Source: Struthio camelus
Taxonomy: Eukaryota; Chordata; Aves; Struthioniformes; Struthionidae
Length of the DNA stretch: 64,000 nt
Assembly: GCF_040807025.1 (NCBI RefSeq)
Contig: NC_090967.1
Span: 1,796,001 to 1,860,000 of the forward strand
Direction of reading: 5' to 3'
Shown here: piece by piece, positions 1 through 64,000 of the stretch
Numbering within the stretch: position 1 is the stretch's first letter
Layout: every line of letters starts with the position of its first letter
Position numbers and translations under genes: made by a program
The notes under the pieces: model-generated
What the model was told of the DNA's origin: nothing
What the model saw: the letters and a program-made list of their open reading frames with translations, nothing else
The model's database searches: none

Positions 1-774
1 TGTTGGATGCTATAGATCCTCTGGTTCTATTGTCTTTTAACATTAAATGCATACAGGCTACGCTGGCATTTTCATTGCCGTGCTACAGTATTGGGATTGT
101 CTTAATCAGAATGAAAGTAGCAGGAATCAACTGAGAAGCTACTTGGATCTACAGATTTTAGAAGAAATGTGGCTACCCATTTTTTTAACAGTTCTGCTAC
201 ACTTCCAGTGTCTGAGTAAAATGTATATTGTGTTGTGTGGGTGCACCAAATGTAGTGTTTGAACTAGGAAGTGTCTGCTGAATTCTAGACTTCTGTGATT
301 CTTTAAATTGGCAAGATTTTCTGGAAATTTTGTCAGTTATGAGTTTTCTCCAGCAAACTGCTTGTGAGCGAGTGTGAGTGGAAAATGAATCATGCCTTAC
401 GTGTGTAAGTCCAATTGTGTAGCTCATTGCAGTATCAATACTGCTCAAATGCCTGCAGATATGGATGTGTCTGTGTGCTAGCAAAGGTTTTGCATAGTTG
501 TATGTAGAAAAATTGCAAGTATGTAGGGACAAAATTTTCAGTAAGTTATCTCCTGTCCTTTACAACTTCCGGTGCTTTTAAAGCAAATCTTGGAAGTCAG
601 ACAGACTGCTTTAAACTTCAGATCTACTTCTAATCTTCTATTGCTGTCTGTCTTCTGTACTGTATTTCTCTAAATTCTGGGATACTTGTGAAACCTTTAT
701 AAATCTTCAATAATTATATGCAAATTGTTCTCAAAATAAACGTTCAAAATGTTGTTCAGCTAATAATATTTCAG
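1..774 (+). other. RANBP3: RANBP3 intron (partial)
   Basis: AT-rich non-coding sequence that ends in the acceptor TAATATTTCAG at 764-774, directly before the first recognisable exon. No further exon, RNA gene or clear repeat was recognised in it. Confidence 0.7.
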
Positions 775-3700
775 AATCACTGGCAGAGTCTGCAGCAGCC
801 TATACTAAAGCAACAGCAAGGAAATGTTTACTGGCGAAGGTAGAAGTGATTACTGGAGAGGAAGCTGAAAGTAATGTGTTACAGGTAAGAAACTGGTGAA
901 GTAGAGAGAAGCTTTGCATTTGTGGAGATTGGTATGGCCATCTAGCAAATGCGTACTACCTGATTCTCTACAACTTGGCCATCCTGTGTATCTCTAATGT
1001 GCTGCTTTCTTGTGTTAAAATGCAAACTGTGGGTGTTTATGCTCAGATCCTTGTTTTGTTCCTTCTTAACTTCCTCTTTCTGAATAAAATTCCTAGTTTG
1101 GACAATCTAGGTAGCTGTTTTACAAGTCTTAAGTGTGCTTTCCTGAAGCAATCACACAAAAGCTTCCATCTTCTGCAAAACAATTATTTATTTAAATAGA
1201 AGTATTTTATTTAGTTGACCTAAATATTCTTTAAGTACCTTAATTATTTTACTATTGCAGATTATTTTAACTCAGAATTGGCTATCGTGACTAAGCAGTC
1301 TGGTTTCTTGCATAGGAGAAACCATAAAACAGCACTCAGGAGTTAGTGTTCAGGTGCTTGTTTGAATTAGTGATCTTTTAGATGGACATTCAATCATGAT
1401 TCAAAGCTTTCCAATTTCAACGATGATTTATTTTGCAATGCAGTTGTTCGTTAATTTAAATATTTTTAATAACTTAAGTATATCTTTAAGAAAAAGATTT
1501 ACACCAAAGCCCTGCACATAAGAGGAATATACCCCTCCCCCTTGTCCTCCATTTATAGTTTCTTACTATTGAGTTAGTCAACTGTTATGCTATTGAGGTA
1601 TTTTTTGTTACAGATTCAGTGCAAGTTGTTTGTTTTTGATAAAAACTCTCAGTCTTGGGTAGAAAGAGGTCGAGGACTTCTGAGACTCAATGATATGGCT
1701 TCAACAGATGATGGAACTTTACAGTCTCGACTGGGTAAGAGGAACTATAGGAAGCGAATTGCTGGATGATAGTCTGCGTTACTTTCACAGGATGCTTCTG
1801 TGACAGATAGTAGTAGCCACTTTGGGTTTTATCTTAGTTATAGCAGCTCAGAAAGCAGTTTGGACCTTTTCTCTTGCTTCATTTAATAACTGTTTCCTCT
1901 ATAGAGAGGAACTTTTCAGATCCTCTTATTGTAGCCAGTTCCAGTTACTTCTGGAATATTCGTTTTTTCCCCTAAAAGCAAGCTGTATTTTGCATTTAGA
2001 ATATTTGACTAGAAATTACAGTAATATTCTCCAGATCTGAACTCTGTGCTCTTTTGGGGGACTGGGCATTTGTGGGGGCAGTCTCTGCTTTGAATAGTGC
2101 CCAGTTGTTCAAATGGGCAGGAATTTGCATTAGCCTGAGGTTATCAGCTCAGATCAGTGAACAGTGATTAATGACTTTGATCTGTGTATTAACATATCAG
2201 ATTTGGGCATGTTTAATTGTCTAAATATCTTTAGACATGTCTGATACTCTGTAGCCTGCAGTCTTCTGATTAACAGTCAAGATTCCTGTTTTAAAGTATT
2301 TTTCCTTTCCTGATATTCCTTGTAAAGAGACTTACAGACACTTACTTAAAAAAAAAAAAAAAAAAAAATCATGTTGGCTGTTTTTGAGCTTCCTGTTTTG
2401 TCTTTTTCCACCTAAGTAATCTTCTGTGTTGGCTCTAGTGATGAGGACTCAGGGGAGTCTCAGGTTAATCTTAAATACCAAGCTTTGGGCTCAGATGCAG
2501 ATCGACAAAGCCAGTGAGAAAAGTATCCGGATCACAGCCATGGATACAGAGGACCAAGGAGTTAAAGTTTTTCTTATATCAGTGAGTACTTTTTTTTTTT
2601 GGCTTACCTCCTAATTTTCCCCTCCACGGCCATGTGTTTATGCGTGCACACGCATGCACACACACACACAAATGTACAAACCAGGTAACTGGCTTGACAG
2701 ATTTCTCTTGTTTGAAAAGCATTACTAACTTTGAAGAAATTCCGCTTGGAAGGCTGCTCTATGCTATCCAAAGCATTGACATGGAGTTGTGGAAGCTGTT
2801 CGGTGCTCATTCAAAATGTAGATACAGTGTAAGATTAATTCTAATCCTCTTTTGTTAACAAGGAAAAGAGGAGGCATTTCATAGACTTCTATGTAATGCC
2901 TTACAAAAAATTAGATCTGCTAGAAGTTATGTAGCATGAGAGAACTGTCACTGTCTATAGCATGGATGGACATAGAATCTTCTTGACAGATATTTAATGC
3001 TTTGTTTTTAATCAGCCTCTCTATTAATAGTAAAACATAAAACATTTTAACTTTGACTTTCTTTTAAGACTGAGTATTCCGAGCAGTAACAGGCCAGTGA
3101 AATTGATTTCTGTGCCTGGTAAAAGAGGTGACAGCAATCAGAATTAGAATTACTAAAACACTTGTTGATTATATCACAATTTCTTAAGAAAGAGCAGTGA
3201 TTCCCTAATATCATTAAGAAAACTTATAGAATTTGAGAGGTCTGACCACATTTTATTGACCTAGTCTGAGGAGAAGAATCAAGTGTTCTCATGGATCGGA
3301 AATTAAGAGAACAACAACAAATGGTCAGGTTTGCCTTTGACATTAGGTTTGTAGCACCAGTATCTGGAGTCCCAGAGTGGAACTAATGGTACCAAATATA
3401 CATTAATGAATAAAAGAGCAAAGCAACGAGATGAGTAAATAACTCAAATTTGTTAAGTCTAGAGAAAATGCTGAGGGAAGTTAAATTGTCATCAGGTTAT
3501 TCACTATTAATTTTAACATTAATAAAATGTATCTTGTATGAAATAATTCATTACAGCTTCCTTAGTGTGAGGAATTCATTGAGACAGTGAAGACCAAGTT
3601 TTGCAGTATTCAGGAAAGAGTTGTCTTTTAAATAGATAGTAATGTCTGTTAAATGCTTAGTTTGATGGGCCTAAAAATCCTTCATTTGAAGGGCTGAAGT

Positions 3701-5216
3701 GGCCATTAACCTTTGAGAATACAGAAAAAATATTCTGTGGAACAAGTTGTCACAAATACTTCCCTCTGAAACAGCTGGCCAGTGTAAGAGAGTGTGCAAT
3801 AAATTTGAAGAATCACATCCCTGATGGCATGTTTGTTGTATTTTCTTATTATATCTTGTTATGTTAAAAATTTATGCAGTGTGTCATGAAACAGTTAAGT
3901 GACTTGATTATGATTAACAGTTTTTAACGATCTTTAAAATTAAGCTTAAGCTTTTGGGGGTATTAGGAAAGCTGCGTGACTCCTGGATGAAGAGGGTTGC
4001 ATGTAATTCTTTGTAAAGTTGGCTAGTGCTGGTTTTGTTAGCCAGAGAAGTTTGGTGCTGAGCAGAGAGAAATATACTTTCATTATCAGAGTTGAATATA
4101 TCTGGCATTTTACTATGTATTCTGCAACCAGTTCTGATCTAGTTTGAAAAACCCTGTATGGGAAAACTGAAAGGCAGGATGTGAAATGTTTGGCATGACT
4201 GCCTTGTATTACATAGGGAGTTGTAACAGAATAAAAAGACTGCTTACGCCTTTTTCTTGTTTTTGAAAAAAAAAATATATATATATATGTGTGTGTGTGT
4301 ATATATATATAAAACGTAGGCAAGCTCTAAAGATACAGGGCAGTTGTATGCTGCGTTACACCATCGGATCTTGGCTTTGCGGAGTAGAGTGGAACAAGAG
4401 CAAGAGGTCAAGAATGTAGCACCTGAGCCAGAGGTAACACAATCAAATGAGGAAGACAGTGATGATGATGTCATTGCACCTTCAGGATCAGTTGGAAGTG
4501 GTAAGCAAGAAAGACACAAAATTTCCTGGTTCTCCATACATTTTTCTCCTTTGTCCTTTACAGCAGACTGTTCTCTCTGCAGCTGTATCCCATAGGTGTA
4601 CTTCTGATCTGTTACTTCTCCCAAATGTTTCTGGAATAAGACTCGTTGCATAAATTGCCTTTTTGAATGCAAATATCTATAACTTCCAAGGACATGGAAA
4701 GTGTAATTGATTCAGTTGTATGTGAGGAGACCATAGTGATTAAAAAGGTACTAGTCATCAGTTGGAGGAAAGTTTTCTTCTGTACTCTTGACTGGAGTCA
4801 TCTGTGCTTTGCCTTTCTACGGCTTAGAACATCCCACCTTTTACTGTGACTAGTCCTCCATCCTGATTTACAGCAGAAAAAAAAGGGAATAGGCATGAAC
4901 AAAAGCAGTGGGTGGGCTTGGAGAGGCAGTTCTGGTGGAAACTGAGTGGCAAGGTTTTTTGGCTCTGGATGCTATTGGGATCCCAAAACCACATTGGTGA
5001 AGAATATAAATTTTTTTAGTGGACAGAACTTAGTCTGGAGAGGAAGAAATAAGAGGATAAAACTCTGCTGTTCTCATCTGACACTGAAATCCTAAATCTG
5101 AGACTTTTCTAGGCTTCTCAGAACAGGAGACAGATGCTTCTTAATGACAAAGAACTACTCTCTTTGTTTCAGGTCCTAACGATGAAGGTGACGGGCAGAA
5201 TGTTGGCAGCACATAG
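775..5216 (+). CDS. RANBP3: Ran-binding protein 3, last five coding exons (5' partial)
   Basis: RANBP3 is a nuclear Ran-GTP-binding cofactor of CRM1/XPO1-dependent export (known for the family). Five exons splice with GT-AG junctions and matching phases: 775-884, 1614-1734, 2439-2581, 4320-4500 and 5173-5216, giving 198 codons plus TAG. They encode most of the Ran-binding domain (RanBD1), including the hallmark stretch SWVERGRGLLRLND in the second exon and LRLILNTKLWAQM in the third. An acidic serine tail follows (NEEDSDDDVIAPSG), then the C-terminus DEGDGQNVGST, which agrees with the recalled vertebrate C-terminus. The upstream exons, with the FG-type and NLS regions, lie outside the window. 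No frameshift or stop was seen. The 3' splice site of the fourth exon listed is unusual and is described separately. Confidence 0.96.
2348..2368 (+). repeat. Poly(A) run in RANBP3 intron
   Basis: An uninterrupted run of about 21 A residues. No retroposed gene body was recognised upstream of it, so it is annotated only as a homopolymer. Confidence 0.8.
4239..4319 (+). promoter_or_regulatory. RANBP3: Unusual 3' splice site of a RANBP3 exon with microsatellite
   Basis: The acceptor ACGTAG|G at 4319/4320 has no adjacent polypyrimidine tract. Instead an A-run and an (AT)n(GT)n(AT)n microsatellite occupy 4266-4310. No AG dinucleotide occurs between 4239 and 4317. A pyrimidine tract (TTTTTCTTGTTTTT) lies at 4251-4264, just after a branch-point-like CTTAC (A at 4246), about 73 nt from the exon. 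This looks like a distant-branch-point acceptor with an AG exclusion zone; the branch point itself is inferred. Confidence 0.55.
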
Positions 5217-6552
5217 CAGAAGTGAGCTGATCTGCTTGCAAGGCTGCTATGAACACCATCTTGCAGGCATCTCTCTGGATACCCCAGGCCAGCTATTGTT
5301 TCAGGCAGTGTTGAAAGCTCCAGGACTTGAGAACTGTGCATCCCTGTTCTGTTCGTTTGTTTTTTTGGTCTGGATCAGTAGATTCCACACAAAAAAAGCA
5401 GACTTGGAAACTACCTGAATGTGGTTTGGGATGTGAAAGCTCATCATATTGATGAGCCAAAAAAAAAAAAAAAAAGAATCCAAACATTTCCCCTCTTCCC
5501 TGTAATTGAAATGGCACATTACAGCTTGTCACAGCTTTTCATTGGGAACTTTTGACTGTTTCTTCAGTAGTTCATGTCTTGCAGGCCTCCGAGATAGAAC
5601 TTTCCAGCACGATTCCAACTTGAATTCTTCTTTCTTATCCCTTATTTCCCCTTATGAGTTTTTACCACCTGCAGGGAAACCCTGTCCTCCTCAGTTCCGA
5701 TTCTCAGACTGCCCTTTTGGGTTCATTCTCTTCTGGACGGCAGATGGGGCAGCTTCTGTTTTTACCTTTTAACCCCAACGTAGGTTGTGGACGCTGTTGT
5801 TCCCTGTCTAGTGGGTTTGTAAGCAGAGAGGAAAAGAACATTGTGGTTCACCAGAAAGGCTTTTTAATGTATTAATGGGAGACTCTAAAGTCCACAGGAT
5901 GTTTTGCTAACTCCTTTCTTTCTTCCCGTTTCCATTATTATTATTTGGGGGTTTATATTGTGGTGATACTTTTTTATTTTAGTTTTTCAATAAGATGCTC
6001 TTGTGTGTTGAAAAAGTGAAACTATTGTTTTGTACTGTTCTTTTCTGTTACTATTTAAGGGAGAGCTAAGCCACTATATATAATAGATGTTGCATACAAT
6101 TTTTCTTAGAAAATTATATGTTTCTGTGGCTACGGTAAATTGTAGGAGGCATACAGGTTAAACCTTCAGAAAAGTTGATGAGGAAACAGTTGTTTGCCCT
6201 TGGAAGAATAAAGTAGGCTCATGTGATGAGCTCGGTCAGCCATTAAAATAAATCTGTGTAAAAGCAGCTGTCATTTAATGGCTTGATTCAACAAGCTATT
6301 TAAGCACTTGTCTGACTTTACCATATGTGAATGATCTTATTGAAGTCAATGCAACTATTCATGCTTAAAGCTGAGTAAATTTTAAATATCTTGCTGAATT
6401 AATGGCCTTAAATAGAAAATAACTTTTAACTCTTCCTGTCCCTATTCTGTTTCCTGAAGTCTTGCAGCATGAATAAAAAGGTAATATTGCCAGCTTTGAA
6501 TAGTTTGGGCTGAAGGATATTGTATTCTGTTCCACCAAAATAAAAGCAAGAA
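5217..6552 (+). other. RANBP3: RANBP3 3' UTR with several candidate poly(A) signals
   Basis: This sequence follows the RANBP3 stop codon. AATAAA hexamers occur at 6207-6212, 6247-6252, 6472-6477 and 6539-6544; an isolated one lies at 8294-8299. Which is used cannot be decided from sequence. Apart from homopolymer runs (poly-A near 5460) nothing else was recognised. Confidence 0.55.
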
Positions 6553-8639
6553 CATGTTTTCCTGTGTGTAATTCTGAAGTACTCCTGCTGTAACCACAAT
6601 TTACTTTTTTGCTTTGGATGTTTTCTAATTATTTGGGCCTTTTGTGTGAAAGTTGAGTTTTATTTTGTTATTAAAACATATGGTATATTCTTCTTATCCA
6701 GCAAAGTTGGAATTTAATAGTCACCTAAGGACAGTGACTAGGACATTTTCCTATAAATTCCCCAAACTGTTCTATTTCCTTTGTAAATAGATTATTGGTA
6801 GATAATTTTTGACTTGCTTGCTCTTTTTCTCGTAGGTTAAGGAGATCTAAAATGCACCATTAAAAGAAAAAAAAAAAAAAGTATGTGTGTTGGGGGGGTG
6901 TAATTAATGTAGCATAAGTAGAAAATGAAAACCCGGGTTGTAGTACAAAAGAAACTTTGAAATGATTCAAATGGCAAAACAGCCCTTATTGCCTTTAATG
7001 AAAAGATACTTTTCACTGGGAGTCCAGAGAACATTTAATTCTACTACTTGTCCATTGCTAACTGTTTTTGGAGACTTCAGGTATTGAGGGGTGTTGTTTT
7101 GATTTGTTTTTCCTGAGAGCCTTTTGAAGGAACATCTTGGATTACGTTTTTGGAAGTGGCTAATGATTAGCAGTGCCATTGCATTTGTGATTTATCTGGG
7201 CTGCCTGCTCATGAATTTTTTGCATTTTGCTTTTTTCTCCTCAGAGTTATGGGTGGGTTTTTTTTTTTTTTTAAACCATGCACAAACATATCGATGCACT
7301 CTTTCTCATGCAGCTCTCAAAAAATCTAGCCTGTTTCTTAATACCTACACAACTGTTCTTCTGCATCATGTGTTTTGGGGAACTTCAGTATTTTCAAACA
7401 AGTGATCTAGATTTTGGATCTTGGATCTTTTTACACTAATACTCAGATTTAAACGGCTCTTTTCAAACAATCTTTCAATATAAAGCTCTTCATTGTCAGC
7501 ATAAAGATGATTACAATTAATAAGGTCTTGGTCAGCAGGGCCTAATTGTGGAAAAACGAGTGATGTTTCCTGATCCCCAACTCCATTCATTTTGGGATCT
7601 GTGTAGAGTCCCACTTTGAGGTGCTTTACCTATATGTGAAGTTGGTGCATGAAGATTCAGAAGAACAGAATAAGCATGTTTGCTTTGATGGGTTTTAGTG
7701 GTATGAGTCACCTATGGCATTCGTTTAAAACAAACAAAAAAAAAAGGCAGCTATTTACTGATACAAATTTTTCAGATGGAAACCTTGCGTATATGTTTAT
7801 AGTGAAGAGAAAAATATTTCATATTAGTCTAAAATTTTATGGCTTGTAAACCGCTAACAGAATTGGCTATAAATTCAAGCCATGTCCAGCAAGATGTAGG
7901 AGTGAAAATCTAATACACTTTCTGCTTTAAGCCGTAGTAAACTAGTGACAAGTAAAGCCAGATAATGCCCATGTGTTTTGAAAGATCTATGTAAGATTGT
8001 CATATCAAAATGTACTTGGGAATTTCATTAAAACTTTTAACAAAAAACAAACAAACAAAAAAACCCAAGCCCTGTGTTGTATTTCCTATGCTTGGCAATG
8101 ACTGTTAGAAGGGAGGTTGATAATGATTGGGTTTGCCTTGTTACAGCAATCACCCGCTGCACCCCTCTGCATCTTTGCCTCAAGGTCTGTTGTTAACAGA
8201 TGGGTTTAGCAATTACTGCGTATCTTCTTGCTGCTGACTGATGTGGCTACAAAATCTTCAAATTTCCCAGGAAAAAAAAGACACTAAGATTGAAATAAAG
8301 TTGAACACTTGTATTGAGAAAGTGTTACAAGAATGGAGGTGTTATTGAAACCAAGAAAAAAAATACTCCTTTATCCAGTAAATAAAAAAAAAAAAACTAT
8401 ACCTGTGGGAAATACAAACATTAAGATGAGAAAAAGTGGAGTTAGAACATCCTTCCATAGTCCAGTTTCCATTGTTACAATGTGCAAGTTATCAGAGATA
8501 ACAGGGCGGAGAAGGATCTCAATGAACTAGTCCACTGCAGTCCTCCGCTGAAACCAGGCTGGGCAGATTTCCAAGTTGTTAGAAGTCTACAGGGATAAAA
8601 ATAACGTGTAATGTCTCTCTCACTTGTTCCTAGTCTGTT
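6553..8639. other. Intergenic AT-rich stretch, no gene seen
   Basis: The sequence is AT-rich with short homopolymers (for example T-runs near 7260 and A-runs near 6865 and 8385). Open frames are short, lack splice context and look random. No exon of a known neighbour was recognised on either strand. Confidence 0.5.
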
Positions 8640-8990
8640 CCATTGCCTAGGTATTACTAGCATTAAATAGATCTTCCTAATGCATCCCTTTTTGCAGTTG
8701 GACTGGCCTTTGTCCTCTCCTAGTGAGTGCAGACGATAGTTTGTTCCTTTTCTCTGTCTTGAAACATGTTTCATGTGTGAAGATATATTTCCCTTCAATC
8801 TTATCTAGTCTGAGCAATTCCAATTATGGTAATTGACGTAACTGGTCATGCAAGATTTCATTAAACTGACTTTTCACTGTACTCTTTTTTTCTCCCCTTG
8901 TTCTTTGGTCTTCCAGTGCACTGATGCTTTCTTAGTATGTTTTGAACTCTAGGCGCTATGTAGATAGCAGATAACCCCTTTGTAACATTC
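8640..8990 (-). repeat. Ancient CR1/L3-like LINE 3' fragment
   Basis: Read on the plus strand, the order of phrases (CTTCCTAATG, a TTGCAGTT block, a TTTGTCCT block, TCTGTCTTGAAACATGTTTC, then TTCAATCTTATCTAGTCTGAGC) matches the antisense 3' region of old amniote CR1/L3 elements. The copy is highly diverged and its ends are approximate. Confidence 0.45.
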
Positions 8991-11900
8991 CTTTTGAATT
9001 TAATTTTCCAGAGTAAGACTCCCCCTGCTCCCCTTGTGAAGATCAGGACAGAGTAACAGAGGTGCTAAGACAGAACTGCTAAGCTGAACTTGCATATTTA
9101 AGGCAATCTTAATTTCTAACTCCTAAGTTTTGGTATAGGTATAGTTTACAAACAAATACTCAAATGAAAGACAAAAGTTATAAAAGTTAAAGATAGTCTC
9201 CTTTCAAGGATTTAAAGATATTAAAGGTGAATTTGTCAGGAAAACTGGTAATTCTACTGTTGGATGCCTTTTCTAAGGGCTATCTGTGACTTGAATGTGG
9301 GATAAGTTTTAAATGAGCTATTATTGATAGAGTTTGATAGCTTAGCTTCAGCTCCTAATGAGTTTAACAGCCCTTTCTCAAACATAAAATCTAAAAAAAA
9401 TAAAGCAATAATGTTGTATTTGATGTCCTCCACTGGTCCTTAAGAGACTAGGAGGTTATCAGTCAAACTGCCAGCTTGGGGACCTCTGCTGCTGGTACTG
9501 GTTATGCCAAGCAGTCCACACAAATTGTCATACTAGACCAATTGTACATGTGGGTCCAAGGACCTTGCTTTTTATACTGGTCACTGAAAAGTAGCTTATT
9601 AATTGTTACCGTTGGATTTGATCAGCCCAGGTGGAGCTCTGACATCTCTGTAAACCTTGCTCTAAAGAAGCAAGAAAAGTGCAAAACATGGGTTTTATAA
9701 CCATGGTATTTCTTTCCACAGCTCTAATCTTCCAGCACTTGCACAGAAGAGTTGGTGAGAGTTTCGGTTCAAGCCTTCTGACTTTTGGGATTAAACAACT
9801 TGTGGTAATTAGCAAGACAAGACAGCTCAGTCACTGTTATAGTTTTTTATTATTATTATATTCAGGCTGCTCCTTCAGTATTTCTGTAGTGCAACATCTT
9901 GCAGAGAAGATGAAATTCCTGTTCTGAAGCATTCAGGTGGCAAGCTTAGGCAATTGATATACATACAGATAGGAGGTTTACTGAGTAAGCCCATACAAAG
10001 AGCTTTGGAAAAAAAAAAATAGGGGAGGATGGGGGAATATGTTCTGAACGTAACTTAATTGTGTGTTGGGGTGTGTGTTTGTGTCTTTATTTCTCAGAAA
10101 AATTAGAGGAAGTGGGGAAACAGCTTGCAGCTTGTAATATTATGACAAGAGATTCCTTCCCTCCCCTCCCCTCCTCCCCAGTTTCACAATTAAAGGAACT
10201 ATAACTCAAAAGCCTATCTCTGTACTAAGTTAACTCTGCTGTGTAACTATGGTCTAGACTTAACCTGAGGGGTCCACAGCTTCATTCATATGCCCTCAGC
10301 CTTAAGAGTCTGTTCCTGTACAGTGCTCACTGCAGAAATGTAATGGACAGTAGCTTTTATCTTAGTATAATGAGGTAAGTTCCAGGTATAGCAACATGTA
10401 AGTCAATCTAGATAAGTAAAGGTGCTCTTAAAACATCTAACTCAAAATATTTTCTGATTGCAGAGGGTTAACCATGCAGTCTATAGGTAAAGCAAATTGA
10501 GAGCTGCACAGAACTGGGTGACTTCTATTAAGGCACATGTAGCTAATCAGAGAACAAGGAGAGAAATCAGGAAAAGTCTGTCCTACCCCACACTCAGCTG
10601 ATTCATTCTGCACCTTCTACAATGTGTAATACATGTTCAGAAGGACGGAGTACTTTGAATGCAGCCAGTAAGTAAAGTGCTAAACATGACTGCACTGTCT
10701 TACCCTATGCAAGACTTGATTGCTTTCATAAGTTTGTATTGGGGCAAGCTCTTAATGGCATGTTTTGCTAATGCTATCATGGGTTTTCTAGTCCTGCTGT
10801 CCATAATGATGCTGCTGCCCTTCTTTAGATCTGCTTTAAAAGGATTTAGGTAGCCAGAGGAAAACAATGGTCTATATCTTTGTGTAAACTGCTTCCTCTA
10901 ATAAACTGTGAGTAAGTGATGGCTGCCTTTGCTTTCTACTTGCAAGAACAGCCAACTTTTTGATGGGCTATCTTGCAGCAGACCTACTGTTACTATGGGA
11001 CACTTGAGACTGAGATTCCCTCTATTACTAATTCACCAAAGACTACTGATTCTGTAACTGGAAGATGTTGAGACAGTTCTAGAATGAGGATGACTTGTCT
11101 TCCCCTGCCATGTCTAACTTGCACCCCACCCCCAGCAACTCCAGCTAATATTTAAGGTATGCTAAAGCCAGATGCTGAGTACAGATCTTTAAAGCATTCC
11201 AGCACCTAGGTATGCCACGTTCTCCCCTCGCTGCTGAAGAGGGGATGGGAAAGCTTATACATAATGGAAGCCTACACCATTACCAGACAGTGTTGTAGCC
11301 TTTTGCCATCTAAGCGCTGTTGTGCCAGAAGTAAGGGTAGTTGTAAGTACTTGTAACAAACCACTACTTCGAGAGATAACTTTCCCGGGGGACTAATTAC
11401 TATGCAACTCCAACCTCTTTGAACACCTATCACAGAAAAGGCATGGTTTGGGTGACTCGAGAATAATTGGGAATAAACTTCTTGTATAAAAGGAGGAAAA
11501 AAAGGCAGAGAGGTCAGATGAAGCTTAATTCAGGCTTTAATCCAGTTATGGATTTTAATGCTGGGGAAAATTTAGAACTGGAAGAGCTTGGTCGGACAGG
11601 AAATTCATTGAGAGAATATCACAGTAAGTTGCTGAATATTTTTATTATCAAACTGAGAACAACTGAACAGACAGACCACAGTACTTAAATGTGTATTAAG
11701 TGTGTAAAAATCTCTCTATTTCATGAGGAAAACATAAGTAAAGATACAAGTATAACAATGTACAGACACAGCCAGAGAATTAAAATACAGAGTCCATGAC
11801 ATCCACAAGAAAAAAAATCAAAGTTCTATTTAGTTATAACTGTAGCCCTTGCCCAAAAATCCCAGCACTAAACAGTTAAAGGATCAGAGCTGTTAAAAGT

Positions 11901-14900
11901 GTACGTTCTTTCAGTTTACAGTAGAGAGCTGTCCCTGTAGGCAGGAAACATCAAAATGAGGCTTGCTGGCTCAGGTGGAGCATCATCGGAACGTAATGAT
12001 ACAGCTTTTAACACTAGCTTGGTTTAGGATAACAATATTTGTGCAGTATGAAGAACAAGCCTCTCCACAACAGAAATGAAGCTGCCACAAATACTGAGCT
12101 GACCCAACAACTATCCCCCAGTTTGTCCCACTGTAAGGAACTTCAGGAATCAGGGCTACGTCTAGGAACACATTCACTTTAGAAACATGTTTGCATACAA
12201 AGGCCACACAATGAATGCAGCAGACTATAAAAGATTAGTAGACAAAGTCACAAAAATCAAGAGTAGTTAAACCCTTTTTTTGTCAGAGTGCTTTGCAAGT
12301 TGGCTCTCAAGATTTCGCTTATAAAAGGACTAGACTATATCTTTGTGAACTCCACACCCAAACTGGCCCAAATAGTGCAGACCTGCTTACAGCTTCAGGG
12401 CTTCAACCAATCCTCTCAGAAAGTCTGGAGTCCCCTGGGCCCCATTATTGTGTGCCTGCGTTCTGCAGTGTCAGCAGTTACTGTCTCAGTTGTGTTCCAA
12501 GTCAAAATAACAAAGTGTGTTAACACAGAGCAGACGTGGGTTTAATTACTTTTTATCAACTGTGCCATGTTTCCTCTTGAATGAGACTAGTTTCACGCTA
12601 AAAGGTGACCCAGGACTAAACATACGTTCAAGTTGGATCTTCAGAAATCAGGACCAGGAAGCGAAACAAGTCAAACCAGTACTGAAACCACAGCCAAATC
12701 TGTCTGTATCTCTGTATCAGAATAGAATGGTGTAGTGAGATTTAATATACTAGCTACAAGGAAAAAGACTTAGGAATGGAACCAGTGCATCACACCACTG
12801 CTGATGAATGAAGAAAAAGAAGATAAATGAGGATGCTTTTATCATCTTTCTCAGTTGGTTTTAAAACTCCATGATAATCATAGAAAGCATTTAGATCAGA
12901 TTGCCAGGAAGCAGACACAGCAACAGTTGAACAAAAACATTTATAGAGCTTCTTGAGTTTTACCATTTATTATTCAAACCTGTCTGACTTTGGTTGTCTT
13001 GTGTAACAGCTTTGAATGGAGTACACTGATGTTTTTCCCCTTACGTACTTCCACTGCTCCAAGCAAAGAACAGCCATTCCTCAGTATATTGAGGGTTTTA
13101 TCAGTTCAGTGGTATAGGGTATATATCCCAAACACCAGTAACTAAAAGGTGCCGTTCCTTTAGGAGTACAGTGTAATGAAATACTGGATGAACTTTTGCA
13201 ACAGACTGACCATATCCTTTATTTTTCTGGAATGGAAGAATGTGAAGTATACACTAATGAGAGACTGACACACTGTTTCTGCTTAATTTATATCAGTTTT
13301 GGTCTTGCCGTTACACACGCACTAATCATTTTGTGCTGCATCCTGACCAAGGAGAAGAGTAATGTCTAAATCAGTACCCTGATTTAGGTTTTAAGAAGGT
13401 GCACACTGATTAAAAGGGTCAGTCTAGTTCTGGCCTAGATTCTAGTTCCAGTTCCTCTAGCCTATCCAACAGCAACACATACTTGGGGAAAGAGGAAAAT
13501 TTTTCTCCTCTGAATGCAATGTACCATCTAAAAACCTTTAACTCTGTGCAAGGAGATGCATAATTCTTATAACCATTCAGATAGAAAATACAGTATATCT
13601 TTATTGCGTTTACTTTTCCTTCAGTATAAAAATGAACATCACCCTACATCAAATGTACACCCACATGAAATTGCACATCCATTTTAGACCTGTAAAGCAA
13701 AAATATTTTATGCTCACAGACACTTGTTTGAGCCATTTTCCCAGAGTTTGTACTGAGGTCATTTCACATAAGCCATGAAGAGAATTTTCACTAGGATGTA
13801 CAAGCATCTATTCCTGACCACCAACAAGGCACATACATATGATTAATAGGTAGTTAAGAATTGCTAACCTATATAAGCAGCAAGGGTAACAGAGCCAAAA
13901 TACACATAACCTGAGTTACCACTTAGCCAATAGCCTATTTTGCCAGAAAATACAAAGGAGGGTCTTGGAATTATGAAAATAGAGGAAACCTCTTCTATGT
14001 GTATAAATATATTGGATTTGTTCAAAGCAGTTGCTCAAAATGAATTTTCTTTTGTATTTAAAGCATACTATCTATTCTCGTAGTTCACTTCTGACTGAAA
14101 TTAAGAACATCCCATATAAGAAGAGAGATTTGTGATAGGTAGTACTTCAGCAGCTCCATAAAACTGCATATACAATCATTATCAGTCAGGTTTTCAGAAT
14201 TCTATTTTGTTTAAAAATGAATTTAGAAAAATATCAATGATTTGAGTAGACCGCAGAACATTCACAAGCTGTACAAAGGCAAAGAGGTCAGGCAGAGAAT
14301 CTTCACGCAGCAGCACCACCGTCATACCAAAACTGCCGTTAACGTTTTAAAGGAGAGTTCAAAGGAACTTAATGTTTTAACACATTTTGAGTTCTGAAAA
14401 TTAGTAGAAAAATAATTACAGACTAGCTATATTTTAATTTTTTTCATATAAATATTCTTTAAAGTTTTATCAGCTGCACAGCGTAAGTTCTGTTGCACCA
14501 TTTCTCCCTCCATGCCGCTAGGTTTAAAACACAGTCTTGAGGGAGGATTTCAGAAATGAATGCTTCTTTCCTATCTTTCCCTGCTCCTGTATCCCGCTAC
14601 AAGGTGAATCTGCTTCCAGTCCCAAACTCGCTTCCTTTGGTTTTTTTCCCCCCTAAGGAAATCACAGTTCTTTTCGTTGTGTTCTTAAGCACTGATGCGC
14701 AGCTAGCAGTCGGCATGCTGCTGAAGATTCCCAAGTGCCAGTGACCATCAAGTTCATTCAGAAGCCTTTCAACTTAACCAAAAGATCGAGCTTTATGAAG
14801 AAACCAGCGACACGAACCACGTTACCACAAGTCACAATGGCAAGTCAGGAACTCAGCACGTACCCCAAATCCAGAGGCAAATATTACAAGCAAAATGGCT

Positions 14901-15224
14901 TTTACTAACTCGAGTTCTTTAATGAATTAGTTCTCCATGCCCAGAACCGCACAGGAGTTGAAGGGCAGCCCAGCACCAGGTACATTAAAGCCCAGCCCCG
15001 ACAGAGCACTCTCGAGGAAGAGGTGCCCGAGGTCGGTCGCACCGTGGGGACGGCGTTCCCCGTCGCCAGCCCGCTCCGCGGAACCGGGTCCGAGCTGCCC
15101 GCCGCCCGCCTGCCCGCCCTGCAGCGCTCCCACTCGCTCCGCGGTCACCGAGGCTACTTACAGGAGGCGCGGGAGAAAGCGACACCCCCCAGCCTGCTGC
15201 CTCCGGCCCGGCGGCAGCGGAGCC
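8991..15224. other. VMAC downstream region / intergenic, no gene seen
   Basis: About 6 kb of AT-rich sequence. The end next to VMAC must contain its minus-strand 3' UTR, but the length of that UTR cannot be set because many AATAAA-like hexamers exist on the minus strand. An EF-hand gene (CAPS) was expected here from human gene order but no EF-hand-coding exon was recognised. A CT-rich stretch lies near 10160-10180. Confidence 0.4.
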
Positions 15225-15797
15225 TCAGACGGTGGTGCCAAAGGGCGTCCCGCCCAGGCCCCGCTCCCCCGGGGCCCTCTCGCCGGGGGGAGGCCCCGGT
15301 TCGGTGGCGCTGAGCCGCTCGCCCTCAGCCATGCACGCCAGCAGCCCGTCCAGGGCCGGCCGGCTCCGGCAGATCCTGGCCAGCAGCTCGCTCCCGTGCC
15401 GCAGCCGGGCGATGAGGGCATCCTTCTCCCGGGCGGCGGCCAGCAGCCGCTGAACGGTCTCCTCAGACGAGAGTAACCTCTCCCGCAGGGCGGCAATTTC
15501 TCTTGGGAAGAAACGGGAGAACAACAAGCTCGGACGGGAGCTGGGCCGCACGGCGAGCCGGAGGACGCAACCGGCCGCCCCGCTCCCGCCCCGTCTCCCG
15601 CCGTACCGGTCCTTGGCGGCCTCCAGAGCCGCCACCGCGGCGCGCAGCTCGCCGTCCTTGCGGATGAGGCTCTCGGCCTGCCCGCGCACCGTGCTTTCGG
15701 CAGCGCCCAGCCGCCGCTCCAGCTCCGCCACGCGCGCGTGCAGCGCCGCCAGGTGCGCGTTGGCCTCACGGATCTGCAGGGCCGGCGGCGCCGACAT
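15225..15797 (-). CDS. VMAC: Vimentin-type intermediate filament-associated coiled-coil protein
   Basis: Two minus-strand exons, 15797-15607 and 15501-15225, join GACCG|A across a GT-AG intron to give 155 codons plus TGA (human protein recalled as about 169). The N-terminus [19 protein letters not shown] and the C-terminus PFGTTV match recalled VMAC. Residues from about 8 to 100 are a heptad-rich, Leu/Ala/Glu/Arg coiled coil ([33 protein letters not shown]). The family is described as binding vimentin-type filaments; no catalytic motif is present. The exons are very GC-rich because they lie in the CpG island shared with NDUFA11. The frame that runs through the intron instead of splicing is not favoured, because the spliced product restores DREIAAL, which is conserved in the family. 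Confidence 0.95.
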
Positions 15798-15895
15798 GGC
15801 GCCCGGGGCGGGGCGGGGCGGGGCCGCGCCGCGCCGCGCCGCCGCGCGCCGCCGCCGTGCTCTCGCGAGAGCGCTCCCTGTGTCCTTCCTGCGCC
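15798..15895. promoter_or_regulatory. Bidirectional VMAC/NDUFA11 promoter with TCTCGCGAGA
   Basis: Only 98 bp separate the two divergent start codons (VMAC ATG complement at 15795-15797, NDUFA11 ATG at 15896). The interval holds repeated GGGGCGG Sp1-type boxes at 15805-15823 and a perfect palindrome TCTCGCGAGA at 15861-15870. That palindrome is a known CpG-island promoter element bound by BANP. There is no TATA box. Both transcripts must therefore start inside or beside this interval. Confidence 0.8.
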
Positions 15896-18800
15896 ATGGA
15901 GAGCTACTGGGATGGCCCCGAGGGCGAGGAGTGCCCTCGCCGCACTTGGTTCACCACCCGCCTCGGCGCTGCCGCGGGTGAGGACCCGGGGGGTGTGAGG
16001 GAACGGCGGCGTCCGCTCACGGGGCCCCAGTCCCGCTCTCTGTCCTGGCGTTCCTCGTCCGGCCTGGCGGCTGTGTCCTGGCGCCCCCCCCCCCGCTAAC
16101 CTTCCCCGCTTCGCTACGGCCTCAGCTTCCTTTGCCTCCCCTTTAGCGCTGCCTGTGAGAGAAGCGGCGGCATTGACGGTGTAGCCGCACCTTGACACCC
16201 GAGGCGAATACTACTTCTTCCCCTTTCATTTTTTTACCTCCTCGTGCTTAGAAAGAAGCAGTAGACGTGGAAGCTGACTGTAATTTTGTAAGTAGATTAG
16301 TGCTGCCCTGCCGGCTGCCAGGGGTCTGGAGAGGCAGTGGGTGGTTTGTGCTGGCGGTCCTGCGCTCACTGTGGGTTTCCTGAAATACTTTAACTTGCTG
16401 CTCACGAAAAGTGTTTCTTTGTTGTAGGTTTGGTTGGGTCAGCCTATCGCATTATTTTGCTTCAGCCCAACTCAGCACTTACTGCTTTACAGATGGCAGC
16501 CACAGACAGTATTACGATGGGTAAGGGGACTGGGATTCTTTCAGCCGTTGGGTGTCCGTCTTGAGTAAGCGTTAATGTTGCTGAATGAATGGGATGCTTT
16601 TAAATTTATTGGTCCACCGTGATCTGCCAGAGCAAGGATAGCTTCAAGTAAGACCTTTTAGTTCTGAGTTTAGTTTTACAATTGACTTTGTGTTTGTTAT
16701 CAATTTACTTCTAGCCTGTACTTCCAAGGCATATAGTTATTTTAAGGGTGGAAGTCTAGAACCAAAATGGTAACATGACTTGAAACCTGCAAGTGCAGTG
16801 CAATAGAGTTGATATTTCCTCTTGCTGCATTCTCTTCTGCTGCTTATTTATATATCAAATCGTTGTTTACATGTGGATAATATTTTCTGCTGGCTAATGT
16901 AATACTGCTGATTACATGGGTGATGGCAGAATAAGCTTCTGGATTAAATGCTTGGGACAAAAGAACAGCCATCTCAGGTTAGGCTGAAGATACATCTGGG
17001 TCAGTCTCCTACCCCCGTGTTGAATGCTTCAGGAGCAATATAAGGTTACATATCATTTTCTTTATTTAAAGCTGATAACACATTTCTTTCAATCTAGAGT
17101 AGAAAGTACATATTTTCATTTTTTGTGTATTTGTTTACAACAGAAATACAAAATAAGCAGTTCTTGGATAAAGCTAACAGAAGCAAACACGTCTTAGCTT
17201 TCTGCTTCAGGTAGTTTAGGCATCGCGCTTTAGGAAATCACAGTTTCCATTTCTAGAGCGTGAATGCAATGCTTTTGATTGTGAAAGGAATTTTTTTTTC
17301 CCCGTTGTGCACAGGGAACTGAGGGAGCTATTCCAGCCGGAGGTGTATATCCATTAGGTATATCCCTCTTCTGTGCAAGTGCACTTTCTTCTCACTAAAC
17401 TCGTCTTGGTTTTTCATTTGATGCCTTATGTCAGCTCTGTCTCTCCCCCTCCACTAGTGCTCTGAACAAGGAACTGATTCATAAGCAGTCCAGATCTGCA
17501 TTTTTGAGTAGTTCAACTCTAAAACAGGAGCTGGAATCTCATGTATTGTTTCGAGCCATAAAAGGTCATTATAATGGAGCAGATAATGTAACTGGTTATT
17601 ATTTTGATATTCCTAAGTCAACATACTGAATACTCTCACCAGTTTCCACTCCTGATAAAGAGGTTATTCTGCGCGCTGTTAAGGAGGCCAGATCTCATGG
17701 GCTGAAGCCATATGTTGAAAAACAGGAGGACAAAAAAAAAACAAAACTGCAGAGTAATTTGAGTCCTTGGTCCAAAACAGTGAAAGCAAGGAAGTTGAAG
17801 TGCAGTGCTTGGTCTGTAAGTTTTTTTCTTTAGTGTTCTTTTTAGTTGATTTTAGGATCAGCATGATTATATTGTCTGATGAAAAGCTGCATAGCTTTGC
17901 AACATGGATTTAATAGTTGATTCATCATTCTACAGGCTGGGATTTTTATTCTAAACATTTTTAAGTCAGTGCATTGTTCCCAAGAGAGATGAATTCAAAT
18001 CTGGAGATGGCACCCAGTAGCCAACTTCACATTTCTGACCAAGAAGCTATATTCCAAACAAAAAAAAGTATTCTGTGTGTTTGCTTAACAGCTATCTGCC
18101 AAAGTTTGCAGTGACACAGATGTAGAGTCTGAGGGGATGGGACATGTAATTCTGTTGACAAGACAATGCCACTTTGCAGTTGCTTAATGATTTATTTGCA
18201 AAATCAGTCAGTTTTCTATTAGTCAGAATAATTGCAAGCCCCAGGCAAGTGGGGAGCAAATTGTGGCAACAAACTCCCTTAAGGAATGCGGAGCCATCTG
18301 AGTTTCTCTGCCAGATTCCTTGTGAGGTTGGATTCAGAGGGACTGATGAGTGCGTTTCAGCAGAGAACTCCTGTGGTGCGTTCCCACAGCTCTGCTATCT
18401 CCTACGTCCTGGGAGAATGTGCTGCAGAGAAACCTGCTCCTTTTCTCCACTTATCCCCTGACATTTTGGGGACTGCTCACATTGCCTGATCTGGAAGGGC
18501 TGTTACTAAGTTTGAGCTAATAAGCCAGCTGGGCAGGGTGGCCTTTGTCTGTAGGCATTCAAACACATTTTCCTTGTGTCCTGGGACTCATAGCAGGGTT
18601 TGTGCAGAATCAGCAAAAGGCCCAAGGAACCTACTTGTGCAGGATCTACACTGCACAAAGGTGGCTGCACTACTTCTGGACCTAGAGGAGGTACCAGAAA
18701 CAATCTAATAATACTTGCACAATGCTTAGTCTAATCATAGGGGCTAGGATATGATGCCCATAGGTACTTGAAAGCAGATCTAAATGCTTCAGTTTCCTTT

Positions 18801-20233
18801 GTCTGCTCTCTCAGAGGAACTACTGTACAGCACCATGCTTCTTAAGTATTTTCTTCATATGTAATTCTCAGTTCCTTGAAGGATTTTGTCTTTTTACCTT
18901 TTTTTTTGTTTTTTTTTTACAGCTACGCTAGGAGCAGTGTTTGGCTTGACTACCTGCCTCAGTGCTCAAATCCGAGAGGAACCAGAGGATCCTTTGAATT
19001 ATTTCATAGGAGGCTGTGCAACAGGAGCTGTCTTAGGTGCAAGAGGTAAATCTGGATAAATATAGGAGTGAAAATATTCCTACTCTCAAAGTATTCTTAA
19101 CACCTTTAAATGCTGCAAAGTTACCTGCTGATTAAATCTTCATATGCAGGGGATTTAGCTCTTCGACTGTTTGGATACTTTAGGTTATATTCACTGAATA
19201 TCGTTATCATGTACTCAAAAATTCATGTGCCATAGTGCTAATATTATATAATAAAATATGTAGTACAGCCATATAAAAGTGCCTGTAATGGGCAATGAAA
19301 GGAGCCATGTCCGAGTTTAAAACCTTTCTACCAGAAAAATAAAACAGTCTTGATGTCAGGCCTGTTTGGTAAAGATTCATCATATTATGTGAATCTTCTT
19401 TCATGCTAATTTCATAGGTGCTCCACTGTACTAATACAGGTCTGCTAAAATAAATACTGCTAGAGTAGGAGACCAGAGATAGCATCAAGATGATGTACAG
19501 AATAAAAAGAGAGGTGACCCAGCACTGCCAGTTGTAATTACCACTTATAACTTGAAATAATAGTAGGAATCCTTGTTTTCTTGGCAACAAACGTGATTTA
19601 TTTTGCAAGGGAAAGATAGTCTAACATCTGCCTTGTGAATTCATCATGCGCTCTGAGGGACAAGCTATATCCTTCTGCTTTGTACGTTGCTCATATGACG
19701 TCATCAAGCTAGATTAGGTCCTGCAGGTATTTAGACAGCTCTTCTCTCTGGGCTTTTTCAGGATCAGATGTTAAAGGTTAGAGGGTTTTTTAAGTTTAAA
19801 TTGTAGCAAAATAGAATTTATCTTTACTTTTCCTAATTGCTGAGCTGATGGGAGTTTGAAGCGGTGATGGTTATTTTAGTCACTGAAATAAGCAATTTAA
19901 GATTGCTTATGTAAGGAGGTGGGGTGGTGGAGTATAGAACTTTCATGTTTCAAACTGTAGACTAAAACCATGAGTAAATGTAAGTAAAAGAAATATACTT
20001 TTTACATTTCTGTCAGCAGCCAACATTACTCATAGTCAAGTGACCAAATTCCAGAGTCTGTCAAGATGTACTGTATAGTACTATTGCCCTAATAGATCTT
20101 TTTTGGTTTGTTTTTTCCAGCTCACAGTTACATGACCGGAACCACTGCATGTTTGGGTTTTGGACTTACAGCTGCTTTAATGAAAATAGGTAAAAAGGAG
20201 GGCTGGAGGCTGACAGGACCTCCCAAGCTGTAA
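15896..20233 (+). CDS. NDUFA11: NADH dehydrogenase (complex I) accessory subunit A11 (B14.7)
   Basis: NDUFA11 is a membrane-arm accessory subunit of mitochondrial complex I, distantly related to the Tim17/22/23 family. Four exons with GT-AG junctions and consistent phase (one base carried over each time), 15896-15977, 16428-16520, 18923-19045 and 20121-20233, give 136 codons plus TAA, against about 141 recalled for human. Diagnostic stretches are [16 protein letters not shown] at the N-terminus, [20 protein letters not shown] and [19 protein letters not shown] in exon 3, and [21 protein letters not shown] in exon 4 spread over its last membrane segment. Several hydrophobic segments rich in Gly and Ala fit the four-helix fold. 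The gene is driven from the shared promoter with VMAC. No defect was seen. Confidence 0.96.
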
Positions 20234-20293
20234 ATGTAGCCTTTCTTCCCTCCGAGTTATCTTTTAAATGTTCTGTGTGATAAGACATTGTGT

Positions 20294-20299
20294 AATAAA
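20294..20299 (+). terminator. NDUFA11: NDUFA11 poly(A) signal
   Basis: AATAAA lies 61 bp after the NDUFA11 stop codon, in TGTAATAAAG. It is the first canonical hexamer in the 3' UTR. Confidence 0.7.
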
Positions 20300-20801
20300 G
20301 ATACTATCAAATCAACAGTTGTCACTAAATGTTGTCATCTTCCAGCTGGTTTTAGGGCTTTTTTATGTTGGGAGTGACATGCAAAAAAAGGTGTAGTGAC
20401 TGGAAGATAAAGCTTAGCTGTGATGCTCCTGCTAAGATCTTTTGCTCATGCACAAGTCATTTTACCTCTATATTTCCGTATTGGGCAAATGAGCTTCAGA
20501 GGCAGAATAAATGTTTTCGATCTGTCTTTTTAAAAACATTTCTCATGTAATTTTGATTGGGTCCTGCAGGAATTTTTGGCAGGGGTTGGGATTGCATCTC
20601 ATTGACTCCATTGGCTAGGGTTTGGAATCAAAACTTTTGAGTTTGTTTTTGAATCTATGTTGAGGATGAGACCTCTGCTTCCCCTGGTGCTAGAAATTGG
20701 GGGGAGGGGGGAAGAAGACATAAATTGCACAGACCAAGGGGTTTGGGAGCCTGGGGACTTTCACCTGTAAACATTCAAGGAAGTTCTACAACTTGAGGGT
20801 T
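20300..20801. other. Intergenic, no feature seen
   Basis: Unique-looking sequence between the NDUFA11 3' end and a CR1 fragment. It holds a G-rich patch near 20698-20715 and nothing else recognisable. Confidence 0.5.
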
Positions 20802-21600
20802 AGAATCAGAGACTAACTGAGATTGGAAGAGACTTCTGGAGGTCTTCCTGCCCAAAGCTGGAGCAGGTTGCTCAAGGCCACATCTGGTTTAATTTTCTGT
20901 GTCCCCAAAGATGAGGATTTCACAGCCTCTCTGGGTATGTTTTCTTATCTACTCGAACTGATAAATTGTTTTCTTTCTCTCTGGTTTGCATTTCCCATAG
21001 TGCAACTTCTGCTGGTTGCTTCTCATATTTTACTTGTTCACCTGAATCTGACTCTGTCTTTTCTGTAGCCATTAAGTTGTGGAAAATGCTATTTGATCAC
21101 CCCTTAACCTTCTGTTCTCCAGGCCGAACAAATCTAGTTCTCTTACCTCTCCTTGTGCATCCTGTGCCTTAACCTTCTAATCTTCCTGGGGGCTTCTGTT
21201 GGACTCACTTCAGTTTGTCAATGTCTGTCTTGTACTGGGCAGGCCAAAACTGGACACAGTACTTTAGATGTGGTCTCTCAGCGCTCAGGAGAATAATCAC
21301 TTTCTATGACCCACCGGCTGCACTCTTGCTAATACAGTTCCAGTGCAAACTGCTGACTTGGGCAGTTTGACCAACTTGACCTTGGACACATGACCTACAG
21401 GACCTTTCCTGCAAAGCTGTTTTCTGTCCATTCAGCCCCCAGCCTGTCCTGTTGCTTGGGATTATTCCATCCTAGGTTCCAGATTTTGCTTTTGTCCTTA
21501 GCTGATTTTTCAGGAGATTGCTCTCAGCCTATTTCTGTAGGCCTGTCAAGGACTTTGAGTCCAGTAATCGAGCTCCTCAAGACTTGTTTGCCATGGCTTG
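20802..21600 (-). mobile_element. Diverged CR1 LINE 3' fragment
   Basis: Plus-strand text begins AGAATCAGAGACTAACTGAG and follows the antisense order of CR1 3' ends: GGAAGAGACTTCTGGAGGTC, then GAGCAGGTTGCTCAAGGCC. Later come CTTGTACTGGGCAGGCC-type text and, near 21440-21560, the antisense of the late ORF2 region (GCTTGGGATTATTCCA; GGCCTGTCAAGGACTTTGAG). Many substitutions and indels leave no open frame. Ends are approximate. Confidence 0.75.
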
Positions 21601-22659
21601 GCTCCTCTTCACTTCATTTGGCCCTCTAGGTCTAGGGGCATGTTGACATTTCCATCCAGGACAAGGCATGTGGGGAAGATTCAAGCCCCAAAGGAATGTG
21701 GATGCATCCCGGTAAGATCACACACGCTCTAGGCCTGGTAATGGGGCATAGACGTTAACTAAGTCAATAAGTCTGTCTCTGCAGGCTTAGCACTGCAGCA
21801 GATGCCTACGATGGGACTAGAGTGCCTAGCTGCTGTGTAAACCCACTCTGCAGCCTGTAGTTTTTACTGCAGTCTTGAATACCTCACTGGAGCGGAGGGC
21901 AGAGGGATGCAGAATAGCAGAAATTCTCCAGAAAGTACTACTCATCCACCAGCACCGTGGGGGTGTTAGGCTATGGATCCTTTCCCCTCTTCCCCACTGC
22001 CCTTGCAACATAGCCTGTGGTCCTCAGTCTACCTTCTTCCCTGGCCCTGGAGGAGCAGTGTAGCTCTGTTTTCAGGCCCAGGGAGGAAGGGGCAGTAGAA
22101 GGCCTCCTTCAGGCGTGCGTCTGCTGTCCCCCCATGGTGATGGGAGCGCACCAAGGTTTGTTGGAACTCAGAGACAGATGATTATGGAGTGGCATCGCCA
22201 TGATGATCATGTGGCTGAAGGATACAGGATAGGGGTGAGAACAGGCAGGGGGGTTCAGGCACCATGGCAGCAGGTCTGAATTGCTGAATTGTGCTGGGAC
22301 TGTCTTTCATAGGCTCTAGGAGTAGCTGTGCCCCAGGTAACATGGATTCATGGCCTGGCTGCTAGGCACTAGTGCCTTCCTCCTGGGAGGCAGCCTTTTC
22401 CTCGTCAGGCTATGCAAGAGAGAACCAGGAGTAGGGGCCAGAGTTGTTGTCCTGAGGAGGGGAGGGAGAAAAGAGGGTGCCGCAGAGGGTGCCCTGAACA
22501 CCTTAAGGGAAGCTACAGGCCCAGCAATGGCCTTCTCTTGGATCTAGCCCCCTCCACCCTGGGTGACTTCCCTGAGAGTCCTGAACGCTTTTCATGGCCA
22601 TCCCTTAGATGGCCTGCTGATTCATTTGGCACCAGACTGAAAACCCGCAGCTTTTGCCA
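21601..22659. other. Intergenic, no gene seen
   Basis: GC-moderate unique sequence. Short open frames on both strands overlap each other and have no family resemblance or splice context. Confidence 0.45.
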
Positions 22660-23045
22660 ACAGTATGTGCACACATGTGCAATGTTAACTGTGCATTAGG
22701 ATCTCTTTGAGTGAGGGATGAGAGCTGAGTGTGCTTGTGCACATTCTATGATTGAGGAGTTTGTGAGCGAGGAGTGCGTAGGTGCTGCCTTGCATGGGTT
22801 AGGAGTTAGGTGTGTGTGCATGCACTGCAGAGTGCATGCGTGGGTTGGCACACATTGGTGTGTGTGAGGGCGCACTGTGTGTTGTGCACATGCTGCAGCA
22901 TATGCGTTTACACTGTGGAAGGTAGTGCAGATGCCTGCTGGGGTGCATGCACTGGACGCCTGTGGGTGTACACATGTTCACTGTGTGTACAGGCATGTGT
23001 GCCCATTGTGGCAGGTGTGTGCATGTGTGGGTAAGTGTGCTCACT
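22660..23045. repeat. Degenerate TG/TGCA-rich simple repeat
   Basis: The sequence is dominated by GTGTG, GTGCATGC, TGCACACA and GTGTGTGCATG words with no fixed period. The Cys/His-rich open frames on both strands here are by-products of the repeat. Confidence 0.7.
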
Positions 23046-23233
23046 CTGATGCCCACGTGTTTTTGACCATACAAATCCCTTATCTGGTGTCAGAAAAACC
23101 CTAGTCCCTGAGTTTGGTTCACAATGAGGCTTCAGTCCCCTAAAGACCAGTGTCCCTGGGAACTCGTGTTCCCTCATGGCCTTCATCCCTGTATGCTCAT
23201 TCCCCTTGCTTGTCTCCCCATATCCCTGTGACG

Positions 23234-23653
23234 TGCCAGTAGAGGGGCATCCGGGATTCTTTCGGATTCCAGGATTAGCTGCACTGAACTCGAAAGATCA
23301 TCATTTGTCAAGTATGAGAATTTATTAGAGAGAAGAGGTTATAACAAAGCTGAAAGTATAGTAAAGCTAGAAATAGAACAGAAAATACATATACGTATCA
23401 GAGCTCTACAATTAAATCGCACGATATGACGACTGCTCTTGCCCTTTATGGGTCACCGCTCCCCCTCCCCACTGATGGGTGGGTCCTCAGTCCGCAGGCC
23501 AGCTGATGGTGAGTCTGAGTCCCCACCAATCCATGTGGCTTACTCTCTTTTATAGCCAGTCAAAACAATGCCAGCCCACACATGTACAAAAGCTGTATGG
23601 CTCTACTCAGTGTGAACATCAACAGGTGGTTACCTAGTGCTCAGCCCACAACA
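23234..23653 (-). mobile_element. Probable solo LTR of an endogenous retrovirus, minus orientation
   Basis: Read on the minus strand, this block starts TGTTGTGGGCTGAGC at 23653. It has a TATA box (TATAAAA, complement of 23548-23554), a poly(A) signal AATAAA about 225 bp later (complement of 23321-23326), and ends near TACTGGCA. This promoter/poly(A) arrangement within about 420 bp is typical of an LTR. No internal retroviral region adjoins it. No convincing target duplication was found, so the ends are approximate. Confidence 0.45.
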
Positions 23654-25084
23654 CTGCTCAGTTGGTAATAATATGCCCATTAACAGGTCATTCTGTGGGG
23701 AATTGCACAGCACCTAGATGTTTATGATGTGAGTCTGCAGTGTCGCTTCTCCGTTGTCTGGTTGTCTGGACTTGTCAATCATAGGGCTGTTAGAGGCTGT
23801 GCCCCTAGGGTTCAGCAACCCCACAGTGTAGTGGCTCTGTCTGTGGTGCACCTGGGGTTCATTAACTCTTGGGAAGCACCCCTCTTCTATGGCCTGCACC
23901 GTGCAGAGTCCTACAGGTGCCTGTGTGCCCCTGTCAATCCCCTATCCTACTATGCTTGTGTCCTTCAGATGGTGTGTCTTAGTATCCCTGTGCCCCCTCT
24001 CCTGTAGCAGCGATGATGGTATACTTGCAGCAGATACCAAGTGAGTATGGAAGAGAAGCAGTATGTGGGAGAACGGAGTACAAGAAAGAACTTGTAACAG
24101 GAGACTTTGTGAGGCAGATAGTAAGCTGAGCTTGAGGAACATGAGGAGAGCTGCTTACAAGTTTTGATGGGCATGTCTGTGTCATTCAGAGGAAGGGGTG
24201 TACAGGACACTCCTCACTCAGTGTTTTCTGAAGGAGGAACATGTATGCAGCACTCAGAAATACAGCTGCAAATGGTTTCTGCAGTTTGATTTTTTTTAAT
24301 AAGCTTTTAGTGATTTTTTTTCTTTTTTTTTTTTTCTTTAAAAGATAGAAACCTCTTTGTGATTCCAGCTCAGCTGCTTTCACTCCACATCTGGGGTGTG
24401 CATCACTTCAGCTCAGGGTAACAAACCCCACACTGTCCCTATCCTGTACTGTGACAGAGGTTTCATGTTAATGAAGCCCTCCATGGAGAGATGGGTCTTC
24501 ATGGCTCCCTCAGCAAAATTCAGATGCCCTTAGGCAGGAGGGCATTTCCAGACACTGCTGCCTCCTCTGTGGAGGTTACTAACCTTCCCTCTTGGAGTCA
24601 AAACAGTCTTTGTATGTGGAGGGAGGGCAGTGGAGGCTTAGTCTATGTATTTCTTCTTTCAGCCAGCTGGGATGGCTCTTTGACTCATAGTTTGTGTGTA
24701 TGTGTGTGTGATAATGTGCTTAGGGAGTCTTCAGTAGGGGCTCTCTGCCCATTTATGATCTCCCCAGCCTCTTTAGGGGAGGGGCTCTTCACACAAAGAC
24801 TGTGCCTTGAAGCCCGGGTAGGATGTGTTCCTGGCTCTCACACCAACCCATTGCACCTTACATGACAGCCCATACCTGTCGTTCCCTCCCAGAGCTACCA
24901 GGGGACCCAGGCATCTGGTCTCCTGCCATGCTTTGTGCCATCCAGGCAGCCCTCTTGCCCCTCCTTCAGCTCTGAGAGAACCCAGGCATCTGGGTTCCCT
25001 TCATCATCTTTCCCTGTAGATTCTCTTACCAGGCATATGGCTCTAGTATCATCGCTGCTGCCTGGGGCCCTTCTGTCTCCAGAA
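23654..25084. other. Intergenic, no gene seen
   Basis: Mostly unique sequence with a T-rich tract at about 24290-24340 and a short GT repeat near 24690-24712. No exon or RNA gene was recognised. Confidence 0.45.
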
Positions 25085-25510
25085 GGAACTGAAAGCACGG
25101 AGAAGCCATAGGCACTGGCAGATGGGTACATAGGGAGGCAGAGACATGGACCACAATGAAGTGGGGACACAGGGAGACATGGGGATGCATGCGTACACGG
25201 GCATACTAGGAGAGGATGATGGGAGACATGGGAACAGGAGACGCAAGGATGAAGGACAGGGAGGGGAGATACAGACCACAAGCAAATGAGGACATGGGAA
25301 TACAAGGATATAGGGATAGGAATTTGGGGGTGGGGAACATGAATAAATGGAGAAAGGCAATATGGGTACCAGGGAAAACAGGGATATGAAATATGGAGAC
25401 ACAGGGACATATGAGGGTACAAAGACAGGAGACCGGGAACAGGAGGCATGGAGATTTGGGAACACTAGGACGGGAGAGGAGAGGACATAGCAACACATAG
25501 GGGACACACT
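25085..25510. repeat. Purine-rich degenerate minisatellite (GGGACACAGGGAGACATGG-like)
   Basis: Imperfect repeats of words such as GGGGACACAGGGAGACATGG, GGGAGACATGGGAACAGGAG and AGGGACATATGAGGGTACAA. The minus strand is correspondingly C/T-rich, which creates long Pro/Ser/Cys-rich open frames that I regard as artefacts. The same motif recurs at 42426-42830. Confidence 0.65.
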
Positions 25511-25962
25511 GCCATGGTCATGGCAGGCTGTGCTGCTCCCTAGTGCACATGACCTGTGGGCAGGTGGGAGTCCCTTGGGGGGGAGGGGGCACAGGATATC
25601 CCTGGGGGCATCACCAGGCTCCAAGACACCCGGGACAGGGTTGGGACTGGCCAATTCCAGGCTACTGACCCAGTGCACAGCACTGCCACTCATCATGCCC
25701 ACTGTCAGTGCCAGGATGAGAGGTGCCTTGTCTGCCCCACTCCTCTCCCACCTCAGGGACCAGCGGCCAAGCACAACCTCATCTCTCTCCCATAGGGCTT
25801 TGCATGGGACCCTGCCCTGTTAGCCCCCTTGCCATCTCCTGGTCCCTTGAGCCACCTGTGGTCAGTCCCCTCTGAATTGTGCATGGGACACCTCTGCAAC
25901 TCTGGCCTATGCATTCAGGGGTCAGGGTGGCCCAAGAGGCTGGTGTCCCCACACGCTCACAG
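25511..25962. other. Intergenic, no gene seen
   Basis: GC-rich unique sequence between a minisatellite and a CR1 fragment. The open frames look random. Confidence 0.4.
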
Positions 25963-26340
25963 GATCACAGAATGGCAGAATCACAGAATGGTTGAGGTTG
26001 GAAGGGACCTCTGGAGATCATCTAGTCCAATCTCCCTGCTCAAGTAGGGTCCTCTAGAGCATATTGCCCAGGATCACATCCAGATGGGTTTTGAATATCT
26101 CCAGGGAAGGAGACTCCACTACCTCTCTGGGCAACCTGTTCCAGTGTTCAGTCACCCTCACAGTCAAGAAGTTTTTCCTCAGGTTCAGGTGGCACTTCTT
26201 GTGTTTCAGTTTCTACCCATTGCCTCTTGTTCTGTCATTGGGCACCACGCAGAAAAGACTGGCCTCATCCTCTCGACACCTCCCCCCTTCAGATACTTGT
26301 AGACATTGATGAAATCGCCTCTCAGTCTTCTCTTCTCACT
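25963..26340 (-). mobile_element. CR1 LINE 3' end, minus orientation
   Basis: The plus strand reads the CR1 3' end in antisense: two copies of ATCACAGAATGG, GGTTGGAAGGGACCTCTGG, then CTCTGGGCAACCTGTTCCAG and the end of ORF2. It closely resembles the 3' part of the CR1 copy at 46737-48403, so the two are probably the same subfamily. It is 5'-truncated with no intact frame. Confidence 0.92.
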
Positions 26341-26917
26341 CCCCAGCTTGAGGGCTAAGGGGCCCCAGGCTCTTTGGTGCTGGGGTCAGTACAGCTGGGC
26401 CCTGGGGCTCAGGAGTACAACAGGCTGTGGGGAGGGACTGGGCCAGCATGGCTGTGATAGTGGTGGAGTCTTGCTGCTCGTCATCCCAAACGCTATATTG
26501 GGTATGCTGGTTCACCCTGGGCTCTGGTGGAAGGACTCCAGAACTGTGAGCCAGGTCTGGGAGGTCTAATGGGCTGAAGACCCCCAACAGGACCTGCCCA
26601 GAACACTATGCCCAGGCCAGCCCAGGGTTTATGGTCCTCTGCTCCCTGTCTGCACTCTTGCTGCCTAAGAGGAGGGAAAATTCAGGCAGCTTCCTTTGCT
26701 CTCTCCCCCTGCAATTTCCCTGTCCTCAGGAAACCCAAGTGTCCAACCCACTCCCGTCATGAGGTAACCAAGGCCCTGAGCCCTCCCTCTGTCCTGGGCC
26801 TGTCTCAGCACCCACGCGCCAGGGTCACATGTCCAAGTGAGGCTATAATTACCCAGACACATTCCCTGGGGGTCATGGGAGCTTCCAGGAGCTGGGACAG
26901 GCGGTAAGGGGGAACAG
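26341..26917. other. Intergenic, no gene seen
   Basis: GC-rich unique sequence with no recognised exon or repeat. Confidence 0.4.
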
Positions 26918-28370
26918 AACGCATAACACAACACACCGCGCGACATACAACATAGCAAACAATGCAGCACAACATGCCACACAGCATGGCACACAATGCA
27001 GTGCAGCAGGTGACACAACCAACAACACACAAGACAACACACAGAGTGACACACAGGAAGGCACAGCACAACATAAGAAGTAACACAGCAACACAACACA
27101 CAGTGTAACAGAATAACCAACACGCAATACCACAATGCAGGACACAACATACAATACATAAAATGCAACATGCAATGTGATAAAGAAAAAAAACACAAGA
27201 AAAGACACATTACTTGACACCGTGCAACACAACAAACAATACATACTGTAATATAACACACCATATGATATAACAGAGGAGACAACACAACACACAATGC
27301 AACAGTGTAACACAACATGCCACACAGAAGGTCTGACACTACAGAATGCAATAAACAATGCAAGAGGACACACAACTTGCAATGCAATAAAATAAATACA
27401 ACACGCAGTGCGATACATCATAATATGCAGTGTTCAAGAAGAAATGCACAGTAAGCAACACTGCACAATAAAATAGAGAACCCACAACTCAATACACAAG
27501 ATGCAAGACAACAGTCAATGTAACATAACATAATATGTAACACAACTTGCAACATCCCACACTGCCACAAAAGACTGCCCACAAAACAATTCAACAGGCA
27601 GTACAAGAAACAATAACACAATTTTGAGAGCCCCGTGTACATCAGGCAACATGACCACCAACGCACACAACAGCCAATGTCAGCACAACACACATGCAAT
27701 CTTGCCACACCTACACAACGCACAGTTGAAAGGTACACATAACATGACAGGAAAAACAACACAAAACACAACATAACATGCAAAGAGAGCACAGCTCTCA
27801 CCCTGACTGCACACACAAAGAGCAACATGCATGCACACACACACACACACACATACAGTCTGCCTATAACAAAACAGATGAAATAACATAAGGTACAGCA
27901 TACACAACAAAACATAGGTACCACAACACAGTCAATGCAATGCAGTAGTCAGCCCAACACTCAGGATACATCACAGCAATCAACACAAGACAAAACTCTG
28001 ACTGACACACAACCACAAAATACTACACACACAGCAAATGCACACACCAAGACCTATACCACAGCAGGAGAAAAAGCATAAGGTTCACTCTGCAACATGA
28101 AATGTACAGCCCAGACAATGCAACGAACAGGAGATTGATTGACACACTGAAATACACAACACAACGCACACCACAAAGAGCAACACCCTGACCACTCATA
28201 CAACCACATAACACAAACTGCCTGCAGCACAAGAAACCCACATTAACAAACTACAGACACCAGAACAAACACAGCCCCCTCAATATGCAGCAGTCAGCAC
28301 AGCATAGAAGAGACAGCACACAACACAGCTCCCACACTGACTGCACATGCACCCACATGACACCCACAAT
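26918..28370. repeat. 1.45-kb AC-rich degenerate simple-sequence tract
   Basis: The plus strand is composed largely of ACACAAC, AACATAC, CACAATGCA and similar words, very poor in G and T, with one short perfect (AC)n near 27833-27852. The strong strand asymmetry makes minus-strand frames stay open (TGT/GTT/TGC codons: Cys, Val, Leu). Those Cys-rich frames of up to about 240 codons are compositional artefacts. Confidence 0.8.
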
Positions 28371-28374
28371 ATGG

Positions 28375-28970
28375 CACACCTGGCCCACAGGAGGGTGGTG
28401 GTGGGGCTGAAACAGGGTGAGTGGAGCAGGTGGCTTCACTGTGGAACAGTGGATGGACTTCTGGAGCTGGGCTCTGGGAGGATCTGGTGGCCTGAGCTAT
28501 GGGGGGGCTTTGCCTGTGGCATACCACCAGTGATTTTTGACTATGGAGCAATGGTTGGGGGCAGGGCTTTGTGCTTCAGCTTTGGTAGCAGCTTTGGTAG
28601 AAGCCTCTCTACCTTTGGCAGAGGCTTTGATGGGGTGGACACTGAGCTCAGCTGTGGGGCTGTGACTTTTAGTTGGGGCAGCAGCTTCAGCTGTGGAGCA
28701 GAGACTTTGGCTATGCATCAGTGGTTTCAGCTGTGGTGTAGTACCTTGGCTACGGCGCAGAAGGTTCAGCTATGGGGCAAAGGCTTTGGCAGTGTACATC
28801 AGACAGCTGTAGGGCAGTGGCAGGTCCTAGTGACCTCAGCTGTGGGGTAGAGACTGTGGTGATGGATCCAATGGTTTTTGCTATGGAGCAGTGCCAGCAG
28901 CAGGACCCAGTGTTGCCAGACATGACTTCTGCTATGGAGCAGAGGCTTTGGCTATAGGAATGGTACCCTG
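28375..28970 (+). repeat. Degenerate GGCTATGGGGCAG-type minisatellite
   Basis: Repeated variants of TTTGGCTATGGAGCAG, TTCAGCTGTGGGGCAG and GCAGAGGCTTTGGC at irregular spacing of about 28-36 bp. The tract runs up to the KLHL33 acceptor and may include its 5' untranslated exon or intron. Confidence 0.65.
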
Positions 28971-28998
28971 ACCCCCTCAATGTGTTCCCACAGGCAAG

Positions 28999-31900
28999 AT
29001 GTGGGTTGCAGAGGGGCCAGCCCCAAACCAGTGGCACCTTTGGGATCGGGCCCATGCTGGACGCTTCCTGGCCATGGCTGACCATCTCCGCACCACGGGA
29101 CAGCTGGTGGATGTGGCTGTGGGCCCAGATGGTGATGTGGCCCATGCTGTGGTCCTGGCCTCTGTCAGCTCCTATTTCCTCCGTTTCCTGGAGGGCAAGA
29201 CCAGAGAGCTGCCCCATGGCTCCCTGCCCCACATCCCCCTGCCACCAGGGACCACGCCTTGGGGCTGGCAGGCTGTGCTGGCCTTTGCCTATGGGGGAGC
29301 CCTGCCCCATGGCAAGGAGAAGGAGGTGGAAGAGGCTGCCCAGGCTCTGGGGGCCCCCCGGGTGTTGGCTGCCTGTGCCACACAGCTGGAGGGTAACCCT
29401 CAGCCAACTCCTGAGCCCCTTGAGGAGCAGTGGACGACGCTAAGGTCCATGGGGCAACTCCACACCAGAGGCTTGGGCTGTGATCTCCAACTCCAGGCAG
29501 GAGATGAGGTCATTCCAGGTGAGCTGGGTGCCTGGGTCTCCTGTGAGGGTGCTGAAGGGAGTGGGCGGATAGGGTATACCTGAACACCTGGGTCCCTTGG
29601 TGGGGATGCTGGGGGCTGGGGGCATTAATGCTGGGAATCCCCAATGATTGCTTCCAGGTGAAACCTTGGATGTTGAGCTGAAGGTAGCCAGAGGACTGGT
29701 CCCCTTGTGTGTGTGTGGGGGGGGGGGGGGTGGGTCTTGAGGATGGAGAATGTTCCCAAGGGGCAACTGTGAGGAACAAAGGGTGGTGCCAGGCAGGATA
29801 CCTGGATCCCTTGCTGCCCTGACACTGTTTCCTCCCTTCCCCTTAGTTCAGCGCCTGGCCCTGAGCTGCTCCTGTGACTTCTTCCGGGCCCTCTTCACTT
29901 GCCCCATGCGGGAGGCAGCCCACGATCCTGCAACCCCACTGACCACAAGGCTGTCCCCAGCCGAGCTGCACCTCCTCCTCTCTTTCGCCTACACAGGGGC
30001 TGTGGCAGGGCCATGGCCCACAGTCCTGGAGGCAGCCGAGACATCCCTGCGCTACCAGGCCTGGGGGCTCCTCACCCTCTGCCTGGATGTTTTCACCCGT
30101 TGCCTGACCCCAGAGACTGGCCTAGATGTGCTGGCCTTTGCTGTGGCTTATGGGCTGGCCCATGTAGGCCGTATAGCTGAGGACTACATTTTGGCCACCT
30201 TCCCCAGCGTGGTGGCCACACCGGCCTTCCTGGACCTTCCTGCACACCTCCTCATCCGCCTCCTTCGCTCTGATGCCCTCAATGTCCTCCATGAACTAGA
30301 GGCCTTGGAAGCAGCATCCCAGTGGCTTGTGGCCAATGGAGGTGGACAAGGCAACCAAGCTGAGGAGGTCCTGTCCTCTGTTCGTTTTGCTCTCATGTCT
30401 GGTCAGGAGCTGAAGAAGGTCCTATCAGTGGCCGCAGGAGCAGCTAACCCAGGGCTTCTCCAGCAGCTTGTGGTTGCAAGTTTGGCCCCCATGGCCCATC
30501 TGCCATGCCGGGTGCGTTCATGGCCGGAGGTACTGGTGGTCTGCGGCGGGGACACACTGACAACCGACACGGCTGCCCGGAAGCCCAGCAAGCACCTCTG
30601 GTTTGCCCACCGCTACCTCAGTGCTGTGGGGCTGGTGAAGCAGGTGGAGTGGCGGGCTCTGGGAGACTTTCCCGATGGCCCACGCTTCCGCCATGCTGTA
30701 GCTGTGATTGGCAACGTTCTCTACATCCTGGGTGGGAAGCGCTACTACGGGGTCCGTGACACCCTGGCTAGTGTCTACAGGTGAGGGCCATGGAGGACCT
30801 AGAGGTACCATGTAGCACCAAGACATTGTAGATTCAAGAGAGGTGTTGGGAGACCTAGAGATTCCACATGGGCCCAAGACATTGTGAGATTGCCATTGAT
30901 CAAGCAGCCCCAGGGCGTTCTGAGACTGGTTGGGTGTAGATTGGGAAGTTGCTGTCCTACTGGTGCTCATCTACTCTAGGACAGTATGGGATTAATTAAG
31001 GGTGGGGCAGGAAGGTTCCCACCTAGAGGCCTCAGGACATTATATCTTTGGCTGTCTGTGGGTGGGATGTTGCCCACAGCAATTTTAATATCATGTCCTG
31101 GTGTTGTGAATAATGGCTGATCTCTCCCTCGCTTTATGTCTGAACCCCAGATATCAGCCCATGGAAGACTCCTGGGAGCACCTGGCCAGCATGGCCTGTG
31201 GGAGGAGCTACTTTGCTGCTGTGGCACTTGGAGGTTTCATATATGCCCTAGGGGGCAGCTCAGATGAACTCTACTGCATGGACACTGTGGAGTGCTATGA
31301 CCTGGCCACTAACACCTGGAGGTGAGGCCTTTCCACACAGACACCTGCCTTCCCCTGCCCTAGCAGCCCCTCGAGTTGGCCAGTGGTGCCCACTGAGTGA
31401 TCTTTGGGTCACTGGCCAACGTTATCCCTCCGATGGAGAATGGGTAATGGGTTGTCTAACAGCAGCCTTTGGGGCCGATCCCTTGGGTTTTGACTGACTG
31501 TGTCCTTTGAGAATCATTGGGTGTTGGCCAGTGATGTCCACTGGGTCATGAATGAGTTTCTGGCCAGTGGTATTTGCTGGAAATCTCTTGGTTGTCTGTC
31601 AATGGGCAGAATCATTTGAACTTCTACCAGCGATGCCCACTGGGTCCTGGCCAGTGTTGCTCGTAGAGGGTCCACTGCATGTTGACCAATGTTGCCCTTT
31701 GGGGGAGTCTATTGTGGGTTGACCAGTGGTTAGACAACGATGCTTTTTTGGGATCCATTATGTATTAGCTAGTGTTGTGCACTGGGGGTCCATTAGCTGT
31801 TGGCTAACATTGCTCATTGATCATTTGATGGCTCCATGGCTAGCACTGCTTGCTGGGGATATCTTGGGCAGGCAGTTATGATGGGGCAGTCCTGCTTAAC

Positions 31901-32515
31901 CTGCCCCTCCCCCCATCTCTCCTTCTCTCCTTTCCCAGGAGGTGCCAGCCACTGCCAGTGGCTCTGTGTGGGCATGCGGCCTGTGCCCTGGATGGTGCCC
32001 TCTATGTGTCGGGTGGGTGTGACAAGACATGCCGGTGCCAGGCATCCCTGCTGCGCTATGCCCCAGATGCACCTGCCATGCTCCTGGCCCCCATGAATGG
32101 TGAGCGAGCTGGCCACATCATGGAGGAGGCAGGTGGGCAGCTCTATGTGGCTGGGGGGCTGTTCCAGCGAGATGGGCAGACAGGCTACAGTGACCAGCTG
32201 GCCTTTGAGGTTTACAGCCCCAGCCTAGATTCCTGGGTTCTTCTCAGCCCCCTGCCCCATGCCCATGTAGCAGGGGGCGCGGCTGTTCTCGGAGGGGAGC
32301 TGGTCATACTTGGAGGCTACAGTCATGAGACATACCAGGACACCCACTTGATCCATGCCTACCAGCCAGGCAGCAGGCGCTGGATCACCCGAGGCACCTT
32401 GCCCCATGCCTATACTGACTTCCAGGCCTGTGTCCTCACTGTACCCCCTGCCTTGCGTGGCCCTGACCCTCTGGGGGACCCATCGAGATCATCTGGTGAC
32501 CCCCAAAATATTTAG
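28999..32515 (+). CDS. KLHL33: Kelch-like protein 33 with two BTB-like segments
   Basis: Four exons, 28999-29518, 29847-30780, 31151-31321 and 31939-32515, join with GT-AG junctions in frame to give 733 codons plus TAG. Exon 1 follows an acceptor at 28992-28993, so an upstream non-coding or short coding exon is likely and the ATG is provisional. The exon 1 product (residues about 35-110, LVDVAVGPDGDVAHAVVLAS...) looks like one BTB fold. Residues about 157-240 (CDLQLQAGDEVIP|VQRLALSC...LLSFAYTG) look like a second. A BACK region follows (about 264-345). Six Kelch motifs begin near residue 400 (LVVCGGD, LYILGGK, IYALGGS, LYVSGGC, LYVAGGL, LVILGGY). The end, ILGGYSHETYQDTHLIHAY, matches recalled KLHL33. 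KLHL proteins usually act as substrate adaptors of CUL3 ubiquitin ligases; that role is inferred here. Confidence 0.92.
29717..29730 (+). repeat. G14 homopolymer in KLHL33 intron 1
   Basis: Fourteen consecutive G residues directly after a short GT repeat (29706-29716), on the sense strand of KLHL33 intron 1, about 115 bp before exon 2. Confidence 0.8.
31370..31830 (+). repeat. Degenerate minisatellite in KLHL33 intron 3
   Basis: Phrases such as GGCCAGTGATGTCCACTGGG, CCAGCGATGCCCACTGGGTC and GACCAATGTTGCCCTTTGG recur about every 50-60 bp, strongly diverged. The array fills most of the intron. Confidence 0.6.
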
Positions 32516-33094
32516 GGGGACCTAAAAAACTCCTTAACACATACTGGGGTCCCCCTGTAGCATCCATGAGCAACCCAGTGGGGCAAAAGGCCCCAGAACC
32601 CTTCCTCAGAAGTAGGGTACCATTGTGACATCTGGTGCACCCCCTCCGTTACTTGAGGGATTTCTAGGCTACCTTCCTCTGGGAGTCCCTATAGAACCCC
32701 TCCAACAATATTGCTCCACCTCTGCAGCACCTTTGGGCACTCCTATGGGGCAGAGAGACCTCTTTTTGCCACTCAGTGTCCCCCAGGATGCCTAGTATCC
32801 CCCCACTGTTGGGGAGGGACCCTAAAAAGAACCCATGGGCACTTCCATGGGGCAAGAGTCCCCCAGAGATACTTGCTTAGCACTTGAGGGACCCCCATGG
32901 TTCATCTGATGTCCTTGGAACACTAAGGGGTTCCTCCTTAGCTCTTTTTCCCAGACTGTGGGACACCATGGAGCGTGGACACCCCGCACCATTGCAACCC
33001 AGTGCCTTCAGGGATATTCATGAGGTTCCCACTCCCTGCTCAAGCCCTTTCCTGGGAGCTGGGGAGCCCCGAGTTTCCCCAGACACTTGGAATG

Positions 33095-33100
33095 AATAAA
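33095..33100 (+). terminator. KLHL33: KLHL33 poly(A) signal
   Basis: AATAAA in GGAATGAATAAAAG, 580 bp after the KLHL33 stop, is the first canonical hexamer downstream. The interval 32516-33094 is taken as the 3' UTR. Confidence 0.65.
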
Positions 33101-33729
33101 AGTGGCTCATGAATTGCCTAGCTGGATCTTTTTTTTACTGCTAAGGGACACAGGTGTCCAGATCAGATGCTCCTCGCAAGGACCAAAACGAGAGCAGGAG
33201 GGCACTAGATGTCTGAGTGTCCTGGACGGGCAGGGGGCAAGGGGATCAGGACTGCCTGGGTTTCTGGGTCCCCTGCCGAGTGGTTGGCAGAGGGGATTGG
33301 GGCTGCTGGATGTCTGTGCTCTTTGGGCTGGGAGGAGGTTTCTGAGGGTGGCACAGGGGATTCAGGACACCAGGCTCCCAGGGAGGATGACAGTGATTAA
33401 AGAGCAGATCTTGGACAAACACATCCCTTGTGGAGGGAGGGGCTGGAATGGAGGCTCTTGTATTCCTCAGTGCCCTCTGGTGACAGTGTGGATGATGAGG
33501 CAGGAGTCCCACCAGGCACCTGGGTTCCCTTTGTGGGAGATGGTAAAGCTGAGCTTGCCCTTTTTAGCTGGGTGGATTTCAAGTGGGTAGAAGTGGGATA
33601 CTCCCACCACTGGGAGCTGGGGTGTGTCCCGGATGCCTGGATTCCACCACTGGGAGAGGATAGAGTTTCAGGGGTCCCAGATGCCTGGGTTCACAGGGAA
33701 AGGAGCCAGGAACTCACAGTACCTGTGTC
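33101..33729. other. Intergenic GC-rich sequence, no gene seen
   Basis: It contains scattered copies of GATGCCTGG(A/G)TTC-like words, also seen near 24.9-25.0 kb in antisense. No exon was recognised. Confidence 0.4.
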
Positions 33730-34990
33730 CTCAGGTGCATAAGGTGTCTGTCCTAAGGGGGCCTGGGGAAACTGGAGGGGACCTGAGAGTCTCAGGGTGC
33801 ATTGAGGCAGGATCTCAAGATTCTGAGGCATGTTGGGGTACTTGGAGGATTCTGAGGGAGTTTGGGGTGTTTGGGAGCAAAATGGAGAGTCCTGGGCATG
33901 CCAAAGTTTTGGGGTAGATGGGGAAGATTGGGGGATCCTGGGGGTTTTGGGTACATGAGGGCTTGGGGGATCTTGTGAGGTCTGGGCAGACTGGGGGTCC
34001 TGTGAGGTCTTGGAGACTTTGGGGAAACTTGGGGTAGCAGAATAGTCCTGGGAGACTGGAGGATCTGGAAGGCTCTTTGACAGAATCCATGTGCTTTAAG
34101 GGTTCCTAGGGTTGTAGGTAGGTCTTGGCTTCCTGAATAGGTTGGTGACCTGGAAGGGCTGTATTACATGCAGAGTTAGGAGATACTACGGGAGGTCTTG
34201 TGAGGATACATTGAAATAATGGAAGGTTCTGGGTGATCTTGGGGTGCCAGTGAGATCTTGGGGGCTTTGGTGGGAATTGAGGGCCTAGGATGTGGGGGGG
34301 GCATTGCAGCTTCTCAGGGCATCTGGGGACTTTTGGGGACCATCCAGGACTCTGGATGGGTACATAAAGAAATCGTAAAGGCTTGTGGGCTGCATGGAGG
34401 ACACTGAGGTGGCCTTGGAGTATGCAGGGTATCAGAGGTGCACAGGGGAGCTGGGTGCTCTTAGTCGGGGGGTTTGGAGGAGTTTTAGTGTGTGCATGGA
34501 GGGGTGTCTGTGATGATAGAGGGGCTTGGGGGAATCCAGAAAAATATTTGGAGGGCTTTGAGAAGTCTTTTGGAGCGTCCTGGGGACTGGGTATCTCGGC
34601 AGGGGGACTGGGCTTCTGTGGAATGCTCTGGGAGGAGCTGGCCTTAGGGGTTCCAGGGCTCTGGGTGTCTCTGAGAGCTTGGGCTGAGTTTGGGGAATCT
34701 TTGAGACTGTTTGGGGCTGGGAAGTCCTGGGGCTTGAGGGACTCTGGAGGGAAGATTGGGGGCTTTTAGGGCATATTTGTGAGGTCCTGAGATTTTGAAG
34801 CGAGGAGTGGGCATTTGGAGGCTGTCTTGGGGAGGTGGAGGGGTTGAGTGGGCTTGGGAGTCTCTGGGAAGGCTGGGGATTTCAGAGTTTGTTGGTATGG
34901 TTTGAGGGGCTCTGGGCGAGAATACAGTTTTGAATAGGGACAGAGGGTTTAGTGGGTCATTGAGGTGTTTTGGGGATGTTTAGAGGAGTT
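33730..34990 (+). repeat. G-rich degenerate simple-sequence tract
   Basis: Dense runs of GGGG separated by T/A-containing words (CTTGGGGGATC, TTTGGGGAAACTTGGGG, GGGGTCCTGTGAGGTC). The plus strand is G/T-rich and C-poor over about 1.26 kb, with many potential quadruplex-forming G-runs. No fixed period. Confidence 0.65.
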
Positions 34991-35400
34991 GAAGGGGCTT
35001 GGGGACCTCTAGAGGGACCAAGGGGAACATGAGGCAGACCCCTGGTGCACAGATCAAGGTTCCCAACACATGAGCCCCCAGTGCTCTTGTACAGCCCAGA
35101 CCTCCCTGAGGCCCCTGGCCAGCAAGAGGTGGACCTCAAGTGTCCCCTTGCAGAAGAGCCCAAGTTCCCCGGATGCATATTAAGTGGGACCTGGAAACCT
35201 GTGTTCCCAGGGGGGCTCGTAGGGTGGAGTGGGGGAACCCTGGAAGCAGGGAGGTATCTGTGGGGTGGGAGGGATGTTGCCTGAACATCTAGCTTCACTG
35301 GGGTGCATGTAGTGGGATGGAGCAGGGATTGCCAGGATGCCTGCATCGCCCAGCGATGGGAAAGGGTGTGAAACGCCCCCCCCCCCCACACACACACGTT
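34991..35400. other. Intergenic, no gene seen; C-run/(CA)n at its end
   Basis: GC-rich unique sequence ending in a poly-C plus (CA)n stretch at about 35376-35398 next to the CR1 mosaic. Confidence 0.45.
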
Positions 35401-35735
35401 CATCTTGACTACTTCCAATGATGGAAACTCCACAATGTCTATGGGGAAACTGTGAAGAAGTGTTTTCTTATGTTCAAATGGAATTTTCCATGTTTCAATT
35501 TGTGCCTATTGTCTACCCTCTGTTCACTGGGCACCACTGAGAAAAGTCTGCCTCCATCTTCTTTATATGGTCCAGTCAGATATTTATAAACATTACTGAC
35601 ATCCCCGGAGCCTTTTCTTTTCCAGGCTAAGGAGTCCCAGCTCTCTCATCCTCTGCTTGTATGAGACATGCTCCAGTTCCTTAATCATCTTTGAGTCCCT
35701 TCACTGGACTCACTCCAGTTGGTCCATGTCTTTTT
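35401..35735 (-). mobile_element. Old CR1 LINE 3' fragment, minus orientation
   Basis: Antisense CR1 3' order on the plus strand: TGATGGAAACTCCACAATGT, GTGCCTATTG, TCACTGGGCACCACTGAGAA, CCCGGAGCCTTTTCTTTTCC and GGACTCACTCCAGTTGGTCC. Highly diverged. Confidence 0.7.
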
Positions 35736-35744
35736 GTTACGTTA

Positions 35745-35970
35745 GGATACTGTGGTTTGGATGAACAGACAACTAGATGGGTAAAAAACTAGTTGGAGGA
35801 TGGGGCTCAGAGGGTAATGGGGCATACACTACTTGAATGCTGGTAACTAGAGGAGTACTGTAGTGGTTCATACTGGAACCTGCCCTGTTTAACATCTTAA
35901 TCAATGATCTGGAAGAGGTGACTGCACTCTTGTCAAATTTGCGGATGACACTAAACTACTTGTTAACTGG
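35745..35970 (+). mobile_element. CR1 ORF2 fragment, plus orientation
   Basis: Contains the sense version of the reverse-transcriptase core: CCTGTTTAACATCTTAATCA followed by ATGATCTGGAAGAGGTGAC and GCGGATGACACTAAACTAC (a degenerate F/Y-A-D-D-T-K block). Short, diverged and flanked by fragments of opposite orientation. Confidence 0.65.
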
Positions 35971-35994
35971 AGGACTAGTTGATAAGCTTAAGGG

Positions 35995-36490
35995 CCTCTT
36001 GACAGCCTCCAAGAATGAAGACACAGCCTTCCTGGGCAACCTGTTCCACTGTTTGATTGTCCTTACGACAGAAGTTTTTCCTCTTATCCTCTTATTTCCT
36101 CTTATTTCCTCAGTCTGAAGCTCTCCTTTTTCAGCTTATGTCTTTCATCCTCCCACCATGCACCACAATGAAGATCCTGGCTCTGTCTTCTTGATTTCTT
36201 CAAAGATATTAGAAGCCTGACACATTCCAGCAACGACCCCTGCAATACTCCCTGTATTACCAGCATGTAGAACTTGACCCATTAAGCACCACCCTCTTGG
36301 TCTGACTACTCAATCACTTTTTTACCCACTCATTCAGATCTTAATGTCCTAACTCAGATGCCAGAGCTTTGTGGAAGATAATGTCAAAAGTCTTGCTAAA
36401 ATCAAGGTAAATGACATCTACTGCTCTTCCCTTATCCACAAATCATGCCTTATGATAGAAGGCAATCAAGTTGGTCAGGCAAGATTTACC
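35995..36490 (-). mobile_element. CR1 LINE fragments, minus orientation
   Basis: The plus strand first gives the antisense 3' end (CTTCCTGGGCAACCTGTTCC, GAAGTTTTTCCTC). From about 36300 it gives antisense ORF2 (TCAAAAGTCTTGCTAAAATC, AAGGCAATCAAGTTGGTCAG). Internal sequence is missing between the two parts. Confidence 0.65.
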
Positions 36491-37264
36491 ATTGGGACGG
36501 GAGCTATACTTCTGCCTTGGGCAGACCCAGGAAGATGAGAAGCAGGAGTCCGGCCAGAGCAGTGGTTTCTGAAAGCATTTGGTGACCTTGCAGTCAGAGT
36601 GCACCTGCTGCTGCCTGACAGGATTAGGGAATTAGAGGTAGCATGAGAGGTCTGTTAGCTCCAGGGTAAGCTTTAGAGTTCAGGGTTAGGGTTTTGGCCC
36701 TCACAGCTCAAGCTCTGTCTCCTGCACTCCGACCACACAAGATTCCTGAGAGATCCAAAATGCCTCCTCAGCTCAGTTGCTGTTTTGGGGAGGAGGGCCC
36801 AAGAAACCTTTCTGCCACTCTGAGGGCAGAGACCAAGCAGAGCATGAAACTGGTGCTTTTTCAATGCCACAGATCCAGAAAAACCTTCCCTAGAACAGGT
36901 TGCGGAAGAGGATACCTCACTGAAAAGGCTTTCAGCTGGACGCAGTGAGGATCAGCACAGCCTCATGCCACCCTCTGACACAGTGAAGTCCCTCCGACTT
37001 GCACCTTCCTCGGAAGTGGGACTAAGCAGAGCTAAGCAACTCCCTGTGCTGAGGCCCAGCCTCCCCTTGAGCACTCACCCCACAATGCTTTTCCTACAGG
37101 CACTCCAAGCACTTTAAGCCCTCCATACATCCCTCCTCCTGCCACCCTCCCCAGGCAGGCCACAACTCCCAGCTTCACTGGGGACATGGGGAAAGCAGAA
37201 GGTCCCCTTTGCGCTCTCAGGCAGGGAGCAGCAGCAGAGAGCTCCAGCTCTGTCTCTCACTAGC
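36491..37264. other. Unassigned; probable 3' flank of the MRO-like remnant
   Basis: Unique-looking GC-moderate sequence directly downstream, on the minus strand, of the MRO-like terminal exon. A single TTAGGGTT word near 36685 is not telomeric. No gene was recognised. Confidence 0.4.
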
Positions 37265-37363
37265 TTATTTGACAGCTACAGTCTGCACCCCCACACAGCT
37301 GTGGAAGAAACAGTTCCTGGTGGTGCTGTAGAGGGTTTCCAGCCTCTCTGGCTCTTCTCTGAC
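37265..37363 (-). CDS. MRO-like terminal exon
   Basis: Open from the acceptor CCCCTAG|GTC to TAA: 32 codons (VREEPERLETLYSTTRN, then CFFHSCVGVQTVAVK). Phase 0 fits the donor of the exon at 37593-37737. It resembles the C-terminal helix pair of maestro-type proteins. Its open state does not prove expression, because another exon of the locus is damaged. Confidence 0.5.
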   Translation of the reverse strand, partial: VREEPERLETLYSTTRNCFFHSCVGVQTVAVK

Positions 37364-37592
37364 CTAGGGGAAAACAGGAACAAAGTAGATCTCTGGCCAA
37401 AAGTGCCCCTCCCTTAGCCCTTAGCAAGTAGCACCATAACGGACCATGAAGTGAAGAAGAAAAAGAGCAGGTGGCTTGGAAGGACAGATGTGGCCCAGTC
37501 CCAGCCAGGTAGCACTCTAGCTCACCTCACCATGTCCTCCCACACGCCCTCTTGCTGAACCAGAGAAGGTCTGTGCAGCTTGTACAGCTCAC

Positions 37593-37737
37593 CTTGGTAC
37601 AGAGCTTGCTCACTAGATGAATGCAGATGTCATCCTGGAGCTCTGCCGTAGTCATCCTGCTGTTCACAACAATGCACTCCTGGATCCTCTTCAGCCCCCC
37701 AAAATGGTATGCACAGTTGCAGAGTGACCCTGCATGC
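37593..37737 (-). CDS. MRO-like penultimate exon
   Basis: Flanked by CTTTTTCAG and AAG|GTGAGC; open in one frame only (1 + 144 nt), encoding HAGSLCNCAYHFGGLKRIQE, then CIVVNSRMTTAELQDDICIH and LVSKLCTK. It requires a preceding exon ending with two bases of a codon. Confidence 0.55.
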
Positions 37738-38176
37738 CTGAAAAAGAGAGTTGGGCCTTGTCATTCCTTCCTGGGACTGCCAGAGTCCTTCCAAAGGATC
37801 TTGTCAAGCTGAGCTCTGCTTAGGTGTTCCTAGAAGAGCAGGGCTTCCCAAGATGCAATTCCCAGGCAGGAGGGAGGAATGCTTGCACAAGTTTCCCTTG
37901 TTTGCATGTGGCACCTGCAGCAGCCCCAGTGCCTGCCAGCTGTACCCATGAGAAAGCTGTTAACTACTGCCTCCAGGGCGAAGACCTGGATCCAGAAGGC
38001 AGGGGCAGACACAAAGGGACAAGACCCAAGAAACTTCCTTGGCTCTTATATTGGTGACTTCCAGATCTGGATCCCAGAAGCGCAGCAGGATGCTGACCCA
38101 GGTTTTCTCCACTTCTTTGGTGAAGATGTCCATCTTCCCTTGGCAGAGGAGGCCAGTTCTCCATAGAGAGTGAAGG

Positions 38177-40328
38177 CTGAGGAGTGAAGGCTTGCTTGCC
38201 CTTGCAACCAAGAAACCCCTGCCATTAGGTTTTTTGCCAGGATACCTCATACAAAGCTCTCGGCAATAACTCAGTGCTGCCAGTAGAGGACAACATCCTG
38301 AGAAATGACTCTTATTTACTCATCCAAGCCTCAGTGATTAATAGAATCAGGGTGCTTGGAGGTAATTCTTTTGGAAATAACATTTTGGAAAGATTTGGAC
38401 ACAAGCTCGCATTATCCATATTCCTTCCCTGAAACTTAACCAGCCTGTCCTTGCTTGACTCCTGAGACACGGAGTAGGTAGACTTTCAGTCTTGGAGCTG
38501 ATTAGCAGCTTTTCTCACAATGATACAGAGTCAGAAGCCTCAGATACTCAGGATTCCTCAGTTCCCAAGCTCAGAGCCCCTTGGGAGCTTTGTATCCCCA
38601 AGAGCTCAGATTTTCCAGCTTGGACAGCCTGCTAAGTGCCTTAGAAGGATGTCTCAAACAGCAGTGTACAGCACTGAAAAGCCCCTTCAAAATCCTCTCC
38701 ATGTCACTCTGATGGCCTCTCACACTACTTCACAGGCACCCCCAGCCTTAGAGAAGGTGGAGATGCCCCAGCTGTGTGAAACATCTACCAAGCGCAATAG
38801 ACCTCAGCAAAGAACTCTTGTAGCCATGACCCGCAGGTTGGCTGACTGGGACTCCAGCCATCAGAAGAGGGTCTGTACCATGGACAGGGAGACTATTCCA
38901 GCATGGAGCAGGACACTGCACACAGAGGGCAAGGAGGTTAATTTATCCCAAATCCCACAGAGAAAAATGCAACGTACCCTTAAGTCAAACTTTATGGCCC
39001 TGTAGTCTTCAAAGCTAAAAGAACACTGGCTTTTTCATCCTTTTATATGGTGCAAATCAACTGACAGCATGAGAACCCTCCCAAGTCCCTAACTTACTCC
39101 ATGCTGAAAAACAAGGGAATACCTACTGGCTTTTCTAAGAAGCATTTTAAAAACAATAACTTACAGAAAACAGACAGCGCTGATTTTCCCATATCCTTTA
39201 CAAAACAGGAACATGAGCAGAGTACTGCAGCTCTACGAGGAAGGAACCTGGGGAGGGCCCCCGGGTTGGGGGCAGAGATTTTTAAGGGAAGGAATGACCA
39301 TGCCATGGTGAAATCCCCAGCTGTGGGTACCTCGAGCAGACCAAGCACAGTTGTCCATGGAGGCAGCACAGAGCAAGTGGGCAGTCAGTCACACGTTGCA
39401 AGGCCACAGAGTCAAGGCCATTAGGGCGTAAACATGCAGCACCCCAAGATCTGCCAATATCTGCAGAATTCCCATGCAGGCTAGCCCAGAGCTCCTCTCA
39501 TGTGAGTACAAGCTCTACTGTCACCGAGAGCCTGGCTTCCAGCAAGGTGATCAGGCTCAGAGGAAGTTTTCTCCCAAAAACGATCTACTGCTTCCTCAGA
39601 GGGCAGAAAATAGCATCACTCAGCCCAAGCCAAGGGAGTTCAACTGCATCAGTTTGAGGACACAGAAATCACTTTCCCGCTTAAATTCACCAAGAAGAAA
39701 CACCTAGAGACTGTCAGTTCAGAAACATTTCCATAGGAATGAAGACAAACACTAATAAAACAAGAACTACAGCACACAAAGCCAAAGCAAAACAAACAGA
39801 GACTGGAGTGGGAAGCACATTTTCCTGGGTCAGGCCCTGACTTAACAAACATGTTTTGGCCCTACTGAAATCACCAATTCCCAGCCCTACAATAGCACAA
39901 GTTCCCACAGCCCCAAAGCCAGCCATGGCTTCTTCCATTTCTAGGGCAATGTGGCCTGGCCATTAATACTTAGTTTTATCCACAGTCCCTCCTGGTCACT
40001 TTTTGCACTGGGGACCAGCAGAGATGGAGAGGAATGAGACGCTGCAGGGAAGGGTACGCAGGCGGTGAGACTAGACCATCTGTGCAACACCGTCCAGTCT
40101 CAGAAATGAAGTTTCTCCATGGCAAAACAGTTGTTCCAACAACCATAAATATCTCTTTCCACAGGTAGAAAATAGGGCAGGCCAAAGTGCTCTCTCAGTG
40201 CCATGAACGAACACAGCTAGAATCTGTGAACTAAAGCCAATGCTGCCTTCTGCCTCTTTTGCTCCTTACCTGCAAAGGTTGTCCCCACTCCCATGCCCCT
40301 TGAGGAACACCCTTCCCCAGGTGCTCAC
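38177..40328. other. Interval between MRO-like exons
   Basis: No further convincing exon was found. A plus-strand open frame at 38520-39005 (161 codons, Gln/Ser/Thr-rich) has no recognised family and is not annotated as a gene. Confidence 0.35.
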
Positions 40329-40424
40329 TTCCGAAAAAGGCATCTCCTTCCCTAGCATGTTGCTCTGGAGGAGCTCTGGAAGCAGGTGCTGGACATTCTC
40401 TGTTGTCTGCAGGGCAGGCACCAC

Positions 40425-41215
40425 CTCAGAGATGACACAGGTTATTTACAGAGAAATTTCTTAAAAAAATACATCCTGAAAACAAAGACTTTTCTCTCTA
40501 GGCCCCTGGCCTGCCTGCTGGCCTTTACAGTTATCATTTCTGCAACAGCTGGCAGGGCTGGGAACAGCAAACTCTCAGTTTTCCACACTGGGAACGCTCA
40601 CAACACCCCAGCAAAGCGCTCTCTGAGTCTCCACATGCATTCCCAAAGTGCACACCATTTCCTCAGGCTAAATACTCTTGAGGAAGTCAGAGAGGAAGCT
40701 GCAGAAATGTATCTACCACTGAATGCACTGTGAGTGGCTCCAGAACAGCCAGCCTCTCATCTGACTCACAGACAGACGAGTCAGTCCCATGGCTCTTGTT
40801 TCCTGCAGTTTTCAGTTTTCCCTTAAGCATTTCAGGACCTGACTTCCAAAGAAGCTGCTCCCCAGCATCCTCCACAGCTCTGTAGTGTCACTGCAAGCCC
40901 AATTCCTCTGGTACTTGCAATGCCCCTAGGAGAGACCAAGCACGCTCATTTGCAACAGGGCTTACAATGCCTCATTCTTGACAGCGACAAAAGCACATCA
41001 TCTTCCAATATATATACTTTTCTCTTCAGGTAGAAAAACAGCCTGCTTCTTAACTAAACTCCCCCTCACCCTGTCAAGCTGTGGGGTCACTGACAATAGT
41101 GGGGGAAGCGGGGAGTGCATGTACCTGTCCATAGGCAGACTTTTCTGTATGACACTATCAATTGTCTGGGAGCGCCTGTTGGTCTCCAAGCCATTTTACG
41201 GTGGTGTCACCACTT
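40425..41215. other. Upstream part of the MRO-like locus, no firm feature
   Basis: A possible short minus-strand exon (ETRAMGLTRLS before GTGAGT) lies near 40774-40806. Another open piece ending at a GTACATG donor lies near 41118-41189. Both are too short to be firm. Confidence 0.3.
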
Positions 41216-42425
41216 GAAATAGTATGTGAGTGGGCACAAAGTCAGTTTGATAAGAGAGAGTAATTGCAGAGGGACAGCAGTTGTTGGAGTGGAATAGGCA
41301 TGCAAAGGTAGCAGTTGGGGCTGAACAGAATTTGTCTGCAAGCACTGGTTGATGGATGAGCCATTTAAGCAGGGTGGCTCTCCTCGTAGTATTCAGTTAG
41401 TAGACTCACAATTTGTGAAGAGGGAGAAATTGCAGAGGGACAGCTGTTGTGGGGGTTGGGATAGCCATGCAAAGGCAACAATATGGGGGCCAAGAGAACT
41501 TTTCTGCAAGCACAGGTCTGTGGCTGAGCCATTTAACCAGGGTGGCTATTCTTGTAGTAAACTGTTAGTAGGCACACTGTCAGTTTGAGAAAAGGGAAGA
41601 CGGTTGTTGTGATAGTGGAACAGGTTTGTAAAGGCAAGCTTCAAGGCCCAAGAGAATGTATCCTCAAGCACCAGTTTGTGGCTGAGCCATTTAAGCAGGG
41701 TGCTGCTTCTGCTAGTGATAGTAGGCACGCTGTCAGTTTTGAAAGAGGGAGAAAGCACAGAAAGGCAGTGGCTGTGGTGCCAGAATATGCATGCCAAGGC
41801 CATGGTAGGGACCAACGAGTGCTTGACTGCAAGGGCTGGTAGATGGGTGAGCTGTTTTGCCCCAGTTGCACTGTTTTTGTGAAACTGCCAGCAGGAATGG
41901 TGTTAGCTTGGGATGAAGGAGAAAGTGCAAAGGGGCAGTTGTTGTGTGGTTGTGTGGTGTGTTGCCAAGGCAACAATAGACGCCCACGAGTGGCTCATGT
42001 TATCACATGTTGCTGGGTGAGTCATTTTGCTTGGATTACGTTTCTTGTGGGGAGGTGCCCATGGACATATTGTCAGTTTTGGAAGGGAGGGGAAGTGCAG
42101 AGTGGCAGTTGTTGTGCGGTTGGAATAGGCATGCCAAGGCAATGATAGAGTTCCCAGGGAACTTCTCTGTGAGCTCTTGTTTGGGATGAACAATTTGTCC
42201 ACATCACATTATTTGTCCCAGTAGGAGATCTGTCCATTACAGAAGGTTGGGTAAGCACAAAGGGAAAGTTTCTGTGGGGCTGAACTAAGCATGCCAAGGT
42301 AACAATAGGTGCCAATGAGTACTTGTGTGGACAGACTGATTGGTGAGTGAGCTGTTTTGCCCCGATCACATTGTTTCTGTGAAATTCCCAGCAGGCATGG
42401 TGTCAGTCTGGAATAGCAAGTGCAG
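41216..42425 (-). repeat. Satellite A, reverse-orientation arm (about 165-bp period)
   Basis: About seven diverged units. Anchor phrases such as GAGCCATTTAAGCAGGGTGG recur near 41358, 41529, 41684, 41850, 42018 and 42351, with AGGCATGCCAAGGCAA-type phrases between them. These are the reverse complement of the satellite A units at 43955-48821 (CTGCTAAAATGGCTCA; TTGCATGCCTAGTGCA). Confidence 0.8.
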
Positions 42426-42830
42426 AGGGCAGTGATACAAGGGACATGATAGGATGCAGGGGACATGGAGGGGGACACAGAGACTAGTAGGGACACAGGG
42501 GGGCACAGGGGACACGAGAGCACATGGAGGCAATGTAGGCACACGGAAGGACATGAGGGGCATGGAGGGATACAGGGGATATGTATGTACAAGGGATACG
42601 GGAGGAAAGCACATGGAGGATATGTAGGGACACAGGATACATGGGAAGACACGGGGGACATGAGAGCGCATGGAAGATATGTAGGGACACAATGTACACA
42701 GGAAGGCATGGGGGACATGGGGGAACATTGAGGCTACGGAGGGATACAAGGGACGTGGGAGGGTGCAGCAGATACTGGGAGACATGGGGCATACACTAAG
42801 ATGGCAATGAGACAACAGGGGGCTATGGGG
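42426..42830. repeat. Purine-rich minisatellite (GGGACACAGGGGACATGG-like)
   Basis: Degenerate repeats of GGGGACACAGA, GGGACACAGGGGGGCACAGG, GGGGACATGGGGGAACATTG and similar, the same motif family and orientation as the tract at 25085-25510. Confidence 0.7.
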
Positions 42831-42834
42831 CAGG

Positions 42835-43220
42835 AGAGGCCATGGTGCAAGAAGGGGTAAGGGGCAGGAATGACTATAACGCAGGAGGGTCAAAGGGGAG
42901 GATGGGGATTATGGTGCAGGAGGAGCTCTGGGGCAGGTGTGGCTGTAGGGCAGCAGAAGTAACTGGGCAGGAGGGGCTATGGGGCAGGAGGTGCAATGGG
43001 ACAGGCCAAAGGTATGGGGCAGGAGGGAGATATAGGGCAGGAGGGTCTATGGGGCAGGGGGGGCAATAGAGCAGAAATGGCTATGAGGCAGGAGTGAGCT
43101 CTAGGGCAGGAGGGGCAGCGGGTCAGGAGAGGCAATGTAGCAGGAGAAGAGAATGGTGCAGGAGAGTTTGTGGTGCAGGAGAAGCTGTGCAGCAGGAGGG
43201 GCTATGGGGCGGGAGATCGG
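42835..43220. repeat. GGGGCAGGAGGGGCTAT-type minisatellite
   Basis: Variants of GGGGCAGGAGGGGCTAT recur about every 17-25 bp with heavy divergence (for example near 42905-42960, 43015-43060 and 43180-43210). Confidence 0.75.
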
Positions 43221-43954
43221 TGCAGCTGCAGGATAAGGCCTGGATTTCCAGGGCTGTGATTGGCAGCATTGGAGTCCCCCCAGGGCAATTAGGAGAGTTC
43301 TTTTTCCTTGCTCAATATCTCCCGCTCAGAGCAGCGCAGGACTCACAAAGAGCCTGAAGGGCCCCACTGAATCCGCTGCTGAATTTTGGTGCGTTTTCAG
43401 AAGAAATAAGCTGCTTGCTCCTGGCCCAAGACACTGTAGATATGGGCCCTTAGGGGCATTTTAGGGGAAAAAAATGAATCACATTTCAATTCCCAAGTGC
43501 AGGAGGAGAGGGTAAGGTGCAGGTGAGAGTAGAGCAGAGGATGTAAAGTGGGCTGGGCTGGGTTATTTTCTTATTTGTACTAAATGCCTCTTTCACATTT
43601 TCAAACCCAAAGTTTCAGGCTGTGAACATAAGATGAAGTGAAAAAGGGTGGATTTGGATGAATGAAAAGGAAGCTCTGAAATCCCTCTTTGCAGCTCTGC
43701 TTCCTCTTCCTGCTCTCACAGATGAGGTGGAAAGGGAAGGACTGGTTTGGTTTAGTGTAAGCTAAGGAATAACCTAGGCTGTGACTGACCACAGCTGCTG
43801 CCCACAAAGCAGACTTTATCTTAACACGAAGGAGACTGGAGGGTGGCCTTTACTTTACCTTGCCTTGACTCACTGGGCCCAGGCTGCCCTGGTGGGATGA
43901 AGCAGGGATGCTGGCAGTCTGCTGCTCTCTGTCCGCTGTGGTTTTTGTTTGCAA
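43221..43954. other. Spacer between inverted satellite A arms, no gene seen
   Basis: Unique-looking sequence, AT-richer than its flanks. No open frame of note, no recognised repeat. Confidence 0.45.
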
Positions 43955-46736
43955 AGCTCTAGCCCCTCTCAAATTCCTCTCCTTCTGGAACATACATCAG
44001 GCCTACTCACAGCTTAGTACCACCACTAAAACGGATCCCGCACCAACTAGAGCTCTCATGGAAGACCACTTGAGGTACCAGTATGGCCTATGCATTCTTA
44101 GTGCAGCCCTAGCATAAGTGCCCCTCTCGGCTTCCTCCCCTCCTGCACCCACACCAGGCCTACTCACAGATTACGACCAGCACAGCCACTCTCCTAAAAC
44201 AGCTCATCCACAACCAGGGCTAGCAGGGAAGATGACTTGACGTGCCAGTCTTGCCTATGCAGGCTTACTGCAGCTCCATAAAAAGTGCCCCTCTTGGCTT
44301 CCTCCCTTTCCAGAACCTACACCAGGCCCACTCACAGCTTACAATAAGCAGTGCCCCCTCCCCCCCCGCCGCTAAAACGGCTCTGTCACCAACCAGTGTT
44401 CTTAGAAAAGTGCTCTTCGTACAATTTTGCCATTGCATGCCTAGTGCAGGCCCAGCATGAGTACCCCTCTTGGATTCCTCCCCTTCCAGAACTTACACCA
44501 GGTCTACTCACAGCTTACTACCTTGTGCAAATGGCTCACCAACCTACGTGGTCTTGCATGGAAGAACTCTCGGCAGGACAATTTTGTCTTTGCATGCCTA
44601 GTGCAGCCCCAGCACAAGTGCCAGTCTTGGCTGTCTCCCCTTCCAGAACTTACATCAGGCCTAGTCATAGCTTGTTACTAGCTCTGAAACCCTGCTAAAT
44701 TGGCTCACCCATAAATGAGTATTAACATGGAAGACAATGTTAACATTGGCCCACCAATCCTGGCTATGCATTTCAAGTGTACCCCCACAACAAGTGACCC
44801 TCTTGGCTTCCTGCCTTTCCAGAACTCAGATCAGGCCTACTCACAGCTTACTGCCACCCTGCTAAAATGGCTCATCCACCAACCAGGGCTCACAGGCAAG
44901 ACCTCTTGGCATTCCAGTCTTCTTCTCTTTGCATGCCTAGTACAGCCCCATAGCATGTGCTCCTCTCAGCTTCCTTCCCCGATGAAACCTATACCAGGCC
45001 TACTCAAAGCTTACTATCAGTGCTGCTACCCTGCTAAAATGGCTCACAGACAAGAGCTCTTGGCATGACAATCTTGGCTTTGGCATGCCTAGTGCAGCCC
45101 CAGCACAGGTGCCCTTCCAGAACTTACACCAAGCCTATTCACAGCTTACTACCAGCACTGCCACCGTGCTAAAACTGCTCACCCACCAACCAGTGCTCAA
45201 AGATAGGATCTCTTGCCTCTGCATGCCTAGTGCAGCTCCACAACAAGTGCCCTGCTCAACTTCCTGCCCTTCTGTATCTTACACCAGGCTTACTCACAGC
45301 TTACTACCAGCAGTGCCACACAGATAAAATGGATAACCTACCTACCAGGGCTCAGAAGCAAGAACTCACGGCACAAATCTTGCCTGCACATGCCCAGTGA
45401 AGCCCCACAACATGTGCCCCTCTCGGTTTCTGTAAGGCAGAGGTAATGCCTGGATTCCTGTCAGGGACAGATGCATAAACAAAAGACACGCTGTGGTTGA
45501 TATTGAATGTTTATTATCTCTGCATCTAAGCAGGGGTTCCCCAACAATTTCACGAGCAAGGCAATAATGGAGTGGGAGAGTTCCTGGCACCGCTGAGCGT
45601 CGGTCCATGGTGAGGAATGCTGGTGGTGCGGAGGCATAATATGAGGTTTTTATGGACTACAAGCCTGTGCAGCAAGCATAGTGAGCTCATTGCTAACCTA
45701 CATTTAAAGTCCAGGTAGCATTACACTGCCACAGGCTTGGCTGTGTGACTATGGGTCAGCATGCCCTGTAGGTGCTCCTTTTCCCATGGAACAGTCTGGT
45801 TAGCTTCCATCGCCTATCTCCTCGACATTCTTCCACATTTACCTGTACGGCTTCCTCCCTTTCTGGAACTTACACCAGGCCTATTCACAGCTTACTACCA
45901 GCACTGCCACCCTGCTAAAATGGCTCACCACCAACCAGGACTCACAGACAGGAGCTCTTGTCATGAGAATCTTCTCTTTGCATGCCTGGTGCAGCCCCAG
46001 AAAAAGTACCCCTCTTGGCTTCCTCCCGTTCTGGAACTTGCACCAGGCCTACTCAGTTTACTGCTAGCACTGCCACCCTGTTAAAACTACTCACCCACCA
46101 ACCACTTTGCACAGAGAAGAGCTTATGGTATGCCAGTCTGGCCTTGGCATGCCTAGTGCAGCTCCACAACAAGGGCCCTTCTCGGCTTCCTAACCCTTCC
46201 AGAACTTACACCAGGCCTACTCACAGCTGACTATGAGCAGTGCCTCCCTGCTAAAATGGCTCTGCCACCAACCAGGGCTCACATGGAAGAGCCCATGGCA
46301 TTACAATCTTGCATGTGCATGCCTAGTGCAGCCCCAGCACAAGCACCACTCTTGGCTTTGTTCCTTTCAGGAACACACACCACGCCTACTCACAGCTTAA
46401 TACCAGCAGTGTCATCCTGGTAAGAATGCTCACCCACCAAACAGGGTGCGCAGGGAATATCACTTGACGAACCAGTCTTACCCTTACATGCCTAGTGCAA
46501 CCCTGCATAAAGGGGCACCTCTCAGCTTTCTGCCCTTCCAGAACTTAGACCAGGCCAATTCACAGCTTACTACTGGCAGGGATGCCCTGCTAAAATGACT
46601 TCCCCTCCAACCAGGGCTCATAGGTAAGAGCTCTTAGCCAACCAGTCTTGCCTTTGCATGCCTAATGCAGCCCTAGAAAAAGTGCCCCTCTGAGATTCCT
46701 TGCTTCCAGAAATTTTACCAGGCCTACTCACAGCTT
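43955..46736 (+). repeat. Satellite A, forward arm, first part (about 170-bp period)
   Basis: Tandem diverged units with the phrases CCAGAACTTACACCAGG, CCTACTCACAGCTTACTACC, CTGCTAAAATGGCTCACC, ACCAACCAGGGCTCACAGG and TTTGCATGCCTAGTGCAGCC. The AAAATGGCTC-type anchor recurs near 44024, 44195, 44373, 44694, 44864, 45033, 45170 and 45318. After an insertion it recurs near 45917, 46252 and 46591. Short open frames across it are repeat translations. Confidence 0.88.
45431..45847 (-). mobile_element. LTR-like insertion (417 bp) inside satellite A
   Basis: A non-satellite block interrupts a unit exactly between CTCGGTTTC and CGGCTTCC, so CGG(T/C)TTC is duplicated on both sides as an imperfect target duplication of about 7 bp. 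On the minus strand the block runs TACAGGTAA...CCTTACA. It contains CATAAAAA (complement of 45647-45654) and then AATAAA (complement of 45510-45515), a promoter/poly(A) order expected for a solo LTR of an endogenous retrovirus. No internal region is present. Confidence 0.6.
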
Positions 46737-48403
46737 CCTGAGTGAGGCCAGACCTCGGGTATTCCAGACTCTGGGGGCAAGAGAGAACGTCTGGAGAAAG
46801 GAAGACTCTCCCTTGGTGGAGGAGGATCAGGTTAGAGATCTTTTGTCCAAACTTGACATCCATAAATCCATGGGCCCCGATGGGATGCACCCACGAGTGC
46901 TGAGGGAGCTGGCGGATGTTATCGCTAGGCCACTCTCCATCACCTTGGAAAGGTCCTGGAGATCAGGAGAGGTGCCTGAGGACTGGAAGAAAGCCAATGT
47001 CACCCCAGCCTTCCAAAAGGGCAAGAAGGAGGAGCCAGGAAACTCCAGGCCTGTCAGCCTCCCCTCCTTCCCTGGAAAGGTGATGGAACAGCTCCTCCTG
47101 AAGGTCATCACTAAGCATCTGGAGGACAAGAAGGTGATCAGGAGTAGTCAGCATGGATTCACCAAAGGGAAATCATGCTGGACCAATCGGATAGCCTTCT
47201 GGGAGGGAACGACTGGCTGGGTAGATGAGGGCAGAGCAGTGGATGTGGTCTCCCTGGCCTTCAGCAAGGCTTCCAACACTGTCTCCCATCACATCCTCCT
47301 AGGCAAGCTCAGGAAGTGTGGGTTGGATGAGTGGTTGGCGAGGTGGATTGAGAAGTGGCAGGATGGCCAAGCTCAGAGGGTGGTGATCAAGTGCCACCAA
47401 GTCTGGTTGGAAGCGTGTAGCTAGCGGTGTGCCCCAGGGGTCAGTCCTGGGTCCAGTCTTGTTCAATGTATTTATCGATGACCTGGAGGAAGGGACAGAG
47501 TGCACCCTCAGCAAGTTTGCTGATGATACGAAAGTGGGGGGAGAGGCTGACACACCAGAAGGCTATGCTGCCATTCAGAGGGACCTGGACAGGCTGGAGA
47601 GATGGGTGGAGAGGAACCTCATGAAGTTCAACAAAGGCAAGTGCAGGGTCCTGCCCCTAGGGAGGAAGAACCCCCTGCAGCAGTACAGGCTGGGGGTTGA
47701 CCTGCTGGAAAGCAGCCCTGCAGAGAAGGAGCTGGGAGTGCTGGTGGACAACAAGTTAAACATGAGGCAGCAGTGTGCCCTGGTGGCCAAGAAGGCCAAT
47801 GGTCTCCTGGGGTGCATGAGGCAGAGTGTTGCCAGCAGGTGTAGGGAGGTGATCCTGCCCCTCCCCTCAGCCCTGGTGAGGCCTCACCTGGAGTACTGTG
47901 TCCACTTCTGGGCTCCCCAGTACAAGAGAGACATGGCACTCCTGGAGAGAGTCCAGCGGAGGGCTACCAAGATGATTAGAGGGCTGGAGCACCTCTCCTA
48001 GGAAGAAAGACTGCGCGAGCTGGGCCTGTTCAGCCTGGAGAAGAGAAGATTGAGAGGCGATCTCATAAATGTGTACAAGTATCTGAAGGGGGAGTGTCAA
48101 GAGGATGAGGCCAGTCTCTTCTCCGTGATGCCCAGCCACAGGACAAGAGGCAATGGGCACAAACTGAACCACAGGAAGTTCCACCTAAACCTGAGCAAAA
48201 ACTTCTTTACTGTGAGGGTGACAGAGCATTGGAACAGGTTGCCCAGAGAGGTAGTGGAGTCTCCTTCGCTGGAGATATTCAAAACCCATCTGGATGTGAT
48301 CCTGGGCAATATGCTCTAGAAGTCCCTGCTTGAGCAGGGAGGTTGGACTAGATGCTCTCCAGAGGTCCCTTCCAACCTAAACCATTCTGTGATTCTGTGA
48401 TTC
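46737..48403 (+). mobile_element. 5'-truncated CR1 LINE inserted in satellite A
   Basis: The insertion starts within ORF2 and ends with the CR1 3' terminus, CCATTCTGTGATTCTGTGATTC. Satellite A stops at CACAGCTT before it and resumes at CTACCAGCA after it. The element carries the reverse-transcriptase region and C-terminal part of ORF2 in broken form. It is in the same orientation as the CR1 at the right edge of the window. Confidence 0.95.
46813..48319 (+). pseudogene. CR1 ORF2 reverse-transcriptase fragment, frameshifted
   Basis: The first frame (46813-47424) includes GPDGMHPRVLRELADV and GFTKGKSCWTN-type RT motifs. The next frame (47429-48001) includes [20 protein letters not shown] and the catalytic-type [10 protein letters not shown] +1 frame change lies near 47405-47430, and an in-frame TAG at 47999-48001 interrupts the C-terminal domain, which then continues to 48319. 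This is a dead copy of a non-LTR retrotransposon polymerase. Confidence 0.93.
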
Positions 48404-48821
48404 CTACCAGCAATGCCACCCTGCTAAAATGGTTCAGCCACCAACCAGGGCTCACAGAGAAGAGCACTTTGCCTGCCAGTCTTCTCCTTGTGCAGCCTCA
48501 GAACAAGCAACCCTCTCGGCTTCCTCCCCATCCTGAACTCACACCAGGCCTACTCACAGCTTACTACCAGCACTGCCACCCTGATTAAAAGGATCACCCA
48601 CCAACCGCTGCATGCAGGGAAGAGCTCCTGGCACCACCATCTTCACTGTGAATGCCCTGTGCAGCCCCACAAAGCCCATCCCTCTCAGGTTCGTCACCTT
48701 CCAGAACTTTACATCAGGTCTACTCACACCTTACTACCAAAACCATCACCCTACTTAAACAGCTAAGCCCACCAATCAGGACTCACAGACAAGAGTGCTT
48801 GGCCCACCAGCATTGCCTATT
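48404..48821 (+). repeat. Satellite A, forward arm, last part
   Basis: Two to three more diverged units (CTGCTAAAATGGTTCAGCC at 48420, CACACCAGGCCTACTCACAG near 48540, AAACAGCTAAGCCCACC near 48757). The satellite ends abruptly at CATTGCCTAT where satellite B begins. Confidence 0.85.
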
Positions 48822-48891
48822 GCTGGGAAGTTCTAGCTAGGTGGGGCTGCTGCTAACGAGCTCTCTGGGCTGCCCTGGTCAGAGGGAGTTA

Positions 48892-48915
48892 GGAGCCACC
48901 TGAAACAATAGCCCC
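48892..48915 (-). repeat. 24-bp micro-inversion in monomer 1
   Basis: All other monomers read GGGGCTTTTGTTTCAGG followed by TGGCTCC between GGGAGTT and the ATTGGGTGGG block. Monomer 1 has GGAGCCACCTGAAACAATAG followed by CCCC, which is the reverse complement with one mismatch. The flanks on both sides stay in the normal orientation. Confidence 0.85.
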
Positions 48916-50272
48916 GCTTGGGTGGGTCAAGCACCCTTGTGAGTCACTGCTAGGCAGAGGCCTAAATAAGAGCCAGGCCTAGAGCGCAGCTCCCAGAGCG
49001 CAGCCAACAGAGGCAGCAGTTTGCGCAGCAGTGTCTGGGCTCTGCCTGGGCCTTTTGTGGGCCTTTTGTGGGCCTTGTTGGAAGTTGTGGAGACTTTGTG
49101 GGGACCCCCGAGGAACTAGACGGTGCTTGCTGCTAGCAGGAAGGGAGAGCTGGGCAAGGACTCCTGCAGGGGACCTTGACTTAACTTCTGCTGGGAAGTT
49201 CTAGCTAGGTGGGGCTGCTGCTAACGAGCTCTCTGGGCTGCCCTGGTCAGAGGGAGTTGGGGCTTTTGTTTCAGGTGGCTCCTGATTGGGTGGGTCAAGC
49301 ACCCTTGTGAGTCACTGCTAGGCAGAGGCCTATATAAGAGCCAGGCCTAGAGCGCAGCTCCCAGAGCGCAGCCAACAGAGGCAGCAGTTTGCGCAGCAGT
49401 GTCTGGGCTCTGCCTGGGCCTTTTGTGGGCCTTTTGTGGGCCTTGTTGGAAGTTGTGGAGACTTTGTGGGGACCCCCGAGGAACTAGACGGTGCTTGCTG
49501 CTAGCAGGAAGGGAGAGCTGGGCAAGGACTCCTGCAGGGGACCTTGACTTAACTTCTGCTGGGAAGTTCTAGCTAGGTGGGGCTGCTGCTAACGAGCTCT
49601 CTGGGCTGCCCTGGTCAGAGGGAGTTGGGGCTTTTGTTTCAGGTGGCTCCTGATTGGGTGGGTCAAGCACCCTTGTGAGTCACTGCTAGGCAGAGGCCTA
49701 TATAAGAGCCAGGCCTAGAGCGCAGCCAACAGAGGCAGCCAACAGAGGCAGCAGTTTGTGCAGCAGTGTCTGGGCTCTGCCTGGGCCTTTTGTGGGCCTT
49801 GTTGGAAGTTGTGGAGACTTTGTGGGGACCCCCGAGGAACTAGACGGTGCTTGCTGCTAGCAGGAAGGGAGAGCTGGGCAAGGACTCCTGCAGGGGACCT
49901 TGACTTAACTTCTGCTGGGAAGTTCTAGCTAGGTGGGGCTGCTGCTAACGAGCTCTCTGGGCTGCCCTGGTCAGAGGGAGTTGGGGCTTTTGTTTCAGGT
50001 GGCTCCTGATTGGGTGGGTCAAGCACCCTTGTGAGTCACTGCTAGGCAGAGGCCTATATAAGAGCCAGGCCTAGAGCGCAGCCAACAGAGGCAGCCAACA
50101 GAGGCAGCAGTTTGCGCAGCAGTGTCTGGGCTCTGCCTGGGCCTTTTGTGGGCCTTGTTGGAAGTTGTGGAGACTTTGTGGGGACCCCCGAGGAACTAGA
50201 TGGTGCTTGCTGCTAGCAGGAAGGGAGAGCTGGGCAAGGACTCCTGCAGGGGACCTTGACTTAACTTCTCCT

Positions 50273-51774
50273 GGGAAGTTCTAGCTAGGTGGGGCTGCTG
50301 CTAACGAGCTCTCTGGGCTGCCCTGGTCAGAGGGAGTTGGGGCTTTTGTTTCAGGTGGCTCCTGATTGGGTGGGTCAAGCACCCTTGTGAGTCACTGCTA
50401 GGCAGAGGCCTATATAAGAGCCAGGCCTAGAGCGCAGCTCCCAGAGCGCAGCCAACAGAGGCAGCGAACAGAGGCAGCAGTTTGCGCAGCAGTGTCTGGG
50501 CTCTGCCTGGGCCTTTTGTGGGCCTTTTGTGGGCCTTGTTGGAAGTTGTGGAGACTTTGTGGGGACCCCCGAGGAACTAGACGGTGCTTGCTGCTAGCAG
50601 GAAGGGAGAGCTGGGCAAGGACTCCTGCAGGGGACCTTGACTTAACTTCTGCTGGGAAGTTCTAGCTAGGTGGGGCTGCTGCTAACGAGCTCTCTGGGCT
50701 GCCCTGGTCAGAGGGAGTTGGGGCTTTTGTTTCAGGTGGCTCCTGATTGGGTGGGTCAAGCACCCTTGTGAGTCACTGCTAGGCAGAGGCCTATATAAGA
50801 GCCAGGCCTAGAGCGCAGCTCCCAGAGCGCAGCCAACAGAGGCAGCGAACAGAGGCAGCAGTTTGCGCAGCAGTGTCTGGGCTCTGCCTGGGCCTTTTGT
50901 GGGCCTTGTTGGAAGTTGTGGAGACTTTGTGGGGACCCCCGAGGAACTAGACGGTGCTTGCTGCTAGCAGGAAGGGAGAGCTGGGCAAGGACTCCTGCAG
51001 GGGACCTTGACTTAACTTCTCCTGGGAAGTTCTAGCTAGGTGGGGCTGCTGCTAACGAGCTCTCTGGGCTGCCCTGGTCAGAGGGAGTTGGGGCTTTTGT
51101 TTCAGGTGGCTCCTGATTGGGTGGGTCAAGCACCCTTGTGAGTCACTGCTAGGCAGAGGCCTATATAAGAGCCAGGCCTAGAGCGCAGCTCCCAGAGCGC
51201 AGCCAACAGAGGCAGCGAACAGAGGCAGCAGTTTGCGCAGCAGTGTCTGGGCTCTGCCTGGGCCTTTTGTGGGCCTTTTGTGGGCCTTGTTGGAAGTTGT
51301 GGAGACTTTGTGGGGACCCCCGAGGAACTAGACGGTGCTTGCTGCTAGCAGGAAGGGAGAGCTGGGCAAGGACTCCTGCAGGGGACCTTGACTTAACTTC
51401 TCCTGGGAAGTTCTAGCTAGGTGGGGCTGCTGCTAACGAGCTCTCTGGGCTGCCCTGGTCAGAGGGAGTTGGGGCTTTTGTTTCAGGTGGCTCCTGATTG
51501 GGTGGGTCAAGCACCCTTGTGAGTCACTGCTAGGCAGAGGCCTATATAAGAGCCAGGCCTAGAGCGCAGCTCCCAGAGCGCAGCCAACAGAGGCAGCGAA
51601 CAGAGGCAGCAGTTTGCGCAGCAGTGTCTGGGCTCTGCCTGGGCCTTTTGTGGGCCTTGTTGGAAGTTGTGGAGACTTTGTGGGGACCCCCGAGGAACTA
51701 GACGGTGCTTGCTGCTAGCAGGAAGGGAGAGCTGGGCAAGGACTCCTGCAGGGGACCTTGACTTAACTTCTGCT
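50273..51774 (+). repeat. Tandem duplicated dimer of monomers (2 x 751 bp)
   Basis: Monomer lengths run 381, 370, 381, 370. The module pattern alternates in step: both types have the 14-bp block and the GAACAGAGGCAGC copy, with two and then one CCTTTTGTGGG. Confidence 0.8.
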
Positions 51775-52142
51775 GGGAAGTTCTAGCTAGGTGGGGCTGC
51801 TGCTAACGAGCTCTCTGGGCTGCCCTGGTCAGAGGGAGTTGGGGCTTTTGTTTCAGGTGGCTCCTGATTGGGTGGGTCAAGCACCCTTGTGAGTCACTGC
51901 TAGGCAGAGGCCTATATAAGAGCCAGGCCTAGAGCGCAGCTCCCAGAGCGCAGCCAACAGAGGCAGCAGTTTGCGCAGCAGTGTCTGGGCTCTGCCTGGG
52001 CCTTTTGTGGGCCTTTTGTGGGCCTTGTTGGAAGTTGTGGAGACTTTGTGGGGACCCCCGAGGAACTAGACGGTGCTTGCTGCTAGCAGGAAGGGAGAGC
52101 TGGGCAAGGACTCCTGCAGGGGACCTTGACTTAACTTCTGCT

Positions 52143-55100
52143 GGGAAGTTCTAGCTAGGTGGGGCTGCTGCTAACGAGCTCTCTGGGCTGCCCTGGTCAG
52201 AGGGAGTTGGGGCTTTTGTTTCAGGTGGCTCCTGATTGGGTGGGTCAAGCACCCTTGTGAGTCACTGCTAGGCAGAGGCCTATATAAGAGCCAGGCCTAG
52301 AGCGCAGCTCCCAGAGCGCAGCCAACAGAGGCAGCAGTTTGCGCAGCAGTGTCTGGGCTCTGCCTGGGCCTTTTGTGGGCCTTGTTGGAAGTTGTGGAGA
52401 CTTTGTGGGGACCCCCGAGGAACTAGACGGTGCTTGCTGCTAGCAGGAAGGGAGAGCTGGGCAAGGACTCCTGCAGGGGACCTTGACTTAACTTCTGCTG
52501 GGAAGTTCTAGCTAGGTGGGGCTGCTGCTAACGAGCTCTCTGGGCTGCCCTGGTCAGAGGGAGTTGGGGCTTTTGTTTCAGGTGGCTCCTGATTGGGTGG
52601 GTCAAGCACCCTTGTGAGTCACTGCTAGGCAGAGGCCTATATAAGAGCCAGGCCTAGAGTGCAGCCAACAGAGGCAGCGAACAGAGGCAGCAGTTTGCGC
52701 AGCAGTGTCTGGGCTCTGCCTGGGCCTTTTGTGGGCCTTTTGTGGGCCTTGTTGGAAGTTGTGGAGACTTTGTGGGGACCCCCGAGGAACTAGACGGTGC
52801 TTGCTGCTAGCAGGAAGGGAGAGCTGGGCAAGGACTCCTGCAGGGGACCTTGACTTCACTTCTGCTGGGAAGTTCTAGCTAGGTGGGGCTGCTGCTAACG
52901 AGCTCTCTGGGCTGCCCTGGTCAGAGGGAGTTGGGGCTTTTGTTTCAGGTGGCTCCTGATTGGGTGGGTCAAGCACCCTTGTGAGTCACTGCTAGGCAGA
53001 GGCCTATATAAGAGCCAGGCCTAGAGCGCAGCCAACAGAGGCAGCCAACAGAGGCAGCAGTTTGCGCAGCAGTGTCTGGGCTCTGCCTGGGCCTTTTGTG
53101 GGCCTTTTGTGGGCCTTGTTGGAAGTTGTGGAGACTTTGTGGGGACCCCCGAGGAACTAGACGGTGCTTGCTGCTAGCAGGAAGGGAGAGCTGGGCAAGG
53201 ACTCCTGCAGGGGACCTTGACTTAACTTCTGCTGGGAAGTTCTAGCTAGGTGGGGCTGCTGCTAACGAGCTCTCTGGGCTGCCCTGGTCAGAGGGAGTTG
53301 GGGCTTTTGTTTCAGGTGGCTCCTGATTGGGTGGGTCAAGCACCCTTGTGAGTCACTGCTAGGCAGAGGCCTATATAAGAGCCAGGCCTAGAGCGCAGCC
53401 AACAGAGGCAGCAGTTTGCGCAGCAGTGTCTGGGCTCTGCCTGGGCCTTTTGTGGGCCTTTTGTGGGCCTTGTTGGAAGTTGTGGAGACTTTGTGGGGAC
53501 CCCCGAGGAACTAGACGGTGCTTGCTGCTAGCAGGAAGGGAGAGCTGGGCAAGGACTCCTGCAGGGGACCTTGACTTAACTTCTGCTGGGAAGTTCTAGC
53601 TAGGTGGGGCTGCTGCTAACGAGCTCTCTGGGCTGCCCTGGTCAGAGGGAGTTGGGGCTTTTGTTTCAGGTGGCTCCTGATTGGGTGGGTCAAGCACCCT
53701 TGTGAGTCACTGCTAGGCAGAGGCCTATATAAGAGCCAGGCCTAGAGCGCAGCCAACAGAGGCAGCCAACAGAGGCAGCAGTTTGCGCAGCAGTGTCTGG
53801 GCTCTGCCTGGGCCTTTTGTGGGCCTTTTGTGGGCCTTGTTGGAAGTTGTGGAGACTTTGTGGGGACCCCCGAGGAACTAGACGGTGCTTGCTGCTAGCA
53901 GGAAGGGAGAGCTGGGCAAGGACTCCTGCAGGGGACCTTGACTTAACTTCTGCTGGGAAGTTCTAGCTAGGTGGGGCTGCTGCTAACGAGCTCTCTGGGC
54001 TGCCCTGGTCAGAGGGAGTTGGGGCTTTTGTTTCAGGTGGCTCCTGATTGGGTGGGTCAAGCACCCTTGTGAGTCACTGCTAGGCAGAGGCCTATATAAG
54101 AGCCAGGCCTAGAGCGCAGCTCCCAGAGCGCAGCCAACAGAGGCAGCAGTTTGCGCAGCAGTGTCTGGGCTCTGCCTGGGCCTTTTGTGGGCCTTTTGTG
54201 GGCCTTGTTGGAAGTTGTGGAGACTTTGTGGGGACCCCCGAGGAACTAGACGGTGCTTGCTGCTAGCAGGAAGGGAGAGCTGGGCAAGGACTCCTGCAGG
54301 GGACCTTGACTTAACTTCTGCTGGGAAGTTCTAGCTAGGTGGGGCTGCTGCTAACGAGCTCTCTGGGCTGCCCTGGTCAGAGGGAGTTGGGGCTTTTGTT
54401 TCAGGTGGCTCCTGATTGGGTGGGTCAAGCACCCTTGTGAGTCACTGCTAGGCAGAGGCCTATATAAGAGCCAGGCCTAGAGCGCAGCCAACAGAGGCAG
54501 CAGTTTGCGCAGCAGTGTCTGGGCTCTGCCTGGGCCTTTTGTGGGCCTTTTGTGGGCCTTGTTGGAAGTTGTGGAGACTTTGTGGGGACCCCCGAGGAAC
54601 TAGACGGTGCTTGCTGCTAGCAGGAAGGGAGAGCTGGGCAAGGACTCCTGCAGGGGACCTTGACTTAACTTCTGCTGGGAAGTTCTAGCTAGGTGGGGCT
54701 GCTGCTAACGAGCTCTCTGGGCTGCCCTGGTCAGAGGGAGTTGGGGCTTTTGTTTCAGGTGGCTCCTGATTGGGTGGGTCAAGCACCCTTGTGAGTCACT
54801 GCTAGGCAGAGGCCTATATAAGAGCCAGGCCTAGAGTGCAGCCAACAGAGGCAGCGAACAGAGGCAGCAGTTTGCGCAGCAGTGTCTGGGCTCTGCCTGG
54901 GCCTTTTGTGGGCCTTTTGTGGGCCTTGTTGGAAGTTGTGGAGACTTTGTGGGGACCCCCGAGGAACTAGACGGTGCTTGCTGCTAGCAGGAAGGGAGAG
55001 CTGGGCAAGGACTCCTGCAGGGGACCTTGACTTAACTTCTGCTGGGAAGTTCTAGCTAGGTGGGGCTGCTGCTAACGAGCTCTCTGGGCTGCCCTGGTCA

Positions 55101-56514
55101 GAGGGAGTTGGGGCTTTTGTTTCAGGTGGCTCCTGATTGGGTGGGTCAAGCACCCTTGTGAGTCACTGCTAGGCAGAGGCCTATATAAGAGCCAGGCCTA
55201 GAGCGCAGCTCCCAGAGCGCAGCCAACAGAGGCAGCAGTTTGCGCAGCAGTGTCTGGGCTCTGCCTGGGCCTTTTGTGGGCCTTTTGTGGGCCTTGTTGG
55301 AAGTTGTGGAGACTTTGTGGGGACCCCCGAGGAACTAGACGGTGCTTGCTGCTAGCAGGAAGGGAGAGCTGGGCAAGGACTCCTGCAGGGGACCTTGACT
55401 TAACTTCTGCTGGGAAGTTCTAGCTAGGTGGGGCTGCTGCTAACGAGCTCTCTGGGCTGCCCTGGTCAGAGGGAGTTGGGGCTTTTGTTTCAGGTGGCTC
55501 CTGATTGGGTGGGTCAAGCACCCTTGTGAGTCACTGCTAGGCAGAGGCCTATATAAGAGCCAGGCCTAGAGTGCAGCCAACAGAGGCAGCCAACAGAGGC
55601 AGCAGTTTGTGCAGCAGTGTCTGGGCTCTGCCTGGGCCTTTTGTGGGCCTTTTGTGGGCCTTGTTGGAAGTTGTGGAGACTTTGTGGGGACCCCCGAGGA
55701 ACTAGACGGTGCTTGCTGCTAGCAGGAAGGGAGAGCTGGGCAAGGACTCCTGCAGGGGACCTTGACTTAACTTCTGCTGGGAAGTTCTAGCTAGGTGGGG
55801 CTGCTGCTAACGAGCTCTCTGGGCTGCCCTGGTCAGAGGGAGTTGGGGCTTTTGTTTCAGGTGGCTCCTGATTGGGTGGGTCAAGCACCCTTGTGAGTCA
55901 CTGCTAGGCAGAGGCCTATATAAGAGCCAGGCCTAGAGCGCAGCTCCCAGAGCGCAGCCAACAGAGGCAGCAGTTTGTGCGGCAGTGTCTGGGCTCTGCC
56001 TGGGCCTTTTGTGGGCCTTTTGTGGGCCTTGTTGGAAGTTGTGGAGACTTTGTGGGGACCCCCGAGGAACTAGACGGTGCTTGCTGCTAGCAGGAAGGGA
56101 GAGCTGGGCAAGGACTCCTGCAGGGGACCTTGACTTAACTTCTGCTGGGAAGTTCTAGCTAGGTGGGGCTGCTGCTAACGAGCTCTCTGGGCTGCCCTGG
56201 TCAGAGGGAGTTGGGGCTTTTGTTTCAGGTGGCTCCTGATTGGGTGGGTCAAGCACCCTTGTGAGTCACTGCTAGGCAGAGGCCTATATAAGAGCCAGGC
56301 CTAGAGCGCAGCTCCCAGAGCGCAGCCAACAGAGGCAGCAGTTTGCGCAGCAGTGTCTGGGCTCTGCCTGGGCCTTTTGTGGGCCTTTTGTGGGCCTTGT
56401 TGGAAGTTGTGGAGACTTTGTGGGGACCCCCGAGGAACTAGACGGTGCTTGCTGCTAGCAGGAAGGGAGAGCTGGGCAAGGACTCCTGCAGGGGACCTTG
56501 ACTTAACTTCTGCT
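52143..56514 (+). repeat. Higher-order repeat copy 1 (12 monomers, 4,372 bp)
   Basis: Monomer lengths: 357, 367, 367, 354, 367, 368, 354, 367, 368, 367, 368, 368. Private variants include CTTGACTTCACTT near 52850, GAGTGCAGCC near 52658, 54835 and 55570, and GTTTGTGCGGCAG near 55976. The same order recurs in the next block. Confidence 0.9.
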
Positions 56515-59500
56515 GGGAAGTTCTAGCTAGGTGGGGCTGCTGCTAACGAGCTCTCTGGGCTGCCCTGGTCAGAGGGAGTTGGGGCTTTTGTTTCAGGTGG
56601 CTCCTGATTGGGTGGGTCAAGCACCCTTGTGAGTCACTGCTAGGCAGAGGCCTATATAAGAGCCAGGCCTAGAGCGCAGCTCCCAGAGCGCAGCCAACAG
56701 AGGCAGCAGTTTGCGCAGCAGTGTCTGGGCTCTGCCTGGGCCTTTTGTGGGCCTTGTTGGAAGTTGTGGAGACTTTGTGGGGACCCCCGAGGAACTAGAC
56801 GGTGCTTGCTGCTAGCAGGAAGGGAGAGCTGGGCAAGGACTCCTGCAGGGGACCTTGACTTAACTTCTGCTGGGAAGTTCTAGCTAGGTGGGGCTGCTGC
56901 TAACGAGCTCTCTGGGCTGCCCTGGTCAGAGGGAGTTGGGGCTTTTGTTTCAGGTGGCTCCTGATTGGGTGGGTCAAGCACCCTTGTGAGTCACTGCTAG
57001 GCAGAGGCCTATATAAGAGCCAGGCCTAGAGCGCAGCTCCCAGAGCGCAGCCAACAGAGGCAGCGAACAGAGGCAGCAGTTTGCGCAGCAGTGTCTGGGC
57101 TCTGCCTGGGCCTTTTGTGGGCCTTGTTGGAAGTTGTGGAGACTTTGTGGGGACCCCCGAGGAACTAGACGGTGCTTGCTGCTAGCAGGAAGGGAGAGCT
57201 GGGCAAGGACTCCTGCAGGGGACCTTGACTTCACTTCTGCTGGGAAGTTCTAGCTAGGTGGGGCTGCTGCTAACGAGCTCTCTGGGCTGCCCTGGTCAGA
57301 GGGAGTTGGGGCTTTTGTTTCAGGTGGCTCCTGATTGGGTGGGTCAAGCACCCTTGTGAGTCACTGCTAGGCAGAGGCCTATATAAGAGCCAGGCCTAGA
57401 GCGCAGCCAACAGAGGCAGCCAACAGAGGCAGCAGTTTGCGCAGCAGTGTCTGGGCTCTGCCTGGGCCTTTTGTGGGCCTTTTGTGGGCCTTGTTGGAAG
57501 TTGTGGAGACTTTGTGGGGACCCCCGAGGAACTAGACGGTGCTTGCTGCTAGCAGGAAGGGAGAGCTGGGCAAGGACTCCTGCAGGGGACCTTGACTTAA
57601 CTTCTGCTGGGAAGTTCTAGCTAGGTGGGGCTGCTGCTAACGAGCTCTCTGGGCTGCCCTGGTCAGAGGGAGTTGGGGCTTTTGTTTCAGGTGGCTCCTG
57701 ATTGGGTGGGTCAAGCACCCTTGTGAGTCACTGCTAGGCAGAGGCCTATATAAGAGCCAGGCCTAGAGCGCAGCCAACAGAGGCAGCAGTTTGCGCAGCA
57801 GTGTCTGGGCTCTGCCTGGGCCTTTTGTGGGCCTTTTGTGGGCCTTGTTGGAAGTTGTGGAGACTTTGTGGGGACCCCCGAGGAACTAGACGGTGCTTGC
57901 TGCTAGCAGGAAGGGAGAGCTGGGCAAGGACTCCTGCAGGGGACCTTGACTTAACTTCTGCTGGGAAGTTCTAGCTAGGTGGGGCTGCTGCTAACGAGCT
58001 CTCTGGGCTGCCCTGGTCAGAGGGAGTTGGGGCTTTTGTTTCAGGTGGCTCCTGATTGGGTGGGTCAAGCACCCTTGTGAGTCACTGCTAGGCAGAGGCC
58101 TATATAAGAGCCAGGCCTAGAGCGCAGCCAACAGAGGCAGCCAACAGAGGCAGCAGTTTGCGCAGCAGTGTCTGGGCTCTGCCTGGGCCTTTTGTGGGCC
58201 TTTTGTGGGCCTTGTTGGAAGTTGTGGAGACTTTGTGGGGACCCCCGAGGAACTAGACGGTGCTTGCTGCTAGCAGGAAGGGAGAGCTGGGCAAGGACTC
58301 CTGCAGGGGACCTTGACTTAACTTCTGCTGGGAAGTTCTAGCTAGGTGGGGCTGCTGCTAACGAGCTCTCTGGGCTGCCCTGGTCAGAGGGAGTTGGGGC
58401 TTTTGTTTCAGGTGGCTCCTGATTGGGTGGGTCAAGCACCCTTGTGAGTCACTGCTAGGCAGAGGCCTATATAAGAGCCAGGCCTAGAGCGCAGCTCCCA
58501 GAGCGCAGCCAACAGAGGCAGCAGTTTGCGCAGCAGTGTCTGGGCTCTGCCTGGGCCTTTTGTGGGCCTTTTGTGGGCCTTGTTGGAAGTTGTGGAGACT
58601 TTGTGGGGACCCCCGAGGAACTAGACGGTGCTTGCTGCTAGCAGGAAGGGAGAGCTGGGCAAGGACTCCTGCAGGGGACCTTGACTTAACTTCTGCTGGG
58701 AAGTTCTAGCTAGGTGGGGCTGCTGCTAACGAGCTCTCTGGGCTGCCCTGGTCAGAGGGAGTTGGGGCTTTTGTTTCAGGTGGCTCCTGATTGGGTGGGT
58801 CAAGCACCCTTGTGAGTCACTGCTAGGCAGAGGCCTATATAAGAGCCAGGCCTAGAGCGCAGCCAACAGAGGCAGCAGTTTGCGCAGCAGTGTCTGGGCT
58901 CTGCCTGGGCCTTTTGTGGGCCTTTTGTGGGCCTTGTTGGAAGTTGTGGAGACTTTGTGGGGACCCCCGAGGAACTAGACGGTGCTTGCTGCTAGCAGGA
59001 AGGGAGAGCTGGGCAAGGACTCCTGCAGGGGACCTTGACTTAACTTCTGCTGGGAAGTTCTAGCTAGGTGGGGCTGCTGCTAACGAGCTCTCTGGGCTGC
59101 CCTGGTCAGAGGGAGTTGGGGCTTTTGTTTCAGGTGGCTCCTGATTGGGTGGGTCAAGCACCCTTGTGAGTCACTGCTAGGCAGAGGCCTATATAAGAGC
59201 CAGGCCTAGAGTGCAGCCAACAGAGGCAGCGAACAGAGGCAGCAGTTTGCGCAGCAGTGTCTGGGCTCTGCCTGGGCCTTTTGTGGGCCTTTTGTGGGCC
59301 TTGTTGGAAGTTGTGGAGACTTTGTGGGGACCCCCGAGGAACTAGACGGTGCTTGCTGCTAGCAGGAAGGGAGAGCTGGGCAAGGACTCCTGCAGGGGAC
59401 CTTGACTTAACTTCTGCTGGGAAGTTCTAGCTAGGTGGGGCTGCTGCTAACGAGCTCTCTGGGCTGCCCTGGTCAGAGGGAGTTGGGGCTTTTGTTTCAG

Positions 59501-60889
59501 GTGGCTCCTGATTGGGTGGGTCAAGCACCCTTGTGAGTCACTGCTAGGCAGAGGCCTATATAAGAGCCAGGCCTAGAGCGCAGCTCCCAGAGCGCAGCCA
59601 ACAGAGGCAGCAGTTTGCGCAGCAGTGTCTGGGCTCTGCCTGGGCCTTTTGTGGGCCTTTTGTGGGCCTTGTTGGAAGTTGTGGAGACTTTGTGGGGACC
59701 CCCGAGGAACTAGACGGTGCTTGCTGCTAGCAGGAAGGGAGAGCTGGGCAAGGACTCCTGCAGGGGACCTTGACTTAACTTCTGCTGGGAAGTTCTAGCT
59801 AGGTGGGGCTGCTGCTAACGAGCTCTCTGGGCTGCCCTGGTCAGAGGGAGTTGGGGCTTTTGTTTCAGGTGGCTCCTGATTGGGTGGGTCAAGCACCCTT
59901 GTGAGTCACTGCTAGGCAGAGGCCTATATAAGAGCCAGGCCTAGAGTGCAGCCAACAGAGGCAGCCAACAGAGGCAGCAGTTTGTGCAGCAGTGTCTGGG
60001 CTCTGCCTGGGCCTTTTGTGGGCCTTTTGTGGGCCTTGTTGGAAGTTGTGGAGACTTTGTGGGGACCCCCGAGGAACTAGACGGTGCTTGCTGCTAGCAG
60101 GAAGGGAGAGCTGGGCAAGGACTCCTGCAGGGGACCTTGACTTAACTTCTGCTGGGAAGTTCTAGCTAGGTGGGGCTGCTGCTAACGAGCTCTCTGGGCT
60201 GCCCTGGTCAGAGGGAGTTGGGGCTTTTGTTTCAGGTGGCTCCTGATTGGGTGGGTCAAGCACCCTTGTGAGTCACTGCTAGGCAGAGGCCTATATAAGA
60301 GCCAGGCCTAGAGCGCAGCTCCCAGAGCGCAGCCAACAGAGGCAGCAGTTTGTGCGGCAGTGTCTGGGCTCTGCCTGGGCCTTTTGTGGGCCTTTTGTGG
60401 GCCTTGTTGGAAGTTGTGGAGACTTTGTGGGGACCCCCGAGGAACTAGACGGTGCTTGCTGCTAGCAGGAAGGGAGAGCTGGGCAAGGACTCCTGCAGGG
60501 GACCTTGACTTAACTTCTGCTGGGAAGTTCTAGCTAGGTGGGGCTGCTGCTAACGAGCTCTCTGGGCTGCCCTGGTCAGAGGGAGTTGGGGCTTTTGTTT
60601 CAGGTGGCTCCTGATTGGGTGGGTCAAGCACCCTTGTGAGTCACTGCTAGGCAGAGGCCTATATAAGAGCCAGGCCTAGAGCGCAGCTCCCAGAGCGCAG
60701 CCAACAGAGGCAGCAGTTTGCGCAGCAGTGTCTGGGCTCTGCCTGGGCCTTTTGTGGGCCTTTTGTGGGCCTTGTTGGAAGTTGTGGAGACTTTGTGGGG
60801 ACCCCCGAGGAACTAGACGGTGCTTGCTGCTAGCAGGAAGGGAGAGCTGGGCAAGGACTCCTGCAGGGGACCTTGACTTAACTTCTGCT
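56515..60889 (+). repeat. Higher-order repeat copy 2 (12 monomers, 4,375 bp)
   Basis: Monomer lengths: 357, 370, 367, 354, 367, 368, 354, 367, 368, 367, 368, 368. CTTGACTTCACTT recurs near 57225 and GTTTGTGCGGCAG near 60351, each 4,375 bp after its counterpart. Eleven of twelve monomers match their partner in module type. The second monomer (56872-57241) differs in module content but keeps the private TTCACTT variant. Confidence 0.9.
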
Positions 60890-61614
60890 GGGAAGTTCTA
60901 GCTAGGTGGGGCTGCTGCTAACGAGCTCTCTGGGCTGCCCTGGTCAGAGGGAGTTGGGGCTTTTGTTTCAGGTGGCTCCTGATTGGGTGGGTCAAGCACC
61001 CTTGTGAGTCACTGCTAGGCAGAGGCCTATATAAGAGCCAGGCCTAGAGTGCAGCTCCCAGAGCGCAGCCAACAGAGGCAGCAGTTTGCGCAGCAGTGTC
61101 TGGGCTCTGCCTGGGCCTTTTGTGGGCCTTGTTGGAAGTTGTGGAGACTTTGTGGGGACCCCCGAGGAACTAGACGGTGCTTGCTGCTAGCAGGAAGGGA
61201 GAGCTGGGCAAGGACTCCTGCAGGGGACCTTGACTTAACTTCTCCTGGGAAGTTCTAGCTAGGTGGGGCTGCTGCTAACGAGCTCTCTGGGCTGCCCTGG
61301 TCAGAGGGAGTTGGGGCTTTTGTTTCAGGTGGCTCCTGATTGGGTGGGTCAAGCACCCTTGTGAGTCACTGCTAGGCAGAGGCCTATATAAGAGCCAGGC
61401 CTAGAGCGCAGCTCCCAGAGCGCAGCCAACAGAGGCAGCAGTTTGCGCAGCAGTGTCTGGGCTCTGCCTGGGCCTTTTGTGGGCCTTTTGTGGGCCTTGT
61501 TGGAAGTTGTGGAGACTTTGTGGGGACCCCCGAGGAACTAGACGGTGCTTGCTGCTAGCAGGAAGGGAGAGCTGGGCAAGGACTCCTGCAGGGGACCTTG
61601 ACTTAACTTCTGCT

Positions 61615-61902
61615 GGGAAGTTCTAGCTAGGTGGGGCTGCTGCTAACGAGCTCTCTGGGCTGCCCTGGTCAGAGGGAGTTGGGGCTTTTGTTTCAGGTGG
61701 CTCCTGATTGGGTGGGTCAAGCACCCTTGTGAGTCACTGCTAGGCAGAGGCCTATATAAGAGCCAGGCCCAGAGCGCAGCCAACAGAGGCAGCGAACAGA
61801 CGCAGCAGTTTGTGCAGCAGTTTGCGCAGAAGGGCCCCAGAAGGCAAACAGGCACCTCTCCATTTTGTACATTTTGCACTGTGGTGTGTCCTTCCCCGGG
61901 GC
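61615..61902 (+). promoter_or_regulatory. Terminal monomer as candidate CR1 promoter and leader
   Basis: The last monomer carries ATTGG at 61707-61711, TGAGTCA at 61730-61736 and TATATAAG at 61753-61760. A start site would be expected around 61784, in AGCCAACAGAGG, giving a leader of about 120 bp to the ATG at 61903. The monomer stops matching the array after CAGCAGTTTGTGCAGCAG near 61826. Promoter function is inferred from motif order and position only. Confidence 0.6.
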
Positions 61903-62971
61903 ATGGTGATGATACGCCGCAGAGCACGTTCCCCAGTAGCTGCTGAATGTGCTGCATTGGCTGTCTGAGGACTCAACCCAGGCAGACCCTCTGACAGCAG
62001 ATGCAGCTCTGCAGGTGTCAGGCTGCAGGGAGTGTCTGGGGCCTCTGTTTGAGGCCTTGGCCGACAGTCAGCTCTCCTGTGTGAGGTGTGCTGTGGTTGA
62101 CCAGTTGCCTCACCAGATAAAGGAGTTACGGGAGGAGGTTAGTAGACTGCGTAGCATCTGAGAGGATGAGCGGGAGATTGACAGGGCGTTTTCAGATACT
62201 GTTCAGCTCCGGGAGTCCCCACCCCCCACTGCAGCGGAGTTGTCAGAGGGCTCAGCACCGTGTGTAAAGGTGCATCATAACGCTGTTGAAGAGGGCTGGA
62301 AGCTGGTGACCTCTCGCAGAAGGAGAAAGGCTCTTGCTCCTCCTCAAGACTTACCCTTGAAGAACAAGTTTAGCGCCCTCCAAGCCGAGGAGGAGCTGGG
62401 CATGGCTCCAAGGGAGGCAACTGGCCTGGCAGACCCTGTGCTGTGCAGGAACCCCCAGAAGAAGCAGCGAGTGATTGTTGTGGGTGACTGCCTGCTGCAG
62501 GGGACAGAGGCACCTATCTGCCGACCTGACCTCTTGCCCAGAGAGGTTTGCTGCCTGCCAGGGGCTCGAATAAGGGATGTCGTGAAAAGACTGCCAAGGC
62601 TTGTCCACGCGTCGGACTACTACCCTCTGCTGATCTTCCATGTGGGTGCTAATGACACGAAAGGCAAACTGGAAACCATCAAACAGGACTTCACCACCAT
62701 TCCCAGAGCTCTGAAGGATCTGGGAGCCCAGGTGGTGTTCTCCTCAATCTTGCCTGTGAGGGGAAAGGATGGGAGGAGGGGTAGACGCATTTTCCAAGTT
62801 AACAACTGGCTGCACCACTGGTGTTGTCAACAGGGCTTTGGTTTCTATGACCATGGGACGCTGTTTGAAGATCAACAGCTGATGGGGAGTGATGGGATCC
62901 ACCTTACCAAGCGGGGCACGTGTGTCTTTGCCAACAGTTTGGCCAGCCTGGTACGGAGGGCTTTAAACTAG
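61903..62971 (+). pseudogene. CR1 ORF1: zinc finger plus SGNH-type esterase
   Basis: ORF1 of CR1 elements encodes an RNP component with a zinc-binding region and an esterase domain. From the ATG at 61903 a short frame (MVMIRRRARSPVAAECAALA) ends near 61970, and coding resumes in another frame, implying a frame change. The second frame has a C-x2-C ... C-x2-C pattern (GCREC and SCVRC) and a coiled segment EELREEVSRLRSI-like, then TGA at 62159-62161, then stays open to 62971. In the last part VVGDCLLQGTEAPIC, FHVGANDTKG and GSDGIHLT are SGNH-hydrolase blocks I, III and V. The nucleophile position of block I is Cys (codon 62489-62491) instead of the expected Ser. No in-frame ATG precedes the zinc finger in its own frame, and a TAG lies at 61937. 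Confidence 0.88.
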
Positions 62972-63072
62972 GCAAGATGGGGGAAGGGGAGTGGTATAGT
63001 GGCAGGGGAGTCAGTAAAACACCGCTCAAGTCAGGATGCCTCCAGCGGGTGCATACAACCAGGGGAGACAGC

Positions 63073-64000
63073 ATGGGACATGGCTATGGAGGCTCCTCTT
63101 GCACCTGTTCTGGGAAGCCTGCATGCTTGACTGGCTCTCTGAAATGCCTGTATACCAATGCACGCAGCATGGGGAATAAACAGGAAGAGTTAGAGATCTG
63201 TGTGCAGTTGCAGGGCCATGATCTCATTGCAGTTACAGAGACATGGTGGGATAGTTCACATGACTGGGATGCTGTCAGGGATGGCTATGTGCTTTTTAGG
63301 CAAGACAGGCCAGGAAGGCGAGGTGGTGGAGTTGCCCTTTATGTGAGGGAGCAACTAGAATGTATGGAGCTCTGCCTCGGGGTGGATGAAGAGCAAGTTG
63401 AGAGCCTATGGGTAAGGATTAAAGGGCAGGCTAACATGGGTGACACTGTTGTGGGGGTCTACTACAGGCCACCTGACCAGGAGGAAGTCGTCGATGAGGC
63501 CTTCTACTGACAGCTGGAAGTAGCCTCACGCTCACAGGCCCTGGTTCTCATGGGAGACTTCAACCACCCTGACATCTGTTGGGAAGACAGCACAGCTAGG
63601 CACAAACAGTCAAAGAGGTTCCTGCAGAGCATTGATGATAATTTCTTGACCCAGGTGGTGGAGACGCCAACGAGGAGAGGTGCAATGCTAGACCTTGTAC
63701 TAACGAACAAAGAAGGTCTAGTTGGAGATGTGAAGGTTGGGGGCAGCCTTGGCTGCAGTGACCATGAGATGGTGGAGTTCAGGACCCTATGAGGAGGGAG
63801 CAGGGCAATGAGTAGGATTGCAACCCTGGACTTCAGGAGAGCTGACTTTGGCCTCTTGAGGGACCTACTTAGGGGAATCTCATGGGGTAGGGCCCTAGAA
63901 GGAAGAGGGGTCCAGGAAAGCTGGTTAATATTCAAGCATCACCTCCTCCAGGCTCAAGACGGGTGCATCCCTCTGAGTAAGAAGTCGAGCAAAGCGGGCA
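63073..64000 (+). pseudogene. CR1 ORF2, APE-type endonuclease domain (partial)
   Basis: ORF2 encodes the endonuclease and reverse transcriptase that carry out target-primed reverse transcription. The visible part has the endonuclease motifs in order: [72 protein letters not shown] and [13 protein letters not shown] codons at 63508-63510 and 63790-63792 interrupt one continuous frame. The ATG at 63073 is chosen as a plausible start; the frame is open from 62920 and overlaps the end of ORF1. The reverse transcriptase lies outside the window. Confidence 0.9.

Follow-up and report, generated by a model that had tools for sequence, protein, structure and literature searches.

A LINE whose RNA begins beyond its own promoter must somehow retain that promoter, a puzzle that has been studied mainly in rodent L1. 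A locus of Struthio camelus raises the same question for CR1: in the window analyzed here (64,000 nucleotides of contig NC_090967.1), a CR1 element lies at the end of a long tandem array of promoter-like units. The original prediction for this locus offered two readings, a LINE promoter expanded into an array or a satellite captured as a LINE promoter, besides a single chance adjacency or an assembly join. We asked which of these accounts for the arrangement.

A 36-unit array runs into a CR1 element

Tandem Repeats Finder detected a single array at 48821-61821, with a period of 368, 35.6 copies and 96% matches, and an anchor scan resolved it into 36 units with 18 distinct sequences (Table 1). 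This is in agreement with the predicted array of about 13 kb ending at a CR1 element. The last unit is truncated past its leader and is directly followed by CR1 sequence, as had been proposed, and the first ATG, expected about 76 bp beyond the junction, lies 74 bp into the CR1 part. Each of the 36 units had also been said to carry an inverted CCAAT, TGAGTCA and a TATA box. This holds for 35 units, the exception being unit 1: the extended inverted-CCAAT motif is exact in 35/36 units, as is TATATAA, and TGAGTCA is present in 36/36. The left end of unit 1 lies at unit position 1-2, away from any putative start point, unlike the outer ends of copies under the model set out below, and this left junction was unique to the window among the best 40 of 1084 candidates scored.

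Within the array, 52732..56674 (+) and 57107..61049 (+) are the same letter for letter, an exact 3,943-bp duplication with an offset of 12 units. Because of this, the array is best read as having grown partly in place, and recently. Its 36 units make it the longest array among the loci seen, for which our searches give lower bounds.

Table 1. Coordinates of the array, its promoter-like motifs and the adjoining CR1 in the window
Feature	Position	Strand	Remarks
Tandem units (putative promoter monomers), n = 36	48821..61829	+	Complete units 354-381 bp; ~368 bp typical
Unit 1	48820..49187	+	~25 bp inverted, CCAAT lost; TATA is TAAATAA
Inverted CCAAT (ATTGG), last unit	61707..61711	+	Sequence; putative function
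TGAGTCA (AP-1-like site), last unit	61730..61736	+	Sequence; putative function
TATATAA, last unit	61753..61759	+	Sequence; putative function
Putative start site (~61773, AGAGCGCAGCC) and leader, last unit	61773..61829	+	Other CR1 copies begin here
CR1 body	61830..64000	+	Extends beyond window to ~66085 (locus L029); frames broken
First ATG past leader	61903..61905	+	ORF1 start position in other copies; frame broken here
Remaining open part of ORF1	62162..62971	+	GDSL-type hydrolase, Pfam PF13472, E 6.9e-8
Open stretch, ORF2 start	62893..63510	+	Endonuclease match, Exo_endo_phos

A GDSL/SGNH hydrolase-like domain in ORF1 is typical of CR1 and is not known as a feature of L1; short ATTCTRTG-type repeats at the 3' end are another CR1 feature. 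The element next to the array was assigned to CR1 on its hydrolase domain in ORF1, its endonuclease and reverse transcriptase in ORF2 and its short 3' repeats. ORF2 matches the reverse transcriptase family RVT_1 (E 1e-28), and its match to Exo_endo_phos (E 2.8e-5) reaches 24.4 bits, 0.1 bit short of the cutoff of 24.5. The 3' end, read from locus L029, carries seven copies of ATTCTGTG with a spacing of 15 bp (65983-66080 in window coordinates). The frames are disrupted by in-frame stops and a small deletion, which rules out the window CR1 as an active element.

Monomers adjoin CR1 5' ends across the genome

With at most 2 mismatches, a promoter-core pattern of 31 bases gave 927 matches genome-wide, and its reversed control gave 0. 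An exact promoter pattern of 27 bases matched neither prokaryotic contigs (0) nor viral contigs (0), as expected for those collections. Many CR1 copies have monomers immediately before their 5' end, the number at other loci ranging from 1 to 17 units, and an identical 370-bp unit occurred at four unlinked loci. The counts of units and loci are lower bounds, since scoring covered the best candidates and the window itself was missing from the hits of the monomer search. Across 25 distinct complete units, positions 99-165 were free of substitutions. The search with monomer and junction that the original prediction had proposed thus found the monomer repeatedly beside other CR1 5' ends. Given a junction recurring at many CR1s and this number of promoter cores, we reject a single chance adjacency or an assembly join.

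A pre-existing satellite could nevertheless have been captured by CR1 as a promoter, in which case the window would show the donor satellite beside a CR1. The 36 near-identical units and the exact internal duplication do look satellite-like. Among the 38 monomer places scored, 25 were checked for CR1 adjacency; CR1 adjoined the monomers at 24 of them, 11 of these being established through the table of junctions, the remaining one (L055) being without assignment, and no free satellite array of the monomer was found among these 25. Even with coverage of 25 of 38 places and L055 counted in its favor, the capture reading is very improbable, because nearly every checked place adjoins CR1 and because the arrays end where other CR1 copies have their start point, as described below.

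Many CR1 copies begin at a common point in the monomer

For the junction query, the best 40 of 1355 candidates were scored, and 30 of the 39 hits outside the window were fetched. More than half of the fetched copies (17/30) are promoterless and begin near the start point that follows the last TATA, 9/30 begin at the start point one unit upstream, and 4/30 are cut at other places. The outer ends of dispersed copies fall at the last unit or at least one unit upstream, and they cluster mostly 31-35 bp downstream of TATA. Among recent-type junctions, 32/40 end at unit positions 171-194 and 8/40 lie away from the start point; with presumed duplicates collapsed, the outermost monomer is cut at the common start site at 29 of 37 junctions (P 8e-28). 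Since the outer ends pile up at one spot, each unit probably acts as a promoter whose start is fixed, and the unit count of a copy probably reveals which promoter produced the parent RNA. Of the two readings originally offered, the expansion of a LINE promoter is the one supported, by the monomer standing before many other CR1s and by their ends at a common start point. In short-type units, which include the last one of the window, the start letters lie only ~20 bp past TATA.

Rather than an RNA start, the pile-up might reflect a site in the GC-rich leader where reverse transcription stops or where joining is favored. Indeed, it falls in a short-repeat region (AGAGCGCAGC, CAGAGGCAGC), and the ends are scattered across ~12-20 bp. 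However, the distance of 31-35 bp is measured from a TATA box that is unchanged in 25 distinct units, and the flanks ahead of the ends are unrelated among the copies shown, so that we regard a stop or joining site as improbable.

We also analyzed the ATG content of the sequence that would precede ORF1. The unit types examined are mostly without ATG, so that the ORF1 ATG comes first; the L051 array has 2 ATGs. In 8/10 other copies, the first ATG opens a long frame. The lack of ATG in a single unit is not significant, as the same is seen in 19-20% of dinucleotide shuffles, and it is accordingly weak as proof of selection.

Age of the array relative to its CR1

The window array may be younger than its CR1, an old CR1 having gained a fresh array via recombination with another copy. 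In the window, promoter and leader show 4 differences in 220 bp versus 20 in 250 bp for the CR1 body (Fisher P 0.003); the pooled other copies give 1.9% for promoter and leader and 2.6% for the body. Between the window and other loci, the majority monomer sequence shows differences at 3 of 357 aligned positions. However, the promoter and leader of the window are ordinary compared with the others (P 1.0), and the unusual part is the body (P 3e-5); for this reason, a divergent CR1 subfamily would explain the unusual body equally well. Divergence is, moreover, uneven along the CR1 body. A younger array is thus possible, although we lean somewhat against it. It is an addition to the explanation preferred here, and both are compatible.

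A proposed tandem-monomer promoter in CR1

We consider it likely, from the sequence features described, that the array serves a family of CR1 LINEs as a promoter region built of tandem monomers, with RNA able to start at any monomer. Each monomer would act as a TATA-type RNA polymerase II promoter, with CCAAT, AP-1-like TGAGTCA and TATA, and would have one preferred start, mostly 31-35 bp past TATA, followed by a leader largely without ATG. Transcription could begin at whichever monomer. As TATA is not part of the RNA that it would direct, a transcript begun at the last monomer would hold no promoter and the resulting copy would be silent, whereas RNA starting k monomers upstream would carry k promoters, the unit count of the new copy then corresponding to the position used in the parent. 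Retrotransposition would in this way lose promoters, and array amplification, by unequal exchange or similar, would have to restore them. The window holds the longest array seen, probably amplified recently in place, before a coding-dead CR1.

In Drosophila telomeric HeT-A-type elements, the neighbor upstream supplies the promoter from its 3' end. The promoter proposed here would likewise lie outside the RNA that it drives but, unlike in HeT-A-type elements, would belong to the element itself, as one of its 5' monomers. Satellite DNA shares with the array its near-identical tandem units and higher-order repetition; unlike satellite DNA, the units are joined to a mobile element at 24 of the 25 checked places.

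The system is best read as working like the monomers of mouse L1, in a different LINE clade. The A, Tf and Gf types of mouse L1 have tandem 5' promoter monomers whose number varies between copies, the outermost cut site has been taken as evidence for the start site, and monomer duplication is said to maintain the promoters (PMC6454616). Young subfamilies average 3-4 monomers, with more than 10 at seven loci (PMC9022269). Similarly, the CR1 described here has tandem 5' monomers in variable number with a common outermost cut site, but it differs in clade, in unit length (370 bp versus ~200 bp in mouse) and in the 36 units at this locus. It also has a TATA box upstream of the putative start, and the word TATA is absent from the main text of both PMC6454616 and PMC9022269. 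The coupling of LINE and tandem array had been called novel; it is recurrent rather than a one-off, and its logic is known from mouse L1.

In chicken CR1-B and CR1-F, the 5' region acts as a promoter and is absent from most copies; the CR1-B 5'UTR is ~240 bp long with E boxes, and CR1-F is unrelated to CR1-B there (PMC2734521). A 32-bp direct repeat has been reported in the 5' region of turtle and pufferfish CR1 (PMC2734521). A promoter-active 5' region in chicken CR1 is in agreement with the one proposed here, and a monomer array was not found in the portion of PMC2734521 consulted. Titles and abstract openings in the open-licence literature on CR1 and on LINE monomers, promoters and tandem repeats did not name a monomer-array promoter in CR1, which is weak evidence that none has been described.

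These data suggest that the solution known from rodent L1 is also used by CR1, one of the main LINEs of birds, here together with a TATA box and a sharply defined putative start. Because of these two features, the promoter of the parent RNA could be read from a genome assembly. One insertion can also deliver many promoter-like units to a chromosome. If this is true, LINE promoter gain and loss would become countable in an independent lineage. More speculatively, and we think this rather unlikely as it stands, the system could form a promoter ratchet. With TATA outside its RNA, each round of retrotransposition would cost at least one unit, and the number of units would be a countable reserve of future generations; a lineage would survive solely if exchange rebuilt its array, long arrays serving as promoter banks. 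Under such a ratchet, long arrays like that of the window, kept fresh before a coding-dead CR1, could re-arm other copies by recombination.

A 36-unit tandem array runs into a CR1 element

The tandem array of the original prediction is present, and its 36th unit stops after the leader and passes into the CR1, as had been claimed (see table). An inverted CCAAT box, TGAGTCA and a TATA box had been assigned to every unit; this does not hold for unit 1, in which about 25 bp are inverted and the TATA box is changed. Complete units measure 354 to 381 bp, and the 36 units comprise 18 distinct sequences in the order ABCDEFEGBHIJKJBKLBMNBHOJKJBKLBMNBPQR (one letter per type). Because one stretch is repeated exactly at a shift of 12 units, the array has either grown in place very recently or been homogenized. 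Its left end was seen at the window only, among the best 40 of 1084 candidates. The diverged repeat that adjoins it on the left had no match past the 3' end of the window's CR1 in L029, the stretch holding the remainder of that element.

Features of the array, its CR1 and the upstream flank
Feature	Window position	Position in L029	Description
G-rich minisatellite	42819-43215		17-bp units, ~23 copies
Diverged tandem repeat	43964-48820		~170-bp period; stops abruptly at the left end of the monomer array
5'-truncated CR1	46745-48400		94% like the window's CR1; interrupts the ~170-bp repeat
CTCCTAGGA	47995-48003	~1586-1594	matching place in the truncated CR1 (window) and the array's CR1 (L029)
Monomer array	48821-61829		36 units, period ~368 bp, 96% matches
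Exact duplication	52732-56674 and 57107-61049		shift of 12 units
Window's CR1	61830 to ~66085		continues outside the window
Short deletion	near 61961		in the window's CR1
CR1 3' repeat		~1980-2085	15-bp period (GTGATTCTGTGAGTG)

In the window's CR1, ORF1 matches a GDSL-type hydrolase and ORF2 a reverse transcriptase (E 1e-28), and an endonuclease match (E 2.8e-5) lies 0.1 bit below the Pfam cutoff. Both frames are broken by in-frame stops, and the short deletion distinguishes this element from the 20 copies compared; it is therefore dead as a coding element. Since CTCCTAGGA is found in this CR1 as well as in the truncated upstream one, the in-frame TAG that it contains is common to both, reflecting either a common source or a relic of duplication. 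The usual CR1 3' repeat is the 8-bp ATTCTRTG; this element instead terminates in seven copies of ATTCTGTG at 15-bp spacing.

The array and the CR1 body differ in how far they depart from the majority of other copies. The promoter and leader differ at 4 of 220 positions and the body at 20 of 250, compared with 1.9% and 2.6%, respectively, in 18 other copies pooled without the five broken copies L054 to L058. Relative to those copies, the promoter part does not stand out (P 1.0), and the body does (P 3e-5). Either an old CR1 was given a newer array by exchange, or the window's CR1 comes from a divergent subfamily.

Monomers are joined to CR1 elsewhere in the genome

The proposed search with the array-CR1 junction, carried out on the 1.45-Gb assembly that contains the window, recovered 39 other places at 88 to 92% identity (best 40 of 1355 candidates), of which 30 were fetched in sets of 20 and 10. 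Seventeen of these have no promoter: they start near (C)AGAGCGCAGCC, just past the expected TATA box, most of them within ~12 bp of it (L014 one short repeat earlier), with unrelated DNA upstream. Another nine start at the corresponding place one unit farther upstream and therefore carry one promoter each (L036 starts ~10 bp inside). The remaining four (L020, L021, L024 and L026) are cut at other points within a unit and retain a promoter in part or in full. The 30 include two duplicate pairs, L025/L034 (99.7% over 1,500 bp including flank) and L017/L018. The latter represents one CR1 insertion whose two copies, flanks included, do not differ over 7,365 bp. They lie 18.24 Mb (L018, contig C40) and 18.25 Mb (L017, contig C41) from the ends of these two large contigs, which looks like a region shared by sex chromosomes. 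The abundance of CR1 and the arrangement of the large contigs suggest a bird genome, and the shared region together with recent CR1 activity would fit a palaeognath such as a kiwi.

With the monomer as the query, at least 170 matches were obtained at 38 places (best 38 of 1225 candidates; the window is not among the matches listed), and adjacency to CR1 was examined at 25 of them. Eight distinct arrays, read directly, all continue into a CR1 5' end, as do 11 further places according to the table of recent-type junctions. In the last six, fetched for a final monomer ending off the usual point, the monomers abut an internal CR1 segment at L054, L056, L057 and L059 and CR1 in inverted pieces at L058. 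At L055 the only CR1 found is an inverted 47-bp piece immediately before the monomers, which begin at the start point; none was found downstream of them. Complete units preceding a last unit number 16 at L048 (C2; all letter-identical), and arrays of seven, six, four and three units plus the last occur at L049 (C20), L050 (C13), L052 (C10) and L053 (C40). One 370-bp unit sequence is unchanged at the unlinked loci L048, L049, L050 and L053, which points to recent movement of the monomer-bearing family. Two pairs of equal-scoring monomer matches lie in opposite orientation on C40, at 12455898 (+) and 12574115 (-) and at 9796298 (-) and 9806253 (+), and are perhaps inverted duplications.

Most promoter-bearing loci examined carry one unit, with a long tail

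The TGAGTCA-to-TATA stretch occurs 927 times genome-wide at up to two mismatches (reversed control, 0). Of the places listed, the first 100 are exact matches on contig C1 and form 60 loci with one (49 loci), two (1), three (6), four (1), five (1), at least six (1) and sixteen (1) units. Of 40 junctions, 25 scored with the recent-type query have one unit, with a tail up to 17; the window's 36 units are the longest array seen. Such a tail points to amplification as a separate process. Of these 60 listed C1 loci, 23 cluster at 83.9-88.9 Mb, a 5-Mb hot spot that includes several short arrays of nearly identical sequence.

The closest known system is that of the mouse L1 monomers. Young L1 subfamilies are reported to average 3 to 4 monomers, and seven loci to have more than 10 (PMC9022269); the cut site of the outermost monomer serves as start-site evidence, and promoters are said to be kept up by monomer duplication through an unclear mechanism (PMC6454616). 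Chicken CR1-B and CR1-F have 5' regions different from these monomers and from one another (PMC2734521). A survey of bird CR1 reports a recent CR1-Y expansion in kiwi, and the words promoter, UTR and monomer are absent from its main text (PMC8665684). The literature searched yielded no account of a CR1 promoter built as a monomer array.

Outer ends pile up just downstream of the TATA box

Using the recent-type promoter, leader and CR1 start as the query (best 40 of 1611 candidates scored), the outermost end lay at unit positions 171-194 in 32 of 40 junctions. When four near-identical C1 neighbors were collapsed as presumed duplicates, flanks uncompared, 37 junctions remained, with 29 ends at 171-194 (26 of them at 175-187), two at 1-170 and six elsewhere or undetected, ends past ~195 being hard to detect by this reading. 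For hand-entered coordinates and a chance expectation of 6.5% (24 of 370 positions), the binomial P for 29 of 37 is 8e-28. As the TATA box starts at position 144, ends at 175-179 lie 31-35 bp downstream of it, near the usual TATA-to-start spacing. In units of the short type, to which the window's last one belongs, the start letters lie ~20 bp past TATA. Some arrays begin off the start point: that of L052 starts at position 339, and the window's at 1-2.

A set of 25 distinct complete units (16 types from the window and 9 others; units 1 and 36 left out) shows no substitution at positions 99-165, which span TGAGTCA and TATA. Single copies differ in this part of their last promoter, as in the TATA box of L019. 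The two main unit types lack ATG, and neither AATAAA nor ATTAAA is present in the recent type. A single ATG occurs in the 13,009-bp array of the window; of seven other arrays tested, L051 has two and the remaining six lack it. Since 19-20% of dinucleotide shuffles of one unit are also free of ATG, this scarcity is no more than suggestive. The first ATG past the leader begins a frame that runs through to the end of the examined piece (87-209 codons) in 8 of 10 other copies tested and is broken in L009 and L023.

The best reading of these sequences is that each unit is a predicted TATA promoter with an RNA start just downstream. RNA begun at the last unit would hold no promoter and would give rise to promoterless copies, while RNA begun at upstream units would carry the promoters in between, so that the unit number of a copy would record the start position in its parent. 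As transcripts from the last unit would lose the promoter, promoters would have to be regained through array growth. This cycle of loss and regain follows from the anatomy of the copies, with transcription as its predicted step.
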